This document shows positions 1 through 64,000 of a DNA stretch of 64,000 nucleotides, in pieces. The position numbers were made by a program, and so were the translations under genes. This DNA comes from Lysobacter capsici. Lineage in GTDB: Bacteria; Pseudomonadota; Gammaproteobacteria; Xanthomonadales; Xanthomonadaceae. The first letter of the stretch is position 1; each line of letters opens with the position of its first letter. The stretch lies in assembly GCF_014779555.2 (NCBI RefSeq), contig NZ_CP094357.1, forward strand, positions 1,116,001 through 1,180,000. The letters are read 5' to 3'. Below the pieces are notes generated by a model. The model was not told the DNA's origin and made no database searches. It saw only the letters and a list, made by a program, of their open reading frames with translations.

Positions 1-1
1 C

Positions 2-415
2 GTCGACGTGCCCAACGCCTCGTTGATGATCATCGAGAACGCCGAGCGCCTGGGCCTGGCGCAACTGCATCAGCTGCGCGGCCGCGTCGGCCGCGGCAGC
101 GCGGCATCGAGTTGCGTGTTGCTGTATCGCTCGCCGTTGTCGGGGCTGGCGCGGCAGCGTCTGGAAACCATGCGTCAGACCGTCGACGGTTTCGTCATCG
201 CCGAAAAGGACCTGGAATTGCGCGGCCCCGGCGAACTGCTAGGCACCCGCCAGACCGGCCTGGCCGGTTTCCGCGTCGCCGATCTCGCCCGCGACGCGGA
301 TCTGCTGCCGCTGGTGCAGGATCTCGGCGAGGACCTGCTCAAGACCTCGCCGGAACTGGCCGAGCGGATCGTTTCGCGCTGGGTGGGCGGGGCGGTGCGC
401 TACGCATCGGCTTGA
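2..415 (+). CDS. recG: ATP-dependent DNA helicase RecG, C-terminal part (5' end outside window)
   Basis: RecG is a superfamily 2 helicase that remodels stalled replication forks and branched recombination intermediates. About 137 codons of the C-terminus are visible, read in the frame beginning at base 2. The stretch HQLRGRVGRG (about visible residues 23-32) is the conserved helicase motif VI, followed by the typical RecG text EKDLELRGPGELLGTRQ and the helical C-terminal domain that ends the family. The start and helicase motifs I-V lie upstream of the window. The gene ends cleanly in TGA. The identification relies on motif order and the characteristic PGELLGTRQ segment, which is also shared by Mfd; the lack of the Mfd C-terminal domain after it supports RecG. 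Confidence 0.93.
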   Translation, partial: VDVPNASLMIIENAERLGLAQLHQLRGRVGRGSAASSCVLLYRSPLSGLARQRLETMRQTVDGFVIAEKDLELRGPGELLGTRQTGLAGFRVADLARDADLLPLVQDLGEDLLKTSPELAERIVSRWVGGAVRYASA

Positions 416-561
416 GCTTGGAAGCTCGTAGCGACGTGGCCGATGGGCTTCGCGCCGTCGCAGCGTCCGCGATCCGCAACCGGTCCAATAGTGTTGCCGC
501 GGGCGCTCAAGGATGGCGACGCCCGCCGCGGGAACCACCGTGCCATCGACAGGAGTCTTGC

Positions 562-1200
562 ATGCCCATCGCGTTCGATCAGCCGCCCACCGCCGGCGGC
601 GCCAACGTTCACTCGCCCGCGCAGACGCGCTCCGTTAGCGATTTCACCTGGAGTCCGGCGACGCGCGCGGCCAATGCGCGGCTGCGACGCAACGTGCCCG
701 GCCTGTTTTCGACCGTCACCGGCACGGCCGGCGACGATGTGCTGTACGGCGGCCATCAGGCCGATCTCATCGAGGGGCTCGAGGGCGCCGACAGCCTGTA
801 CGGCCTGGGCGGCGACGATGCCTTGTACGGCGGCAGCGGCGACAACGCATTGCTCGGCGGCGGCGGCGAGGATCGGCTGTACGGCGGCGAAGGCAACGAT
901 TTCTACTACTTCAACATCGGCGACGGTCAGGATCGGGTCTACAGCGCCGACGGCCTCGGTCAATTCCTCGAGATCGTGCATTTCGGAGCGGGGATCGATC
1001 CGGCGCAGGTGACGCTGGCGCGCGTGGGCGCCGATCTGGTCGTGAACCACGGCAACGGCGATGTGGTGACGGTGGTCGGTTTCTTTCCCGGCGGCGAAGA
1101 CCCGTGGCCGCGTGGCGTCGATGAGATCTGGTTCCAGGACGGCACGACCTGGGACGTGGCGGAAATTCTCGCGCGCCTGCCGCCGGGGCAGGGCCTGTGA
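562..1200 (+). CDS. Small RTX-repeat (haemolysin-type calcium-binding) protein
   Basis: A 212-residue protein with no signal peptide. Residues about 54-113 hold five or six glycine/aspartate-rich nonapeptide repeats of the GGxGxDxLx type, which fold into a calcium-binding parallel beta-roll in RTX proteins. Residues about 115-205 resemble the haemolysin-type calcium-binding-related C-terminal domain (IGDGQD... WFQDGTTW). There is no catalytic domain, so this is either a stand-alone calcium-binding module or a type I secretion substrate; no HlyB/HlyD/TolC genes are nearby. The ATG is preceded by AGGAGT at a good distance; an in-frame upstream extension exists but is antisense-like low-quality coding. 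Function is unknown. Confidence 0.75.
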   Translation: MPIAFDQPPTAGGANVHSPAQTRSVSDFTWSPATRAANARLRRNVPGLFSTVTGTAGDDVLYGGHQADLIEGLEGADSLYGLGGDDALYGGSGDNALLGGGGEDRLYGGEGNDFYYFNIGDGQDRVYSADGLGQFLEIVHFGAGIDPAQVTLARVGADLVVNHGNGDVVTVVGFFPGGEDPWPRGVDEIWFQDGTTWDVAEILARLPPGQGL

Positions 1201-1423
1201 TCGAGACGGTCCGGTCCGCGCGCGCCCGGATGCGGCGCGCGTGGCTCGGACGGTGGTCGCGGCCGACGCCGTGTCGCGGCGTCGGTATCGCCGGCTCCGA
1301 TTCGCGCCGCCGCTTTTGCGCGGCCGCGCACGCGGCGGCGGCGGGAAACGGCCCGATGGCGCCGATTACCACAGCGCCCCGATATTTGGCATAGTGGCCC
1401 GCCAGCTGGAGCGCCTCACCCGG

Positions 1424-2071
1424 ATGCCGGGAGCCCTTCAAAACGCAGCCACGCAATGGTTCGGACCGGATTTCGACCGGCTGCACCCCTTGCTGCAGGC
1501 GCTGCACCGTGACGGCGGCGCCCTGGGCGGACAGATCGCGCTGTCCACCGGCACCGGCCTGGCCGGCGCGATAGGCCGTCGTCTGGCGCGCAAGCTCGGC
1601 ATCCCGATCGATCGCCCGCGGCGCGGGTTCCGGGTCGATATCGTCCACGATCAACAGCAGATGCAGTGGCGCCGCCGCTTCGACGACGGCAGCGAGCTGA
1701 TCTCGATTTTCCGGCCGGTCGGCCGTTATCCCGACGGCCATTGGTTGGAATCCACCGGCCCGGCGCGCATGCGGCTCGGCGTGGATCTCGACGGCGGCGG
1801 TTGGCGTTGGCGTCTGCTCGGCGTCGATGTGCGCGGCCTGCGCTTGCCGCTGTTCCTGTTTCCGCGTACCGATGCCTACAAGCGCATCGAGCCCGACGGC
1901 GAGGGCGAACGCTACCGTTTCGCCGTCGCCTTCTCGCTGTTTCCCTTCGGCGAACTGCTGCGCTACGAAGGCGCGCTGCACGCCATCCCGGCCGTTACGG
2001 CCTCCACGGCCGATCCGGCCGGCGCGGCGATCGCCGCTGCGCACAGTTCCGCAGAACGAGTGATTCCATGA
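1424..2071 (+). CDS. DUF4166 domain-containing protein
   Basis: A 215-residue protein whose body (from the text QWFGPDFDRLHPLLQALH to the LFPFGELLRYEGAL ending) matches my recollection of the DUF4166 family, a soluble domain of unknown function often found alone or fused to a saccharopine-dehydrogenase-like domain. No signal peptide or membrane segment is visible. The ATG chosen is the first plausible one before the conserved region; the reading frame extends further upstream through low-quality sequence. Its stop codon overlaps the start of the following nucleoside hydrolase (ATGA), so the two are translationally coupled and probably cotranscribed. The biochemical role is unknown. Confidence 0.7.
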   Translation: MPGALQNAATQWFGPDFDRLHPLLQALHRDGGALGGQIALSTGTGLAGAIGRRLARKLGIPIDRPRRGFRVDIVHDQQQMQWRRRFDDGSELISIFRPVGRYPDGHWLESTGPARMRLGVDLDGGGWRWRLLGVDVRGLRLPLFLFPRTDAYKRIEPDGEGERYRFAVAFSLFPFGELLRYEGALHAIPAVTASTADPAGAAIAAAHSSAERVIP

Positions 2072-3009
2072 CTGATCGTATTCCCTTGCTTATCGACACC
2101 GACCCCGGCGTGGACGACGCGCTGGCCCTGCTGATGGCGTTCAACGATACGCGCCACGAGGTTGTCGGTCTGACCATCGCCGCCGGCAACGTCGGCTTGA
2201 AGCACACCGTCGCCAACGCGCTCAAGCTGTGCGAAGTCGCCGGCGTCGACGTGCCGGTGTTCGCCGGCACCGCCGCGCCGCTGCTGCATCCTTCGCCCGA
2301 TGCGGGTTATGTGCACGGCCAGGACGGTTTCGGCGATGTCGGTTACGAGCCGGCAAAACGCCAGGTCGAAGCCGAGCATGCGGCGCTGGCGATCCTGCGC
2401 CTGTCGCACGAGCACGCCGGCAAACTGCTGCTGGTCGCGCTCGGCCCGCTGACCAACGTCGCGCTCGCGCTCAAGCTCGACCCGACCCTGCCGCAGCGCA
2501 TCGCGCGCCTGGTGGTGATGGGCGGCGCGGTGACCTGCCAGGGCAACATCACCCCGGCGGCCGAGTTCAACATCTACTTCGACCCGGAGGCCGCGCACAT
2601 CGTGTTCGAAGCGTTCGAGCACATCGACCTGGCCGATTGGGAAGCGGTGGTCGCGCACGGCCTGCATCACGACCGCGTGGTCGAGTGGCTCAAGGCCGGT
2701 TCGACCCGCGGCCAGTTCTACGAACGCATTTCCGAGAAGACCCGGCTGTGGTCGATCGACCGGCGCGGCGATCACTGGCATGCCGCCGATGCGTTGGCGA
2801 TGGCGTTCGCGTTGGAACCCGACGGCGCGCTCGACGTGCAGGCGCGGCCGCTGTCGATCGAACTGGAAGGCACCCACAGCCGCGGCGCGACCATCGTCGA
2901 CTGGCGCCGTCAGGAAGGGCGGGAGGATCGGGTGGCTATTTTGATGAAGTACGATCACGAGCGATTCGAACGTCTGATCCGGGACGCCCTGGCCGCGTCC
3001 CCCGCGTAG
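2068..3009 (+). CDS. Nucleoside hydrolase (inosine/uridine-preferring family)
   Basis: A 313-residue N-ribohydrolase that cleaves nucleosides to base plus ribose in purine or pyrimidine salvage. The N-terminus carries the family signature DTDPGVDDALAL (Asp10, Asp12, Asp16, Asp17), which coordinates the catalytic calcium. The VVMGGAV segment and the NIYFDPEAA segment of the active site, and a C-terminal HWHAADALAMA containing the conserved Asp, are all present. The length is normal for the family. Substrate preference cannot be read from sequence. The start overlaps the stop of the DUF4166 gene by ATGA. The last two sense codons and the TAG stop lie inside the first unit of an 80-bp tandem repeat, suggesting that the repeat array was generated at, or recruited from, the gene's 3' end. 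Confidence 0.88.
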   Translation: MTDRIPLLIDTDPGVDDALALLMAFNDTRHEVVGLTIAAGNVGLKHTVANALKLCEVAGVDVPVFAGTAAPLLHPSPDAGYVHGQDGFGDVGYEPAKRQVEAEHAALAILRLSHEHAGKLLLVALGPLTNVALALKLDPTLPQRIARLVVMGGAVTCQGNITPAAEFNIYFDPEAAHIVFEAFEHIDLADWEAVVAHGLHHDRVVEWLKAGSTRGQFYERISEKTRLWSIDRRGDHWHAADALAMAFALEPDGALDVQARPLSIELEGTHSRGATIVDWRRQEGREDRVAILMKYDHERFERLIRDALAASPA

Positions 3010-3225
3010 TCAGTCGGACTACGACGCAAGGTGCCGAAGCGACCCCATCAAGTCGCCGAGGCACTCTCGATACGCGACGCCCCGCGTAGGCAGTTGGACA
3101 GCGACGAAAGGTGCCGAAGCGCCCCTCGCAAGTCGCCGAGGCACTCTCGATACGCGGCGCCCCGCGTAGGCAGTTGGATACCCGCGCAAGGCGCCGAAGC
3201 GCCCCCTTCAAGTCGCCGAGGCGCC
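3001..3225 (+). repeat. Tandem repeat, three units of exactly 80 bp
   Basis: Three head-to-tail units begin at 3001, 3081 and 3161, each opening with CCCGCGTAG and containing GGTGCCGAAGCG (GGCGCCGAAGCG in unit 3) and AAGTCGCCGAGGC at fixed offsets. Units 1 and 2 match over their whole length with scattered substitutions; unit 3 diverges after the GCCGAGGC segment. Unit 1 overlaps the last codons and stop of the nucleoside hydrolase gene. No spacer pattern typical of CRISPR is present. Confidence 0.9.
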
Positions 3226-3447
3226 GTCATCCGTCGGCATATCCGCAGCTGGTAGGAACGCGTCAGGCCGCGAAGCGACCCGCGTCGGGCCGTATCCCGC
3301 CCTCAGGCCGGCTCGGAATCCCCCGGAACCGCCCCGCAGCCCAGCGCCGCCAGCCCGGGCCCGATATCACCATCCATCAGCCCCAAACCCCGGCAAACCC
3401 AGCCGGGCCAGCCCTCAAGCAGTTTTTACTTTTCGTGCCCGCGAGAC
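3226..3447. other. Non-coding stretch after the tandem repeat
   Basis: GC-rich sequence between the 80-bp repeat array and the rpmE2 promoter. A weak echo of the repeat unit (GGTAGGAACGCG then CGCGAAGCGACCC) is visible near 3251-3292. I see no gene here. Confidence 0.5.
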
Positions 3448-3477
3448 TTGCGCCACCCGCCAGGTGGCCGCTATACT
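3448..3477 (+). promoter_or_regulatory. Sigma-70-type promoter for rpmE2
   Basis: TTGCGC (-35) and TATACT (-10) separated by 18 bp, about 35 bp before the rpmE2 start codon. The -10 box is close to consensus; the -35 is partial. Confidence 0.6.
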
Positions 3478-3512
3478 GCCCGACTTTCCCGCACATACTA
3501 AGGTTGAGTGCC

Positions 3513-3755
3513 ATGAAGGCAGGCATCCATCCCGAATACCGCAGTGTCGTCTTTCAGGACGTCACCACCGATTTCCAGATCGTGACCCGTTCGACCCTGT
3601 CGAGCAAGGAAACGATCAAGATCGATGGCACCGAGTATCCGTTGATCAAGGTCGACATCTCGTCGGCTTCGCACCCGTTCTACACGGGCAAGCACAAGAT
3701 CATGGACACCAGCGGTCGCGTCGACAAGTTCCGTAAGCGTTACGCGCAGAAGTAA
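3513..3755 (+). CDS. rpmE2: 50S ribosomal protein L31 type B
   Basis: An 80-residue ribosomal protein of the large subunit. The text [40 protein letters not shown] is diagnostic of L31. It contains no cysteines, so it is the zinc-independent type B (YkgM/RpmE2) form, which in many bacteria replaces the zinc-binding form under zinc limitation. The family length is normal. Here the gene is monocistronic between its own promoter and a hairpin terminator. No Zur box is obvious by eye, and whether a type A paralogue exists elsewhere in the genome cannot be seen, so it may be the only L31. Confidence 0.96.
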
Positions 3756-3796
3756 TTCTCGCCGGAGCGATCCGGGCGCGACATCGTTGTATGCAT

Positions 3797-3830
3797 AACG
3801 GCTGCCCGCAATGGCGGCCGTTTGCGTTTG
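3797..3830 (+). terminator. Probable rho-independent terminator of rpmE2
   Basis: A 10-bp stem (AACGGCTGCC with GGCGGCCGTT, one G-T pair) and 6-nt loop, followed by a broken T tract (TTTGCGTTTG). The weak T tract lowers certainty. Confidence 0.6.
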
Positions 3831-4183
3831 CGCGCCAGGTCGCTGAGTGGTGTCGTTGGCCGCCGCGGGCGCGCAGGGCGGTGCGAGTGGCGACCGGATG
3901 GCTGCGGGGCGTGGGGATACGAACGGATGTTCGTGCAGCGCCGCGGGTCGTGGCCGGTGGCGTCTTGGGGTTTCGCGGTCGCGGCTTGCGCCGCTCCTAC
4001 AGGGGCGGCTGGGGAATATTTGCAGGACGGCCGGGCGGGTGGTGGCGGAGATGTCCGTCGGCGAACGCCCGGGCTTTGCCGCATCGGGCCGCGTGTCTGG
4101 GCGGGTGCGGCGGTTCGCCCGGTTCGACGCAAGGGTGAAACGCAGCAACGTCCCAGCGGGGGCGCCCCGACCAAAGTCCGAGC
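3831..4183. other. Non-coding region between rpmE2 and gltA
   Basis: Apart from the REP-like palindrome this stretch is GC-rich with no convincing gene. Open frames exist on both strands but lack ribosome-binding sites and recognisable protein text. Confidence 0.5.
3973..4003 (-). repeat. REP-like palindrome (GTAGGAGCGGCGCAAGCCGC type)
   Basis: Read on the minus strand this is GTAGGAGCGGCGCAAGCCGC, a palindromic intergenic element I recognise as widespread in xanthomonads. It has the GTAG-like head and the internal stem of REP elements, and is probably related to the REP copies around the RAYT gene near 42.5 kb. Confidence 0.6.
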
Positions 4184-4211
4184 TTGGGCTCAGGAAGCGT
4201 TGTGCGATAAT
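4184..4211 (+). promoter_or_regulatory. Probable gltA promoter
   Basis: TTGGGC and GATAAT separated by 16 bp, about 80 bp before the gltA start. The -10 box is good, the -35 moderate. Confidence 0.5.
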
Positions 4212-4291
4212 TCAGCATCGCAACGCAATGCGACCCCCCGTTCCCCTCCTGTCGCGGCCCTCCCTGCGGCAGGCAGACTGAGGAGTGTTTC

Positions 4292-5599
4292 GTGTCTGAA
4301 GATTCCAGCAAAACCCGCCTCGATCAGGTCACCGTGACCGCCGGCGACAAGAACTTCGCCCTGCCGGTGCAGCATCCGGTGCTCGGCGCTCCGTGCGTCG
4401 ACATCGCCAAGCTGCCGAAAGAAACCGGGATGTTCACCTACGACCCGGGCTTCACCGCGACCGCGAGCTGCAAGTCGGCGATCACCTACATCGACGGCGA
4501 CGCAGGCGTGCTGTTGTACCGCGGCTACCCGATCGAACAGCTCGCGGAGAAGTCGAACTTCCTCGAAGTCGCCTATCTGCTGATGAACGGCGAACTGCCG
4601 ACGCAGACCGAGTTCTCCAAGTTCGAACACGAAGTCACGCATCACACGATGATGCATGAGGCGTTCCGCACCTTCCTGTACGGCTTCCGCCACGACGCTC
4701 ATCCGATGGCGATGCTGGTCGGCATGCTCGGTTCGATGGCGAGCTTCTATCACAACGAACTCGACCTGGAAGATCCCGAACAGCGCCGCCTGGCCGCGAT
4801 CCGCCTGATCGCCAAGGTGCCGACGATCGCCGCCGCCTGCCATCGTTATTCGATCGGCTGGCCGATCCGTTATCCGAAGAACAGCCTCGACTACACCACG
4901 CGCTTCCTGCACATGCTGTTCGAAGTGCCGAGCGAACCGCTGGAATTGAGCCCGGTCGCGGCCAAGGCGATGGACCTGTTGTTCATCCTGCACGCCGATC
5001 ACGAGCAGAACGCGTCGACCTCGACCGTGCGTCTGGTCGGTTCCACCGGCGCCAACCCGTATGTGAGCGTCGCCTCGGGCGTCGCCGCGTTGTGGGGACC
5101 GGCGCATGGCGGCGCCAACGAAGCCGTGCTCAAGATGCTTAACGAGATCGGCCGTCCGGAGAACGTCAAGTCGGCGGTCGAGAAGGCCAAGGACAAGGAA
5201 TCGGGCTTCCGCCTGATGGGCTTCGGCCACCGCGTCTACAAGAACTACGACCCGCGCGCCGCGCTGGTGCGCAAGATGACCCACGACGTGCTCGGCGAAC
5301 TGGGCATCAACGACCCGCTGCTGGACGTGGCGATGAAGCTGGAAGAGGCGGCGCTGAAGGACGATTACTTCGTCCAGCGCAAGCTCTACCCGAACGTCGA
5401 CTTCTACTCGGGCATCATCTACAAGGCGCTTGGCATCCCGGTGGAAATGTTCACGGTGATGTTCGCCATCGCGCGCACCGCCGGCTGGGTATCGCATTGG
5501 CTGGAACAGCAGAACGACCCCGAGAACAAGATCGGCCGTCCGCGCCAGATCTACACCGGTCACGGCGTGCGCGATTACGTAGGCGCCGACAAGCGCTGA
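4292..5599 (+). CDS. gltA: Type II citrate synthase
   Basis: Condenses acetyl-CoA and oxaloacetate to citrate at the entry to the TCA cycle in the cytoplasm. The 435-residue length fits the hexameric, NADH-sensitive type II enzyme of Gram-negative bacteria. Visible landmarks are [18 protein letters not shown] near the N-terminus, the catalytic-histidine regions [14 protein letters not shown] and [11 protein letters not shown], and [14 protein letters not shown] with the catalytic region downstream (NVDFYSGI). The start is GTG, preceded by AGGAG seven bases upstream. The gene is monocistronic: a promoter lies upstream and a strong terminator follows directly. Confidence 0.97.
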
Positions 5600-5624
5600 G
5601 TTACCGCGTCATCCGGTGAATACG

Positions 5625-5656
5625 AAACGCCCCGCGCTCGCGGGGCGTTTTCGTTT
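5625..5656 (+). terminator. Rho-independent terminator of gltA
   Basis: A perfect 12-bp inverted repeat (AAACGCCCCGCG / CGCGGGGCGTTT) with a tiny loop and a following TTTTCGTTT tract. Confidence 0.9.
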
Positions 5657-5772
5657 GCGCCGAGATACGAAGATGTCCCCTCCGGCGCGATCTCTCGGTT
5701 TTGCACTTCTTCCGGCCGCCGCAAACCGGAGAGGTATTCAAGGCAGTCGAAGAATTCGTCGTGGCTCCGTCT

Positions 5773-5809
5773 CCCTCTCCCGCTTGCGGGAGAGGGCCGG
5801 GGTGAGGGG
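5773..5809 (+). repeat. Dispersed palindromic repeat, CCCTCTCCCGC family (copy 1)
   Basis: A 24-bp palindrome, CCCTCTCCCGCTTG then CGGGAGAGGG, followed by a GGGGTGAGGGG tail. The same element recurs near 61.4 kb and 62.6 kb on both strands, always between genes. Confidence 0.8.
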
Positions 5810-5889
5810 CGCGAATAGTCTGGACGCGTCGGTCGATAACCGATGTCGGTAATTCGCCGCTGCGCCGACGATCGCCGCGGACCCGCGGC

Positions 5890-6279
5890 TTACTCGACCG
5901 TGCAGTCCTTCAAGCTCAAGTAGTCGGTGCCGCTGGTGAAGCCGACCGTGCAGGTCGCGGTGAACTTGGCGCCGATCTTGAGTGCGCCAAGCTTCTTGCT
6001 CTGTGCCTCGTCCTCGCCCATCAGGCGGGCGTATTCGGCTTCTTCGCCGGCTTCGGTGGCCTGCAGGATGGGCGTGTCGTCCATCGAGGTGGTCTGGTCG
6101 AGCACCACCGCGCTGAAACGCACGCGGGTGTCGTATTCGGCCATCGACAGCGCGCTGTTGCCGGCGTTCTCGTAGCTTTGATAAAGCTTGGTCAGGCTGG
6201 TCGCGGCGGGCTTGTCGGCGGCGACGGCGGCCGACGAAAGCGTCAGCAGGCACAGCAGCGCGGTTCCATGGAGTCGCAT
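5890..6279 (-). CDS. Exported small protein, possibly OB-fold (tRNA_anti-like)
   Basis: A 129-residue protein with a clear Sec signal peptide (MRLHGTALLCLLTLSSAAVAA). The mature part begins LTKLYQSYENAGNSALSMAEYDTRVRFSAVV and ends with two cysteines in CTVGFTSGTDYLSLKDCTVE. That layout, a short helix followed by a V-rich strand and a C-terminal strand with the paired cysteines, resembles the periplasmic OB-fold tRNA_anti-like family, but I cannot confirm this by eye. The two cysteines probably form a disulfide. The start has AAGGA upstream. It stands alone between two intergenic stretches; function is unknown. Confidence 0.65.
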   Translation of the reverse strand: MRLHGTALLCLLTLSSAAVAADKPAATSLTKLYQSYENAGNSALSMAEYDTRVRFSAVVLDQTTSMDDTPILQATEAGEEAEYARLMGEDEAQSKKLGALKIGAKFTATCTVGFTSGTDYLSLKDCTVE

Positions 6280-6444
6280 GAGGCGTCCTTGTGTGGGTGC
6301 GAAAAAGGATCGCCATTGTGCCGCCGGTGCGCGGCGGCGTCTCGCACGTAATCGGCCATGTTTCGCGCAAGTCTGGCCGGATCGGGCTGAGCCCGCCTTC
6401 ACGGGAATGTCCGCGTGAGAGAACGCGATCGTGAGAGCGCGCGG

Positions 6445-7455
6445 CTACTTGAGGTCGGGAAAGCGCTCCAGCGCGCACTGCATCAGTCGCTCGGACAGTT
6501 GCGGATCGCGCTCCTTGAAATAGTCGGACATGTCGCGTTGCGCGCCCGGATCGCCGGCTTGCGCGGCGCGCCAGCGCAGCGCCGTGACCAGATCCTGATC
6601 AGCGGACGAGGCATGACCGTCTTCGTAGCTGGCGATGGTGCCGTGCAGTTCGGCGAGCTTGTTGTAGCCGGCCGGCGCGTCGCGTTGCAGCAGCCAGGCG
6701 ACCAGGGGCTGGGCGGACTCCCAGTCTTCGCCGTACATCGCCACGTTGAACAAGGTCGTGACCGCGCGCCAGTTGCCCAGTTGCGCCGCTTCGATCAGGA
6801 CCGGCTCGCCCTGCGCGTCGTACGCACCGATGCGCCGGGCCTGCGCGTATTTTTCCTGCGCTTCGGCCGTGATTTTCGGCAGGCCGGCATTGCTGGTGTC
6901 GCAGGCGAAGTTGTCGGCGATCAGGCGCGCGGCGGGCGTGCGCATCCACGCCTGCTGGTCGCGCATCGTTTTGGAGATGATCGAGACGATACTTTGTTGG
7001 GTCATCTCCGGGCGCATCCATGCGGTGCGCGCCGCCAACCGGCGCTTGCGCTCGAGTTCCTTGCGCTCGTCTTCGGCTCTTTCGTCTTTCTGCGCCTGGG
7101 TGTCCTCGCGCGGCCCGATTTCGGCGCAGCTCTCGAACTGCGCCGCGGGTCGTCGCCAACATTCCGCGCTGACCTTGACCGGGAACCGGCCCCATAGCAT
7201 TTCCAGGACGTAGTGCTCCTGGCCGGCTCGCGGGGTCACCGTCGCTCGCGCGTCGTCATCGGTCACGCTTTGTACCAAGACGGTTCCATCGGCCAGATCC
7301 CAGTGATACGGCTCGCCTTTCCAGTGGGCATCGAGCTGCACCTGGCGCGCGTCGGCGGCGGGAGGCGGTTGCGCGAACGCGCTCGATGCGAGGCCAAAGG
7401 AACACAACGCGAGCATCATGACGGATAAGCGCGGACGGCCGGGGCGATGGGTCAT
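6445..7455 (-). CDS. Exported hypothetical protein with Sel1/TPR-like C-terminal half
   Basis: A 336-residue protein with an N-terminal signal peptide (cleavage probably after LASSAFA). A charged, coiled-coil-prone segment rich in R, K and E sits near residues 115-140 (QKDERAEDERKELERKRRLAA). The C-terminal part has helical repeats of the kind EAAQLGNWRAVTTLFNVAMYGEDWESAQPLVAWLL and ALRWRAAQAGDPGAQRDMSDYF, which look like degenerate Sel1 or tetratricopeptide repeats used for protein contacts. ATG is preceded by CAGGAAGC. I do not recognise a characterised family. Location is probably the periplasm. It is not obviously in an operon with its neighbours. Confidence 0.65.
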   Translation of the reverse strand: MTHRPGRPRLSVMMLALCSFGLASSAFAQPPPAADARQVQLDAHWKGEPYHWDLADGTVLVQSVTDDDARATVTPRAGQEHYVLEMLWGRFPVKVSAECWRRPAAQFESCAEIGPREDTQAQKDERAEDERKELERKRRLAARTAWMRPEMTQQSIVSIISKTMRDQQAWMRTPAARLIADNFACDTSNAGLPKITAEAQEKYAQARRIGAYDAQGEPVLIEAAQLGNWRAVTTLFNVAMYGEDWESAQPLVAWLLQRDAPAGYNKLAELHGTIASYEDGHASSADQDLVTALRWRAAQAGDPGAQRDMSDYFKERDPQLSERLMQCALERFPDLK

Positions 7456-7531
7456 GGTGCGTTGCTTCCTGCGATGGATCGATGCGGATGTATACATGCT
7501 TATGCCTGCGACGACGTAGTGGCGGCCGCGA

Positions 7532-7692
7532 CTATGGGGCGCGCGTACTCGTCTGCAGATCGCGGATGAAATGCGCGTAGGCGTTACGATCGTCGACGGC
7601 GCTGGAGGCGATGCGGTCGCGTTGCGCCTGCGCCTGGCGCGCGGCCTGATCGGCGCCGAGGCTGCCGTCGAGCACGCCGTCGCTTGCCATGC
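7532..7692 (-). pseudogene. Possible gene remnant
   Basis: A 52-codon open stretch beginning MASDGVLDGSLGADQAARQAQAQRDRIASS reads like real protein text but has no ribosome-binding site. Upstream, the frame runs straight into a dispersed inverted repeat. The simplest reading is the C-terminal remainder of a gene whose 5' part was lost or replaced by the repeat. It could equally be non-coding. Confidence 0.25.
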
Positions 7693-7710
7693 TAATCGAC
7701 TGTTTTTCGC

Positions 7711-7797
7711 CGTCATCCCCGCGAAGGCGGGGATCCAGAGACTTCAGAGTCATGCCGCGATGAAGCCCTGGATTCCCGCCTTCGCGGGAATGACGGC
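7711..7797. repeat. Inverted pair of GTCATTCCCGCGAAGGCGGG-type repeats
   Basis: Two copies of a roughly 30-bp element, each itself a palindrome around GCGAAGGC, face each other: CGTCATCCCCGCGAAGGCGG at 7711 and its complement ending at 7797. This is a common proteobacterial intergenic repeat; the paired unit could form a long cruciform or RNA hairpin. Confidence 0.8.
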
Positions 7798-7985
7798 ATG
7801 GAGGTGTCGTGAGGATTTTGAGGTGCGCGTGGCGACTGCATCGCCGTCGCGAGTAGGCGTTCTCTCGAGCGGGGGAAAGCCAAGGATGTCTCGACCGACA
7901 TCGGCCTGCATCGCTCTCGCTCTACATCCACACCGATCGACCGACTGCCGGCATTACCCCACGCCACTCCGCGCCGACACACCCA

Positions 7986-8639
7986 CTACCCCCGCTCGAA
8001 CTCCGAAATCTCCTCGTCGGCCAACAACTGTCGCACTTGATTGGCGGCCGCGCGTTTCATCGGCTTCTCGTCGACCTGCGACAGCGGCGCCTGGCGCAAC
8101 ACGTCCAAAGGCAGCACGGTCAGGTCGAAGGTCAGTTCCTCGGCGCTGAACACCCACACCGGGAAGTCTTCGCTGCGTTCGCGGTCCAGGCGCAGACGGC
8201 GCTCGCGCGCCTCGGCCGGGATCAGGTGGTGATCGAGAAACATCGACACCGCGTCGGGATCGTCGCTGTACAGGTGCAGAGCGACCGGGCTGCGTGCGTC
8301 GGCGGTGCCGTCGAGCACCGGGCCGACTAGACGGGGTTCGAACGGGGCGAAGAACTCCAGCGCGCGCAATGCGGCCTCGCGGCGTTGGCGCAGGCCGTCG
8401 AGGTTGTCGCGCTGGAACAGGCGCTGGTATTCGCGCAGCGCGTCCTCGATCTCGCGGTTACGCGGCAGCGAGGCATCGTCGAAGATGCCCAATCGTTCGG
8501 CGGCCTTGAGCTTGGCCTGGTGGTAGTCGCGGATGCCGCTTTCGGCGATCAGCCGGGCGGCTTCGTGGGCGAGGCGATGACGGCGCTCGCGAATGCGGGT
8601 CTGCGCATGCTGATGTGCGTGCTGTCGGGCCTGGTGCAT
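7986..8639 (-). CDS. Conserved hypothetical protein
   Basis: A 217-residue soluble protein without signal peptide. The N-terminal half is helical and charged (IRERRHRLAHEAARLIAESG...). The central segment VGPVLDGTADARSPVALHLYSDDPDAVSMFLDHHLIP has the strand-helix feel of a nucleotidyltransferase-like fold, followed by FPVWVFSAEELTFDLTVLPLDVLRQAPLS. I recall close relatives throughout Xanthomonadaceae but no assigned function; the nucleotidyltransferase idea is inference only. The ATG was chosen because GGAGG lies five bases before it; a GTG seven codons upstream is less likely. Confidence 0.75.
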   Translation of the reverse strand: MHQARQHAHQHAQTRIRERRHRLAHEAARLIAESGIRDYHQAKLKAAERLGIFDDASLPRNREIEDALREYQRLFQRDNLDGLRQRREAALRALEFFAPFEPRLVGPVLDGTADARSPVALHLYSDDPDAVSMFLDHHLIPAEARERRLRLDRERSEDFPVWVFSAEELTFDLTVLPLDVLRQAPLSQVDEKPMKRAAANQVRQLLADEEISEFERG

Positions 8640-8807
8640 CTCGACCTCCGCGGCGGGCACTCACGGCGAGGGCGCTCGCCGCGGCCGGTTGGGGGCCGGC
8701 AAGGCCAAAGCTAGCACGTTCGTCTATCACGGCAATGTCCACGGCCATGCGCCGGTTTCAGCCGCCAGACAGGGCAAGCACGGCGGCGGGCGAGCAACGC
8801 GGCGGGC

Positions 8808-8842
8808 AAAGAAAAAGGCCGCACGCGGCGCGTACGGCCTTC
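8808..8842 (-). terminator. Rho-independent terminator of mrcA
   Basis: On the minus strand, a stem AAGGCCGTACGC / GCGTGCGGCCTT (one mismatch position) is followed by TTTCTTT, 45 bp after the mrcA stop. Confidence 0.85.
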
Positions 8843-8888
8843 GCCTTGTCCGGCGCGCGATCCGCGCGCCGTCGTGGTCCGCCCGCGA

Positions 8889-11462
8889 TCAGAAGATGTC
8901 GAACGATTCTTCCGATGGCGCGGCGTCTTCGGTGCCGTAATCGGTGTAGGTCTGCATGCGTTCGAGGTCTTCGGCCTTGACCCATTCGATCACGCCGCCG
9001 GTGCCGTCGGGAATCAGCGCGCCGTTGCCGGCCACCGACACCTTGACCATGCCCTGCGGCGGTTCGTTCGGCTGGATCGGCTTGTCCTTGAGCGCCACGC
9101 GCATGTAGTCGATCCAGATCGGCAGCGCGGCCTTGCCGCCGTACTCGCGGTAGCCCAGCGACTTGTAGTTGTCGCGGCCCACCCAGACGGTGGTGACGTA
9201 CGGGCCGCCGAAGCCGGAGAACCAGGCGTCGCGGTGATCGTTGGTCGAACCGGTCTTGCCGCCGACGTCCTCGCGGCCGAGCACCTTGGCCGCGGTGCCG
9301 GTGCCGCGTTTGACCACGTCGCGCAGCATCGACACGATCTGGTAGGCGATGCGGTCGTCGATCGCGCGCGGGGCCAGGTTCAGCGCCGCCATTTCGGCCG
9401 GGGTGAGCGGCTTCTTTTCCGGTTCGGCCGGCTTCTTGTCCTTGCTGGCCTTGTCCTTCGGATCGGGCTTCTTGGCCGCGCTGTCGGCGCCGGGCGCGGG
9501 GCCCAGGTCGAAGCCGTCGACCACGTTGCTGACCGGCAACGCCGCCGACGAGGTGCCGCCGCGGCCGCCGCATTGCGGGCAGGCGGTGGCCGGCTTTTCC
9601 TTGAACACCACCGCGCCGGCGCGATCCTTGACCTCGTCGATGAACCACGGGGTGATGCGGAAGCCGCCGTTGGCGAACACCGAATAGCCGCGCGCGACCG
9701 ACAGCGGGGTCAGCGAGGCGGTGCCCAACGACATCGACAGGTTCGGCGGCAACTGCTCGGGATCGAAACCGAAATGGCTGATGTACTTGCGCGCGAAATC
9801 GACGCTGATGGCATCGAGCAGGCGCACCGAGACCAGATTGCGCGACTGCACCATCGCCTCGCGCACGCGCATCGGGCCGGCGAAATTGCCGCCGTCGTTC
9901 TGCGGGCGCCACAGGTGGCCGCGGCGGTCCTTGAACACCACCGGGGCGTCGAGCACGATCGAGGCCGGGTTGTAGCCGCGTTCGAACGCGGCCGCGTACA
10001 CGAACGGCTTGAAGCTCGAACCGGGCTGGCGCCGCGCCTGGGTGGCGCGGTTGAACTTGGCGCCGGCGAAGCTGTAGCCGCCCGACAGGGCGCGCAGCGC
10101 GCCGTCGGCGGGTTCCAGCGAGACCAGCGCGGCCTGCGCCTGCGGCAGCTGATCCAGACGGTAGGTCACGATCGGCGGCTCAGCCGGGGTGGCGGGCGCC
10201 GCCGGCGCGGCTTCGCCGGGCTTGGGCTCGGCCACCGGCTTGGCCGGGGTTTCCAGGCGCGCGACCCGGACCAGATCGCCGCGGGTCAGCAGGCTGCCGG
10301 GGCTGCGGCCGCCGAAGCCCTGCTTGTCGGTGAGGGTCAGTTCGGTGCCGTCGCCGAGCGCGACCGTGGCCTGCGAGCCGCTGGTCGACAGGACCACGGC
10401 CGGCAGCAGGTTGGCCTGAGCCGGAATGCCGCGCAGGCGCACGCGTATGGCCGCCGCGTCGTCGCCGGCGGCGAGGTCGAAGTGCTGCTCCACGCCGTGC
10501 CAGCCGTGGCGGCGGTCGTACACCGACAGGCCGTCGCGGATCGCCTTGTCGGCTGCGATCTGCAGGGTCGGGTCGATGGTGGTGGTGACGTGGTAGCCCT
10601 TGGTCAGCGCCTCGGCGCCGTAGCGGGCGACCATTTCCTGGCGGACCATTTCGGCCACGTACGGCGCATACACCTCGACCGGGCGTTCGTGCGGGGTCGC
10701 GTGCATCGGCACCGCCTTGGCCTGGGCGGCTTCCTCGGCGCTGATGAAGCGCTGCTCTGCCATGCGGTCGAGGATGTAGTCGCGACGGATCTTGGCGCGC
10801 TCGGGATTGCTGAGCGGGTTGCCGCTGGACGGGAACTTCGGAATGCCGGCCAGCGAGGCCATTTCGTCGAGCGACAGCTCGCTCATCTTCTTGCCGTAGT
10901 AGAACTCGGCCGCCGCGCCCACGCCGTAGGCGCGGTTGCCGAAGAAGCTCTTGTTCAAGTACAGCTCGAAGATCTCGTCCTTGCTCAGCTCCTGCTCCAT
11001 GCGCATGGCCAGCAGCATTTCGCCGAGCTTGCGCTTGTAGCTGTATTCCGAACTCAGGAAGAACTGGCGCGCGACCTGCTGGGTGATGGTCGAACCGCCC
11101 GGCACGCGCTTGTCGTCGGTGGTCGCCAGCAGCCAGATCGCGCGGCCGATGCCTTTGTAGTCGATGCCGTGGTGCTGGTAGAAGCGCGAGTCCTCGATCG
11201 CGATGAACGCCTGTTTCTGGCGCTCGGGCACGTCTTCGATCGCGATCGGGTAGCGCCGGGTCTCGCCGAACATCGCCATCAGGCGGCCGTCGCGGGCGTA
11301 GACGTACATCGGTTCCTGCAGCTCGATGGTGCGCAGGGTTTCGACGTCGGGCAGTTTGGGGACGATCAGGTAGTACAAGGTGCCGAGCGCGATGGCGCCC
11401 AGCAGGGCCACGCCGATGAACGCGTAAAGCGCCCAGCGCAGCCAACGGCGTATACGGGACAT
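8889..11462 (-). CDS. mrcA: Penicillin-binding protein 1A (bifunctional peptidoglycan synthase)
   Basis: Polymerises and cross-links peptidoglycan in the periplasm, anchored in the inner membrane. The 857-residue protein has a short cytoplasmic N-terminus and one membrane segment (residues about 12-34). The GT51 glycosyltransferase domain follows, with catalytic Glu90 in [11 protein letters not shown] and GGSTITQQ near 122-129. An OB-like insert is present, and then the transpeptidase domain with Ser482-x-x-Lys485 (SSFK), SRN at 540-542 and KTG at 736-738. An unusual insert at about 625-690 contains CPQCGG and a lysine/proline-rich run. The gene diverges from pilM, an arrangement common in gammaproteobacteria. 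Confidence 0.96.
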
Positions 11463-11877
11463 CGAAGCGGGTTCCGGGGTCGGTGGTCGTAGCGGGGAAG
11501 TATAGAGGAGCGCGGATCGCGACCCGGGGCCCGGTTTGCCGATCGGGTCCGGGCGGTCCGTGCCGGGGTCGCGGCGGCTCCGCGACCGGTCCGGGCGGGC
11601 CGGTTTCGCGCAATTGGCGGCCGGACCGGGTGTTTCGCCAACCGATCCGCGCCGTCGCGAACGCGCAAATGCCGGCGCCGGCACGGATCGCGCCCCGGCC
11701 TTGGCGGCAGGATCGGCAAAGCGGCCCGCGCCGCTGGGCGATTCCCGATTCGGCCGGCGCAAAGGCGCCCGCGCGCGGTTTCGCGTCGGGACGCCCGACG
11801 AGTGGACTGACGGTGGCGGTCACGTGACGTTGAGGGTCAAAAAAGCACGACTTGGTTGGCATTCACGAAAGAAGTGG
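11463..11877. other. Divergent intergenic region between mrcA and pilM
   Basis: Very GC-rich, with many short open frames on both strands, none with a credible start or protein-like text. It must hold the mrcA promoter, which I cannot place. The last 120 bp before pilM are markedly richer in A and T. Confidence 0.5.
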
Positions 11878-11906
11878 TTGCCAGCCTGTGAAAAGTCCGT
11901 TATCTA
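11878..11906 (+). promoter_or_regulatory. Probable promoter of the pilMNOPQ operon
   Basis: TTGCCA and TATCTA separated by exactly 17 bp, about 50 bp before the pilM start, in a locally AT-richer stretch. Confidence 0.55.
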
Positions 11907-11907
11907 A

Positions 11908-13016
<1,109 letters not shown>

Positions 13017-13017
<1 letters not shown>

Positions 13018-13832
13018 TGGCACGCATCAACCTGCTCCCGTGGCGCGCAGAGCGCCGCAAGGCACGACAGAAGGAATTCGGCGCGATCATGCTGCTGTCG
13101 GTCCTGGCCGCGCTGGCGCTGTCGGTCCTGATCGTCTTCTACTACAGCAGCGAAATCAGCGGTCAGCGCAAGCGCAATGCGTTCCTGGACACGCAGATCG
13201 CCGAGGTCGAGAAGAAGATCACCGAGATCGAAGAGCTCGACAAGAAGAAGTCCAAGCTGCTCGCGCGCAAGGAAGTGATCGAGAAGCTGCAGTCCAACCG
13301 TTCGCAGATGGTGCATCTGTTCGATTCGCTGGTGCGCACGATTCCCGACGGCGCGGTGCTGACCGCGATCAAGCAGGACGCGGAAACGCTGACCCTGGAA
13401 GGTCGCGCGCAGTCCAACGCCCGGGTCAGTACCTACATGCGCAACCTCGAAGTGTCCGGCTGGATGACCAAGCCCGATCTGAGCATCATCGAGGCCAAGG
13501 GCAACGAGAAGGGCCTGCCGTACGAGTTCAAGCTGCAGGTCAAGCTGGCCAACCCGAACGCGCCCAAGGACGAGGACGGCGACGGCTTCCCGGATGCGCC
13601 GGCTCCCGGCGACGCCGCCGCGGTGCCTGCCGATGGTGCGGCCGCGCCCGCGGGGACGACGGCTCCGGCCGCGGCTCCGGCGGGTACCGCGCCCGCGGCG
13701 CCGGCTGACGCCAAGCCCGGTACCGCGCCGGCCACGACGCCCGCCAAGCCCGCGCCTGCTCCCGCTCAGCCTGCCGCCGCGCCGGTCAAGCCCGTGCCCG
13801 CCGCCCCCACCAAGACAGGAGCCGCGTCGTGA
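13017..13832 (+). CDS. pilN: Type IV pilus assembly protein PilN, with long Ala/Pro tail
   Basis: Inner-membrane alignment protein. The N-terminal MARINLLPWRAERR is the conserved segment inserted into the PilM groove, followed by one membrane helix (about residues 22-42), a coiled coil (about 48-95, KRNAFLDTQIAEVEKKITEIEELDKKKSK) and a periplasmic ferredoxin-like domain. From about residue 185 the protein runs into an 85-residue alanine/proline-rich tail ending KPVPAAPTKTGAAS. The tail makes it longer than typical PilN (about 200 residues) and may span periplasm or peptidoglycan. It overlaps pilM upstream and pilO downstream. Confidence 0.94.
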
Positions 13833-14539
13833 GCAAGAAGGCTTCTATGAAGAACCTCGATATCAACAATATCGGCGGTTGGCCGCGTAACGCGCAGATC
13901 GTGTTCTGCGCGCTGGTCGGCGTGATCATCGTCGGTCTGGCCTGGTGGCTGTTCGTCAGCGACAAGCGCGAAGAACTGCAGGGCCTCGAGCGGCAGGAAT
14001 CGGAACTGCGCACGACCTTCGAGACCAAGCAAGGTCGCGCGGCGAACCTGGAACCGCTCAAGCAGCAGCTCGCGCAGATGGAGCAGCAATTGCAGCAGAT
14101 GCTGCGGCAGTTGCCGAGCAAGACCGAAATGCCCGACCTGATCGTCGACATCTCGCAGACCGCCCTGGCGACCGGCATCTCCAACGAGCTGTTCCAGCCC
14201 GGCGCGGAAGTGCCCAAGGAGTTCTACGCCGAGAAGCCGATCGCGCTGCGCATGGTGGGCACCTACCACCAGTTCGGCGCCTTCGTCAGCGGCGTGGCCT
14301 CGCTGCCGCGCGTGGTCATCATGACCATGCACGACATCTCGCTGAAGCCCAAGGGCAAGAACAACAAGGACGCGGTCGGCGGCATCACCCCGAACAGTCC
14401 GTTGGAGCTGGCCGGTACGGTCAAGACTTACCGCTATCTGGATGAAGACGAGATGGCTGCGCAAACGCAAACCGCAGAAGACGCCGCGGGCGGCAGCAAG
14501 GACAAGAAAAAGGCCGACGACAAGAAGGGGGCTGACTGA
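13829..14539 (+). CDS. pilO: Type IV pilus assembly protein PilO
   Basis: Partner of PilN in the inner-membrane alignment complex. The 236-residue protein has an N-terminal cytoplasmic stretch, a membrane helix near residues 27-46 (FCALVGVIIVGLAWWLFV), a coiled coil (EELQGLERQESELRTTFETKQ ... QLAQMEQQLQQML) and the periplasmic PilO core with the YHQFGAFVSGVASLPRVV motif. The C-terminus ends in a short lysine/aspartate-rich tail. The start is GTG and overlaps the pilN stop, consistent with translational coupling. Confidence 0.95.
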   Translation: MSKKASMKNLDINNIGGWPRNAQIVFCALVGVIIVGLAWWLFVSDKREELQGLERQESELRTTFETKQGRAANLEPLKQQLAQMEQQLQQMLRQLPSKTEMPDLIVDISQTALATGISNELFQPGAEVPKEFYAEKPIALRMVGTYHQFGAFVSGVASLPRVVIMTMHDISLKPKGKNNKDAVGGITPNSPLELAGTVKTYRYLDEDEMAAQTQTAEDAAGGSKDKKKADDKKGAD

Positions 14540-14540
14540 G

Positions 14541-15092
14541 ATGGCCAATCGCCTCGCTTTCAATCGCTCCTGGACCAGCGGCCTGTTCGCGGTCGCCCTG
14601 CTGTTGTTCTCCACTGGTTGCTTCCGCACCATCACCAGCACCCCTGGCGATGCGCCCAACCTGGAAAAGTGGGTGGCCGAGGTCAAGGCCAAGCCGGCGC
14701 CGCCGCTGGACCCGCTGCCGGTCATGCAGCAGTTCGAGACTTTCGAATACACCGCGCAGGACATGCGCGATCCGTTCAGCACCGCTTTCACCGATCAGGA
14801 CAACGGCTCCGGCCCGCGCCCCGAGAAGGAGCGACGCAAGCAGCCGCTGGAACAGTTCCCGCTCGATGGTCTCGACATGGTCGGGACGCTCGGACGCGGC
14901 AGCGGTATCGTGGCGCTGGTCATGGCGCCCGACAAAGTGACTTATCGTGTTCGACCGGGTGCGTACATGGGGCAGAACGATGGTCGCGTGACCAGCGTTT
15001 CTGAGGAGCGCATCGACTTGGTGGAACTGGTGCCGGATGGCGCAGGCGGTTGGCTGGAACGTCCGGCTTCCGTGGCGCTGGAAGATCAATGA
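14541..15092 (+). CDS. pilP: Type IV pilus lipoprotein PilP
   Basis: Inner-membrane lipoprotein linking PilN/PilO to the PilQ secretin. The 183-residue protein has a signal ending in the lipobox LFSTGC, so the lipidated cysteine is near residue 27. A proline-rich linker (KPAPPLDPLPVMQQFETFEY) and the beta-sandwich PilP domain follow (MRDPFS, PLDGLDMVGTLGRGSGIVALV, GRVTSVSEERIDLVELV). The ATG lies two bases after the pilO stop. Confidence 0.95.
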   Translation: MANRLAFNRSWTSGLFAVALLLFSTGCFRTITSTPGDAPNLEKWVAEVKAKPAPPLDPLPVMQQFETFEYTAQDMRDPFSTAFTDQDNGSGPRPEKERRKQPLEQFPLDGLDMVGTLGRGSGIVALVMAPDKVTYRVRPGAYMGQNDGRVTSVSEERIDLVELVPDGAGGWLERPASVALEDQ

Positions 15093-15104
15093 TTAGGGGA
15101 TAGC

Positions 15105-17219
15105 ATGATGATCGTATTCAACGCCAAATCCATGCCGTCGGCCCGACGCCCCATGGCCTCCGGCGCCCGCATGGCCGGGCTCGTGGTCGGCGTGCTCGCC
15201 GGCATCAGCGCTGTCCATGCGGCCCCTCCGGCCGCCGTCGCGACGCCCGTGGTTCAGCCGCAGGCTCAGTTGCCCGCCGCCGCGACGGTGGCGCCGACGC
15301 CGAGCAACGACCCGTCCAAGCAATTGCCGGGCACGATTTCGGTCGCCAACATCGACTTCAAGCGCGGCGACGGCGGCTCCGGCAAGCTGATCGTGCGCTT
15401 CAGCGGCGACGGCGCGATGCCCGACATGCGCAACCAGGGCTCGGAAGTGCTGGTCAATGTCGGCAATGCGCAATTGCCGGCGGCGTTGCAGCGCCAGCTC
15501 AACGTGGTCGACTTCGCCACGCCGGTGCAGCGCATCGACGCGCGCGTGGCCGGCACCGGCACCCAGCTGGTGCTCAACACCAGCGGCGCATTCGACACGA
15601 TGGCCTACCAGACCGGTCGCGACTACATCGTCGAAGTCGTGCCGCGCACCGCGCAGGCCGGCAATCGCGCGGTGGGCGCGGCCGCGGGCGCCAAGTCGTC
15701 CGGCAATGCCGCGCCGACCTCGGGCACGATTTCGCAGGCGCCGGCCGGCGTGGTCCGCAGCTACTCGGGCCGCCCGGTGACCTTCAACTTCCAGGACGTG
15801 CCGGTGCGCACCGTGCTGCAGTTGGTCGCCGAAGAGTCCAACCTCAACATCGTCGCGGCCGACACGGTCCAGGGCAACGTCACCCTGCGTCTGGTCAACG
15901 TGCCGTGGGATCAGGCGCTGGACATCGTCCTGCAGGCCAAGGGCCTGGACAAGCGCCGCAGCGGCAACGTGGTGTGGGTCGCCCCGCAGGCTGAAGTGGC
16001 CAAGTACGAGCAGGATCGCGAAGACGCGCGCATCGCGCTCGACAACCGCGTCGACCTGACCACCGAATACATCCAGATCAACTACCACAATGCCGCGCAG
16101 ATCTATAAGGCGCTGACCGAGGCCAAGGGCATTGGTGGCGGTGGCGGTGGCAGTGGCGGTGGTGGTGGCGAAAGCGCGCAGAACGAGAACGGCTTCCTGT
16201 CGCCGCGCGGCCGTCTGGTCGCCGACGAGCGCACCAACACCTTGATGATCAGCGATATCCCGAAGAAAGTGACCCAGATGAAGGAGCTGATCCGGGTCAT
16301 CGACCGTCCGGTCGATCAGGTCCTGATCGAGGCGCGCATCGTGATCGCGACCGAAAGCTTCGCCCGCGACCTCGGCGCGCGCTTTGGCGTCTCCGGGCAG
16401 AAGGGCGATGTGATCACCAGCGGTACGCTGGAGAGCATTAACAACTACCGCAATACCGCTGCCAAGAACGAATTGATCACCGCTCAGGCGAATAAGCTGA
16501 CGAGCGACGCGAGTCTGTTCGACGGAGTTGACAACGCCAAAGCCACGGCCTTGCGCGATCAGGCACGTTCGCTGCTGCAGACCATCACCAATCCGGCCTT
16601 CCTGTTCCCGGCCAGCCTCAACAGCAATGTTGGCGTCCTCAACCCGGCCGGCGCTTTGGCGTTCACGATCCTCGGCAAGTGGGTGAACCTGGACATGGAG
16701 TTCTCCGCGATGCAGACCGAAGGTCGCGGCGAAGTGGTGTCCAACCCGCGCGTGGTCACCAGCAACCAGCGTGAGGCGGTGATCAGTCAGGGCCAGGAAG
16801 TCGGCTACGTGACGATCTCGCCGCAGCAGGGCGGCAACAGCATTCCGATCCCGAACGTCCAGTTCAAGGACGTGCTGATGGAGATGAAGGTCAATCCGAC
16901 CATCACCAACGACGGCCGCGTGTTCCTGAACATGAGCGTCAAGAAGGACGAGGTCGAAGGCTTCGTCGATACCTCGATCGGTCAGGTGCCGCAGATCAAC
17001 AAGCGCAACATCAATACCGCGGTGTTGGTCGAGGACGGTCAGACCGTCGTGATCGGCGGCGTCTATGAGTTCCGCGATCGCACCGATCTGTCCAAGGTGC
17101 CGTTCCTGGCCGACATCCCGTTCCTCGGCAATCTGTTCAAGAAGAAGAGCCGCAGCAAGGAAAAAGCCGAGCTGCTGATCTTCGTGACGCCGAAGGTGAT
17201 GCAGGTGACGCAGCGCTGA
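15105..17219 (+). CDS. pilQ: Type IV pilus secretin PilQ
   Basis: Outer-membrane channel through which the pilus fibre passes. The 704-residue protein has a signal peptide and N-terminal AMIN domains that bind peptidoglycan (about residues 60-180). It then has the secretin/TonB short N-terminal domain (VTFNFQDVPVRTVLQLVAEESNLNIV) and an N1 domain interrupted by a low-complexity glycine run (about 345-355). The C-terminal secretin domain carries VPFLADIPFLGNLFKKK. The expected aroK/aroB genes of many gammaproteobacterial pilM-Q loci are absent; a terminator follows at once. Confidence 0.96.
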   Translation: MMIVFNAKSMPSARRPMASGARMAGLVVGVLAGISAVHAAPPAAVATPVVQPQAQLPAAATVAPTPSNDPSKQLPGTISVANIDFKRGDGGSGKLIVRFSGDGAMPDMRNQGSEVLVNVGNAQLPAALQRQLNVVDFATPVQRIDARVAGTGTQLVLNTSGAFDTMAYQTGRDYIVEVVPRTAQAGNRAVGAAAGAKSSGNAAPTSGTISQAPAGVVRSYSGRPVTFNFQDVPVRTVLQLVAEESNLNIVAADTVQGNVTLRLVNVPWDQALDIVLQAKGLDKRRSGNVVWVAPQAEVAKYEQDREDARIALDNRVDLTTEYIQINYHNAAQIYKALTEAKGIGGGGGGSGGGGGESAQNENGFLSPRGRLVADERTNTLMISDIPKKVTQMKELIRVIDRPVDQVLIEARIVIATESFARDLGARFGVSGQKGDVITSGTLESINNYRNTAAKNELITAQANKLTSDASLFDGVDNAKATALRDQARSLLQTITNPAFLFPASLNSNVGVLNPAGALAFTILGKWVNLDMEFSAMQTEGRGEVVSNPRVVTSNQREAVISQGQEVGYVTISPQQGGNSIPIPNVQFKDVLMEMKVNPTITNDGRVFLNMSVKKDEVEGFVDTSIGQVPQINKRNINTAVLVEDGQTVVIGGVYEFRDRTDLSKVPFLADIPFLGNLFKKKSRSKEKAELLIFVTPKVMQVTQR

Positions 17220-17240
17220 GTCGCGGCACCGGTAACAGCG

Positions 17241-17269
17241 AAGAGGGCCTACGGGCCCTCTTTGCGTTT
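17241..17269 (+). terminator. Rho-independent terminator of the pilM-Q operon
   Basis: A perfect 9-bp stem AAGAGGGCC / GGCCCTCTT closed by a TACG loop, then TTGCGTTTG. Confidence 0.85.
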
Positions 17270-17531
17270 GCGCGATCGCGACTTCGCGATCGGCCTTTGC
17301 GACGACGCTGAACAGCCGCGGACGCCACGGCGCCGCCGCGTCCGGCCCGGCCCGACGGGCGACCCCATGCCCTACCTTCGGCACTTCCCCGCGATCGCCG
17401 CGCGCGTCTGAATGAGCCCCTTGATCGCCGAAGTAGAACGACGTTTTGAACCTTGACGGCGAACTTCGGTCAAAATCGGCCCAAACCCCACCTTGCCCCC
17501 GCCCTTGCCCGGCGCGTCACCTGGATACCGG

Positions 17532-18557
17532 ATGGACAACGCATCAACCCTTGCCCGCGATCCCGCCATCGCCTCCGGCGCCGAAACCGCGCGCCTGCAC
17601 GACGCCTTCCGCGCGCTGCGCGATGCGCTGGCGCTGGAAATCGTCGGCCAGGCCGAGCTGATCGAGCGGCTGCTGATCGCGCTGCTGGCCGACGGCCATC
17701 TGCTGGTCGAAGGCGCGCCCGGCCTGGCCAAGACCAGCGCGGTGCGTGCGCTGGCCTCGCGCCTGGAAGCCGAGTTCGCGCGCGTGCAGTTCACCCCCGA
17801 CCTGCTGCCGGCCGATCTGACCGGCACCGAGGTGTGGCGGCAGCAGGAAGGCCGCTTCGAATTCCAGCCCGGGCCGATCTTCCATCCGATCCTGCTCGCC
17901 GACGAAATCAATCGCGCGCCGGCCAAGGTGCAGTCGGCGCTGCTCGAGGCGATGGGCGAACGCCAGGTCACCGTCGGCCGCGCGACCTACGCCTTGCCGC
18001 AGTTGTTCCTGGTCATGGCGACCCAGAACCCGATCGAGCAGGAAGGCACGTTCCCGCTGCCCGAAGCGCAGCTCGACCGCTTCCTGATGCACGTACGCAT
18101 CGGCTATCCGGAAGCGGCCGCCGAAACCGAAATCCTGCGGCTGGCGCGCGAGCGCGCGCGGCAGACGCTCAAGACCGCGCCGGCGCCGGTGGCCAGGATG
18201 CCGCTGGCCGATGTGTTCGCGGCGCGCGAGTCGGTGCTGGATCTGCATGTCGCGCCGTCGGTGGAACGTTATCTGGTCGAGATCGTGCTGGCGTCGCGCG
18301 ATGCCGCCCGCTACGACCCCGCGCTCGCGCGGCGCATCGCCTGGGGCGCCAGCCCGCGCGGCTCGATCGCGCTGGAGCGCTGCGCGCGCGCGCATGCGTG
18401 GCTGGCCGGCCGCGACTTCGTGACCCCCGACGACGTGCGCGCGATCGCGCCGGAAGTCCTGCGTCATCGCATCCTGCCCAGCTACGAAGCGACCGCGGAA
18501 GGTTGGGACGGCGATCGCCTGCTCGGCGAATTGCTCAAGAAGGTGCCGTTGCCTTGA
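17532..18557 (+). CDS. MoxR-family AAA+ ATPase
   Basis: A 341-residue chaperone-like AAA+ ATPase that in characterised cases remodels von Willebrand domain partners. Walker A is GAPGLAKTS (residues 61-69) and Walker B with sensor region is LLADEINRAPAKVQSALLEAM (Asp124, Glu125). Sensor 1 is the ATQNPIEQEGTFPLPEAQLDRF block, highly typical of MoxR. The C-terminal lid domain ends in GDRLLGELLKKVPLP. It heads a cluster with DUF58, DUF4381, two VWA proteins and BatD, the classic MoxR/Bat arrangement. The ATG is used because the longer frame has no better Shine-Dalgarno. Substrates are unknown. Confidence 0.94.
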   Translation: MDNASTLARDPAIASGAETARLHDAFRALRDALALEIVGQAELIERLLIALLADGHLLVEGAPGLAKTSAVRALASRLEAEFARVQFTPDLLPADLTGTEVWRQQEGRFEFQPGPIFHPILLADEINRAPAKVQSALLEAMGERQVTVGRATYALPQLFLVMATQNPIEQEGTFPLPEAQLDRFLMHVRIGYPEAAAETEILRLARERARQTLKTAPAPVARMPLADVFAARESVLDLHVAPSVERYLVEIVLASRDAARYDPALARRIAWGASPRGSIALERCARAHAWLAGRDFVTPDDVRAIAPEVLRHRILPSYEATAEGWDGDRLLGELLKKVPLP

Positions 18558-18564
18558 GGCCGGG

Positions 18565-18594
18565 ATTCGGGAGTTGGGATTCGGGATTCGTGAC
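18565..18594. repeat. Short GGGATTCGGGA-type direct repeat
   Basis: Three near-identical GGGATTCGGG/GGGATTCG units sit in the 127-bp gap between the MoxR and DUF58 genes. This microrepeat is familiar from xanthomonad intergenic regions. Confidence 0.55.
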
Positions 18595-18684
18595 AGCGGC
18601 GTTCGCGATATTGGATGGATTGATGAGCGAGCGTGATGTCGAGTCTGGAATTCATGGCGGTTTGGGCGACAACGGAATCGTTTG

Positions 18685-19581
18685 ATGAGTGATGGCGTCG
18701 TTCCCAGCTTGGCCGAGTTAGTCGCGCTGCGCGCTGCCGTCAGCGGCCGTCGCAGCGCGCGTCTGGGCCGCCACGGCGTCAGCGGACAGGCGCTGTCGCC
18801 GCTGCGCGGGCGCGGCATGGAGTACGCCGAATCGCGTGAGTACTCGCTCGGCGACGACGCGCGCCATATCGACTGGCGCCTGACCGCACGCACCGGTCGC
18901 GCACATACCAAATTGTTCCAGGCCGAACGCGAACGCTTGACACTGATCGTCGCCGACACCGCGCCGTCGCTGTATTTCGGTACCCGCGTGCGCTTCAAGT
19001 CGGTGCAGGCCGCGCGTGCCGGCGCGGTCGCGGCCTGGGCCGCGGCGCGCGACGGCGATCGCATCGCCGCGCTGCGCGGCAGCCTGCGCGAAGCGCCGGT
19101 GACGCCGGCCTCCGGCCCGCGCGGCGCCTTGCGCGTGCTCGACGCGATGGTGCGTTGGTACACCCAGCCGCCGGCCGAGGATGCCGGGCTCGGGGTCGCG
19201 CTCGATCACGCCGCGCGTCTGCTGCGGCCGGGCTCGCGCCTGATCGTGCTGACCGATCCGGCCAGCATCGCCGCCTTGCCGCAGCGCCGTTGGGCGGTGC
19301 TGGCTCAGCATCACGAAGTGATCGTGCTGCTGCTGACCGATCCGATCGAAACCCAACCGCCGTTGTCGGCGTTGCCGTTCAGTCGCGACGGCCAGCGCAT
19401 CGAACTCGATCTGGGCGTGGACGCGCAGCGCAAGCGCTGGCACGACAGTTTCGTCGCGCCGGTCGAGGTCGCACTGGACAAACTGCCGCTGCGCGGCGTG
19501 CGCGTGCAGGCGCTGTCGACCGACGCGGCCAGCGAATCGTGGCTGCCCTTGCTCGGTCGCGCGCGGCCGCTGGTGGCCTGA
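18685..19581 (+). CDS. DUF58 domain-containing protein
   Basis: A 298-residue soluble protein of the DUF58 family, which almost always neighbours MoxR ATPases and may be a degenerate VWA fold. The diagnostic text is RGRGMEYAESREYSLGDDARHIDWRLTARTGRAHTKLFQAERERL (about residues 41-85), followed by a VWA-like second half with LIVLTDPASIAALPQ. The start ATG lies directly after a TTG in the same frame; the ATG is preferred. Its stop overlaps the start of the next gene. Role: presumed adaptor between MoxR and the Bat proteins (inference from context). Confidence 0.9.
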   Translation: MSDGVVPSLAELVALRAAVSGRRSARLGRHGVSGQALSPLRGRGMEYAESREYSLGDDARHIDWRLTARTGRAHTKLFQAERERLTLIVADTAPSLYFGTRVRFKSVQAARAGAVAAWAAARDGDRIAALRGSLREAPVTPASGPRGALRVLDAMVRWYTQPPAEDAGLGVALDHAARLLRPGSRLIVLTDPASIAALPQRRWAVLAQHHEVIVLLLTDPIETQPPLSALPFSRDGQRIELDLGVDAQRKRWHDSFVAPVEVALDKLPLRGVRVQALSTDAASESWLPLLGRARPLVA

Positions 19582-20033
19582 TGTCGGCGCCGCTGGCTCT
19601 GCGCGATGTGCACAACACCCTGGCGCCGTCCTGGTGGCCGCTGGCGCCGGGCTGGTGGATGGTGATCGGCGCGCTCGCGTCGGTCGCGCTGGCGCTGTAT
19701 GCGCTACGGCGCTGGCGCGAACGCCGCCGCCGTCGCATGAACGAAGTATTCGATCGCGCGCTCGCCGACGCCGCCACGCCCGCGGCCGAAGTGGCGGCGA
19801 TGTCCGAATTGCTGCGCCGCGCCGCGCGCCGCCGCGATCGCGATGCCGATCGCCTGCAGGGCGACCAATGGCTGGAATTTCTCGATCGCGGCAGCAAACG
19901 CCGTGATTTCGCCGACGGCGTCGGCCGGCTGCTGCTCGACGGCGGTTATCGCCGCGAGGTCGATCCCGAACAAGCCAGTGCTTTGCGCGAACTCGCGCGC
20001 CAGCGTTTCCTGCGCTGGATGGGCGTGTCCTGA
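19581..20033 (+). CDS. DUF4381 domain-containing membrane protein
   Basis: A 150-residue protein with one membrane helix at about residues 24-44 (WWMVIGALASVALALYALRRW), then a basic stop-transfer region and a helical cytoplasmic domain. The opening APLALRDVHNTLAPSWWPLAPGWW is the DUF4381 signature, a family found between DUF58 and VWA genes in Bat operons. It overlaps both neighbours by ATGA, so all of these genes are likely translated as one coupled unit. Confidence 0.88.
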   Translation: MSAPLALRDVHNTLAPSWWPLAPGWWMVIGALASVALALYALRRWRERRRRRMNEVFDRALADAATPAAEVAAMSELLRRAARRRDRDADRLQGDQWLEFLDRGSKRRDFADGVGRLLLDGGYRREVDPEQASALRELARQRFLRWMGVS

Positions 20034-21049
20034 TGCCGTGGTGGAACAGCCTGATAAGCGATGCGCGCGAGTTATTCGCGTGGCCGTGGTATCTGGCCGC
20101 GTTGCCGCTGCCGCTGCTGGTGCGCTGGTTGTTGCCGGCGGCGCGCGACGGTTCGGCCGCGCTCAAGGTGCCGTTCGGCGAACGCCTGGACGCGGTCGCC
20201 GCGGCCGGTGGCCGCAGCCTGCGCGGCGGCGGGGCCGGCGCGCTCGCGTGGCTGGCCTGGGCGCTGCTGTGCATCGCCGCGGCGCGGCCGCAGGAACTCG
20301 GCGATGCGGTGCAACCGCCGCAGGTCGGTCGCGACATGATGCTCGCGCTGGACCTGTCCGGCAGCATGAGCGAACCCGACATGACCCTGGGGTCCTCGCC
20401 GGTTGATCGCCTGACCGCGGCCAAGGCGGTGCTCGCCGATTTCCTCGATCGCCGCGCCGGCGATCGCATCGGCCTGCTGGTGTTCGGCCGCCGCGCCTAC
20501 GTGCTCACGCCGCTGACCCTGGATCGCGACACCGTGCGCGATCAACTCAAGGACAGCGTGGTCGGACTGGCCGGACAGGAAACCGCGATCGGCGATGCGA
20601 TCGGCCTGGCGGTCAAGCGCCTGCGCGAACAACCGGCCGGGCAGCGCGTGCTGATCCTGCTCACCGACGGCGTCAACACGCCCGGCACCGCCGATCCGCA
20701 GCGCGCCGCGCAGATCGCCCGCGACGACGGCGTGCGCATCCACACCATCGCCTTCGGCGGCGACGGTTCGATGTCGCTGTTCGGTTTCAAGATCGCCATC
20801 CCCGGCGGCGACGCCGAGATCGACGAAGACGCCTTGCGCAAGATCGCCAGCCTCACCGGCGGACAATTCTTCCGCGCCCGCGACACCGCCGAACTGGTCG
20901 GCATCTACGCCCAGATCGACCGGCTGGAACCGGTGAAACGTCCGGGCAAGGCGGTGCGCCCGCATATCGAACGCTATGCCTGGCCGCTGGCCGGCGCGTT
21001 CGCGCTGGGCTTGCTGGCGTTCGTGTTGCCGCGACGGAGGCGGGCATGA
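20033..21049 (+). CDS. VWA domain membrane protein (BatA-like)
   Basis: A 338-residue inner-membrane protein with an N-terminal aerotolerance-like membrane segment (about residues 14-35, then 70-84). A von Willebrand type A domain follows, with an intact metal site DLSGSMS (Asp107, Ser109, Ser111) and the later LLTDGVNTPG strand. A C-terminal membrane helix (WPLAGAFALGLLAFVLP) closes the protein. This topology is that of BatA, which exposes the VWA domain to the periplasm. It overlaps both neighbours. Proposed role: scaffold of a MoxR-driven envelope maturation or stress complex. Confidence 0.9.
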   Translation: MPWWNSLISDARELFAWPWYLAALPLPLLVRWLLPAARDGSAALKVPFGERLDAVAAAGGRSLRGGGAGALAWLAWALLCIAAARPQELGDAVQPPQVGRDMMLALDLSGSMSEPDMTLGSSPVDRLTAAKAVLADFLDRRAGDRIGLLVFGRRAYVLTPLTLDRDTVRDQLKDSVVGLAGQETAIGDAIGLAVKRLREQPAGQRVLILLTDGVNTPGTADPQRAAQIARDDGVRIHTIAFGGDGSMSLFGFKIAIPGGDAEIDEDALRKIASLTGGQFFRARDTAELVGIYAQIDRLEPVKRPGKAVRPHIERYAWPLAGAFALGLLAFVLPRRRRA

Positions 21050-22782
21050 ATCCGCTGACCTGGTTCGGCGATGCGAACTTGGTATTCCTGCGTCCGCACT
21101 GGCTGTGGGCGCTGCTGGCGTTGCCGCTGCTGGGCTGGCTGTGGCGCAGCCGGCGCAAGCGCAGCAGCGTCTGGCGCGGCGCGGTCGATGCGCATCTGCT
21201 GCCGCATCTGCTCGAGTCGCGCGGCGGCCGGCGTTCGCGTTTCGCGGTCATCGCCGCGGTGCTTGCGTACGTGATCGCGGTCTGCGCGCTCAGCGGCCCG
21301 AGCTGGCGTCAGAGCGAACAACCGCTGTGGCAGGGAAAAACCCCGCTGGTGATCGCGCTGGATCTGTCCAGCCGCATGCTCGCCAGCGATCTGCCGCCGA
21401 CACGACTGGCCCATGCGCGAGCCAAGCTGGCCTCGTTGCTGCGCCAGCGTAGCGGCGGCCAGATTGGCCTGGTGGTGTACGCCGACGACGCCTACACCGT
21501 CGCGCCGATGACCGACGACCCGCGCAACCTCGCGGTGTTTCTCGACGCGCTCGCGCCCGACGTGATGCCCGGCGACGGCCAGCGCGCGGACCGGGCGATC
21601 GAATGGTCGACCAAGCTGCTGCGTCAGGCCGGTTTCGAACGCGGGCAGATATTGATACTGAGCGACCGCGCCGACGGCAACGAACGCCGCGCCGCGGCCA
21701 AGGCCGCCGCCGACGGCTACACGGTTTCCGCGCTCGGCCTGGGCACCGCCGCGGGCGCGGCGTTTCAGCGGCCCGACGGACGCATCGTGATGGCGCGCAT
21801 GGATGTGGATTCGCTGCGCGGCCTGGCCGCCGACGGCGGCGGCCGCTACGCCGCGATCAGCAACGACGACAGCGATCTGCGCGCCTTGCGCATTCTCGCG
21901 CCGGGCGCGGCCGACGCCGGCACCGCGCAGGGCGAGAAGACTCTCACCCGCGAAGACAACGGTTATTGGCTGCTGCCTGCGCTGATGCTGCTGGCCCTGC
22001 TCGCGTTTCGCCGTCGCAGCGGCGTGGCCGCGGCGCTGTTGCTGTGTCTGTGGTTGCCGATGGCGCCCGGGCATGCGCAGGGCCTGTGGAAACGCCCCGA
22101 TCAGGTCGAACACGAACGCATGGAGCAGGGCACCCAGGCGTATCGCAAGGGCGAATTCGAGCGCGCCGCGCAGTTGTACCAGCGCAGCCAGGGCGCCGAT
22201 GCGCAGTACAACCTCGGCAACGCGATGGCGCGCCAGGGCCGCTATGAAGAGGCGATCAAGGCCTACGACAGCGCCTTGAAGTTGCAGCCGGGCATGGCCG
22301 ACGCGATCGCCAACAAGCGCGCGGTCGAGGCGGCGATGAAGCGCAAGCCGCCGCCGAAGAACGGCGACAAGGGCGATTCGAAATCGCAGCCCAAGGACGG
22401 CAAGGACAACAAGGACGACAAGGGCAAGGGCGACTCGCCGCCGCAGGGCGATCCGTCGCAACAGCCCAAGCCGTCCAAGCCCGACGATGCGAAAAAACCC
22501 AACCCCGAGCAGCCGCCCAAGGACCCGGACGCGCAGCGCAAGGCCGATGCCGCGCAGCGCGAGAAGATCCAGCGCGAACTCGAGCGCCAGGCGAAGCAGC
22601 CTGGCCAGAAGACCGCGCAGGCGCAGCAACAAGCCAAGCCGCTCACCCCCGAACAGCGCGAGCGCCGCGTCGCCAACGACGCCTGGCTCAAGCGCGTGCC
22701 CGACGATCCGGGCAGCCTGCTGCGGGAAAAATTCAAGATCGAATACGAGCGGCGCCAGAATCAGGCGTTGCGGGGAGATTGA
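21046..22782 (+). CDS. BatB-BatC fusion: VWA domain plus TPR protein
   Basis: A 578-residue protein that joins two usually separate Bat components. Residues 1-320 resemble BatB: two N-terminal membrane helices and a VWA domain. The metal site there reads DLSSR (Asp106, Ser108, Arg110) rather than DxSxS, so metal binding may be lost. After further membrane helices (about 307-345) comes a BatC-like part with TPR units (QGTQAYRKGEFERAAQLYQRSQGADAQYNLGNAMARQGRYEEAIKAYDSALKL). The end is a long charged K/P/D/Q-rich tail. It overlaps the BatA-like gene by ATGA. Confidence 0.88.
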   Translation: MNPLTWFGDANLVFLRPHWLWALLALPLLGWLWRSRRKRSSVWRGAVDAHLLPHLLESRGGRRSRFAVIAAVLAYVIAVCALSGPSWRQSEQPLWQGKTPLVIALDLSSRMLASDLPPTRLAHARAKLASLLRQRSGGQIGLVVYADDAYTVAPMTDDPRNLAVFLDALAPDVMPGDGQRADRAIEWSTKLLRQAGFERGQILILSDRADGNERRAAAKAAADGYTVSALGLGTAAGAAFQRPDGRIVMARMDVDSLRGLAADGGGRYAAISNDDSDLRALRILAPGAADAGTAQGEKTLTREDNGYWLLPALMLLALLAFRRRSGVAAALLLCLWLPMAPGHAQGLWKRPDQVEHERMEQGTQAYRKGEFERAAQLYQRSQGADAQYNLGNAMARQGRYEEAIKAYDSALKLQPGMADAIANKRAVEAAMKRKPPPKNGDKGDSKSQPKDGKDNKDDKGKGDSPPQGDPSQQPKPSKPDDAKKPNPEQPPKDPDAQRKADAAQREKIQRELERQAKQPGQKTAQAQQQAKPLTPEQRERRVANDAWLKRVPDDPGSLLREKFKIEYERRQNQALRGD

Positions 22783-22787
22783 GGCCG

Positions 22788-24509
22788 ATGTCGCGATTGC
22801 TGGTCAAACTCGGGTTGTGCCTGGCGCTGATGACGTTCAGCGCCGGCGCCTTCGCGCAGGTGCGCGCGTGGCTCGATCGCGATCGCATCAACGCCGACGA
22901 AAGCCTGGTGCTGAGCATCCAGCTCGAAGGCGTGGCCGGCAGCGGTCCGAACTACGGGCCCTTGCTCGGCGACTTCAAGTTGATCGCCAGCAATGCCGGC
23001 ACCAGCCTGGAACCCGGGCGCGGCGGCATGGTGATGCGCACCTTGTTCCTGGCCTCGCTGCGGCCGCTGCGCAGCGGGCTGCTGACGATTCCGTCGCTGC
23101 AGGTCAACGGCATGAGCACGCGGCCGCTGAGCGTGATGGTCGTGGGCAACGCGCCCGAGCCGCCACCGCAGCAACCGCAACCGGTCGCGACCGGCGCGGA
23201 CGTGTTCATGGAAACGCTGGTCGACGACGACAGCCCGTACGTGCAGCAGGCGGTGGGTTTGACGGTGCGGCTGTATTCGGCGCTGACCCTGGTCGGCGGC
23301 AAGCTCGATCAACCCACGCCGCAGGGTGCGTCCCTGACCCGGGTCGGCGACGACAATCAATACGACCGCGACATCAGCGGCCGCCGCTACACCATCGTCG
23401 AGCGCCGCTTCCTGCTGGTGCCCGAACGCAGCGGACCGATGGCGCTGCCGCAAGCGCGGTTCGACGGACGCAGCGCGCCGGGCCTGTTCGATCAGCTCAC
23501 CGGCAGCGGCGGCGACGATCAGCACGCGCGTTCGCGGCCGCGCACCCTCAACGTGCTGGCCGCGCCGGCGAATGCGCCGCAGCCGTGGTTGCCATTGCGC
23601 AGCGTGACCATGCGCTATCGCAGCACGCCGCAAGGCCTGCGCGTGGGCAGCGCGGCGGCGGTGGTGGTCGAAGCCACCATCGACGGCGCCAACGCCGCGC
23701 AATTGCCCGAACTGCTGCTGCCGCCGATCGATGGCGTGCAGGTGTTCCCCGAGCCGGTCCAGGCCGACGAGGGCTTCAACGAAGGCCGGCCGCGGGTGCG
23801 GTTGATCCGCAAGTTCTCGCTGGTGCCGTCGCGTCCGGGTCCGGTGCGGGTGGACGGTCTGCGCATGGACTGGTGGGACGTGGTCGGCGGCGCGGCGCGC
23901 AGCACGACCTTGCCGCCGTTGAACCTGACCGTCACCGGCATCGGCGGCGCGGCGGCTGCGGCGTCCAATCCCGGCGGCGCGCAGGCGACCGACGCGGCGA
24001 ACACGGGCGCGGCGATCGGCACCGATGCGACGGCCGCATCCGCGTCGCCGCTCGGCAATGCGGCGTGGGCGGGCGCGGCGCTGTTGTTCGCGGTGCTTTG
24101 GTTGATCACCCTGTTCTGGGCGCTGCACCTGCGCGGCCAGCCGTCGCGCGCGCCGGCCGTGGCCGCGGCGACCGGTACCGCGCCGGCCGCGGCTGGCGCG
24201 CGCTCGCTGGCCTTGAACCTGCCGGCGCTCAAGCAATTGATCGATGTCGGCGATTTCGAACAGATCGCCACGGTGCTGCGTTCGCTCGCGCGTCCGCCCG
24301 CGGCCGACGACGACGAACTGGTCGAGCGATTGGTCGATCCGGAGCAACGCGAGGCGGTGCAGGCGCTGCGACGCGCGCGCTGGGGCGGTGGCGACGGCGT
24401 CGCCGCGCGCAATCAGCTGCGCGCGGCGTTCGCGCGTCCGCCGCAGTGGCGCGAGGTCGCGGTCGAAGCGCCTTCGCCGTTGCCGCCGCTGTATCCGCCT
24501 CGGGGTTGA
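22788..24509 (+). CDS. BatD-family protein
   Basis: A 573-residue exported membrane protein. The signal peptide ends near residue 23 (FSAGAFA), followed by the BatD beta-sandwich region (RAWLDRDRINADESLVLSIQLEG, then the IPSLQVNG strand), a second Ig-like region and a C-terminal membrane helix around 425-445 (GAALLFAVLWLITLFWALHL). A cytoplasmic tail completes it. BatD proteins were named for an aerotolerance phenotype in Bacteroides; the molecular function is unresolved. Start ATG lies five bases after the previous stop with GGGGAGA upstream. Last gene of the MoxR-Bat operon. Confidence 0.88.
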   Translation: MSRLLVKLGLCLALMTFSAGAFAQVRAWLDRDRINADESLVLSIQLEGVAGSGPNYGPLLGDFKLIASNAGTSLEPGRGGMVMRTLFLASLRPLRSGLLTIPSLQVNGMSTRPLSVMVVGNAPEPPPQQPQPVATGADVFMETLVDDDSPYVQQAVGLTVRLYSALTLVGGKLDQPTPQGASLTRVGDDNQYDRDISGRRYTIVERRFLLVPERSGPMALPQARFDGRSAPGLFDQLTGSGGDDQHARSRPRTLNVLAAPANAPQPWLPLRSVTMRYRSTPQGLRVGSAAAVVVEATIDGANAAQLPELLLPPIDGVQVFPEPVQADEGFNEGRPRVRLIRKFSLVPSRPGPVRVDGLRMDWWDVVGGAARSTTLPPLNLTVTGIGGAAAAASNPGGAQATDAANTGAAIGTDATAASASPLGNAAWAGAALLFAVLWLITLFWALHLRGQPSRAPAVAAATGTAPAAAGARSLALNLPALKQLIDVGDFEQIATVLRSLARPPAADDDELVERLVDPEQREAVQALRRARWGGGDGVAARNQLRAAFARPPQWREVAVEAPSPLPPLYPPRG

Positions 24510-24541
24510 GGGCTGGGCAAGAGCAAAGGGCGATAGCTGAA

Positions 24542-24587
24542 GAGCAAAAGCGAATCCCCCTTGGCCCCCCTTTTGCAAAGGGGGGGA
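24542..24587 (+). repeat. Dispersed repeat, AGCAAAAGCGAATCCCCC family (left copy)
   Basis: AGCAAAAGCGAATCCCCC leads into a C-run/G-run hairpin with a TTTTGCAAA centre. An inverted partner sits 247 bp downstream, and a second inverted pair occurs near 49.5 kb. Confidence 0.8.
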
Positions 24588-24834
24588 CCCCTTCGGGATG
24601 GGGCGGGACGTTGTGGTGGTTAACCGGCTTGGGTTGCCCTCGCACCAGCTCCGCGCATTTGCTACCGGTATCGCCCCGTCATCGCCCCTTGAGTGTGCGT
24701 TCGTTTTCTACGCCTACCTAGCTTCGGCTTCGGCGTTGGCTCGGTTTTGGCTTGATTTTGGCCTCGCGGCCCCGTCGCATAACGGCCACCACCAGCACGA
24801 CCTCCACTCCGTCTCCAAGCAACCCGTGCTTTTC
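24588..24834. other. Spacer between inverted repeats
   Basis: An 82-codon open frame crosses this stretch, but its text is unlike a conserved protein and it has no clear ribosome-binding site. I see no supported gene here. Confidence 0.4.
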
Positions 24835-24883
24835 CTCCCTTTGTAAAAAGGGGGGCAGGGGGGGATTCGCTTTTCGCTTTTGT
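24835..24883 (-). repeat. Dispersed repeat, AGCAAAAGCGAATCCCCC family (right copy)
   Basis: The mirror image of the copy at 24542: C-run, TTTGTAAAAA, G-run, then ATTCGCTTTTCGCTTTTG. Confidence 0.8.
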
Positions 24884-24997
24884 TTCCAGCCAGCGCCCAG
24901 CCGCGCCACCCCCCGACCCACCCACGCCAGCCAAGCCCCACAACCCCCTGGTGTATCCTGCCGATTGTTTTGGCCAGGCCCCTTTAGGAGCGCGACT

Positions 24998-25027
24998 ATG
25001 AGCAAAACCATGAGCGCAGCCCGATGA
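24998..25027 (+). CDS. Nine-codon leader ORF coupled to the symporter gene
   Basis: ATG here follows a textbook TAGGAG seven bases upstream and encodes MSKTMSAAR before TGA. The TGA overlaps the symporter's ATG (ATGA) in a different frame. The symporter itself has no Shine-Dalgarno of its own, so ribosomes probably load at this leader and reinitiate. Alternatively a single-base error could hide a longer N-terminus. No run of regulatory codons is present, so attenuation by amino-acid starvation is not suggested. Confidence 0.6.
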   Translation: MSKTMSAAR

Positions 25028-26403
25028 GCGACACCGCATCCGCGCGCAAGCCGCTGCCGCTGCACTGGAAGATGGCGATCGGCTTCCTGACCGGTCTGGT
25101 GCTGGGCCTGATCGTCTATGCCGCCGGCATCGGCGGCGCCACCTGGGCGCAGCTGGCCGGCGACGCCTGCCCGACCGCCGCGGCCGGCAGCGACGTGGCC
25201 TGGCAATGCCGGCCGTTGCTGAAGCTGTTCAGCGAGACCGTCACCGGCCCGGCCGGCGAGATCTTCCTGCGCCTGATCTTCATGCTGGTGATCCCGCTGC
25301 TGTTCTCGGCCCTGGTCATGGGCGTGAGCGAGATGGGCGACATCCGCTCGTTCGGCCGCGTCGGCTGGCGCACGCTCGGGCTGACCGTGGTGATGTCGGG
25401 CCTGGCGGTGGTGCTCGGCCTGGTCATGGTCAACATCTTCCAGCCCGGCGCCGGGGTCGATCCGGCCCAGGCGCAGCTGATGATGAGCGAGAACGCCGAG
25501 CGCGCGCAGAGCATCGTGGCCGGCAGCAGCGACGCCCCCAAGGGCATCCAGATGCTGGTCTCGATCGTGCCCAGCAACGTCATCCAGGCCGCGGCCGACG
25601 ATGCGATCCTGGCGGTGATGTTCTTCGCCCTGATGGTCGGCGTGGGCATGGTGCTGACCAAGTCCAAGGGCGTCGACACGCTGCGCGACGGCATCCAGGG
25701 CCTGTTCGATATCTCGATGACCCTGATCGGCCTGGTGATCAAGCTGGCGCCGTACGCGGTGTTCTGCTTCATGTTCAACCTCGCCTCGCAGTTCGGCTGG
25801 GACTTGCTGTTCAAGTTGGCCAAGTACGTCGCCGTGGTCGTGGCCGCGCTGGCCATCCACTTGTTCGTGATCTATTCGCTGGCGTTGAAATTCATCGGCG
25901 GACGTTCGCCGCTGGAATTCTTCAAGGGCGTGCAGGAAGCGATGGTGCTGGCGTTCTCGACCGCGTCGAGCAACGCCACCCTGCCGACCGCGCTGCGCGT
26001 GGCCGAGGACGAACTCAAGCTACCGCGGCGCGTGTCGCGTTTCGTGTTGACCGTCGGCGCGACCGCCAACCAGAACGGAACCGCCTTGTTCGAAGGCGTC
26101 ACGGTGATCTTCCTGGCCCAGTTCTTCGGCGTCGACCTGACCCTGGGCCAGCAGGTGATGGTGATGCTGGTGTGCATCCTGGGCGGCATCGGCACCGCCG
26201 GCGTCCCGTCGGGTTCGCTGCCGGTGGTGGCGATGATCTGCGCGATGGTCAACGTGCCGCCGCAGGGCATCGGCCTGATCCTCGGCGTCAACCACTTCCT
26301 CGACATGTGCCGGACCACGCTCAACGTCACCGGCGACATCGCGATCGCGGCGATGGTTTCGCGCGGGGTCGAGGACCCGCCGGCGGAGCGATTGTCCGAC
26401 TGA
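25024..26403 (+). CDS. Dicarboxylate/amino acid:cation symporter (DAACS family)
   Basis: A 459-residue inner-membrane transporter of the GltP/DctA type that couples Na+ or H+ influx to uptake of glutamate, aspartate or C4-dicarboxylates. The start is LPLHWKMAIGFLTGLVLGLIVYAAG. The hairpin-1 serine motif is STASSNATLPTAL, the NQNGTALFEGV segment lies in TM7, the hairpin-2 motif is GGIGTAGVPSGSLPVV, and the TM8 motif is GVNHFLDMCRTTLNVTGD. These are the substrate and cation site regions of the family. The N-terminal periplasmic loop has cysteines (about residues 41 and 57). Substrate cannot be decided by eye. Confidence 0.93.
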   Translation: MSDTASARKPLPLHWKMAIGFLTGLVLGLIVYAAGIGGATWAQLAGDACPTAAAGSDVAWQCRPLLKLFSETVTGPAGEIFLRLIFMLVIPLLFSALVMGVSEMGDIRSFGRVGWRTLGLTVVMSGLAVVLGLVMVNIFQPGAGVDPAQAQLMMSENAERAQSIVAGSSDAPKGIQMLVSIVPSNVIQAAADDAILAVMFFALMVGVGMVLTKSKGVDTLRDGIQGLFDISMTLIGLVIKLAPYAVFCFMFNLASQFGWDLLFKLAKYVAVVVAALAIHLFVIYSLALKFIGGRSPLEFFKGVQEAMVLAFSTASSNATLPTALRVAEDELKLPRRVSRFVLTVGATANQNGTALFEGVTVIFLAQFFGVDLTLGQQVMVMLVCILGGIGTAGVPSGSLPVVAMICAMVNVPPQGIGLILGVNHFLDMCRTTLNVTGDIAIAAMVSRGVEDPPAERLSD

Positions 26404-26429
26404 TCGCGCCGCGCGCTCGCGATGCGGCC

Positions 26430-26455
26430 AACGCCCGCCGAAGGTGGGCGTTCGC
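26430..26455 (+). terminator. Possible terminator of the symporter gene
   Basis: A 10-bp stem AACGCCCGCC / GGTGGGCGTT (one G-T pair) with a GAA loop; only a weak T tract follows. Confidence 0.4.
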
Positions 26456-26558
26456 ACGGGCGCGAGGGGTCGCAAGCGGCGTCGGCGGCACGTTCGCTGT
26501 GCGTGCTTGCGACCTCAATCGATCGCGTATTCACGCGTAAGGCACAACCGACGTGCCG

Positions 26559-26580
26559 GGCATTTCAGTCATGAAATGCC
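26559..26580. promoter_or_regulatory. 9-bp perfect palindrome beside the putative PcaR operator
   Basis: GGCATTTCA and TGAAATGCC separated by GTCA, ending one base before the operator-like site. It has the form of a dimeric regulator site; the protein is unknown. Confidence 0.45.
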
Positions 26581-26581
26581 G

Positions 26582-26598
26582 TGTGCGGTAATCGCACA
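26582..26598. promoter_or_regulatory. Putative PcaR operator 1
   Basis: TGTGCGGTAATCGCACA, a perfect 6-bp inverted repeat around GTAAT. It differs at one base from the site in the pcaR-pcaI gap and resembles, from memory, the Pseudomonas putida PcaR site GTTCGATAATCGCAC. Confidence 0.65.
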
Positions 26599-26839
26599 AA
26601 AGTTCCAGAACCGGGCTTGATGTGCAGGTGCGCTGGGTCTTAGCGTCGCTGCTCGATGCATGCACGCGGTCCGCGCATTCCGCAGTCGGCGGACCGCAGG
26701 CGATGCCTCGGCGTCGCGACGTCCACGTCGCGATGCGTCATGGCCATACGGACCGCGCGTGGCGGGCCGCATGCGCGATCGGCCGCATTGCGCGGCCGCG
26801 GCGCATGGCGCCGCGTATCCAACCCGGAGACGAACAAAC

Positions 26840-27772
26840 ATGCGCAATCGATATCGGGTGAGCGCCCTGGCGCTCGCCATGGGATGGTCTGCATCCGCCG
26901 CGGCGATCGACCTGGCCGCGCCGCCGGTGAATCTGGGCTCGACCAGTTTCGAGGACGGCGGTGGCGGCAAGGGTTTCATGTTCCAGTGGAGCATGAGCAA
27001 CTTCCGTGCCTCCGACAGCTACGACGCCGGCGGCCATCGTCGGCCCGGCGCCTTCAGCCGCGACCTGTGGGTCGCGCGGCCGCATCTGGCTTACGCCTGG
27101 GATCGGGAATTCCTCGGCGGCGCGCCGGGCGTGGAAGTGATCCAGCCGATCGCCAGTCTCGACATCAAGACCGGCGCGCTGGACGAGAGCCAGACCCGGC
27201 TGGGCAACACCTTCGTCGGCCCGTTCGTGCAGTGGAGCGGCAAGCATCTGTTCGGCCGGCCGTTCAGTTCGCGCCTGACCCTGGGCTTCAACGTGCCGAT
27301 CGGCGCTTACGACCGCGCCGCCGCGGTCAATCTGGGCAACAACTACTGGAGCTTCAACCCTTACTACGCCTTCACCTGGCGCGGCACTGACAAGCTCGAA
27401 GTCAGCGGCCGCTTGATGTACCTGTGGAACGGCCGCAACACCGACCCGGAAACCAGCCTGGACGCGCGCTTCGGCGCACCGGTGCGCAACACCCAGGTCG
27501 GCCAGGCATGGCACATGAACCTGAGCGCGTCCTACCTGGTCGCCCCGCAGTGGCGGATCGGCGCGGGCATGTACGTGTTCAATCAAAGCACTGCCGATCG
27601 CATCAACGGCATCAGCCAGGCGGCATCGCGCGAGCATTTGTTCGGCGTCGGGCCGGGCGTGCAGTGGCGCGGCAAGAGCGATCGCCTGATCGCCAATTAC
27701 TATTTCGAAAGCCATGCCCGCAACCGCGCCGCCGGCGAGCAGTTGGTGCTGCGCTGGATGCATGTGTTCTGA
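26840..27772 (+). CDS. Outer-membrane MetA/SphA-like protein (phenol-degradation transporter family)
   Basis: A 310-residue protein with a signal peptide (cleavage near ASAAA) and an alternating beta-strand pattern ending in aromatic residues (LVLRWMHVF), as in outer-membrane beta-barrels. The text PPVNLGSTSFEDG, GFMFQWSMSNFRASDSYDAGG and the strand series YWSFNPYYAFTWRGTDKLEVSGRLMYLWNGRNTDPET match the MetA-pathway-of-phenol-degradation family, thought to form channels for aromatic compounds. The gene stands before the pca cluster and shares the putative PcaR operator, so it probably supplies 4-hydroxybenzoate or protocatechuate. It is monocistronic, ending at a strong terminator. Confidence 0.8.
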   Translation: MRNRYRVSALALAMGWSASAAAIDLAAPPVNLGSTSFEDGGGGKGFMFQWSMSNFRASDSYDAGGHRRPGAFSRDLWVARPHLAYAWDREFLGGAPGVEVIQPIASLDIKTGALDESQTRLGNTFVGPFVQWSGKHLFGRPFSSRLTLGFNVPIGAYDRAAAVNLGNNYWSFNPYYAFTWRGTDKLEVSGRLMYLWNGRNTDPETSLDARFGAPVRNTQVGQAWHMNLSASYLVAPQWRIGAGMYVFNQSTADRINGISQAASREHLFGVGPGVQWRGKSDRLIANYYFESHARNRAAGEQLVLRWMHVF

Positions 27773-27847
27773 CGCAGCCGCTTGCGCGGCGCGGGCCGCC
27801 ACCGCCTTCCCCCGGGCGGTACGCGCATGCCATGGCGATCGCTGTCC

Positions 27848-27873
27848 GGGCCGGTTCGCCGGCCTGTTTTTTT
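27848..27873 (+). terminator. Rho-independent terminator of the MetA/SphA-like gene
   Basis: Stem GGCCGG / CCGGCC with a TTCG tetraloop, then TGTTTTTTT. Confidence 0.9.
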
Positions 27874-27894
27874 CCCGCGCGCCGGCGCGCGCGA

Positions 27895-28773
27895 CTACTG
27901 CAGCAGCGATTCCAGCTGCATCGCCGCGACCCGCAGTTGCGGCAGCAATTCGGTTTCCAGCTTGCGCAGCGTCGCCTGCGCGGAGGAGGTGCCGATGTTG
28001 ATCGCGGCGACGACTTCGCCCTTGGCCGAACGCACCGGTACCGCGACCGAACGCAGGCCCAGTTCCAGTTCCTGGTCGACGATGCAGTAGCCGCTGCGCC
28101 GCGCTTTCTCCAGCAGCGTGCGCAGGCGCGCGCGTTCGACCACGGTGCGGTCGGTGCGCGGCCGCATCGCCACGCGCGCCAGATAGGTTTCCAGCTCGGC
28201 CTCGGGCAGGTGCGCCAGCAACATCCGCCCCAGCGACGAGCAATAGGCCGGAATCCGGCTGCCCGGATGCAGGCCGACCGAAATGATCCGCACGGTCTGC
28301 GCGCGCGCGACGTACAGCGCCTCGTCTTCGTCGAGCACGCCGAGCGAACACGACTCCTGCACCCGGTCGCGCAATGCGTCGAGCACCGGTTGCGCCATCT
28401 GCGCCAGCGTCGCCGACGACAGGTAGGCGTTGCCGATGCCGAGCACGCGTGGTTGCAGGCAATAGCCGCCGTCGGTCTCCGACACGTAGCCCAGCCGCAG
28501 CATCGTGTACAGCGCGCGCCGCACCGCCGCGCGCGGAATGCCGATCTGCAGGCTGATCTGCGACACGCTCAGCACGCGGGTGTGGCCGGTGAATGCGCGC
28601 AGCACCGCGAGCCCGCGCGCGAACGAGGTCATGAAGTCGGGATCGCCCTCGCATTGCTCGATGGTTTCGATGATGCGACGCACCGCGCTGGAGCCCATCG
28701 GCGGCGCGGACGGCTTTGGACCGCGAACCGTCACGCCGGCGCTTGATGCGGATTTTCTGCGTTCTTTTTGCAT
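27895..28773 (-). CDS. pcaR: IclR-family regulator of the beta-ketoadipate pathway (PcaR/PobR type)
   Basis: A 292-residue transcription factor. After a basic N-terminal extension of about 45 residues comes the winged helix (FARGLAVLRAFTGHTRVLSVSQISLQIGIPRAAVRRALYTMLRLGYV, about residues 51-97). The IclR effector domain follows (DALYVARAQTVRIISVGLHPGSRIPAYCSSLGRMLLA; DQELELGLRSVAVPV). That effector text is typical of PcaR, PcaU and PobR, which respond to 3-oxoadipate, protocatechuate or 4-hydroxybenzoate. It is divergent from pcaI with a palindromic site in between. No pobR-like AraC gene is near pobA, so this one regulator may control the whole cluster. Confidence 0.88.
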   Translation of the reverse strand: MQKERRKSASSAGVTVRGPKPSAPPMGSSAVRRIIETIEQCEGDPDFMTSFARGLAVLRAFTGHTRVLSVSQISLQIGIPRAAVRRALYTMLRLGYVSETDGGYCLQPRVLGIGNAYLSSATLAQMAQPVLDALRDRVQESCSLGVLDEDEALYVARAQTVRIISVGLHPGSRIPAYCSSLGRMLLAHLPEAELETYLARVAMRPRTDRTVVERARLRTLLEKARRSGYCIVDQELELGLRSVAVPVRSAKGEVVAAINIGTSSAQATLRKLETELLPQLRVAAMQLESLLQ

Positions 28774-28819
28774 GCTCAGATCACTGTTGTTGCGAGGGAA
28801 AAACCGGTGGTTTCGCAGC

Positions 28820-28836
28820 TGTCCGGTAATCGCACA
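28820..28836. promoter_or_regulatory. Putative PcaR operator 2 (pcaR-pcaI gap)
   Basis: TGTCCGGTAATCGCACA, 16 of 17 bases identical to operator 1 and one mismatch from a perfect palindrome. It lies between the divergent pcaR and pcaI starts, where it could control both. An AT-richer stretch with TTCGATATTCGAT follows on the pcaI side. Confidence 0.7.
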
Positions 28837-28975
28837 GTAATTCGATATTCGATCTTGAATGCTGCGCTGCGATCAACCTAGCGTCTATCGCGTCGAAGCG
28901 CCACCGACGAAACATTCATGTCGGCGCCGCAAGTCGTCATCGCAATTCGTCGTCGCAACAGGAACCTCACCGCGC

Positions 28976-29836
28976 ATGGCCGATATCCTCGAACTCAGCG
29001 AAGCGATCGCAACGCACGTGCAAGACGGCGATTTCGTCGCGCTGGAGGGATTCACCCATCTGATTCCGTTCGCCGCCGGCCACGAACTGATCCGTCAGCG
29101 CCGCCGCGACCTGACCTTGGTGCGGATGACGCCGGATCTGATCTACGACCAGCTCATCGGCGCCGGCTGCGCGAGCAAATTGATCTATTCGTGGGGCGGC
29201 AATCCCGGGGTGGGATCGCTGCATCGCCTGCGCGACGCGGTGGAGCAGCAGTGGCCGCGGCCGCTGCAGACGCAGGAGCACAGCCACGCCGACCTCGCCA
29301 ACGCCTATGTCGCCGGCGCGGCCGGATTGCCGTTCGCGGTGCTGCGCGCTTACGCCGGCTCCGACCTGCCCAAGGTCAATCCGCGCATCCGCTTCATCGA
29401 GTGTCCGTTCACCGGCGAATCGCTGGCGGCGGTGCCGGCGTTGCGCCCGGATGTCGCGGTGATCCACGCGCAGAAGGCCGACCGTCGCGGCAACGTGCTG
29501 CTATGGGGAATTCTCGGCGTGCAGAAGGAAGCCGCGCTCGCCGCCAGGCGGGTGATCGTGACGGTGGAGGAGATCGTCGACGATCTGCAGGCATGGCCGA
29601 ACGCCTGCATTCTTCCGGCCTGGACCGTCAGCGCGGTATGCCATGTGCCCGGCGGCGCCGCGCCTTCGTACGCGCTCGGCTACTACCCGCGCGACAACCG
29701 CTTCTACAACGCCTGGGACGCGATCGCGCGCGATCGCGACCGGTTCGCGCAATGGATCCAGCGTCACGTGCTGGAGACCGAGGACTTCGCCGGCTTTCGC
29801 CGGGCGCTGGATCGATCGTCGCGGGAGGCCGCATGA
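28976..29836 (+). CDS. pcaI: 3-oxoadipate CoA-transferase subunit A
   Basis: With PcaJ, transfers CoA from succinyl-CoA to 3-oxoadipate. The 286-residue protein starts LSEAIATHVQDGDFVALEGFTHLIPFAAGHELIRQ. It contains KLIYSWGGNPGVGSLHRLRDAVE and PDVAVIHAQKADRRGNVLLWGILGVQKEAALAARRVIVTVEEIVDD, characteristic of CoA-transferase family I alpha subunits. At 286 residues it belongs to the longer CatI-like (glutaconate-transferase-related) type rather than the short 230-residue Pseudomonas PcaI. The ATG is preceded by AGGAA, and the stop overlaps pcaJ. First gene of the pca operon. Confidence 0.9.
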   Translation: MADILELSEAIATHVQDGDFVALEGFTHLIPFAAGHELIRQRRRDLTLVRMTPDLIYDQLIGAGCASKLIYSWGGNPGVGSLHRLRDAVEQQWPRPLQTQEHSHADLANAYVAGAAGLPFAVLRAYAGSDLPKVNPRIRFIECPFTGESLAAVPALRPDVAVIHAQKADRRGNVLLWGILGVQKEAALAARRVIVTVEEIVDDLQAWPNACILPAWTVSAVCHVPGGAAPSYALGYYPRDNRFYNAWDAIARDRDRFAQWIQRHVLETEDFAGFRRALDRSSREAA

Positions 29837-30624
29837 ACGCGCCGGCTTTCAGCACCGACGAGATGATGACGGTGACCGCGGCGCGGCGCCTGGCCGACGG
29901 CGCGGTGTGTTTCGTCGGCATCGGCCTGCCTTCGACCGCGGCCAATCTGGCCCGGCTCACCCACGCGCCGCGGGCCGTATTGATTTACGAATCCGGTCCG
30001 ATCGGCACCCGCCCGGACGTGCTGCCGTTGTCGATCGGCGACGGCGAACTGGCGCAGACCGCCGACACGGTGGTCGCCACGCCGGAAATTTTTCGCTACT
30101 GGCTGCAAGGCGGACGGGTCGACGTCGGATTTCTCGGCACCGCGCAGATCGATCGTTACGCCAATCTCAACACCACGGTGATCGGCGATTACCACGCGCC
30201 GAAGGTGCGTCTGCCCGGCGCCGGCGGCGCGCCGGAAATCGCCGCCAACGCGCGCGAGGTGCTGGTGATCGTCAAGCAATCGCGACGCAGTTTCGTCGAC
30301 AGGCTGGATTTCGTGACCTCGGTCGGGCACGGCGAGGGCGGCGATCATCGCGAACGCCTGCGCTTGCCGGGGCGGGGGCCGGTCGCGGTGATCACCGATC
30401 TGTGCGTGCTGGAACCCGATCCGCGCACGCGCGAGTTGACCGTGGTGAGCCTGCATCCGGGCGTGAGCCGCGAACAGGTCGCGCAGGCGACCGGCTGGCC
30501 GCTGCGTTTCGCCGACGCGCTGGTCGAAACCGCGAGCCCGCGAGCGCAGGAACTGGCGACGCTGCGCGACTTGCATGCGCGTACCGCGCAGGCGCACGGC
30601 GGACCATCGGGAGCGGACGCATGA
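29833..30624 (+). CDS. pcaJ: 3-oxoadipate CoA-transferase subunit B
   Basis: Beta subunit of the CoA-transferase, 263 residues. The segment AVLIYESGPIGTRPDVLPLSIGDGELAQTAD contains the glutamate expected to carry the CoA thioester, in YESGPIG. GFLGTAQIDRYANLNTTVIGDYHAPKVRLPGAGGAPEIA is also typical of the family. It overlaps pcaI by ATGA and its own stop overlaps pcaF, consistent with a stoichiometric, coupled pair. With pcaI it supplies 3-oxoadipyl-CoA to the PcaF thiolase encoded next. Confidence 0.9.
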   Translation: MNAPAFSTDEMMTVTAARRLADGAVCFVGIGLPSTAANLARLTHAPRAVLIYESGPIGTRPDVLPLSIGDGELAQTADTVVATPEIFRYWLQGGRVDVGFLGTAQIDRYANLNTTVIGDYHAPKVRLPGAGGAPEIAANAREVLVIVKQSRRSFVDRLDFVTSVGHGEGGDHRERLRLPGRGPVAVITDLCVLEPDPRTRELTVVSLHPGVSREQVAQATGWPLRFADALVETASPRAQELATLRDLHARTAQAHGGPSGADA

Positions 30625-31829
30625 GCGCGGTGTTTCTCTGCGACGGCGTGCGTACGCCGATCGGCCGCTACGGCGGCGCCCTGGCCGCAGTGCGCGCCGA
30701 CGACTTGGGCGCGATCCCCTTGCGCGCGCTGATGGCGCGGCATCCCGGACTGGACTGGCAGGCCTTGGACGAAATCTGGCTGGGCTGCGCCAATCAGGCC
30801 GGCGAAGACAATCGCAACGTCGCGCGCATGAGCGCGCTGCTGGCCGGTCTGCCTTGGCATGCGCCGGCCTGCACGCTCAATCGCCTGTGCGGTTCGGGCC
30901 TGGACGCGATCGGCACCGCCGCGCGCGCGATCGCGGCGGGGCAGATCGATCTGGCCATCGCCGGCGGGGTGGAGTCGATGTCGCGCGCGCCGTACGTGAT
31001 GGGCAAGGCGGCCGGCGCCTACGGCCGCGAGCAACGCATCGAGGACACCACGATGGGCTGGCGTTTCGTCAATCCGGCCTTGCGCGCGCAGTACGGCGTG
31101 GAAACCATGCCCGAGACCGCCGAGAACGTCGCCGAAGTGTTCGGCATTTCCCGCGCCGATCAGGATGCGTTCGCGCTGCGCAGCCAGCAACGCGCCGCGC
31201 GCGCGCGGGCGGCGGGTTATTTCGAGCAGGAGATCGTCGCGGTGGAGGTGGCCGGGCGCAAGGGCGAGATCGTGCGCGTGCAGCACGACGAGCAGCCGCG
31301 TCCGCAGACCACGCTGCAGGCGCTGTCGTCATTGAAGACGCCGTTCCGCGATCCGGGCACGGTCACCGCCGGCAACGCATCGGGCATCAACGACGGCGCC
31401 GCGGCCATGCTGCTCGCCTCGGAGGCCGCGCTGGCGCGCCATGGCCTGCGTCCGCGCGCGCGCGTGCTCGGGCAGGCGACCGCCGGAGTCGAGCCGCGGC
31501 TGATGGGCGTCGGTCCGGTGCCGGCGGTGCGCAAGCTGCTGGCGCGGCTGGATCTGGGCATCGGCGATTTCGACACCATCGAACTCAACGAAGCCTTCGC
31601 CAGCCAGGCGCTGGCCAGCCTGCGCCAACTCGGTCTGGCCGACGACGCCGCGCACGTCAACAGCAACGGCGGCGCGATCGCGCTCGGCCATCCGTTGGGC
31701 ATGAGCGGCGCGCGACTGGCGCTGACCGCGGCGCGCCAGCTCGAACTCAGCGGCGGGCGGCGCGCGTTGGTCAGCATGTGCATCGGCGTCGGTCAGGGCA
31801 TCGCGCTGGCCCTGGAGCGCGTGTCGTGA
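30621..31829 (+). CDS. pcaF: 3-oxoadipyl-CoA thiolase
   Basis: Cleaves 3-oxoadipyl-CoA to succinyl-CoA and acetyl-CoA, the last step of the pathway. The 402-residue protein has the thiolase nucleophile motif LNRLCGSGLDAIGTAARAI (Cys near residue 92). It also has GGVESMSRAPYV, the TAGNASGINDGAAAMLLAS loop, NEAFASQAL, and the two catalytic segments GGAIALGHPLGMSGARL (His) and the C-terminal region SMCIGVGQGIALALE (Cys). The EDTTMGWRFVNP segment is the PcaF/PaaJ type. Coupled to pcaJ by ATGA. A 61-bp gap separates it from pcaH. Confidence 0.95.
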   Translation: MSAVFLCDGVRTPIGRYGGALAAVRADDLGAIPLRALMARHPGLDWQALDEIWLGCANQAGEDNRNVARMSALLAGLPWHAPACTLNRLCGSGLDAIGTAARAIAAGQIDLAIAGGVESMSRAPYVMGKAAGAYGREQRIEDTTMGWRFVNPALRAQYGVETMPETAENVAEVFGISRADQDAFALRSQQRAARARAAGYFEQEIVAVEVAGRKGEIVRVQHDEQPRPQTTLQALSSLKTPFRDPGTVTAGNASGINDGAAAMLLASEAALARHGLRPRARVLGQATAGVEPRLMGVGPVPAVRKLLARLDLGIGDFDTIELNEAFASQALASLRQLGLADDAAHVNSNGGAIALGHPLGMSGARLALTAARQLELSGGRRALVSMCIGVGQGIALALERVS

Positions 31830-31890
31830 CGCGCCGTCGCCGCTTCGCGGCCGGTGTGTGCGTACCCCTCGTTTTCGCCAAGGTGATCCG

Positions 31891-32595
31891 ATGAAACCCA
31901 TCGCCGGTTTTCGCCGTCCGCTGTGCAATACCCAGCCGGACTTCATCCATGCGCCGTACCAGTCCAGCGTGCTGCGCGGCCCGCGGCAGGCGCCGATCGC
32001 GATCGTCCCGGGCCTGAGCGAGGTGACCGGCCCGGACTTCTCCCGGCTGGCGCTGGGCGAACACGAGCACGATCTGACCCGCGGCCATGCCGGCGAGCCG
32101 CTCGGCGAGCGCATCGTCGTGTCCGGCCGCGTGCTCGACGAAAACGGCCGGCCGGTGCGGCGCGGCCTGATCGAAATGTGGCAGGCCAACGCATCGGGCC
32201 GCTACCTGCACGCGCGCGACCAACACGACGCGCCGCTGGATCCCAACTTCAGCGGCGCCGGCCGCGCCCTGACCGACGATCAAGGCCGCTATCGCTTCAT
32301 CACCGTCAAGCCCGGCGCGTATCCGTGGCGCAACCACTACAACGCGTGGCGGCCGGCGCATCTGCACTTCTCGTTGTTCGGCGCGAGCTTCGGCACCCGT
32401 CTGGTCACGCAGATGTATTTCCCCGGCGATCCGTTGCTCGAATTCGATCCGATCTACCACTGCGTGGCCGATGCGCAGGCGCGTCAACGCATGGTCGCCC
32501 AGCTCGATTGGGAGAACGCGATCAACGAATACGCGCTGGCTTATCGCTTCGACATCGTTGTGCGCGGCCGTCATCAGACCCCATGGGAGCGTTGA
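31891..32595 (+). CDS. pcaH: Protocatechuate 3,4-dioxygenase beta subunit
   Basis: Catalytic, iron(III)-binding subunit of the intradiol dioxygenase that opens protocatechuate to 3-carboxy-cis,cis-muconate. The 234-residue protein shows RGLIEMWQANASGRYLHARDQHDAPLDPNF and RYRFITVKPGAYPWRNHYNAWRPAHLHFSLFG. The latter holds a Tyr and both His ligands of the iron site (HYNAWRPAHLHF). The N-terminal RPLCNTQPDFIHAPYQSSVLR is typical of PcaH. The ATG has AAGGTG before it. Paired with pcaG 25 bp downstream. Confidence 0.95.
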   Translation: MKPIAGFRRPLCNTQPDFIHAPYQSSVLRGPRQAPIAIVPGLSEVTGPDFSRLALGEHEHDLTRGHAGEPLGERIVVSGRVLDENGRPVRRGLIEMWQANASGRYLHARDQHDAPLDPNFSGAGRALTDDQGRYRFITVKPGAYPWRNHYNAWRPAHLHFSLFGASFGTRLVTQMYFPGDPLLEFDPIYHCVADAQARQRMVAQLDWENAINEYALAYRFDIVVRGRHQTPWER

Positions 32596-32620
32596 GCATG
32601 CGCATCGGGAGAGCGTTCGC

Positions 32621-33184
32621 ATGAGTTTCCGTCAGACCCCGTCGCAGACCGTGGGGCCGTTCTTCCTGATCGGCCTGGCCGCCGGCGTGCGCGCCGACCT
32701 CAGCGCCGGCGCCGACGGCGAACGCATCGAGATCCGCGGACAGGTACTTGACGGTGCGGGCGAGCCGGTGATCGACGCGGTGATCGAAACCTGGCAGGCC
32801 TGCGCGCACGGCCACTACCCGCACCCCGAGGATCCCGGCGCGCACCAGGCCTGCGCCGGCTTCGACGGATTCGGCCGGGTCGTCACCGACGAACACGGTC
32901 GCTTCGCCCTGGTCACGGTCAAGCCCGGCCGCGTGGCCGACCTCGCCGGTGGCCTGCAGGCGCCGCATCTGGGCGTCAATGTGCTGATGCGCGGCTTGTT
33001 GAAACAGGCCGGCACGCGGCTGTACTTCGGCGACGAGGCCGCGGCCAATGCCGAGGATGCGGTCCTCGCGTCGGTGCCGGCGGCGCGCCGCGCGAGCGTG
33101 ATCAGCCGGGTCGACGCCGACGGCGTCCACCATTGGGACATCCACATGCAGGGCGAGCGCGAAACCGCGTTCTTCGCATTCTGA
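32621..33184 (+). CDS. pcaG: Protocatechuate 3,4-dioxygenase alpha subunit
   Basis: Structural partner of PcaH, 187 residues, starting with the diagnostic TPSQTVGPFFLIGL. It shares the intradiol dioxygenase beta-sandwich (DAVIETWQACAHGHYPHPEDPG; FGRVVTDEHGRFALVTVKPG) but lacks the HxH ligand pair, as expected for alpha subunits. The end is VDADGVHHWDIHMQGERETAFFAF, also typical. Start selected at the first codon before the conserved text. Confidence 0.94.
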   Translation: MSFRQTPSQTVGPFFLIGLAAGVRADLSAGADGERIEIRGQVLDGAGEPVIDAVIETWQACAHGHYPHPEDPGAHQACAGFDGFGRVVTDEHGRFALVTVKPGRVADLAGGLQAPHLGVNVLMRGLLKQAGTRLYFGDEAAANAEDAVLASVPAARRASVISRVDADGVHHWDIHMQGERETAFFAF

Positions 33185-33204
33185 GCCGGCCGCCGAGACC
33201 GCCC

Positions 33205-34566
33205 ATGCCGACGCCCGAAACCTCATCCTTGCAACCGTTGTTCGACGAAGCGCGGATGCGCCGCGTGTTCGACGATCGCGCGCGCGCGCAGGGCATGCTC
33301 GATTTCGAGGCGGCGCTGGCGTCGGCGCAGGCGCGCGCGGGCTTGTTCCCGCCGTCGCTGGCGGCGACGATCGGCGCGGCCTGCGACGCGGGCCGTTACG
33401 ATCTCGACGCGCTGGCCGCGGGCGCGGCCGGCGACGGCAATCTCGCCATCGGCCTGGTCAAGGCGCTGACTCGCGAGGTGGCCGCGCAGGACGATCCGAG
33501 CGCTGGCGAAGCCTCGATGCAGGTGCATCGCGGCGCCACCAGCCAGGATGCGATCGACACCGGCTGCGTGCTGCAGATACGCGCGAGCCTGAGCTTGATC
33601 GAAACCGAACTCGACGCGGCGATCGTCGCGCTGGCGGCGCTGGCGCGCGCGCACCGGCGCAGCGTGATGCCCGGCCGCACCTGGCTGCAGCAGGCGGTGC
33701 CGATCAGCTTCGGCCTGAAGGCCGCCGGCTGGCTCGATGGCCTGCTGTACGCGCGCGAGCGTTTGCGCGAACTGCGCGCGCACGTGCTGGCGCTGCAATT
33801 CGGCGGCGCGGCCGGCTCGCTGTCGGCGCTGGGCGGCGACGGCCTGCGCGTGGCGGGCTATCTGGCCGAAGAATTGAATCTGGCCTTGCCGGCGATGCCG
33901 TGGCACGCCCAGCGCGGGCGCATGGTCGAGACCGGCGCCTGGCTGGCGTTGCTGATCGGCTCCCTGGGCAAGATCGCGCGCGACCTGAGCCTGCTGATGC
34001 AGAACGAAGTCGGCGAGGCGTTCGAGCCGGCCGCGCCCGGCCGCGGCGGCTCGTCGGCGATGCCGCACAAACGCAATCCGGTGGCCTGCGCGGTGGCGAT
34101 CGCCGCGGCCACGCGCGCGCCCGGGCTGGTGTCGACGCTGTATGCGGCGATGCCGCAGGAGCACGAGCGCGGCCTCGGCGGCTGGCTGGCCGAATGGGAC
34201 ACGCTGCCGGAACTGTTCGGGCTCGCCGCCGGCAGCCTGGCGCAGCTGCGGCCGGTGCTGGAAGGGTTGCAGGTTGACGTCGCGACGATGCGCGCGCACT
34301 GCGTCGACGGCCTGGGTTTGATCTATGCCGAAGCGGTCGCGACCGCGTTGTCGGCGCGGCTGGGACGCGGCGAGGCGCACGCGCGGGTGCAGGCGGCCTG
34401 CGCGCGCGCGCTCGAACTGCGGCGGCCGCTGCGCGAGGTGCTCGCGCACGACGCGCAACTGCGGCGCTGGCTCGGTGAGGAGCGCCTGGCGGCGTTGTTC
34501 GATCCGCAGGCCTGCCTGGGCGCCAACGATGTCTTGATCGATCGCGTGCTGGCGCGACTGGACTGA
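33205..34566 (+). CDS. pcaB: 3-carboxy-cis,cis-muconate cycloisomerase
   Basis: Lactonises the PcaHG product to 4-carboxymuconolactone. The 453-residue protein belongs to the fumarase/aspartase superfamily. The N-terminal LQPLFDEARMRRVFDDRARAQGMLDFEAALASAQA and the HRGATSQDAIDTG block match the family, as does the signature GRGGSSAMPHKRNPVACAVAIA (about residues 279-300) with the catalytic serine loop. The PGRTWLQQAVPISFGLKAAGW segment is specific to PcaB. Length is normal. It sits between pcaG and the pcaL fusion with short gaps. Confidence 0.95.
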   Translation: MPTPETSSLQPLFDEARMRRVFDDRARAQGMLDFEAALASAQARAGLFPPSLAATIGAACDAGRYDLDALAAGAAGDGNLAIGLVKALTREVAAQDDPSAGEASMQVHRGATSQDAIDTGCVLQIRASLSLIETELDAAIVALAALARAHRRSVMPGRTWLQQAVPISFGLKAAGWLDGLLYARERLRELRAHVLALQFGGAAGSLSALGGDGLRVAGYLAEELNLALPAMPWHAQRGRMVETGAWLALLIGSLGKIARDLSLLMQNEVGEAFEPAAPGRGGSSAMPHKRNPVACAVAIAAATRAPGLVSTLYAAMPQEHERGLGGWLAEWDTLPELFGLAAGSLAQLRPVLEGLQVDVATMRAHCVDGLGLIYAEAVATALSARLGRGEAHARVQAACARALELRRPLREVLAHDAQLRRWLGEERLAALFDPQACLGANDVLIDRVLARLD

Positions 34567-34569
34567 ACG

Positions 34570-35886
34570 ATGAATCCGACCACGCTGTCCGATCCGATCG
34601 ACTCATCGCCGCGCGCCGACGGTTCGGCGATCGTCTTCGCCCACGGCATCGGCCAGCGTTACCGGTTCGACGGCCCGGAGCATGCGCCGGTGCTGGTGCT
34701 GTGCAACTCGCTCGGCACCGGCCTGGAGATGTGGGACGAGGTGATTCCGGCGCTGGCCGCGAGCCTGCGCGTGCTGCGCTACGACATCCGCGGCCACGGC
34801 AGCAGCGCGGACGGCGACGGCGACGTTGCGCCGGCCGGCATCGAAAGCTTCGGCCGCGACCTGCTGGGGTTGATGGACGCGCTGTCGATCGAGCGCGCTC
34901 ACGTCTGCGGCCTGTCGATGGGCGGATTGATCGCGCAATGGCTGGCGATCCACGCGCCGTCGCGGGTGCGGCGCCTGGTGCTGGCCAACACCGCCGCGCG
35001 CATCGGCGATGGCGAACACTGGCGCGAACGCGGCCGCCGGGTGCGTGCCGAGGGTCTGCAGTGGCTGCTCGACAGCACGCCCGCGCGCTGGTTCCGCGCC
35101 GATTACCCGCGGCGCGAACCGGCGCGCGCCGCGCAATTACTGGAACGACTCGCGCGGCAGTCGCCGGTCGGCTATGCCGCCGCCTGCGACGCGATCGGCG
35201 CTACCGACCTGAGCGACCGCCTCGGCGACCTGCACGCGCCGACGCTGTGCATCGCCGGCCGCCACGACCCGGTGACCACGCCGGCCGACGCCGACGCGCT
35301 CGCCGCCGGCATCGCCGGTTCGCGGCGTCTGGATCTGCCGACCTCGCACCTGTCGGCGGTGGAGGCGCCGCAGGCCTTCGCCGCGGCGGTGCTGGATTTC
35401 CTCGGCGCGCCCGCGCCAGGCGCGCATCGCCACGAGGACGAGCGCTACGCCCAGGGCATGCAGCTGCGCCGCGCGGTGCTCGGACACGCGCACGTGGATC
35501 GCAGCCTGGACGGATTGAACGAACACAATCGCGAATTCCAGGACCTCATCACCCGCTACGCCTGGGGCGAGATCTGGACCCGGCCGGGTTTGCCGCGGCA
35601 TACCCGCTCGCTGATCACCGTGGCGATGCTGGTCGCGCTCAATCGCGAAGGCGAGCTGCGCCTGCACCTCGACGCCGCGCGCAACAACGCGGTGAGCCGC
35701 GAGCAACTGCGCGAGGTGCTGTTGCAGACGGCCATCTATTGCGGCGTGCCGGCGGCGAACGCGGCCTTGCATCTGGCCGAACGCGTGTTCGCCGAACAGG
35801 ACGCGGCGGATTCGTCGCATCCGCGCGCGGCGTCGGTCCAGCCCGACGGCGCGGCCACGCCGTACACGCTCAAGCCTCCCGACTAG
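34570..35886 (+). CDS. pcaL: Fused 3-oxoadipate enol-lactonase / 4-carboxymuconolactone decarboxylase
   Basis: A 438-residue fusion of two consecutive pathway enzymes. Residues about 20-280 are an alpha/beta hydrolase (PcaD) with nucleophile elbow GLSMGG (Ser116), Asp near 233 (GRHDPVT) and His260 (SHLSAVEAP). After a short linker (about 281-290), residues about 291-415 are a carboxymuconolactone decarboxylase domain (PcaC): GMQLRRAVLGHAHVDRS and AWGEIWTRPGLPRHTRSLITVAMLVALNREGELRLHL. Such PcaL fusions are known in actinobacteria and some proteobacteria. The decarboxylase acts before the lactonase, so the fusion may channel the unstable enol-lactone. Confidence 0.93.
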   Translation: MNPTTLSDPIDSSPRADGSAIVFAHGIGQRYRFDGPEHAPVLVLCNSLGTGLEMWDEVIPALAASLRVLRYDIRGHGSSADGDGDVAPAGIESFGRDLLGLMDALSIERAHVCGLSMGGLIAQWLAIHAPSRVRRLVLANTAARIGDGEHWRERGRRVRAEGLQWLLDSTPARWFRADYPRREPARAAQLLERLARQSPVGYAAACDAIGATDLSDRLGDLHAPTLCIAGRHDPVTTPADADALAAGIAGSRRLDLPTSHLSAVEAPQAFAAAVLDFLGAPAPGAHRHEDERYAQGMQLRRAVLGHAHVDRSLDGLNEHNREFQDLITRYAWGEIWTRPGLPRHTRSLITVAMLVALNREGELRLHLDAARNNAVSREQLREVLLQTAIYCGVPAANAALHLAERVFAEQDAADSSHPRAASVQPDGAATPYTLKPPD

Positions 35887-35974
35887 CGCCGGCGGCTTCG
35901 AGCCGTCCTTCACTCCCGCACCGCCGCACCACAAGGCGACGCCTCCGGCGTCGTCGTCAGGAGGAGTTTGTCCC

Positions 35975-37150
35975 ATGCATACACAAGTCGCGATTCTGGG
36001 CGGCGGACCGGCCGGTCTGCTGCTGGCCCATCTGCTGCATCGTCAGGGCATCGATTCGGTCGTGCTCGAACGGCATCCGCGCGACTACGTCGAACAGCGC
36101 ATCCGCGCCGGCGTGCTCGAGCAGGGCACGGTCGATCTGCTGATCCAGGCCGGCGTCGGCGAACGCATGCAGCGCGAAGGCCTGCGTCACGAAGGCATCG
36201 AACTGCTGGTCGACGGCCGCCGTCACCGCATCGATCTGCGCGAGTACACCGACGGCAGCGGGGTGATGGTCTACGGCCAGCACGAAGTGGTCAAAGACCT
36301 CATCGCCGCGCGTCTGGACAGCGGCGCGCCGCTGCTGTTCCAGGCCCGCGCCACTCGCCTGGAAGGCCTCGACGGCGTCGCCCCGCGCGTGCATTTCGAG
36401 CACGAAGGCCAGGCCCGCACGCTGGACTGCGACTACGTGATCGGTTGCGACGGCTTCCACGGCATCAGCCGCGCCAGCGTGCCCGACGGCGTGTTCACGG
36501 TGTTCGAGCGGATCTATCCGTTCGCCTGGCTCGGCGTGCTGGCCGATGCCGCGCCGGCCAACGAGGAACTCATCTACGCCCACCATCCCAACGGCTTCGC
36601 CTTGTTCAGCATGCGCTCGCCGCGGATCACTCGTCTGTATCTGCAATGCGATCCGGACGAAGACCTGGCCCAGTGGCCCGACGAGCGCATCTGGGAAGAG
36701 TTGGAAACCCGCTTGAGCTGCAACGACGGCTGGCGGCTCAACCGCGGCCGCATCCTGCACAAGAGCGTCACCCCGATGCGCAGCTTCGTGACCGAGCCGA
36801 TGCAGTACGGGCGCTTGTTCCTCGCCGGCGACGCGGCCCACATCGTGCCGCCGACCGGCGCCAAGGGCATGAACCTGGCGGTGTCGGACGTGCGCGCGCT
36901 GGCGCTGGCGCTGCAGGCGCGCTACCGCGACGGCGACGGCGATGCGCTCGCGGCTTATTCGCGCGACTGCATCAAGCGGGTCTGGCGCGCCGAGCATTTC
37001 TCCTGGTGGATGACCTCGATGCTGCATCGCGACGAGGCCAACACGCCGTTCATGGATCGCCTGCAGCGCTCGCAGCTCGACTACGTGATCGACTCGCCCG
37101 CCGCCACCCGCACCCTCGCCGAGAACTACGTCGGCCTGCCGTGGCGCTGA
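35975..37150 (+). CDS. pobA: 4-hydroxybenzoate 3-monooxygenase
   Basis: NADPH-dependent flavoprotein converting 4-hydroxybenzoate to protocatechuate. The 391-residue protein has the FAD dinucleotide fold GGGPAG (residues 9-14), the RIRAGVLEQGTVDLL segment, the DG motif in DYVIGCDGFHGISR and the second FAD motif GRLFLAGDAAHIVPPTGAKGMNLAVSD. This text is nearly the same as the Pseudomonas prototype and the length is normal. A strong AGGAGG precedes the ATG. The 88-bp gap upstream could hold a secondary promoter, but none is clear. Confidence 0.97.
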   Translation: MHTQVAILGGGPAGLLLAHLLHRQGIDSVVLERHPRDYVEQRIRAGVLEQGTVDLLIQAGVGERMQREGLRHEGIELLVDGRRHRIDLREYTDGSGVMVYGQHEVVKDLIAARLDSGAPLLFQARATRLEGLDGVAPRVHFEHEGQARTLDCDYVIGCDGFHGISRASVPDGVFTVFERIYPFAWLGVLADAAPANEELIYAHHPNGFALFSMRSPRITRLYLQCDPDEDLAQWPDERIWEELETRLSCNDGWRLNRGRILHKSVTPMRSFVTEPMQYGRLFLAGDAAHIVPPTGAKGMNLAVSDVRALALALQARYRDGDGDALAAYSRDCIKRVWRAEHFSWWMTSMLHRDEANTPFMDRLQRSQLDYVIDSPAATRTLAENYVGLPWR

Positions 37151-37201
37151 GTCCGGCGCCTTTCTTCGTTCGTTCCGTCCGCTTCATTCCCGCAGGCATC
37201 C

Positions 37202-38563
37202 ATGGCCATGAATCAATCATCCGCGGTCGCGCAATCGCCGACGTCTACTCAGGCGTTGGACGTCCAGGCCTTCATCAACGAACGCCCCATCTCCAGTCTG
37301 CAATGGTCCACCGTGGTGCTGTGTTTCCTGATCGTCTTCATCGACGGTTACGACACCGCCGCCGCCGGCTTCATCGCGCCGGCGCTCAGCAAGCAGTGGG
37401 GCGTCGCCGCGTCGATGCTCAAGCCGATGATGAGCGCGGCGCTGATCGGTCTGGCGGTCGGCGCGATCGGCGTCGGCCCGATCGCCGACCGCTTCGGCCG
37501 GCGCCGGGTGCTGATCGGTTCGTTGCTGTTGTTCGGCTTGTTCAGTCTGGCCTCGATGCTCGCCTACGACGTGACCTCGATGAGCCTGCTGCGTTTCCTG
37601 ACCGGCATCGGCCTGGGCGCGGCGATGCCCAACGCGATCACCCTGACTTCCGAGTACTGTCCGGCGCGGCATCGTTCGAAGCTGACCATGGCGATGTTCT
37701 GCGGCTTCACTCTGGGCTCGGCGTCGGGCGGCTTCGTCGCCGCGCGCCTGATCGGCCCGTTCGGCTGGCAGAGCGTGTTGCTGGTCGGCGGCGTGGTACC
37801 GCTGCTGCTGGTGCCGTTGCTGCTGTGGAAGCTGCCCGAATCCTTGCAGTACCTGGTCGCGCGCCGCGGCGGCGAGGGCGTGCGGCCGCTGCTGCGGCGG
37901 ATCGACCCGGCCGCGAAGTCGATCGACTCGGCCGTGATGACCCTGCCCGAGATCGTCAAGGTCAAGAGCGATTCGGCGGTCGCGGTGTTGTTTTCGCCGG
38001 GTTATCCGATCGGCACCTTGTCGCTGTGGGCGACCTATTTCTCCGGGTTGCTGACCATCTACCTGATCACCAGCTGGCTGCCGACCCTGGTCGCCAACGC
38101 CGGCCTGCCGATCGAGCAGGCTTCGGTGATCGGCGGCATGTTCATGTTCGGCGGTGCATTGGGTTGCCTGCTGATGGGCTGGGTGATGGATCGGTTCGAG
38201 CCGCATCGCTCGATCGCCCTGGCCTATGCGATCAGCGCGGTGCTGCTGATCGTGCTGGCGCGCCACAGCGGCGATCTGCAGGGAATGAAGTCGCTGGTGT
38301 TCGCCGCCGGCTTGTTCATCAATGCCGGCCAGAGCGCGCTGCTGGCGCTGGCCGCGGGGTTCTATCCGACCCAGGGCCGCGCCACCGGGGTGGCGTGGAT
38401 GAACGGGATCGGCCGTTTCGGCGGCATCTTCGGCGCCTACTTCGGCGGCAGCCTGCTGGCGATGGGCTGGGATTTCCGCGCCATCATCAGCGCGCTGGCG
38501 GTGCCGGCGTTCGTCGCCGCCGCCGCGATCCTGGTCAAGACCTTGCAGCGTCCGGCGATTTGA
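37202..38563 (+). CDS. pcaK: MFS aromatic acid:H+ symporter (PcaK type)
   Basis: A 453-residue, 12-helix inner-membrane transporter for 4-hydroxybenzoate and protocatechuate. [43 protein letters not shown] opens TM1 with the DGYDT motif of the aromatic acid:H+ symporter family. The MFS loop motif is [16 protein letters not shown], with [21 protein letters not shown] and [10 protein letters not shown] in the second half. Two possible ATG starts lie two codons apart; the first is given. Last gene of the cluster, feeding PobA and PcaHG. Confidence 0.93.
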
Positions 38564-38810
38564 AGGGCGCGGGCGCCGGCCGGGGAGGTCGGGCCGGCCG
38601 GGATTCGGGCCGCGGCGCATGGCGATCGCTGCGAACCGGCGGCGAGGCGGGCGGCCCGGCCGGCGCGCGGGGGGCGCGCGCGGGGCGACAGGGCGGGCCG
38701 GGGATGGGACAATGGCGGCTTACCGCCGCTCACGCATCGCCGGCGCGCACGGATCGCCCGTCACCGCGGCCTGCTGCTCCCATTCTCCGCTCCCCAGCCC
38801 ACAGAAGCCC

Positions 38811-40811
38811 ATGACGACGCCCAGCCGCCGCGACCTCGCCAACGCCATCCGATTCCTCGCCATCGACGCGGTGCAGGCCGCCAACTCCGGTCATCCGGGC
38901 ATGCCGATGGGCATGGCCGACATCGCCGAGGTGCTGTGGAACGACTACCTGACCCACAACCCCGGCAACCCGAAGTGGTTCAACCGCGACCGCTTCATCC
39001 TCTCCAACGGCCACGGCTCGATGCTGCAGTACGCGCTGCTGCACCTGTCGGGCTATCCGTTGCCGATCGAGGAACTCAAGCGTTTCCGCCAGCTGGGTTC
39101 GATGACCCCGGGCCATCCGGAAAACTTCGAAACCCCCGGCATCGAAACCACCACCGGCCCGCTCGGCCAGGGCTTCGCCAACGCGGTCGGCATGGCGCTG
39201 GCCGAGAAGCTGCTGGCGCAGCGCTTCAACCGTCCCGAGCACGAGATCGTCGATCACCGCACCTGGGTGTTCATGGGCGACGGCTGCCTGATGGAAGGCA
39301 TCTCGCATGAAGCCGCGTCGCTGGCCGGCACCTGGGGCCTGCACAAGCTGGTCGCGTTCTGGGACGACAACAAGATCTCGATCGACGGCAACACCGACGG
39401 CTGGTTCACCGACGACACCCCGGCGCGATTCGAAGCCTACGGCTGGCGCGTGATCCGCAACGTCGACGGCCAGGACGCGGTCGAGATCAAGACCGCGATC
39501 GACACCGCGCTCAAGCACAGCGACAAGCCGACCCTGATCTGCTGCCGCACCGCGATCGGTTTCGGTTCGCCGAACAAGGCCGGCAAGGAGTCCTCGCACG
39601 GCGCGCCGCTGGGCAAGGACGAAATCGTCGCGACCCGCGCCGCGTTGAACTGGCCTTATGCCGAGTTCGAAATCCCGCAGGAGATCTACGACGGCTGGCG
39701 CTCGCACAGCACCGGCGCGGTGCGCGAGGATCAGTGGAACCGCCTGTTCGACGCGTACGCCGCGCAGTACCCGGCCGAAGCAGCCGAACTCACCCGCCGT
39801 TCGCACGCCGATCTGCCGGCCGATTTCCTCAGCCAAGCCGACGCGTACATCGCCAAGCTGCAGGCCGAAGGCCTGACCATCGCCTCGCGCAAGGCCTCGC
39901 AGATGGCGATCGAAGCCTTCGCGCCGCTGCTGCCGGAACTGATCGGCGGCTCGGCCGACCTGGCGCATTCCAATCTGACCTTGTGGAAGGCCAGCAAGTC
40001 GGTCGCCAGCAGCGATCCGAACGCGAACTACGTGTATTACGGCGTGCGCGAATTCGCCATGACCGCGATCAGCAACGGCCTGCAGCTGCACGGCGGCTTC
40101 ATTCCGTTCGATGCGACCTTCCTGGTGTTCAGCGACTACGCGCGCAACGCGGTGCGCATGAGCGCGCTGATGGGCGCGCATGCGATCCACGTCTACACCC
40201 ACGACTCGATCGGTCTGGGCGAAGACGGCCCGACCCACCAGCCGATCGAGCACCTGGCCTCGCTGCGCTACATCCCGCACAACGACGTGTGGCGTCCGTG
40301 CGACGCGGTCGAATCGGTGGTGTCGTGGAAGGCCGCGATCGCGCGCAAGGACGGCCCGAGCTGCCTGGTGTTCTCGCGCCAGAACCTGATCCACCAGCCG
40401 CGCGATGCGCAACAGGTCGCGCAGATCGAGCAGGGCGGCTACGTGCTGCGCGACAGCGAGGGCACCCCGGACGTGATCCTGATCGCGACCGGTTCGGAAG
40501 TCGGCCTGGCCACCCAGGCCGCCGACGTGCTCAGCGGCGAAGGCGTCAAGGTGCGCGTGGTGTCGATGCCGTCGAGCGACGTGTTCGACCGCCAGCCGCT
40601 GGAGTACCGCCAGTCGGTGCTGCCCAACGCGGTGCGCAAGCGCGTAGCGGTCGAAGCCGGCGTCACCGATTTCTGGCGCAAGTACGTCGGCCTGGACGGC
40701 GACGTGGTCGGCATCGACAGCTTCGGCGCCTCGGCCCCGGCCGAAGCCCTGTTCCCGCATTTCGGCTTCACCGTCGAGCATGTGGTCGCGGCGGTGAAGG
40801 CGCTGGGCTGA
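38811..40811 (+). CDS. tkt: Transketolase
   Basis: Thiamine-diphosphate enzyme of the pentose phosphate pathway and Calvin-type carbon exchange, 666 residues. Visible are [25 protein letters not shown] and the [16 protein letters not shown] catalytic segment. [20 protein letters not shown], the ThDP motif [38 protein letters not shown] and the pyrimidine-domain text [27 protein letters not shown] complete the family pattern. Length is normal. The reading frame extends upstream without a ribosome site; the ATG is fixed by homology to the usual N-terminus. Followed by a strong terminator. Confidence 0.97.
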
Positions 40812-40841
40812 GTCGCCGCCGAGGCTTGATAACGAAACGCT

Positions 40842-40872
40842 AAATCCGGGGCGGAGACGCCCCGGATTTTTT
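40842..40872 (+). terminator. Rho-independent terminator of tkt
   Basis: A perfect 12-bp stem AAATCCGGGGCG / CGCCCCGGATTT with a GAGA loop, then TTTTTCG. Confidence 0.93.
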
Positions 40873-41029
40873 CGTTTCGGCCTCATGGCGCATGGCAAAC
40901 TCGCCGTGTCCACGGGGCCTGAGAACAGCGTCGCCTTCACAGGTGTACGGCGCGTGTCGCCGACAATCCGTCGCAGCTGCGAAAGCGTGGGCAGCAGATG
41001 CCTTCGTTCAACGTAGGGAAACGATCTTG

Positions 41030-42175
41030 ATGTCGACCGCTCCGGCCACCGATCCGCAGCAACGTCTGCCGCAACTCGACGCTCTGCGCGGTATCGCCGC
41101 GCTGTACGTGGTGATCTTTCACGTCATGGCGATGCCCGAACCGGATCTGTCGGTGCCGGCGTGGGCGCTGCCGATCGTCGGCATGGGCGGCAGCGGCGTG
41201 GTGCTGTTCTTCGTCATGAGTGCGTTTTCGCTGTGCCTGACCTGGCCGCGTCACGCCGCATCGGGGCTGCCCTTGCGCAGCTTCTACCTAAGCCGGCTGG
41301 CCCGCATCGCTCCGTTGATGTTGGTCTTGTTGAGCGTGATGGTGGTCAGGGATCGATTCCGCGCCGTGCCTTTGCTTGGCTACGACGAAGTGGCCTGGAA
41401 TTATTCGCTGCTGTTCGGCCTGTCGCCGCAATGGCAGGAAGGCATCGTCATGGGCAGTTGGACGATCGGCGTGGAGATGTTGTTCTACGCGATCTTCCCG
41501 CTGATCGCCCTGTATGTGCGCGGCCTGTGGGCGCAGCTCGCGCTGCTGGTGCTGAGCTATCTGCTGGCCTTGTGGGCCAAGACCGGCTTGCCGGCCGGCT
41601 GGGCGCATTTCGGCGGACACGTCGGCCTGCTGCGGCAGTTGCCGGTGTTCGCGTTGGGCTGCGTATTGTTCGAACTGTGGCGACGCTTGCGCGAACTGCC
41701 GCAGCGTCGCCAGCACATCGTCGGCGTGAGCCTGTTGTTGCTGGGCGTGCTGGCTCAGGGCGCGTTGTTCTACGGCCGCCTGCCATCGATCCCCGGAATC
41801 GCCGACGGCTGGTACCTGTCGGCGCTGTTCTACGGCCTGATGCTGCTGGGCCTGCTGTTGGCGAGCAACCGCGTGCTGGTCAATCGCGCGACCTGCTTTC
41901 TCGGCACGATCAGCTATTCGTTGTACCTGGTGCATCCGTTCGTGGTGTCGCGGTCGTACGGCGTGTTCGCGAAGCTCTATGCCGCGCTGCCAGAGGGCAC
42001 CGCGTATTTCGCTTGTCTGGGATTGAGTCTGGCGTTGGTAATTCCAGCGTCGTGGTTGACGTATCGGCTCATCGAGAAGCCCGGCATCCGGCTGGGGCAT
42101 CGGTTGTTTGCGTGGGTGCGGGCGCGGCGTGGCTCGTTTGCGGATCAAGACCAGGCGCGTGGTCTGGCGTCCTGA
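41030..42175 (+). CDS. Acyltransferase 3 family protein (OafA/YrhL-like)
   Basis: A 381-residue integral membrane protein with about ten hydrophobic helices. QLDALRGIAALYVVIFHVMAM at the N-terminus is the family motif containing the conserved Arg and the His used for acyl transfer. FFVMSAFSLCLTWPR and FYLSRLARIAPL follow, and SWTIGVEMLFYAIFPLIA and GTISYSLYLVHPFVV are further signatures. Members O-acylate lipopolysaccharide, exopolysaccharide or peptidoglycan; the substrate here is unknown. The start has TAGGGAA upstream. It stands alone, with no neighbouring glycosyltransferases. Confidence 0.88.
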   Translation: MSTAPATDPQQRLPQLDALRGIAALYVVIFHVMAMPEPDLSVPAWALPIVGMGGSGVVLFFVMSAFSLCLTWPRHAASGLPLRSFYLSRLARIAPLMLVLLSVMVVRDRFRAVPLLGYDEVAWNYSLLFGLSPQWQEGIVMGSWTIGVEMLFYAIFPLIALYVRGLWAQLALLVLSYLLALWAKTGLPAGWAHFGGHVGLLRQLPVFALGCVLFELWRRLRELPQRRQHIVGVSLLLLGVLAQGALFYGRLPSIPGIADGWYLSALFYGLMLLGLLLASNRVLVNRATCFLGTISYSLYLVHPFVVSRSYGVFAKLYAALPEGTAYFACLGLSLALVIPASWLTYRLIEKPGIRLGHRLFAWVRARRGSFADQDQARGLAS

Positions 42176-42233
42176 GCGGAGTCGCTAGCGCAGTCGCTTC
42201 GCTGTGTGTGCCGATGCGTGGGTTCTGCGGTAG

Positions 42234-42270
42234 CTGAGCGAAAGCGTCGGGGCTCAGCCTCTCCAACAAG
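42234..42270 (-). repeat. REP element 1 flanking the RAYT gene
   Basis: On the minus strand GGCTGAGCCCCGACGCTTTC with a GTTGGAGAGG head. Inverted relative to REP 2, about 110 bp away. Confidence 0.75.
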
Positions 42271-42380
42271 AGACCTCGTAGCCTCGCCATTGGCTTGATT
42301 GGCGTTATCAGTGCCTTGACCCGAGGCCGTAGCGTAAGCTGCGCAGCTTCCGATAGCCGTGTCTCGTCGGGAGTCTACGA

Positions 42381-42412
42381 GTGGGGCTTGAGCCCCGACG
42401 CTTTCCGCTCAG
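42381..42412 (+). repeat. REP element 2 flanking the RAYT gene
   Basis: GTGGGGCTTGAGCCCCGACG then CTTTCCGCTCAG; its GAGCCCCGACGCTTTC core is shared with REP 1 in opposite orientation. Confidence 0.8.
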
Positions 42413-42496
42413 GTCGCTGCGGACTCGGAATTTTCCGATCTTCCGACGCAATCAACACCGATAGAATCCAATTGCGCGCAGCTCCAATCTGCGAGC

Positions 42497-42985
42497 ATGA
42501 ATTCACCCGATCCTCAGCCCGGCCATCGAGCGCTTCGACGCGGTCGCGGGTCCGAGCAACAACGCATTTACTTGGTCACTACCGTGTGCATTCGCCGCCG
42601 TCGAATCTTCGCCAGCGACCACTGCGCCGATATCGCCGCCCGCGCCATCGCCGACCCCGGAAAATGGCTGGGAGCGACCTTGCTGTGCTGGGTGCTGATG
42701 CCCGACCACTGGCATGGCTTGATTGAGTTGCATAGCGACATTCGCTTGGAAAGCGTAGTGGCCTCGCTCAAGGGCCGCGCCGCGCGCGCGGTCAATCGCA
42801 GTTTGCACCGCAAGGGGATGGTGTGGGCGCCGGGTTTTCACGATCACGCATTGCGCGAGGATGATGACGTGCTGCAGGCGGCGCGTTATATCGTCGCCAA
42901 TCCGAAGCGCGCGGGGCTTGTGCAGCGGGTTGGCGACTACCCGTATTGGGATGCGGTGTGGCTGGAACAAAAGCGTCGGGGTTGA
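42497..42985 (+). CDS. REP-associated tyrosine transposase (RAYT)
   Basis: A 162-residue single-strand DNA transposase of the Y1/IS200-like (HUH) family, domesticated in bacteria to handle REP palindromes. The HUH-type pair is in WVLMPDHWHGLIEL (His71, His73) and the presumed catalytic tyrosine is Tyr131 in ARYIVANPKRAG. VVASLKGRAARAVNR and VWAPGFHDHALREDDDV are typical RAYT text. Four REP elements flank the gene in two inverted pairs, and its own last codons and stop lie within the third, which is a hallmark of REP-RAYT coevolution. It looks intact. Confidence 0.9.
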   Translation: MNSPDPQPGHRALRRGRGSEQQRIYLVTTVCIRRRRIFASDHCADIAARAIADPGKWLGATLLCWVLMPDHWHGLIELHSDIRLESVVASLKGRAARAVNRSLHRKGMVWAPGFHDHALREDDDVLQAARYIVANPKRAGLVQRVGDYPYWDAVWLEQKRRG

Positions 42986-42999
42986 AGCTCCCGCCCATA
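42969..42999 (-). repeat. REP element 3, overlapping the RAYT stop codon
   Basis: AAAAGCGTCGGGGTTGAAGC then TCCCGCCCATAA; on the minus strand GGGAGCTTCAACCCCGACGC. The RAYT TGA lies inside it. Confidence 0.8.
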
Positions 43000-43090
43000 A
43001 AAATCCGATCGATCAGCTGCGATCGGCTGTTTCCATCGCGTCTGGGGGGCGCGCGCATCAGTTGCAACGATCGCATGTCCGCGAGGGCTT

Positions 43091-43122
43091 TTGTGGGAGG
43101 GAGCTTCAGCTCGACGCTTTGC
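43091..43122 (+). repeat. REP element 4 downstream of the RAYT gene
   Basis: TTGTGGGAGGGAGCTTCAGC then TCGACGCTTTGC, inverted with respect to REP 3 and ending just before the stop codon of the neighbouring minus-strand gene. Confidence 0.8.
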
Positions 43123-43124
43123 GA

Positions 43125-45131
<2,007 letters not shown>

Positions 45132-45216
45132 ACGGGCCAGTATGGCACCGGCCCCGCGAACGCGATAACCGGGCCAGCCCGGCGCCACACTCGGCGGGCC
45201 GGCGCCGCGCGGCGGC

Positions 45217-45849
45217 TCAATCGAGAACGTGGACCTCGTCGGCGATGCGCCGCACTTCGTCGGGGTAGTGGCTGACGTAGATCATCGGCAGCGAGGTCTC
45301 GTCGCGCACCCGTTGCAGGTACGGCAGCAGTTCGTCGCGGCGGTTCATGTCGAGCATCGACAGCGGTTCGTCCAGCAGCAGGATGCGCGGCTGCGAGAGC
45401 AGGGCGCGGCCGAGCGCGACGCGCTGCATTTCGCCGCCCGACAGCCCGGCGGTGCCGCGTTGCAGCAGCGGGCCGATGCCGAGCAGGTCGACGATCGCGT
45501 CGAGTTCGAAGCGCGGCGCGCGCTTGGCCTCGCCGCGCAGGCCGTAGAGCAGGTTGCGGCGCACGTCCAGATGCGGAAACAGGCGCGCGTCCTGGAACAC
45601 GTAGCCGATATGGCGACGATGCGCCGGCAGGTCGATGCGCGCGGCGCTGTCGTACAGACAGCGGCCGGCGATTTCGATGCGCCCGCGCAGCGGCCGCAGC
45701 AGGCCGGCGATCGCATGCAGCAACGAGGTCTTGCCGGCGCCGGAATCGCCGACCACCGCGATCACGCGCTGCTCGCTGCGGATCGCGATCGAGCGGGTGA
45801 AACCGCCGCGGCGCAGTTCGACCTCGATCAGGAAACTCGGCGTGCTCAT
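45217..45849 (-). CDS. modC: Molybdate ABC transporter ATPase, short form
   Basis: ATP-binding subunit of the molybdate importer, cytoplasmic. Walker A is GDSGAGKTS (residues 34-42), the signature LSGGEMQR starts at 136, Walker B is ILLLDEP (to Glu161), and the switch histidine lies in YVSHYPDEV. At 210 residues it stops right after the ATPase core. Classical ModC is about 350 residues and carries a C-terminal TOBE/Mop molybdate-binding domain for feedback inhibition, which is missing here with no sign of a frameshift. It overlaps modB by ATGA, last of modABC. Confidence 0.92.
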   Translation of the reverse strand: MSTPSFLIEVELRRGGFTRSIAIRSEQRVIAVVGDSGAGKTSLLHAIAGLLRPLRGRIEIAGRCLYDSAARIDLPAHRRHIGYVFQDARLFPHLDVRRNLLYGLRGEAKRAPRFELDAIVDLLGIGPLLQRGTAGLSGGEMQRVALGRALLSQPRILLLDEPLSMLDMNRRDELLPYLQRVRDETSLPMIYVSHYPDEVRRIADEVHVLD

Positions 45850-46538
45850 CGTTGCGCACTCGCGCGCTGGCGTTGCACCAGCCATTCCGACACCAGCACC
45901 GCGGCGAACGAGATCGCCACCGCGACCACGGCCAGCCGCAGCACGCCCGACTCGGCGCCGGGCACCTGCATCAGGCCGTAGATCGCCGACGACAGGGTCT
46001 GGGTTTCGCCGGGAATGTTCGATACGAAGGTGATGGTCGCGCCGAATTCGCCCAGCGCCTTGGCGAACGACAGCACCGCGCCGGCCATCAGCCCCGGCCA
46101 CGCCAGCGGCAGGGTCACGCCGAAGAACACCCGCCAGCGGTTGGCGCCGAGGGTCGAGGCGGCTTGTTCCAGGCGTTGATCGACCGCTTCGATCGACAGC
46201 CGGATCGCGCGCACCATCAACGGAAAGCCCATGATCGCGCTGGCCAGCGCGGCGCCGGTCCAGCGGAACGCGAAACTGATGTGCAGGTACTCGGCGAGGA
46301 AGCGGCCGATCGGTCCTTGCGAACCGAACGCGATCAGCAAGGCATAGCCGGTGACCACCGGCGGCAGCACCAGCGGCAGATACAGCAAGGTGTCGAACAG
46401 CAGCTTGCCGGGAAAGCGCGTGCGCGCCAGCAGCCAGCCCAGCGCCACGCCGAGCGGCAGGCTGCACACGGTGGCGACCGTGGCGACCTTCAGGCTCAAG
46501 GCGATCGCGGTGAGTTCGGCCGGGCTGAAGTCGAACAT
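45846..46538 (-). CDS. modB: Molybdate ABC transporter permease
   Basis: A 230-residue inner-membrane permease with five or six helices. VATVATVCSLPLGVALGWLLARTRFPGKLLFDTLLYLPLVLPPVVTGY is the classic ModB opening. The EAA loop is EQAASTLGANRWRVFFGVTLPLAWPGLMAGAVLSFAKALGEFGATI, which contacts ModC. The family length is normal. It overlaps modC and follows modA with a 10-bp gap. Confidence 0.95.
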   Translation of the reverse strand: MFDFSPAELTAIALSLKVATVATVCSLPLGVALGWLLARTRFPGKLLFDTLLYLPLVLPPVVTGYALLIAFGSQGPIGRFLAEYLHISFAFRWTGAALASAIMGFPLMVRAIRLSIEAVDQRLEQAASTLGANRWRVFFGVTLPLAWPGLMAGAVLSFAKALGEFGATITFVSNIPGETQTLSSAIYGLMQVPGAESGVLRLAVVAVAISFAAVLVSEWLVQRQRASAQR

Positions 46539-46548
46539 CGTGGCGCGG

Positions 46549-47343
46549 TCAGTCCAGCGCGGCGAAGCCGTGGCGGCGGAAGATCGCGCTCGCGGCCGGC
46601 GACTTGAGCCACTTCACGAACGCGGCTGCGTTGGGCTGCTTGCTCGCGCTCAGCCGCGCGATCGGATAGACGATCGGCGGATGGCTGCCGGCAGGAAACG
46701 TCGCGAGCACGCGCACGTTCGGTTCGGCCTTGGCGTCGCTGCCGTAGACCACGCCGAGCGGGGCTTCGCCGCGCGCGACCAGCATCAGCGCGGCGCGCAC
46801 GTTCTCGGCTTCGGCGACCTTGGGCTGCAGTTGATCCCACACGCCCAGCGAGGTGAAGGCCGCGCGCGCGTATTTGCCGGCGGGCACGCTCGCGGTCAGC
46901 GCCAATGCGATGCGGCCGTCGCCGAGCAGCGGCAGCAGCTTGACGCCGGGTTTGAGCGCGACCGCCTTGGCCTTACTCGTCTTCGGCGCGATCAATACCA
47001 GGGTGTTGCCGAGCAGGTTGCGGCGGGTGCCGTCGTCGATCAGCTTGCGTTCGCGCAGGTAGTCCATCCAGTCCAGATCGGCCGAGACGAATACGTCGGC
47101 CGGCGCGCCCTGTTCGATCTGGCGGGCGAGCGCGGAACTGGCGGCGTACGACACCCGCACCGGTTGCGCCGTGGCTTTCTGATAGGCCGCGGCGGCTTCG
47201 TCGAAGGATTCCTTGAGGCTGGCGGCGGCGAACACGGTGATCGGTTCGGCGGCGGCCGGCGTCCGCGCGACGGCGAAGCCCGCGGCGAGCGCACAGGTTA
47301 CGGAGCACAGGGTTTGCAGCCAGCGGCGACGCATCGGGTTCAT
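46549..47343 (-). CDS. modA: Molybdate-binding periplasmic protein
   Basis: Solute-binding component of the molybdate importer, 264 residues, with a long signal peptide (cleavage near TPAAA). The text [62 protein letters not shown] contains the serines that bind the oxyanion. [40 protein letters not shown] is also typical. First gene of the modABC operon on the minus strand. I could not place a ModE box. Confidence 0.95.
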
Positions 47344-47459
47344 GACGGGCCTGATCGGTTCGGGTGCAAGAAGAGTACCGCCAGCGGGTGAGGGTGGGAT
47401 GCGCGGCGGTCAGCGCGCGTCGATTACGCGGCGCCGCGAGCATGTCGCGCAAGCCCGAT

Positions 47460-48329
47460 TCAGAACTGATTGAGCGGCAGTTTCAGATAGCGTACGCCGT
47501 TGCCCTCGGGCTCGGGCAGCGCGCCGCCGCGCAGATTGACCTGCAACGCCGGCAGGATCAGCGCCGGCACCGCCAGGGTCGCGTCCCGCGCTTCGCGCAG
47601 GGCGACGAATTCGGCCTCGGCGGTGTCGGCGCGCACGTGGATATTGCCGCGCTTCTGTTCGCCGATCGTGGTTTCGCAGGCGACCTCGCGGCCGCCTGCG
47701 CCGTAATCGTGGCAGACGAATACCCGGGTGCTGTCGGGCAAGCGGTACAGGCGCTGGATCGACTGGTACAGCATCGCCGCGTCGCCGCCGGGAAAGTCGC
47801 AGCGCGCGGTGCCGCTGTCGGGCAGGAACAGCGAGTCGCCGGTGAACAAGGCATCGCCGATCAGATACGCCAGGCTGTCCTGGGTGTGGCCGGGCACCGG
47901 GATCGCCTGCGCCGACAGCTCGCCCACGGCAAAAGTATCGTCGTCGTCGAACAAACGGTCGAAGCAGGACGCCTCGGTTTCGGCCAGGCCGAACACCGGC
48001 GCGAAGAAGCGCCGCACCTCGCCGATGCGGCGGCCGATCGCCAACCGCGGCGCGTGGCCGCCGTCGGCCTGCAGGCGCTGGCGCAAGACATGCGCGGCGC
48101 TGAGGTGATCGGCGTGGGCGTGGGTTTCCAGCAGCCAGTCGATCCGCCAGCCGCGCTCGCGCGCTTCGCTGAGCAGCCGTTGCGCGCTGTCGGTCGCGGT
48201 GCGGCCGGCGCGCGGGTCGAAATCGAGCACCGGGTCGATGATCGCCGCCGCGCCGCTGGCCGGATCGGCCACGAGGTAGGACCAGGTGCCGGTATCGGCG
48301 TGGTGGAACGGCACGACCTGCGGCGACAT
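47460..48329 (-). CDS. MBL-fold metallohydrolase, persulfide-dioxygenase (Blh/ETHE1)-like
   Basis: A 289-residue cytoplasmic beta-lactamase-fold enzyme. The metal motif is THAHADHLSAA (His70, His72, Asp74, His75), followed by PVPGHTQDSLAYLIGDALFTGDSLFLPDSGTARCDFPGGDAAMLYQSIQRL and VFVCHDYG. The DSGTARCDFPGG segment and the C-terminal LPEPEGNGVRYLKLPLNQF are typical of the Blh/persulfide dioxygenase group, which oxidises glutathione persulfide in sulfide detoxification. No rhodanese or BigR-type regulator is adjacent, so function is inferred from family only. Confidence 0.85.
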   Translation of the reverse strand: MSPQVVPFHHADTGTWSYLVADPASGAAAIIDPVLDFDPRAGRTATDSAQRLLSEARERGWRIDWLLETHAHADHLSAAHVLRQRLQADGGHAPRLAIGRRIGEVRRFFAPVFGLAETEASCFDRLFDDDDTFAVGELSAQAIPVPGHTQDSLAYLIGDALFTGDSLFLPDSGTARCDFPGGDAAMLYQSIQRLYRLPDSTRVFVCHDYGAGGREVACETTIGEQKRGNIHVRADTAEAEFVALREARDATLAVPALILPALQVNLRGGALPEPEGNGVRYLKLPLNQF

Positions 48330-48420
48330 GCGGATCTCCTGGACGAGCGACGGGCTGGCAAGCGTACGGGCAGGAACGCGGCGCGGGCGGATCGGGACGG
48401 CCCGCGCCCCCGGATCAGGT

Positions 48421-49308
48421 TCAGCGCGGCTTGGCGAACGCCGCGTTGAGCACTTCGGCCAGATGCTCGCCGCCCATGCGCAACTGGGTTTCGGCGACCG
48501 GGCGCCAAGTGGTCACGTAGTCCGCCGGCAACTTGTGCGCGGGCTTGCCCGACGGGGTGAGCGGATAGAACCCGGGTTGCAGCACCAGCTTGCACGAGCT
48601 TTCGGCCCAGCCGGCCGAATCCGGCGGCAGGCCGGCGCCGCTCACGCGCGGCACTTCGATCGTGCGCAGGCGCTCGAGGTAGGCGTCGTCCTTGAGCTTG
48701 TTCATCGACAGCATGGTGCTGTCCCACAACGAATGCAGATTGCTGCCGTAGCCGTCCGGACGCGCGGGCTGGCCGGGGATCGACAGCTGGAAATCGTTGC
48801 CGCCCTTGTCGTGGCCGAAACCTGCGTGCAGCGGTTGATGCACGTCGCCGACGAAATGGACCACGAACTTCAGCGCCTGTACGCGCTCGGCCTGCGGTTT
48901 GGAGCGGTCGGCCAGGATCGCGGCCTGGGCGCGGATCGCCTCAACCACGCAGTTGCCGCCCGGGCAGTGGCGCGTGGCGTCGTAATGGCAGTCGTCCTCG
49001 GCGATGTTGACGTAATGCCACTTGCCGCTGCGCCGGCCGAGGTCGGGGTCGTTGGCGCGCAGCTCGTCGGCCCAGTTGGCGATGGCGGGCAGCGGATCGT
49101 CGCTCGACGCGGCGTCGGGTTCGTTGGCCAGCAATTGCTGGATCTGGCTGCGCACGTCGGGGCGCAAGTCGTCCCAGGCCAGGGCGGCGACCAGGCGATG
49201 GCCTTGCGGGCCCCAGGCGAGGGCGTTGAGCGGCAGCAGAAGCAGCAGCGCGGCGAACCGGCGCAGGCGGCGGGCGGAACGGGAGGCGTCAGCGGGCATG
49301 TTTTTCAT
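48421..49308 (-). CDS. S1/P1-type nuclease
   Basis: A 295-residue exported zinc nuclease acting on single-stranded nucleic acids. The signal peptide ends so that the mature protein starts WGPQGH (Trp32, His37), the N-terminal zinc ligands of the family. Other ligands are visible in NWADELR, KWHYVNI, FVVHFVGDVHQPLHAGF and NLHSLWDSTML. Two in-frame ATGs lie three codons apart; the first is given. S1/P1 nucleases occur in several xanthomonads and may serve phosphate or nucleoside scavenging. Confidence 0.92.
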   Translation of the reverse strand: MKNMPADASRSARRLRRFAALLLLLPLNALAWGPQGHRLVAALAWDDLRPDVRSQIQQLLANEPDAASSDDPLPAIANWADELRANDPDLGRRSGKWHYVNIAEDDCHYDATRHCPGGNCVVEAIRAQAAILADRSKPQAERVQALKFVVHFVGDVHQPLHAGFGHDKGGNDFQLSIPGQPARPDGYGSNLHSLWDSTMLSMNKLKDDAYLERLRTIEVPRVSGAGLPPDSAGWAESSCKLVLQPGFYPLTPSGKPAHKLPADYVTTWRPVAETQLRMGGEHLAEVLNAAFAKPR

Positions 49309-49460
49309 GGACGCCACTTTACCGGAGCCGCCGCGGCGGCCGCTGTCCGAACGTGGCGGTGCGAGCAACGGCGGCGAATCGTTCCGTGCGAGCAACGGCA
49401 GCGAACCCGCCGTGCTTTTCCCTTCGCGAAGGGCTTCCCCCCCCCCTTCGCGAAAGCGCC
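49309..49460. other. Short non-coding stretch upstream of the S1/P1 nuclease gene
   Basis: It contains a 27-bp direct repeat (TGCGAGCAACGGC) near 49370 and 49397, and two TTCGCGAA palindromes near 49440. No gene is seen. Confidence 0.45.
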
Positions 49461-49598
49461 TTTCCCCCCTTTGTAAAAGGGGGGCAGGGGGGATTCGCTT
49501 TTGCTCTGCCGCTGTAAGCAAGAGCAAAAGCAAATCCCCCCCGCGATCGCTACGCGATCCCGGCCCCCTTTTTTAAAGGGGGCAACAGCAAAAGCCAA
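49461..49598. repeat. Inverted pair of AGCAAAAGC(G)AATCCCCC-family repeats
   Basis: The right-type copy (C-run, TTTGTAAAA, G-run, ATTCGCTTTTGCTCT) is followed after 13 bp by AGAGCAAAAGCAAATCCCCC and another C/G hairpin with an interruption CGCGATCGCTACGCGATC. Here the outer ends of the elements face each other, the reverse of the arrangement near 24.5-24.9 kb. Confidence 0.8.
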
Positions 49599-49673
49599 AA
49601 GCAACGAGAGGCGACGGCGTACATTCGTAAAGCTAGGCGGCCGAAAGCCGCATCAACCCGTCGCCCGACGCGC

Positions 49674-50297
49674 TCAGAACTTCATCACGTACGCCAGACC
49701 GTACACGGCCGGATCGATATCGGCCTTGCCGATCTTCTCGCCGTTGAGCTCGACATCGCTCTCGATGTCGATCCAGCGCGCATCCACGCGGATCGCGCTG
49801 CGCTCGGTGATGATGAAGTCGATGCCCACGTGCGCGGCGACGCCGACCGAATCGTCCAGCTTGAGATCGTTGCCGCGCAACGGGCCGCTGGTCTTCTCGC
49901 TGAAGAAGGTCGTGTAGTTGATGCCCACGCCGACGAACGGCGAGACCGTGCCGCGGCTGTTCCAGTGGTACTGCAGCGAGAACACCGGCGGCAGGTGCTT
50001 GGTGCTGCCGACCTTGCCCAGGCCCTTGATCTCGATGTCGTGCTTGAACGGCGTGGCCGCCAGCACTTCGATGCCGAGGTTCTCGCGGATGAAGTATTCG
50101 AAGGTGATGGTCGGCTGGACGTCGTCGCCGATTTCCAGGTCCGCGGTGCCCCCGAGCAGGCTGCCGTTGTCGGACTTGGGCGTGACCTGGTGGGCGCCGA
50201 TGCCCAGGGTGTAAGTGCCGGCCTGCTGGGCCAGGGCGGGCTGGGCCGCGCAGGCGAGGGCCGCGGCGACGGCGGCGCCGATCAGTCGATGGTTCAT
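49674..50297 (-). CDS. ompW: OmpW family outer-membrane protein
   Basis: A 207-residue, 8-stranded outer-membrane beta-barrel with a signal peptide (cleavage after ALA at about residue 23). The strands show GTYTLGIGAHQVTPKSDN, TFEYFIRENLGIEVLAATPFKHDIE and SLQYHWNSRGTVSPFVGVGINYTTFF, all diagnostic of OmpW. It ends in the C-terminal Phe (YVMKF). OmpW proteins pass small hydrophobic molecules and are tied to oxygen or osmotic responses in enteric bacteria. The 239-bp gap to gap is divergent, with an AT-rich centre near 50370-50400. Confidence 0.93.
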   Translation of the reverse strand: MNHRLIGAAVAAALACAAQPALAQQAGTYTLGIGAHQVTPKSDNGSLLGGTADLEIGDDVQPTITFEYFIRENLGIEVLAATPFKHDIEIKGLGKVGSTKHLPPVFSLQYHWNSRGTVSPFVGVGINYTTFFSEKTSGPLRGNDLKLDDSVGVAAHVGIDFIITERSAIRVDARWIDIESDVELNGEKIGKADIDPAVYGLAYVMKF

Positions 50298-50482
50298 TCC
50301 TTGAGTCCCCTAGGTTCGTCGGTGAGTGCCGGAATTGTAATCTTGCTGAACAGGCCTTGGCCCGTTTGGCACTCTAAATATGCATTAGAACAGCAAACCT
50401 TGATTGTCGTCGCAGTCTGGCGCGCGCTCACCCAAGCTCTCCCCCGGGTAACGGCCGGACTGCGACGCCGGCCACGCCTTGC

Positions 50483-51541
<1,059 letters not shown>

Positions 51542-51586
51542 GCCGCTGCGATTGGATTGCGCCGCCGGCGACGGCGGCGGTCGACG

Positions 51587-51617
51587 AAAAGCCCCGCGAT
51601 CGCGGGGTTTTTTGTTT
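51587..51617 (+). terminator. Rho-independent terminator of the GAPDH gene
   Basis: Stem AAGCCCCGCG / CGCGGGGTTT followed by TTTTGTTTG. Confidence 0.92.
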
Positions 51618-52075
51618 GCGTCGGGTTATTCGCGCCGGCGCGGTGCGCGCAGGTGTTGGCTGTCGCAAGCGCTTGAGTCGATCGTCGCTGTGATCGGATG
51701 CAACCCAGCGCCGTCGAGCGCGCCGATATGTGCGTCCACCATGCGCTTTCGATACGGATGCTTATCGGCGGCTTCGTGATGGCTTGCTCAAGCACCGTTG
51801 CGATGCGACGGCAGACATAACCGCGGCCTGTCGCGGCGGGCGAATATCCGTAGGACAGCGCGAATGCGCCATGCGGCGGCCTGTGCGTCGAGGGGCAAAA
51901 AAGGTCGAAAAAATACGCTTTTTCGTACTAGTCCGAATCCCCGACTGCGCGATGTAGTCAAGTATCGACACCGACTGTTCTAAGCGGGCCGGATCGGCCG
52001 TTTCCCCGTCGGTCGTGCCCGCACGCACCGATTCCAACCACGGCCGTCCCGCGGGGCGGCGCAGGACATCGCGCT
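51618..52075. other. Non-coding region before the ABC transporter genes
   Basis: No supported gene; several short frames exist without ribosome sites. The part near 51895-51935 is AT-rich for this genome (AAAAAAGG, AAAAAATACG, CTTTTTCGTACTAGT) and might hold the promoter of the ABC genes, or a horizontally acquired patch. Confidence 0.45.
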
Positions 52076-52744
52076 ATGAGCAAGCTGGTTCTGGACGGCA
52101 TCTTCAAGTACTACTGGAACAAGCCGGTCCTCAATAACGTGAGCTGCCGCTTCGCGCCTGGCCTGACCTTGCTGGTCGGCCCCAGCGGCGCGGGCAAGTC
52201 GACCTTGCTCAGGCTGATCGCGACCGCGGAGAAGCCCAGCAGCGGGCGCATCGTCTGGAACGACGAGCCGTTGCCGGGCGCGCGCGACAAGCTGCGGCAA
52301 ACGCTGGGCTACGCGCCTCAGGCCGTGGACCTGCCCGACGACCTCAGCGCGCGCGAATTCGCCATGCATATGGCGGCGCTGAAGGGGCTCGACCTGAGCG
52401 CGGCGGATCTGCAGTTCGGCGCGATCGCCGAGCGCATCGGCCTGCACGCCGACATCAACCGACCCATCGCGACCTTTTCCGGCGGCATGCGGCGAAGGCT
52501 GATTTTCGCCCAGGCCATGCTCGGCGCGCCGCGGGTGATCGCGCTCGACGAGCCGACCGCCGAACTCGATCGCGACACCGCGCAACGGGTCGGCGCGCTG
52601 ATTCTCGAACGCGCCGCCGAGGCGATCGTGGTGATGACCACCCACCTCGCCGACGAACTCGCGCCGCGGGCGGTGGATGTGCTGCGGGTCGAAGCCGGCG
52701 TGCTCGGCTCCGACCGCGCGGCGGGTGGGCGGGAGGTCGCTTGA
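52076..52744 (+). CDS. ABC transporter ATP-binding protein
   Basis: A 222-residue ATPase. Walker A is GPSGAGKST (about residues 35-43), the Q-loop is GYAPQAVDLPDDLSAREFAMHMAALKG, the signature is a slightly degenerate FSGGMRRRL, and Walker B is VIALDEPTAELD with the switch His in MTTHLADEL. The FSGGMRRR signature is typical of exporters of the DrrA/NatA type. The stop overlaps the TTG start of the downstream permease gene, so the two form one transporter. Substrate is unknown. Confidence 0.9.
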   Translation: MSKLVLDGIFKYYWNKPVLNNVSCRFAPGLTLLVGPSGAGKSTLLRLIATAEKPSSGRIVWNDEPLPGARDKLRQTLGYAPQAVDLPDDLSAREFAMHMAALKGLDLSAADLQFGAIAERIGLHADINRPIATFSGGMRRRLIFAQAMLGAPRVIALDEPTAELDRDTAQRVGALILERAAEAIVVMTTHLADELAPRAVDVLRVEAGVLGSDRAAGGREVA

Positions 52745-54150
52745 ACGCGCTCGCGGTTGCCCGTTCCTCGTTCGCGACCTCGCTGGCGCGCTACCGCCGC
52801 AGTTGGGGACTGTGGCTGCTGTTGCTGGTCGCGCCGGTCAGCGCGCGCTACTGGATCGCCGGCAAGGACGCGGCGAGCGCGGCGATCGTCGTCAACGGCA
52901 AGGCGCCGGTGCTGACCTCGGCGGTGGTCGGCTTGTCGCTCGGGGTCATCCTCTCCACGGTGCTGCTGCCGATCATTTTCATTTACCTGCGATCCAACAC
53001 CACGCGGCATCAGCCGTGGCAGGTCGAAGAGACGACCGCGGCGTCGCGCGTCGCGATCGGCTTCGGGCGCTTCGGCGCCGATATCGCCGTGCTTGCGGCG
53101 GTGCTGGCGACCCTGACGCTGGCCGGCTGGCTGCTGGCCTGGGTGGTCGGCGCGGTCGACGGGGTGCGGCCGCTCGACATCGGCCTGAGTCTTTGGTTGA
53201 TCGCGGCGCCCGCGCTGATGGGCGTGGCGGCGGTGCGCGCCCTGTGCGACAGCCTGCCGCTGACTCGCGGCGCGCTCGGCGAGGTCGGGTTCTTCGTTTT
53301 GTGGATCGTCTCGATCACCGTGTCGGCGCTCAGCTCGATGCTGGATCGCGGCTTCGTCGCGGCCATGCTCGACTTTTCGGGATTCGTGCGCCCGATCGTC
53401 CACGCCCTGCCGCACGATGCGCTGCAGGTCATCACCATCGGCCGGTCGCCGGTGACGGCGGATCGGATCGCCATCGACGTCAACAGCGGCCTGTTGTCGA
53501 CGGGCTATGTCGTGTCGCGTCTGCTCTGGGCGGGATGGGCGGTGGCCTTGGTCGCGCTCGCCGGCGTCGTGTATCGACCGCATCGGCCGGGCAAGCGTTG
53601 GAGTGTGCGGGACACGATCGCCGCGCGGTTCGCGGCCGGGCCGCCGCCGCCGGCGCAGGCCGATGCGCCGCCCGCCCGCGCTGCATCGATGCCGTGGCTC
53701 GGTGTGTTGGTAGCGGAGTTTCGCTTGATCGGGCGAGGACGGGCGTGGCGGCTGTTGGCCGTGATGGTGGCGCTGGCTGGCTTGGTCGGCGATTTCTCGC
53801 GTGTGGTCGCGCCGGCCCTGGTCCTGCTGTTGATTTTCGGCGCGTGCGCGCAGGCCGGACGCAGCGAACCGCGCGGGCTGCTCGCGTTGACCCGGACCCT
53901 GCGCTGCCCGCCGATGCTACGGCGCATCGCGTTCGTCGTGGCCGCGGTCGCGTGGTCGTTGACGATGGCCTTGCCCGCGATCGTCAAGGCCATGGCGACG
54001 GGCAGCTTCGGGCCCTTGGCGGTCGCATCGGCCGCCGGCGCGATCGTCGCCATCGTCGCGATCAGCCTGGGCGCCTGGACGCGCTCGGCGGTCGCCGCGC
54101 GGCTGATCCTGCTGATCGCCTGGTACGCCTGGATAACCGCGCCGCAGTAG
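52741..54150 (+). CDS. ABC transporter permease, unknown substrate
   Basis: A 469-residue inner-membrane protein with roughly ten to twelve hydrophobic segments in two halves separated by a polar, proline-rich loop around residues 280-320 (AAGPPPPAQADAPPARAASM). It begins at TTG, overlapping the ATPase stop (TTGA). I do not recognise a named family; it fits the membrane half of an ATPase-permease exporter. No recognisable precursor peptide, immunity or biosynthetic gene is adjacent, so role in self-resistance or export is open. Confidence 0.8.
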   Translation: MNALAVARSSFATSLARYRRSWGLWLLLLVAPVSARYWIAGKDAASAAIVVNGKAPVLTSAVVGLSLGVILSTVLLPIIFIYLRSNTTRHQPWQVEETTAASRVAIGFGRFGADIAVLAAVLATLTLAGWLLAWVVGAVDGVRPLDIGLSLWLIAAPALMGVAAVRALCDSLPLTRGALGEVGFFVLWIVSITVSALSSMLDRGFVAAMLDFSGFVRPIVHALPHDALQVITIGRSPVTADRIAIDVNSGLLSTGYVVSRLLWAGWAVALVALAGVVYRPHRPGKRWSVRDTIAARFAAGPPPPAQADAPPARAASMPWLGVLVAEFRLIGRGRAWRLLAVMVALAGLVGDFSRVVAPALVLLLIFGACAQAGRSEPRGLLALTRTLRCPPMLRRIAFVVAAVAWSLTMALPAIVKAMATGSFGPLAVASAAGAIVAIVAISLGAWTRSAVAARLILLIAWYAWITAPQ

Positions 54151-54254
54151 CCGCACTCGCCGCGGCCATGGACGATACGAGCGGCGTGGCGCTCGCGAAT
54201 CCGGACGCGCCGCGGCTCCTGCGCGACGCGTCCGGCATGGTCAAGACCCGCGTC

Positions 54255-56534
54255 TCAGGCCGTCGCCAGCACCGACTCGCGCAATCCCTGCGCCGCCCGC
54301 ACCATCGCCTGCAGCGCCGCGCGCACTTCCGGCCAGCCGCGGGTCTTCAATCCGCAGTCCGGATTGACCCACACCTGCGCCGGATCGAGCACCTCCAGCG
54401 CCTTGTCGAGCAACTCGCGCATCTCGGTTTCGCTGGGCACGCGCGGGGAGTGGATGTCGTACACGCCCGGGCCGATGCCGTTGGGATAGCGATAACGCGC
54501 GAACGCGTCGAGCAGTTCCATGCGCGAACGCGAGGTCTCGATCGAGATCACGTCGGCGTCCAGCGCCGCGACCGCTTCGATGATGTCGTTGAACTCGGCG
54601 TAGCACATGTGGGTGTGGATCTGGGTCGCATCGCCCACGCCGCTGGCGGCCAGGCGGAACGATTCGCCGGCCCAGGCCAGGTACGCCGGCCAGTCGGCGC
54701 GGCGCAGCGGCAGGCCTTCGCGCAGCGCCGGTTCGTCGATCTGGATCACCGCGATCCCAGCCGCTTCCAGGTCCAGCACTTCCTCGCGCAAGGCCAGGGC
54801 GATCTGCCGGCAACTGTCGGCGCGCGGCTGATCGTCGCGCACGAACGACCACTGCAGGATCGTCACCGGTCCGGTTAGCATGCCCTTGACCGGGCGCGCG
54901 GTGAGCGATTGCGCGTAGCGCGTCCACTCCACCGTCATCGCGCGCGGCCGCGCCACATCGCCGAACAGCACCGGCGGCTTGACGCAACGCGAGCCGTAGC
55001 TCTGCACCCAGCCGTGCGCGGTGAAGGCGAAACCGTCGAGTTGTTCGCCGAAGTATTCGACCATGTCGTTGCGTTCGAACTCGCCATGCACCAGCACGTC
55101 GATGCCGAGCGTTTCCTGCTCGCGCAGGCATTGCGCGGTTTCGTTTTCGAGGAACGCCTGATACGCCGCGTCGTCCAGCTTGCCGGCCTTGTGCTCGGCG
55201 CGCGCGCGCCGCACCTGCGCGGTCTGCGGGAACGAGCCGATGGTGGTGGTCGGGAACAGCGGCAGGTTCAGGCGTTCTTGTTGCAGTTGCGCGCGCTTGG
55301 CATACGGCGACACGCGCCGGGCCATCGCCGGTTCGACCGCGGCCAGGCGCTTGCGCACCCGCGCGTTGCGCAGCAGCGGCGAAGCCAGGCGCGCGGCGCG
55401 CGCGCTGGCGGCGGCGGCGAGATCGCGCGCGGCCTGCGCATCGCCGCCGAGCACGACGGCGAGCAGATGCAGTTCTTCGATCTTCTGCCTGGCGTAGGCC
55501 ATCCAGTGGCGCAGCGGCGTGGGCAGTTTGCGTTCCAGTTCGATATCGGTCGGCACGTGCAGCAGCGAGCACGACGGCGCCAGCCAGGTCGCCCGATCAC
55601 CGGCGCGACGGGCCAGGCTCAGCGCGGCGTCGAGATCGGCGCGCCAGATGTTGCGGCCGTCGACCACGCCCAGGCTCAGCGCGCGTTGTTCCGGCAGCAG
55701 CGGCAGCAGGCTTTCCAGTTGCTGCGGCGCGCGCACCAGATCGACATGCAGACCTTCCACCGGCAGCTGCGCGGCGAGCGTGGCGTTGTCGCCGAGCGCG
55801 CCGAAGTAGGTGGTCAGCAGACGCCGCGGCGCATCGACTTCGGCCAGCGCGGCATAGGCGCGACGGAACGCGGCGCGGTCGGCGTCGTCCAGGTCCAGGG
55901 TCAGGGTCGGTTCGTCCAACTGCACCCACTGCGCACCGGCCGCCTTGAGCTTGGCCAGCAGTTCGGCGTAAGCGGGGAGCAGGGCGTCGAGCAACTCGCG
56001 CGGGTCGCCGCCGTCGTTGCGCTTGCCGAGCTTGAGGAACGACACCGGGCCGAGCAGCACCGGCCGCGCGTCGAGTCCCAGCGCCTGCGCCTGGGCCAGT
56101 TCGGCCAGCGGCTTGTCGCCGCGCAGGGCGAAGCGCTGGCCGGGTTCGAACTGCGGCACCAGATAGTGATAGTTGGTGTCGAACCACTTGGTCATTTCCA
56201 GCGCGCGCAGATCGCGACGGCCGTCCTGCACGCCGCGGGCGAGGGCGAAATAACCGCCCAGCGGATCTTCTTCGAACGCCGCGCGGTGCGAGGCCGGGAT
56301 GGCGTCGAACAACACCGCGTTGTCGAGCACGTGGTCGTAAAGCGAGAAATCGTTGCACGGCACGACGTCGGCGCCGGCGTCGTGGGCGAGCCGCCAATGG
56401 CGTTCGCGCAGCGAGGCGGCGGTGTCGTGCAGCGCCTGGGCCGGCGTGTCGCCTTTCCAGAACGATTCCAGGGCCAGCTTGAGCTCGCGCCGCGCGCCGA
56501 TGCGCGGGAAGCCGAGGTGGGTAACGCTGATCAT
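54255..56534 (-). CDS. metE: Cobalamin-independent methionine synthase
   Basis: Transfers a methyl group from 5-methyltetrahydropteroyl-triglutamate to homocysteine without B12. The 759-residue length fits the two-barrel MetE. FPRIGARRELKLALESFWKG opens the N-terminal domain. In the C-terminal catalytic domain are PTTTIGSFPQTAQVRRARAEHKAGKL, the zinc ligands in IHTHMCYAEFNDI (His, Cys), and VNPDCGLKTRGWPEV (Cys). It is the first gene after a cobalamin riboswitch on the same strand, implying repression when B12 is available, so the genome presumably also encodes B12-dependent MetH. Confidence 0.97.
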   Translation of the reverse strand: MISVTHLGFPRIGARRELKLALESFWKGDTPAQALHDTAASLRERHWRLAHDAGADVVPCNDFSLYDHVLDNAVLFDAIPASHRAAFEEDPLGGYFALARGVQDGRRDLRALEMTKWFDTNYHYLVPQFEPGQRFALRGDKPLAELAQAQALGLDARPVLLGPVSFLKLGKRNDGGDPRELLDALLPAYAELLAKLKAAGAQWVQLDEPTLTLDLDDADRAAFRRAYAALAEVDAPRRLLTTYFGALGDNATLAAQLPVEGLHVDLVRAPQQLESLLPLLPEQRALSLGVVDGRNIWRADLDAALSLARRAGDRATWLAPSCSLLHVPTDIELERKLPTPLRHWMAYARQKIEELHLLAVVLGGDAQAARDLAAAASARAARLASPLLRNARVRKRLAAVEPAMARRVSPYAKRAQLQQERLNLPLFPTTTIGSFPQTAQVRRARAEHKAGKLDDAAYQAFLENETAQCLREQETLGIDVLVHGEFERNDMVEYFGEQLDGFAFTAHGWVQSYGSRCVKPPVLFGDVARPRAMTVEWTRYAQSLTARPVKGMLTGPVTILQWSFVRDDQPRADSCRQIALALREEVLDLEAAGIAVIQIDEPALREGLPLRRADWPAYLAWAGESFRLAASGVGDATQIHTHMCYAEFNDIIEAVAALDADVISIETSRSRMELLDAFARYRYPNGIGPGVYDIHSPRVPSETEMRELLDKALEVLDPAQVWVNPDCGLKTRGWPEVRAALQAMVRAAQGLRESVLATA

Positions 56535-56714
56535 GATGAGTACCTGCGATGCGTGGGCATGACGCAGGGCAACGAAGGAAACCACGGCCACGCCGGCCCG
56601 GCGCGATCAGCGCCCGGCTTCGCCGCGAACTTGGCTTCGACCTTCGCCCCCGCGGGCGAACCGGCACCCGTCGCGCCGCGTGCGGGCACGAGGCGGTCGG
56701 ATACCGGAGTCGGA

Positions 56715-56732
56715 CGGAAGGCGAACCTTCCG
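56715..56732 (-). promoter_or_regulatory. UUCG-capped hairpin after the B12 box
   Basis: On the minus strand CGGAAGG-TTCG-CCTTCCG, six bases after the B12 box and about 180 nt before metE, with no T-run following. It may be part of the riboswitch expression platform. Confidence 0.5.
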
Positions 56733-56735
56733 GTC

Positions 56736-57000
56736 GCGGCAGGTCTTCGGGCTCGGGACTTTGAGCGAGAAGTAGAGTGCAGAAAAGTGAGAAACGAGTA
56801 GAAGCCGCGGCCTTACTCGTTTCTCACTGTTCTGAACTCTACCCTCGCCCTTTCCTACTAAGGCCGCTTCCCAGGCTCACCGCCCAGTGCCAAGACCCGT
56901 TCGTTTCCCATACCGCTGCGGGGCAGCTCCGGATTCGCACCGGATTCCCTCTGGCCGTCCGCGGCGGTTGCCTCGGGCGGCGTGTCCCATCGCTTTATCT
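56736..57000 (-). promoter_or_regulatory. Cobalamin riboswitch upstream of metE, with long internal hairpin
   Basis: Read on the minus strand, the conserved blocks appear in order: GGGAATCCGGTGCGAATCC (56931-56949), GCTGCCCCGCA (56917-56927), GCACTGGGCG (56881-56890), GGGAAG (56867-56872) and the B12 box AGCCCGAAGACCTGCC (56738-56753). The distance between GGGAAG and the B12 box is about 110 nt, because an 84-nt hairpin (56765-56848) is inserted. Without it the element has the usual length of about 180-200 nt. It lies 200 nt before the metE start. Confidence 0.9.
56765..56848. repeat. Long near-perfect inverted repeat inside the metE riboswitch
   Basis: A central perfect 14-bp stem (GTGAGAAACGAGTA / TACTCGTTTCTCAC, 13-nt loop) extends outward to GTAGAGT / ACTCTAC with only two mismatches in 29 bp, and beyond a small bulge to GCGAG / CTCGC. 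It is markedly more AT-rich than its surroundings, so it looks like an acquired palindromic element. Confidence 0.9.
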
Positions 57001-57341
57001 TTATGAAGCGATGTTCACCGTAACGGCGCCAAGGTACGCAGCGGGACCGGTGAAGTCAATCGGCGCGGCGCGATCGTGGGACGCGGTTCGCGGCGGCGAC
57101 CACGCCGCGCCGGCCGCCGCGGGTTTGCGCGTTATGGCCCCTGCGAGAAGACGCGCGAATGGGCCGGTTTTCTGCGGCTGGCGTTCATGCGCGGCCGCCG
57201 ATGATGAAGGCCGTCTGTCGCCTGCCTGCACCCACGCCGTCGTTGAGCTTGGCGATGGCTGCCGCTAACGTTTGCATTGGCGCAAGATGCGTGGCGCGGG
57301 CCAGGACGGTCCCGCGCGATCCCGACTCCCATGGGTGGAAC

Positions 57342-58484
57342 ATGCTTTTCAGATGGACGTTGCTGTGGCTGGTATGCGTGCTCGGGCTGACCGCCTGCGG
57401 CAAGGACGCCGTGCCGCCGCCGGGCGCGGCCGAGCCGATGACGCTGGGCAGCCAGAACGAAACCCCCAAGGTCGCGCCGGCGCCGCCGAGCGAGGCCGAG
57501 ATCCTGCGCGGCACCTACTGGCCGCCGGCCAAGCTCGACGGCGGCGTCGCCCGGATCAGCTGCGAATACGACTACCCCAGTTTCGGCGAAGGCGAACGCC
57601 TGACCTCGCTGGATTTCTTCAGCCTGGTCGACGCGCTGTCGCCGTGCCAGGCGCGCGGCGTGGTGCGGCTGCGCTATCAGGGCAAGATCGGCGCGGGATT
57701 CACCGCGCTGGTGCAGCGAGTCGCGGCGATGGCCACGCGCATGGAGATCCAGACCCGCATCCTCGACATCGATTCCAGCGGCGGCCACGTCGAGGAAGCG
57801 ATCCGCGCCGGCGATTCGATCGCCGAATCGGGCTGGGCGATCTGGGTGCGCGACGGTTCGGTCTGCCACAGCGCCTGCGTGCTGGTGCTGGCGGCCGGCG
57901 ACACCCGCTCGGTCGAAGGCAAGGTCGGCATCCATCGGCTGATGCGCGACCGCTCCACCGCGACCTCGCGCGCCGAACTCAGCCGTGAGCTGCGCTCGAT
58001 CAATCAGCAAGTGCGCGATTACCTCGAGCGCAACGGCGTGGCCACCAGCGTGTCGGACCTGATGATGACCGTGGCCAATCGCGACCTGCGCATTCTCACT
58101 GCGGATGAGTTGAAGCTGTTCGGCCTGGACGGCACCAACGCCGCGCAGGATGATCTAGACCGGATTCGCCTGACCCGCAAATGCGGCGACGATTTCGTCC
58201 GTCGCCGCGAAGCGTTCCGTCGCGCCTTCGACGCCCAGTGCATGGCCACCGGCAAGAATTTCGAATCCATGCCCGAGTGCGCCAAGGCGCTGCAGGGCGA
58301 ATACGGTTTCCCCGACAAGACCTGCCCGTCCGACAGCCCGGCCGATCTGTATGCGCGCGATCTGCCCGACCTGCTGCCGTTCGAGGAAGAGGCGGTGAGC
58401 AACGAGGCCAAGGCCGCGGGCGATGGCGGCAAGGGCGCCGAGAAGGGCGCGGCGAAGAAGTCGGCTTCCAGACAGGTCGAGTAA
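57342..58484 (+). CDS. Lipoprotein with ClpP/crotonase-like protease fold
   Basis: A 380-residue predicted lipoprotein: the signal ends in the lipobox LTAC (Cys19). The central domain resembles periplasmic ClpP-like proteins (COG3904 type): LDIDSSGGHVEEAIRAGDSI (about residues 141-160), then VRDGSVCHSACVLVLAAGDTRSVEGKVGIHRL. The last segment holds a candidate nucleophile Ser177 and His198. The C-terminal third has several cysteines (CGDD, QCMA, ECAKAL, TCPSD) and an alanine/lysine-rich tail. A membrane-anchored serine protease is the inference; no substrate is known. Confidence 0.75.
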   Translation: MLFRWTLLWLVCVLGLTACGKDAVPPPGAAEPMTLGSQNETPKVAPAPPSEAEILRGTYWPPAKLDGGVARISCEYDYPSFGEGERLTSLDFFSLVDALSPCQARGVVRLRYQGKIGAGFTALVQRVAAMATRMEIQTRILDIDSSGGHVEEAIRAGDSIAESGWAIWVRDGSVCHSACVLVLAAGDTRSVEGKVGIHRLMRDRSTATSRAELSRELRSINQQVRDYLERNGVATSVSDLMMTVANRDLRILTADELKLFGLDGTNAAQDDLDRIRLTRKCGDDFVRRREAFRRAFDAQCMATGKNFESMPECAKALQGEYGFPDKTCPSDSPADLYARDLPDLLPFEEEAVSNEAKAAGDGGKGAEKGAAKKSASRQVE

Positions 58485-58504
58485 GCGATCGGGCTGAGGG
58501 CCGT

Positions 58505-58690
58505 GGTTGTGCCCTTGATCTGACTGGTCTGCGCACCCGGCACTGAGAAAGTAATTCGGCGCCAAGTCGAACAGACACCCGGCATCGGTGTCGCGGCCAT
58601 GCGCGTCGACGCGGACAGCGATTCGCACTTGCGATCCCGTCGCGCGGCCGGGAAAATCGCCGCCTGTCAGCCAGAGCACGCCTGCCGGGC
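58505..58690 (+). promoter_or_regulatory. Cobalamin-riboswitch-like leader of the TonB receptor gene (divergent or decayed)
   Basis: Blocks in cobalamin-riboswitch order: GAGAA (58545-58549), GGCGCCAAGTC (58558-58568), ACAGACACCCGGCATCGGTG (58571-58590), CACTTG (58626-58631), GGGAA (58650-58654) and AGCCAG...CCTGCC (58669-58686). The B12 box reads AGCCAGAGCACGCCTGCC, two bases longer than consensus between its halves. Total span is normal (about 185 nt). It could be a variant aptamer or a pseudo-riboswitch; covariance search RF00174 would decide. Confidence 0.45.
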
Positions 58691-58721
58691 TCAAGCCATT
58701 CGCCCTCGCAGGAGTTTTCCG

Positions 58722-60866
58722 ATGTCCGCCCTCCCTTACCGGCCGGCGCCGGCGTGTCTCGCGCTGGCCCTGCTGTCGTTGTGCTCGCTGTCGCCGTCGC
58801 TGGCGTTCGCCGCCGAATCCGCCGACGAACCCGCGGCCGAAGCGCCCGCCGATTCGCAGGTCCACCAACTCGATCAGATCCAGGTGCGCGGCGTGGCCGG
58901 GCCGAAGTTCGGCGCCGAGCGCACCCGCAGCGCGACCAAGACCGACACCGCGCTGATCGAAGTCCCGCAGGCGATCACCGTGCTGCCGCGCGCGCTGATC
59001 GATGCCCAGGGCGGACGCTCGCTCAACGAGATGCTGGCGCTGGTGCCCGGCGTCGGCCTCAACAACGGCGACGGCCAGCGCGATCAGGTCGCGATCCGCG
59101 GCTTCAGCGCGCTCGCCGACCAATACCTCGACGGTGTGCGCGACGACGCCATGTACTACCGCGACCTGGCCAACGTCGAGCGGATCGAAGTGCTCAAGGG
59201 CACCGCGGCGATGCTGTTCGGCCGCGGCTCTTCGGGCGGCCTGATCAATCGCGTCAGCAAGCAGCCGCTCGATACCGCGCAAGGCAAGCTGCGCCTGTAC
59301 GCCGACAGCGAAGGCGGCCGCCGCGGCGAGTTCGACCTGACCGGCCCGCTTGGGCCCGGCGCGGGCCGCGTGGTTGGCGCGCTCGAGGATTCCGAGACCT
59401 TCCGCGAGCAGGGCTTCATCGAGCGCTGGCTGATCGCGCCGTCGTACCGGTTCGAACTCGGCGGCGGGCAGTTGCTGCTGCAGGCCAGCGCGCAGCGCGA
59501 CGAACGCGTCACCGACTTCGGCATGCCGAGCCTGTTCGGCCGGCCCGTCGATATGCCGATCGATACTTACTACGGCTCCAGCGATGCGCGCCACGACGAT
59601 TACAGCCGCGCCCGCGTCAATATCTTCAATGCGACCTACAGCAAAGCGCTGAGCGAACAACTCGACCTGCGCGTGACCTTGCGCGGTACCGACTACGAGC
59701 TGGATCGCCGCAACACCTTGATCAGCGGCAATCCGTTCCTGCGCAATGGCCGCTGGCTGTCGGCGCGCCGTCACGCCGGCAATACTCGCGACCAGCAGGC
59801 GTGGTTCGCGCAGACCGATCTGGTCTACGAAGGCGAGCGGCATCGGCTGCTGATCGGCAGCGAGCTGAGTTACGAGCGCAAGGACCAGGCCAGCTACGGC
59901 GGCGTCGCCACGCCGATCGATCTGCTGAATCCGGCGCTCGACCGGCCGCGATTCAATCCGCGTCCCGAGGCCGCCGCGCGCAGCCGTCTGCGCAACGCCG
60001 CGTTGTACGTGCAGGACCAGATCACCCTGAGCACGCAGTGGAAGGCCGTGGTCGGCGCGCGTTACGACGATTACCGCCAACAAACCCGCGATACGCTCAA
60101 TTCCGCCGCGCCCGCGCTGGATCGCAGCGATCGCGAATGGAGCCCGCGCCTGGGCCTGATCTGGATGCCGAGCGCGCAGCAATCGCTGTACGCGAGCTGG
60201 GGCGAGTCGTTCCAGCCCTCGGCCGAAAGCCTGCCGCTGAGCACGGTCAATGTCGATATCAGCCCGGAAACCACGTCCAACCGCGAGGTCGGCTACAAGT
60301 TCGCGCGCGCCGACGGCCTGCTGAGTTTCGACGTGGCGGTGTTCGAGACCGAACGCGAACACATCAAGACCACCGATCCGGTCGACCCGCGCCGGCAGAT
60401 CGGCGTGGGCACCCAGCGCACGCGCGGCGCCGAGGTCGGTCTGGCCGCGTCCTTGCTCGACCAGCGCCTGGATCTGTATGCCGGTTACGCCTACCTCGAC
60501 GGCGAGATCACCAAATCCAACAACGTCGCCAGCGGCGTCGCGTTGCAGGGCCGCACCTCGCCGCTGACGCCGCGCCACAGCGCGTCGGTGTATGCCGAAT
60601 ACGCCTTGGGCCGCGGTTTCAGCGTCGGCGGCCTGGCCCAGCACGTCGCCCTGCAATACGCCGCGCCGACCAATCTGAGCGTGCTGCCGGCGTTCACCCG
60701 CTTCGATTTCAATCTGCGCTACCAGACCGGGCCGTGGGATTGGCGCCTGCGCCTGGAGAATGCGTTCGACAAGCGTTACTTCGCTTCGGCGCACGGTTCG
60801 GTCGACGGCTTCAACGCGCCGGGCGCGCCGCGCACGCTCAGCCTGACCATGGACTATCGCTTCTGA
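58722..60866 (+). CDS. TonB-dependent siderophore receptor
   Basis: A 714-residue outer-membrane receptor importing an iron chelate or similar ligand using TonB energy. The signal peptide ends near FAAES. The plug domain contains ALIEVPQAITVLPRALIDAQGGRSLNEMLALVPGVGLNNGDGQRDQVAIRGF and VERIEVLKGTAAMLFGRGSSGGLINRVSKQP. The 22-stranded barrel ends LENAFDKRYFASAHGSVDGFNAPGAPRTLSLTMDYRF, with the C-terminal Phe. FhuE/FoxA-like text suggests a hydroxamate or catecholate siderophore. The cobalamin-like leader raises the alternative of a corrinoid ligand. RBS AGGAG precedes the ATG. Confidence 0.92.
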   Translation: MSALPYRPAPACLALALLSLCSLSPSLAFAAESADEPAAEAPADSQVHQLDQIQVRGVAGPKFGAERTRSATKTDTALIEVPQAITVLPRALIDAQGGRSLNEMLALVPGVGLNNGDGQRDQVAIRGFSALADQYLDGVRDDAMYYRDLANVERIEVLKGTAAMLFGRGSSGGLINRVSKQPLDTAQGKLRLYADSEGGRRGEFDLTGPLGPGAGRVVGALEDSETFREQGFIERWLIAPSYRFELGGGQLLLQASAQRDERVTDFGMPSLFGRPVDMPIDTYYGSSDARHDDYSRARVNIFNATYSKALSEQLDLRVTLRGTDYELDRRNTLISGNPFLRNGRWLSARRHAGNTRDQQAWFAQTDLVYEGERHRLLIGSELSYERKDQASYGGVATPIDLLNPALDRPRFNPRPEAAARSRLRNAALYVQDQITLSTQWKAVVGARYDDYRQQTRDTLNSAAPALDRSDREWSPRLGLIWMPSAQQSLYASWGESFQPSAESLPLSTVNVDISPETTSNREVGYKFARADGLLSFDVAVFETEREHIKTTDPVDPRRQIGVGTQRTRGAEVGLAASLLDQRLDLYAGYAYLDGEITKSNNVASGVALQGRTSPLTPRHSASVYAEYALGRGFSVGGLAQHVALQYAAPTNLSVLPAFTRFDFNLRYQTGPWDWRLRLENAFDKRYFASAHGSVDGFNAPGAPRTLSLTMDYRF

Positions 60867-60947
60867 GGAGGCGTCGCGCTTCGGCGCCGGCGCGAAGGTT
60901 CAAGCGATGGCGCGGCTCGGACGCAGGTCCGCTGTCGCGCCGGACGG

Positions 60948-61319
60948 TCAGCGCGACAGCGGCGGCACCGGCGTGGGCTTGCCGTCGATGCCGAGCGCGA
61001 TCATGGTGAAACGGCCGCGCGTGGCGAGTTGGGAGTCGCCGGTCAGCAGGTCTTCCTTGTGCATCTCGACCTCGACCTGCATCGAGGTGCGGCCGGTTTC
61101 GACCACGCGCGCGACCAGTTCGACCAAGGCGCCCTTGGGCACCGCGGTGTGGAAATCGATCTGTTCCGAGCGCGCGGTCACCACGACCGTGCGCGCGTAG
61201 CGCGTGGCGGCGATGAAGGCGGCCTTGTCCATCCACGCCAACGCCTGTCCGCCGAACAGCGTGCCCAGATGGTTGGTGTGATCGGGGAACACGATCTCGG
61301 TCATGCGGGCTTCGGACAT
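60948..61319 (-). CDS. Acyl-CoA thioesterase (YciA-type hotdog)
   Basis: A 123-residue hotdog-fold hydrolase of acyl-CoAs. The active-site segment FPDHTNHLGTLFGGQALAWMDKAAFIAATRYAR (about residues 9-42) is typical of YciA/BACH-like enzymes, followed by FHTAVPKGALVELVARVVETGRTSMQVEVEMHKEDL. The longer frame upstream runs through a dispersed palindrome and is discarded; the ATG used gives the family's normal N-terminus. It stands alone. Confidence 0.9.
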   Translation of the reverse strand: MSEARMTEIVFPDHTNHLGTLFGGQALAWMDKAAFIAATRYARTVVVTARSEQIDFHTAVPKGALVELVARVVETGRTSMQVEVEMHKEDLLTGDSQLATRGRFTMIALGIDGKPTPVPPLSR

Positions 61320-61359
61320 GGCGGGCTCAGGCAAGTGGCTTTGAAATGCAGCGGATATT

Positions 61360-61396
61360 CCCTCTCCCGCTTGCGGGAGAGGGCTAGGGTGAGGGG
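61360..61396 (+). repeat. CCCTCTCCCGC-family palindrome (copy 2)
   Basis: CCCTCTCCCGCTTGCGGGAG then AGGGCTAGGGTGAGGGG. Oriented opposite to the next copy. Confidence 0.85.
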
Positions 61397-61436
61397 CTTT
61401 TGATTTCGTTTCTGGAAAAACGCAGGGCCTGGTCAT

Positions 61437-61475
61437 ACCCTCACCCCAACCCCTCTCCCGCACGCGGGAGAGGGG
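61437..61475 (-). repeat. CCCTCTCCCGC-family palindrome (copy 3)
   Basis: CCCTCACCCCAACCCCTCTC then CCGCACGCGGGAGAGGGG, the reverse-oriented form. Together with copy 2 it makes an inverted pair about 40 bp apart. Confidence 0.85.
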
Positions 61476-61529
61476 CTTTAAGACAGATGGGAGAGGGGCT
61501 TTGAGAGCGACGAAATAAAGCGCGAAAAC

Positions 61530-62549
61530 TCAAAACGCTTCGTCGAACGCCACTTCGCCCTGCACGCCGACCTGATACGCCGAAACCCGGCGCTCGAAGA
61601 AGTTGGTCACTTCCTGCACGTCCTGCAGGTCCATGAACGCGAACGGGTTGGTCGAGCCGAAATGCTTGGGCATGCCGAGCTGGGCCATGCGCTGGTCGGC
61701 GCAGTATTCCAGGTACTGGCGCATGTCCTTCAACGACAGGCCGACCACGCCGCCGGACAGCACGTCCTGGGCGAACTGGTATTCGCAGTCCACCGCGTCC
61801 TCGAACATCCTGACCACCTGCGCGCGCAGATCGGCGTCGAACAGGTCGGGCTCTTCCTCGCGCGCGGTGCGGATCACCTCGAACGCGAACGCCATGTGGC
61901 AGCTTTCGTCGCGGAACACCCAGTTGGTGCCCGAGGCCAGGCCGTTGAGCAGGCCGCGCGAACGCAGGTAGTACACGTAGGCGAAGGCGGCGAAGAAGAA
62001 CAGGCCTTCGATGCAACCGGCGAAGCAGATCAGGTTGAGCAGGAACTGGCGGCGCTGTTCGCGCGTCTCGATGCGCTGCAGGCCCTGGATCGAATCCATC
62101 CAGCGGAAGCAGAACTCGGCCTTGGCCCGGATGGATGCGATGTTCTCGACCGCGTCGAAGGCCTTGGCGCGCTCGTTCGGATCGGGCAGGTAGGTGTCGA
62201 GCAGGGTCAGATAGAACTGCACGTGCAGCGCTTCTTCGTACAACTGCCGCGACAGGTACATGCGCGCTTCGGGCGCGTTGATGTGCTGATACAGGTTCAG
62301 CACCAGATTGTTCGACACGATGCTGTCGCCGGTGGCGAAGAACGCGACCAGGCGCTCGACCAGATGCCGTTCGGCCGGGCCGAACTTGTGCTTGAGGTCG
62401 TTGACGTCCTGCGAAAAATCGACTTCCTCGACGGTCCAGGTGTTGCGGATCGCGTCGCGGTACATCTCGTAGAAATGCGGGTAGCGCATCGGCCGCAGGG
62501 TGAGATCGAAGCCGGGGTCGAGCAGCAGACGGGTTGAATCGGTGGACAT
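61530..62549 (-). CDS. nrdB: Class I ribonucleotide reductase, beta subunit
   Basis: A 339-residue radical-generating subunit that supports aerobic deoxyribonucleotide synthesis. Di-iron ligands are visible in the four-helix bundle: SRQLYEEALHVQFY (Glu, His), an earlier Asp/Glu helix (AERHLVERLVAFFATGD), CIEGLFFFAAFAYVYYLR (Glu), and FRDESCHMAFAFEVI (Glu, His). Length and C-terminus (GVQGEVAFDEAF) fit class Ia/Ib NrdB; the C-terminal tail docks on NrdA. The adjacent nrdA is upstream on the same strand, separated by palindromic repeats. Confidence 0.94.
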   Translation of the reverse strand: MSTDSTRLLLDPGFDLTLRPMRYPHFYEMYRDAIRNTWTVEEVDFSQDVNDLKHKFGPAERHLVERLVAFFATGDSIVSNNLVLNLYQHINAPEARMYLSRQLYEEALHVQFYLTLLDTYLPDPNERAKAFDAVENIASIRAKAEFCFRWMDSIQGLQRIETREQRRQFLLNLICFAGCIEGLFFFAAFAYVYYLRSRGLLNGLASGTNWVFRDESCHMAFAFEVIRTAREEEPDLFDADLRAQVVRMFEDAVDCEYQFAQDVLSGGVVGLSLKDMRQYLEYCADQRMAQLGMPKHFGSTNPFAFMDLQDVQEVTNFFERRVSAYQVGVQGEVAFDEAF

Positions 62550-62571
62550 GGTGGTTCCTTAGATATTGCAA

Positions 62572-62647
62572 GCCTCTCTCGCAAGCGAGAGGCACTTTCT
62601 CCCTTCTCCCGCTTGCGGGAGAAGGTGCCCGAAGGGCGGATGAGGGC
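62572..62647. repeat. Palindromic repeats between nrdB and nrdA (copy 4)
   Basis: Two adjacent palindromes: GCCTCTCTCGCAAGCGAGAGGC, written here as the 22-bp unit starting at 62572, and CTTCTCCCGCTTGCGGGAGA near 62604 followed by GGTGCCC...GGATGAGGG. They are variants of the CCCTCTCCCGC family. Confidence 0.8.
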
Positions 62648-62688
62648 GCGCGCGAATCGATAACAGCGCGAGCTGCGCGGTACGTTTG

Positions 62689-62723
62689 CCCTCACCCCGG
62701 CCCTCTCCCGCACGCGGGAGAGG
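62689..62723 (-). repeat. CCCTCTCCCGC-family palindrome (copy 5)
   Basis: CCCTCACCCCGGCCCTCTCC then CGCACGCGGGAGAGGG, 12 bp downstream of the nrdA stop, where it could act as a 3' hairpin. Confidence 0.85.
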
Positions 62724-62735
62724 GAGCAAAGCGTG

Positions 62736-64000
62736 TTACTGACAGGCTTCGCAGGACTCCGGATTTTCCAGCGAGCAGGCGATCGCCTCGCTGGCGGTGA
62801 ACTCCACCGGCGCCAGCTCGGGCTTCGGCGTCGCCGCGACCGGCGCGCTGACCGTGGTCTTGGCGATCTTGGTGGCCGGACGCGAACGCAGGTAATACGT
62901 CGTCTTCAGGCCCTTCTTCCAGGCGTACATGTACATCGAGCTGAGCTGGCCGATGTTCGGGCTCTCGATGAACAGGTTGAGCGACTGGCTCTGGTCGATA
63001 TACGCGCCGCGCTCGGCGGCCATGTCGATCAGCGAGCGCATCGGCAGTTCCCACGCGGTGCGGTAGACCTGACGCAAGGCCTCGGGCACTTCGGTCACCG
63101 ACTGGATCGAACCTTCGGCCATCTTGATCCGGTCGCGCATCTCGGCGGTCCACATGCCGAGCTTCTTGAGTTCCTCGACCAGGTACTTGTTGACGACCAG
63201 GAAGTCGCCCGACAGCGTCTCGCGCTTGAACAGGTTCGACACCTGCGGCTCGATGCACTCGTAGCAACCGGCGATCGACGCGATGGTCGCGGTCGGCGCG
63301 ATCGCGATCAGCAGCGAGTTGCGCAGGCCGTGTTCGGCGATGCGCTTGCGCAGTTCGTCCCAGCGCTCGGGCTGCGACGGGGTCACGCCCCAGGCTTCGA
63401 ACTGCAACTCGCCGACGCTGGCGCGGGTGTCGTCGAACGACGGGTGCTTGCCGTGTTCCATCGCCAGTTCGTTCGACGCCGACAGCGCGTGGAAGTAGAT
63501 CGCCTCGGCGATCTCCATCGCCAGCTTGCGCGCCGGTTCCGAATCGAACGGCAGGCGCAACTTGAAGAACACGTCCTGCAGGCCCATCGAACCCAGGCCG
63601 ACCGGACGCCACTTCAGATTGGCGCGGCGCGCGGTTTCGATCGGATAGAAGTTCAGGTCGATCACGCGGTCGAGCTGGCGCACGGCCAGGCGCACGGTCT
63701 CGGCGAGCTTGTCGAAATCGAACGCGCCCTTGCCGTCCTCGTACATCTCGACGTGATGCGAGAGGTTGATCGAGCCCAGGTTGCACACCGCGGTTTCGTC
63801 CTGCGAGGTGACTTCCAGGATCTCGGTGCACAGGTTCGACAGATGGATGACGTTGCCGTCGCGCAGGGTCTGGTTGGACGCGCGGTTGGACTTGTCCTTG
63901 AAGTTCATCCAGCCGTTGCCGGTCTGCGCCAGGGTGCGCATCATCCGGCCGTAGATGTCGCGCGCCTTGACCTTCTTGGCCGCAAGGCCCGCGGCTTCGG
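62736..64000 (-). CDS. nrdA: Class I ribonucleotide reductase, alpha subunit, C-terminal part
   Basis: About 420 residues of the catalytic subunit are visible; the N-terminus lies beyond the window's right end. NLCTEI and AVCNLGSINL hold two of the active-site cysteines, with the Glu (TEI) between. NLFIESPNIGQLSSMYMYAWKKGLKTTYYLR is the segment with the radical-transfer tyrosines, and the C-terminus ends SCEACQ, whose CxxC shuttles electrons from thioredoxin/glutaredoxin. The reading frame is open to the edge (KARDIYGRMMRTLAQTGNGWMNFKD). Upstream of nrdB on the same strand. Confidence 0.95.
   Translation of the reverse strand, partial: EAAGLAAKKVKARDIYGRMMRTLAQTGNGWMNFKDKSNRASNQTLRDGNVIHLSNLCTEILEVTSQDETAVCNLGSINLSHHVEMYEDGKGAFDFDKLAETVRLAVRQLDRVIDLNFYPIETARRANLKWRPVGLGSMGLQDVFFKLRLPFDSEPARKLAMEIAEAIYFHALSASNELAMEHGKHPSFDDTRASVGELQFEAWGVTPSQPERWDELRKRIAEHGLRNSLLIAIAPTATIASIAGCYECIEPQVSNLFKRETLSGDFLVVNKYLVEELKKLGMWTAEMRDRIKMAEGSIQSVTEVPEALRQVYRTAWELPMRSLIDMAAERGAYIDQSQSLNLFIESPNIGQLSSMYMYAWKKGLKTTYYLRSRPATKIAKTTVSAPVAATPKPELAPVEFTASEAIACSLENPESCEACQ

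Follow-up and report, generated by a model that had tools for sequence, protein, structure and literature searches.

The cobalamin riboswitch in the leader of metE of Lysobacter capsici carries, between its GGGAAG strand and its B12 box, a long hairpin in the variable stem, and this hairpin is probably one copy of a palindromic repeat of about 84 bp that is dispersed through the genome and the genus. Comparison with related species makes it likely that this tolerated peripheral stem has been repeatedly occupied and vacated by the genus-wide palindrome. The variable stem of the metE switch would thereby have been replaced or filled by a single copy of the repeat. The slot would be both permissive and labile: in the metE and nrdA switches alike, palindromes would have been acquired, lost, trimmed or swapped for others next to a conserved core.

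A cobalamin riboswitch upstream of metE

We analyzed a window of 64 kb, the whole stretch of DNA presented here, with Rfam cmscan. The cobalamin riboswitch family RF00174 (gathering score 31.5 bits) provided the single match above the gathering threshold in the entire window. The gene directly downstream of this match is metE according to Pfam, i.e., the gene context is B12-related. The main features of the locus are as follows.

56721..56990, minus strand: cobalamin riboswitch aptamer RF00174 in the metE leader, 75.1 bits, model positions 1-189 of 189
56738..56753, minus strand: B12 box region AGCCCGAAGACCTGCC, from the bases read and the RF00174 alignment
56763..56850, minus strand: long hairpin of 88 nt, with 39 pairs, two 1x1 mismatches and two 1-nt bulges in the predicted fold
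56854..56859, minus strand: AGTAGG, 5' flank of the variable arm, recognized by eye and also present in all nine leaders of the genus, metE or nrdA, that have a short arm
54255..56534 including the stop codon, minus strand: metE, cobalamin-independent methionine synthase, 759 aa, Pfam PF01717 and PF08267

These results bear out much of the first-pass annotation of this DNA, which had recognized the conserved cobalamin aptamer blocks on the minus strand, a B12 box at these same bases and metE as the gene behind the riboswitch. The RF00174 search that it had proposed scored well above the gathering score and spanned the full model. Judging from its sequence, the leader RNA belongs to the B12 riboswitches that repress the B12-independent metE, and we infer that the switch works. 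The RF00174 alignment at metE includes one long insert, after model position 151. We take the stem at the hairpin's place to be P9, and we presume a placement of the optional P8-P10-P11 domain in this aptamer such that the insert lies between that domain and the 3' strand leading to the B12 box.

An additional inverted repeat, CATCGCTTCATAAAGATAAAGCGATG (window 56988-57013, minus strand), lies at the 5' edge of the aptamer match and is also found in the metE leader of a relative (G013, L084). It is possibly an operator or a leader hairpin, and its half sites may be SahR-like.

A hairpin predicted to fold independently in the variable stem

The pair count of the hairpin was taken from the predicted fold of a 116-nt stretch, which has a free energy of -61.3 kcal/mol compared with a mean of -32.5 for shuffled sequences (z = -9.1; 0 of 200 shuffles were as good). 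No other palindrome in the 64-kb window reached the score of the metE hairpin in an ungapped Watson-Crick scan. The two mismatches described in the first-pass annotation were recovered in the fold, whereas the pairs number 39 rather than about 34 and the bulges two rather than one. Similarly, its designation of the hairpin as AT-rich holds only in relative terms: the composition does differ from the surroundings, with 51% GC over 56762-56851 vs 68% in the whole window.

Within the leader, 98% of the predicted pairing of the metE arm is internal, as expected from the earlier suggestion that the hairpin folds autonomously. Once transcribed, the palindrome would fold as a separate hairpin of its own, so that the aptamer core would be spared and left alone, and the hairpin would appear to be functionally near-neutral. 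A kissing pair noticed by eye in the window's genome, between GCGGCCTTA before the arm and TAAGGCCGC in the loop, was discarded at a base-pair probability of 0, a value obtained by nested folding, which would miss a pseudoknot. Unconstrained folding missed the core helices in the majority of leaders of either arm form and thus provides no check on the core; being uninformative for short and long leaders alike, it lent no weight to a disruption of the core by the hairpin.

Kinship to a repeat dispersed in the genome and the genus

We searched the genome of the window (G000; 6.24 Mb, one contig) by blastn, using a 111-nt query that covers the metE arm. This search, also proposed at the outset, uncovered dispersed copies: 47 matching pieces were obtained at E ≤ 10, many of them being both strands of one palindrome, and the best matches outside the riboswitch showed 75-84% identity over 52-78 bases (E 6e-14 to 3e-8). 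The pattern GTGAGAAACGAG, allowing at most one mismatch, occurred 57 times in G000 vs 11 times for the reversed pattern. At C1:636995-637310 (L034-L040), the repeat recurs in tandem about every 152 bases, the pattern matches lying 152 apart.

To describe the repeat itself, we used a covariance model, R1, made from 16 aligned non-riboswitch copies and zero riboswitch arms; eight of the copies came from G000 and eight from G001, G003, G006, G007, G009 and G012. The consensus of this alignment has 23 pairs, six of which display a compensatory change in at least one sequence. R2 is a sequence-only version of the model. Any long hairpin may account for matches scoring under about 30 bits. R2 scored 54.8 and 57.6 bits on the metE arm of the window, and R1 matched this arm and nothing else in the window:

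56766..56849, minus strand: match to the dispersed repeat model R1, 77.1 bits; on the plus strand, 56764-56848, 75.2 bits

All 20 genomes of our genus sample, G000 included, contained R1 matches at E ≤ 0.01, ranging from 5 in G004 to 147 in G009, with 83 in G000; these counts cover both strands, copies being about half as many, and 150 candidates were scored per genome. In 393 kb of G001, R1 gave 12 matches at six places and none on an unrelated long palindrome (L360). Beyond the genus, a genome of the same family and another genus (G022) yielded four blastn pieces with the arm of G007, and none of 25 further non-genus genomes yielded a piece of this arm at E ≤ 1e-6. None of 55 non-genus loci was matched by R1 at E ≤ 1, including 34 that surround RF00174 hits from the family's other genera. 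Other structured RNAs were considered as hosts of the repeat and rejected: among 20 loci near the repeat, the single Rfam match, to the sRNA sX5 (L011, 584-631), lies away from it.

The same slot in the nrdA switch

G000 has five RF00174 matches. One of them, 8.5 kb from the metE switch, is the switch of nrdA (L003), identified by Pfam as the ribonucleotide reductase large subunit. This switch lies upstream of nrdA; its long hairpin aligns to the position of the metE one, and R1 matches its arm at 42.4 bits. MetE and this ribonucleotide reductase each act in a route that does not depend on B12. No R1 match at E ≤ 1 was obtained for the three remaining B12 switches of G000, and in the other switches of G000, G001, G003 and G005 the arms span 38-73 nt (nine measured).

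These observations bear on the idea that the hairpin would add a function, as a long duplex that would recruit RNase III or another double-strand binder and so couple processing or decay of the leader to the B12 state. The nearly perfect 39-pair duplex of the leader would suit such a role, as would pairing that is kept across diverging metE and nrdA sequences, both genes encoding B12-independent enzymes, and the confinement of R1 matches to these two of the five switches. Nevertheless, species with short arms do without the long hairpin, which is therefore not needed throughout the genus, and compensatory change is explained equally well by copying from a structured repeat. We regard this role as quite unlikely, and favor a near-neutral occupant derived from the dispersed repeat.

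Arm length and sequence across the genus

Among the 20 genomes, metE leaders were read in 18 (all except G011 and G014) and nrdA leaders in 20. Measured from GGGAAGCG to the B12 box, the arms have short forms of 41-44 nt and long forms of 69-121 nt. The metE arm is long in 12 of 18 leaders and short in six, and the nrdA arm is long in 17 of 20, the three short ones being those of G005, G016 and G017. The RF00174 scores of the metE leaders, in bits, are listed by arm form.

Long arm: G000 75.1, G001 73.8, G002 73.7, G006 78.3, G007 73.7, G008 78.6, G009 71.4, G010 76.9, G018 73.2, G019 75.2
Long arm, matching model positions 48-166 only: G004 58.9, G015 53.9
Short arm: G003 79.9, G005 78.8, G012 70.0, G013 68.1 (arm read by eye), G016 77.9, G017 78.5

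Scores thus lie at 71-79 bits in 10 of the 12 long-arm leaders and at 68-80 bits in all six with short arms. Since the leaders of G004 and G015 match the family only partly, their GC-rich arm may cost the aptamer core something. In other genera of the family, all 34 B12-switch arms from 16 genomes measure at most 63 nt (31 by script, 22-57 nt; three by eye, about 50, 51 and 63 nt), after a second, longer arm reading was dropped at two loci.

We applied R1 to 41 riboswitch sources, comprising the window, L003, 17 metE and 19 nrdA leaders of relatives, and the three other switches of G000. At E ≤ 1, all 17 long nrdA arms and 9 of the 12 long metE arms were matched, compared with none of the nine short metE and nrdA arms. 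The weakest matches among the metE arms were those of G010 and G019 (E about 0.02), and the arms missed were those of G004, G006 and G015. With R2 at E ≤ 0.001, matches were found for 6 of 12 long metE arms and 15 of 17 long nrdA arms. The arm of G006 is a G007-type arm minus its centre that still forms a hairpin, and the long arms of G004 and G015 matched neither R1 nor R2.

By eye and by blastn, the long metE arms group as G000, G001, G006, G007 and G009; G002 and G018; G004 and G015; and G008, G010 and G019. Kin of the G002 arm amounted to 36 blastn pieces in G018, 12 in G002 itself and a few in G015, G009, G004 and G011, with none in the other 14 genomes. For the G004 arm, kin were present in G004 and G015, with one fragment in G018 and none besides (blastn, 40 candidates scored per genome).

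The arm diverges more than the core. Median identity among long-arm metE leaders was 0.92 in the core vs 0.57 in the arm (n = 11; G006 was omitted for its trimmed arm of 45 nt), and among long-arm nrdA leaders 0.87 vs 0.65 (n = 17). Predicted arm pairing is internal by at least 0.92 in 25 of the 29 long leaders, among them that of G006; the lower values belong to the metE leaders of G008 (0.76), G010 (0.82), G015 (0.80) and G019 (0.81).

Probable repeated turnover of the slot

In a codon tree of nrdA and metE, G003 is the neighbor of G000 within a clade that also contains G001, and G006 and G007 are placed next to this clade. The metE arm of G003, a sister species, is of the short form and is nested in the tree among long arms. 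The minimum number of changes within the genus is three for short vs long metE arms, two for short vs long nrdA arms and six for the metE arm groups. The variable slot is long in most of the genus and in two riboswitches, with sequence groups that differ by clade. A single recent insertion was rejected, as a related arm is present in G001 and G007 and G003, nested among them, is without a long arm. Hence, the first-pass view of a palindromic element that landed in a peripheral stem is sustained by the dispersed copies, the independent fold and the short arms of some close relatives, but the history is not one landing.

Alternatively, the long stem could be a lineage-specific arm of the aptamer, lengthened in place under selection for pairing, with the dispersed palindromes being unrelated or merely alike in composition. 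The first-pass annotation had stated that this would follow if all close relatives shared the same long stem with compensatory changes. The compensatory half of this pattern was seen: in an alignment of four metE arms, 6 of 37 pairs carry compensatory changes (9 of 37 are broken or gapped in one sequence). The long form also prevails in most members of the genus, in both metE and nrdA switches, and the metE hairpins of G004 and G015 have no dispersed kin that we found beyond one fragment. However, the metE arm is short in a third of the leaders read, one of them nested among long ones, and the dispersed copies show the same pattern of compensatory change (6 of 23 pairs). The strong match of the arm to copies elsewhere in the genome, also with the sequence-only model, largely refutes a lineage-specific arm alone, and we consider this alternative very unlikely compared with occupation of the slot by the dispersed repeat.

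How the repeat may move

The distribution of the repeat supports its mobility. In the gap between rimM and trmD, R1 matched in 14 of 20 genus genomes at E ≤ 0.01 (the G000 copy being one of the training copies of R1), and in G010 and G019 this gap holds a GC-rich hairpin that R1 missed. The gap of G001, G003, G015 and G004 (L345, L346, L347 and L348) contains a stretch of about 360-370 nt that lacks the repeat and apparently includes a small ORF. The sequence group of the rimM-trmD repeat varies between clades as well. The metE arm is closer to the rimM-trmD repeat of its own genome than to those of others, in a comparison that still includes clade structure (p = 0.00015, n = 8). No such excess likeness to the rimM-trmD repeat was detected for the nrdA arm (p = 0.18, n = 13), and the metE and nrdA arms of the same genome gave p = 0.13 (n = 11), relatedness being still included in both values. 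Genome-wide concerted evolution of all slots was accordingly rejected, as only the metE arm tracks the genome's own rimM-trmD repeat and the nrdA arms do not.

Ten repeat sites of G000 were sought in G001, of which seven were resolved; for two no flanks were found, and one (L027) fell across two fetched stretches. Among the resolved counterparts, those of L032 and L019 contain the repeat, and those of L013, L015, L018, L012 and L011 have no R1 match and other sequence in place. A partial R1 match suggests that the site at L027 is common to both genomes. By eye, none of the seven resolved sites exhibited a target-site duplication or a clean empty site, the combination by which a MITE would be recognized. 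Allelic recombination through flanking genes would explain such mixed repeat sites. We infer that the riboswitch arms come from the dispersed copies, through transposition, gene conversion or allelic recombination, and not the reverse.

Two of the G001 loci have contents of their own: at the counterpart of the L015 site lies a different long palindrome with CGTCATTCCCGCG ends (L360, about 11278-11555), and an apparent insertion sequence, with a transposase-like ORF seen by eye, replaces the G000 repeat at C1:118772 (L357, about 9765-10665).

REP and REPIN elements are dispersed palindromes associated with Y1 transposases. The repeat could correspondingly be a miniature transposon or REP-like unit that an IS200-like (Y1) transposase moved in trans, its arrival in the metE leader being a recent and ordinary transposition. 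The dispersed palindromes, their presence or absence between close species and the Y1_Tnp genes, detected in 19 of the 20 genomes of the genus with one such gene in the window, would fit this scenario. On the other hand, G007 has no Y1_Tnp match yet contains 83 R1 matches over both strands, no R1 copy lies beside the Y1 gene of the window, target duplications were not seen among the resolved G000 and G001 sites, and the related metE arms of G000, G001 and G007 indicate that the event was not recent. The repeat also differs from REP and REPIN elements in consisting of one long palindrome whose arms are about 34 bases each. Taken together, this scenario is unlikely, albeit somewhat less so than the other alternatives, and repeated turnover remains our preferred reading. 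The Y1 gene of the window encodes a 162-aa IS200-like Y1_Tnp ORF (42497-42985, plus strand; PF01797, E 3.9e-11), and in nine genus genomes Y1 genes are located about 12-16 kb from metE.

A more speculative extension, to which we assign a low probability, is that the stem by the B12 box of the metE and nrdA switches serves as a standing exchange slot, into and out of which repeats recombine and whose duplex tunes processing or decay of the leader, e.g., by RNase III. If so, a selfish repeat would supply a riboswitch module on genes for B12-independent enzymes.

Comparison with known systems

Among the matches listed, the open-access literature gave no report of repeats inside a B12 aptamer or of this Lysobacter repeat. 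As far as the available text extends, the main text of a study on an intrastrand triplex (PMC4666352) has no mention of Lysobacter, Xanthomon- or Stenotrophomonas, and in that of PMC3733652 Xanthomonadaceae terms occur only in the reference list.

The metE element resembles the cobalamin (AdoCbl) riboswitches of RF00174 in its full-length match, its B12 box and its metE context. For riboswitches generally, Barrick and Breaker (2007, PMC2258182) describe long inserts of variable sequence or size that form stem-loops; their paper is also our source for the name of the optional P8-P10-P11 domain. Variable riboswitch stems are therefore ordinary; what is unusual is a visible source together with turnover of the slot in two switches of one genus. 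Unlike in RF00174 switches generally, a copy of a palindrome dispersed in the genome makes up the variable stem here, and this stem turns over from one related species to another. The origin of long variable stem-loops in riboswitches is rarely visible, and here one source, a family of genomic palindromes, can be seen. Moreover, the sister species offer natural long and short alleles of one switch, in which ligand response, folding and RNA processing could be tested.

A related arrangement, described in PMC3049150 (2011), occurs in the pneumococcal trp operon, where a BOX repeat separates two T-box riboswitches; it is likewise a dispersed structured repeat in a riboswitch leader that is thought to fold largely independently. 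Whereas BOX lies between riboswitches, the Lysobacter palindrome resides inside a peripheral stem of the aptamer, in two switches and in varying versions.
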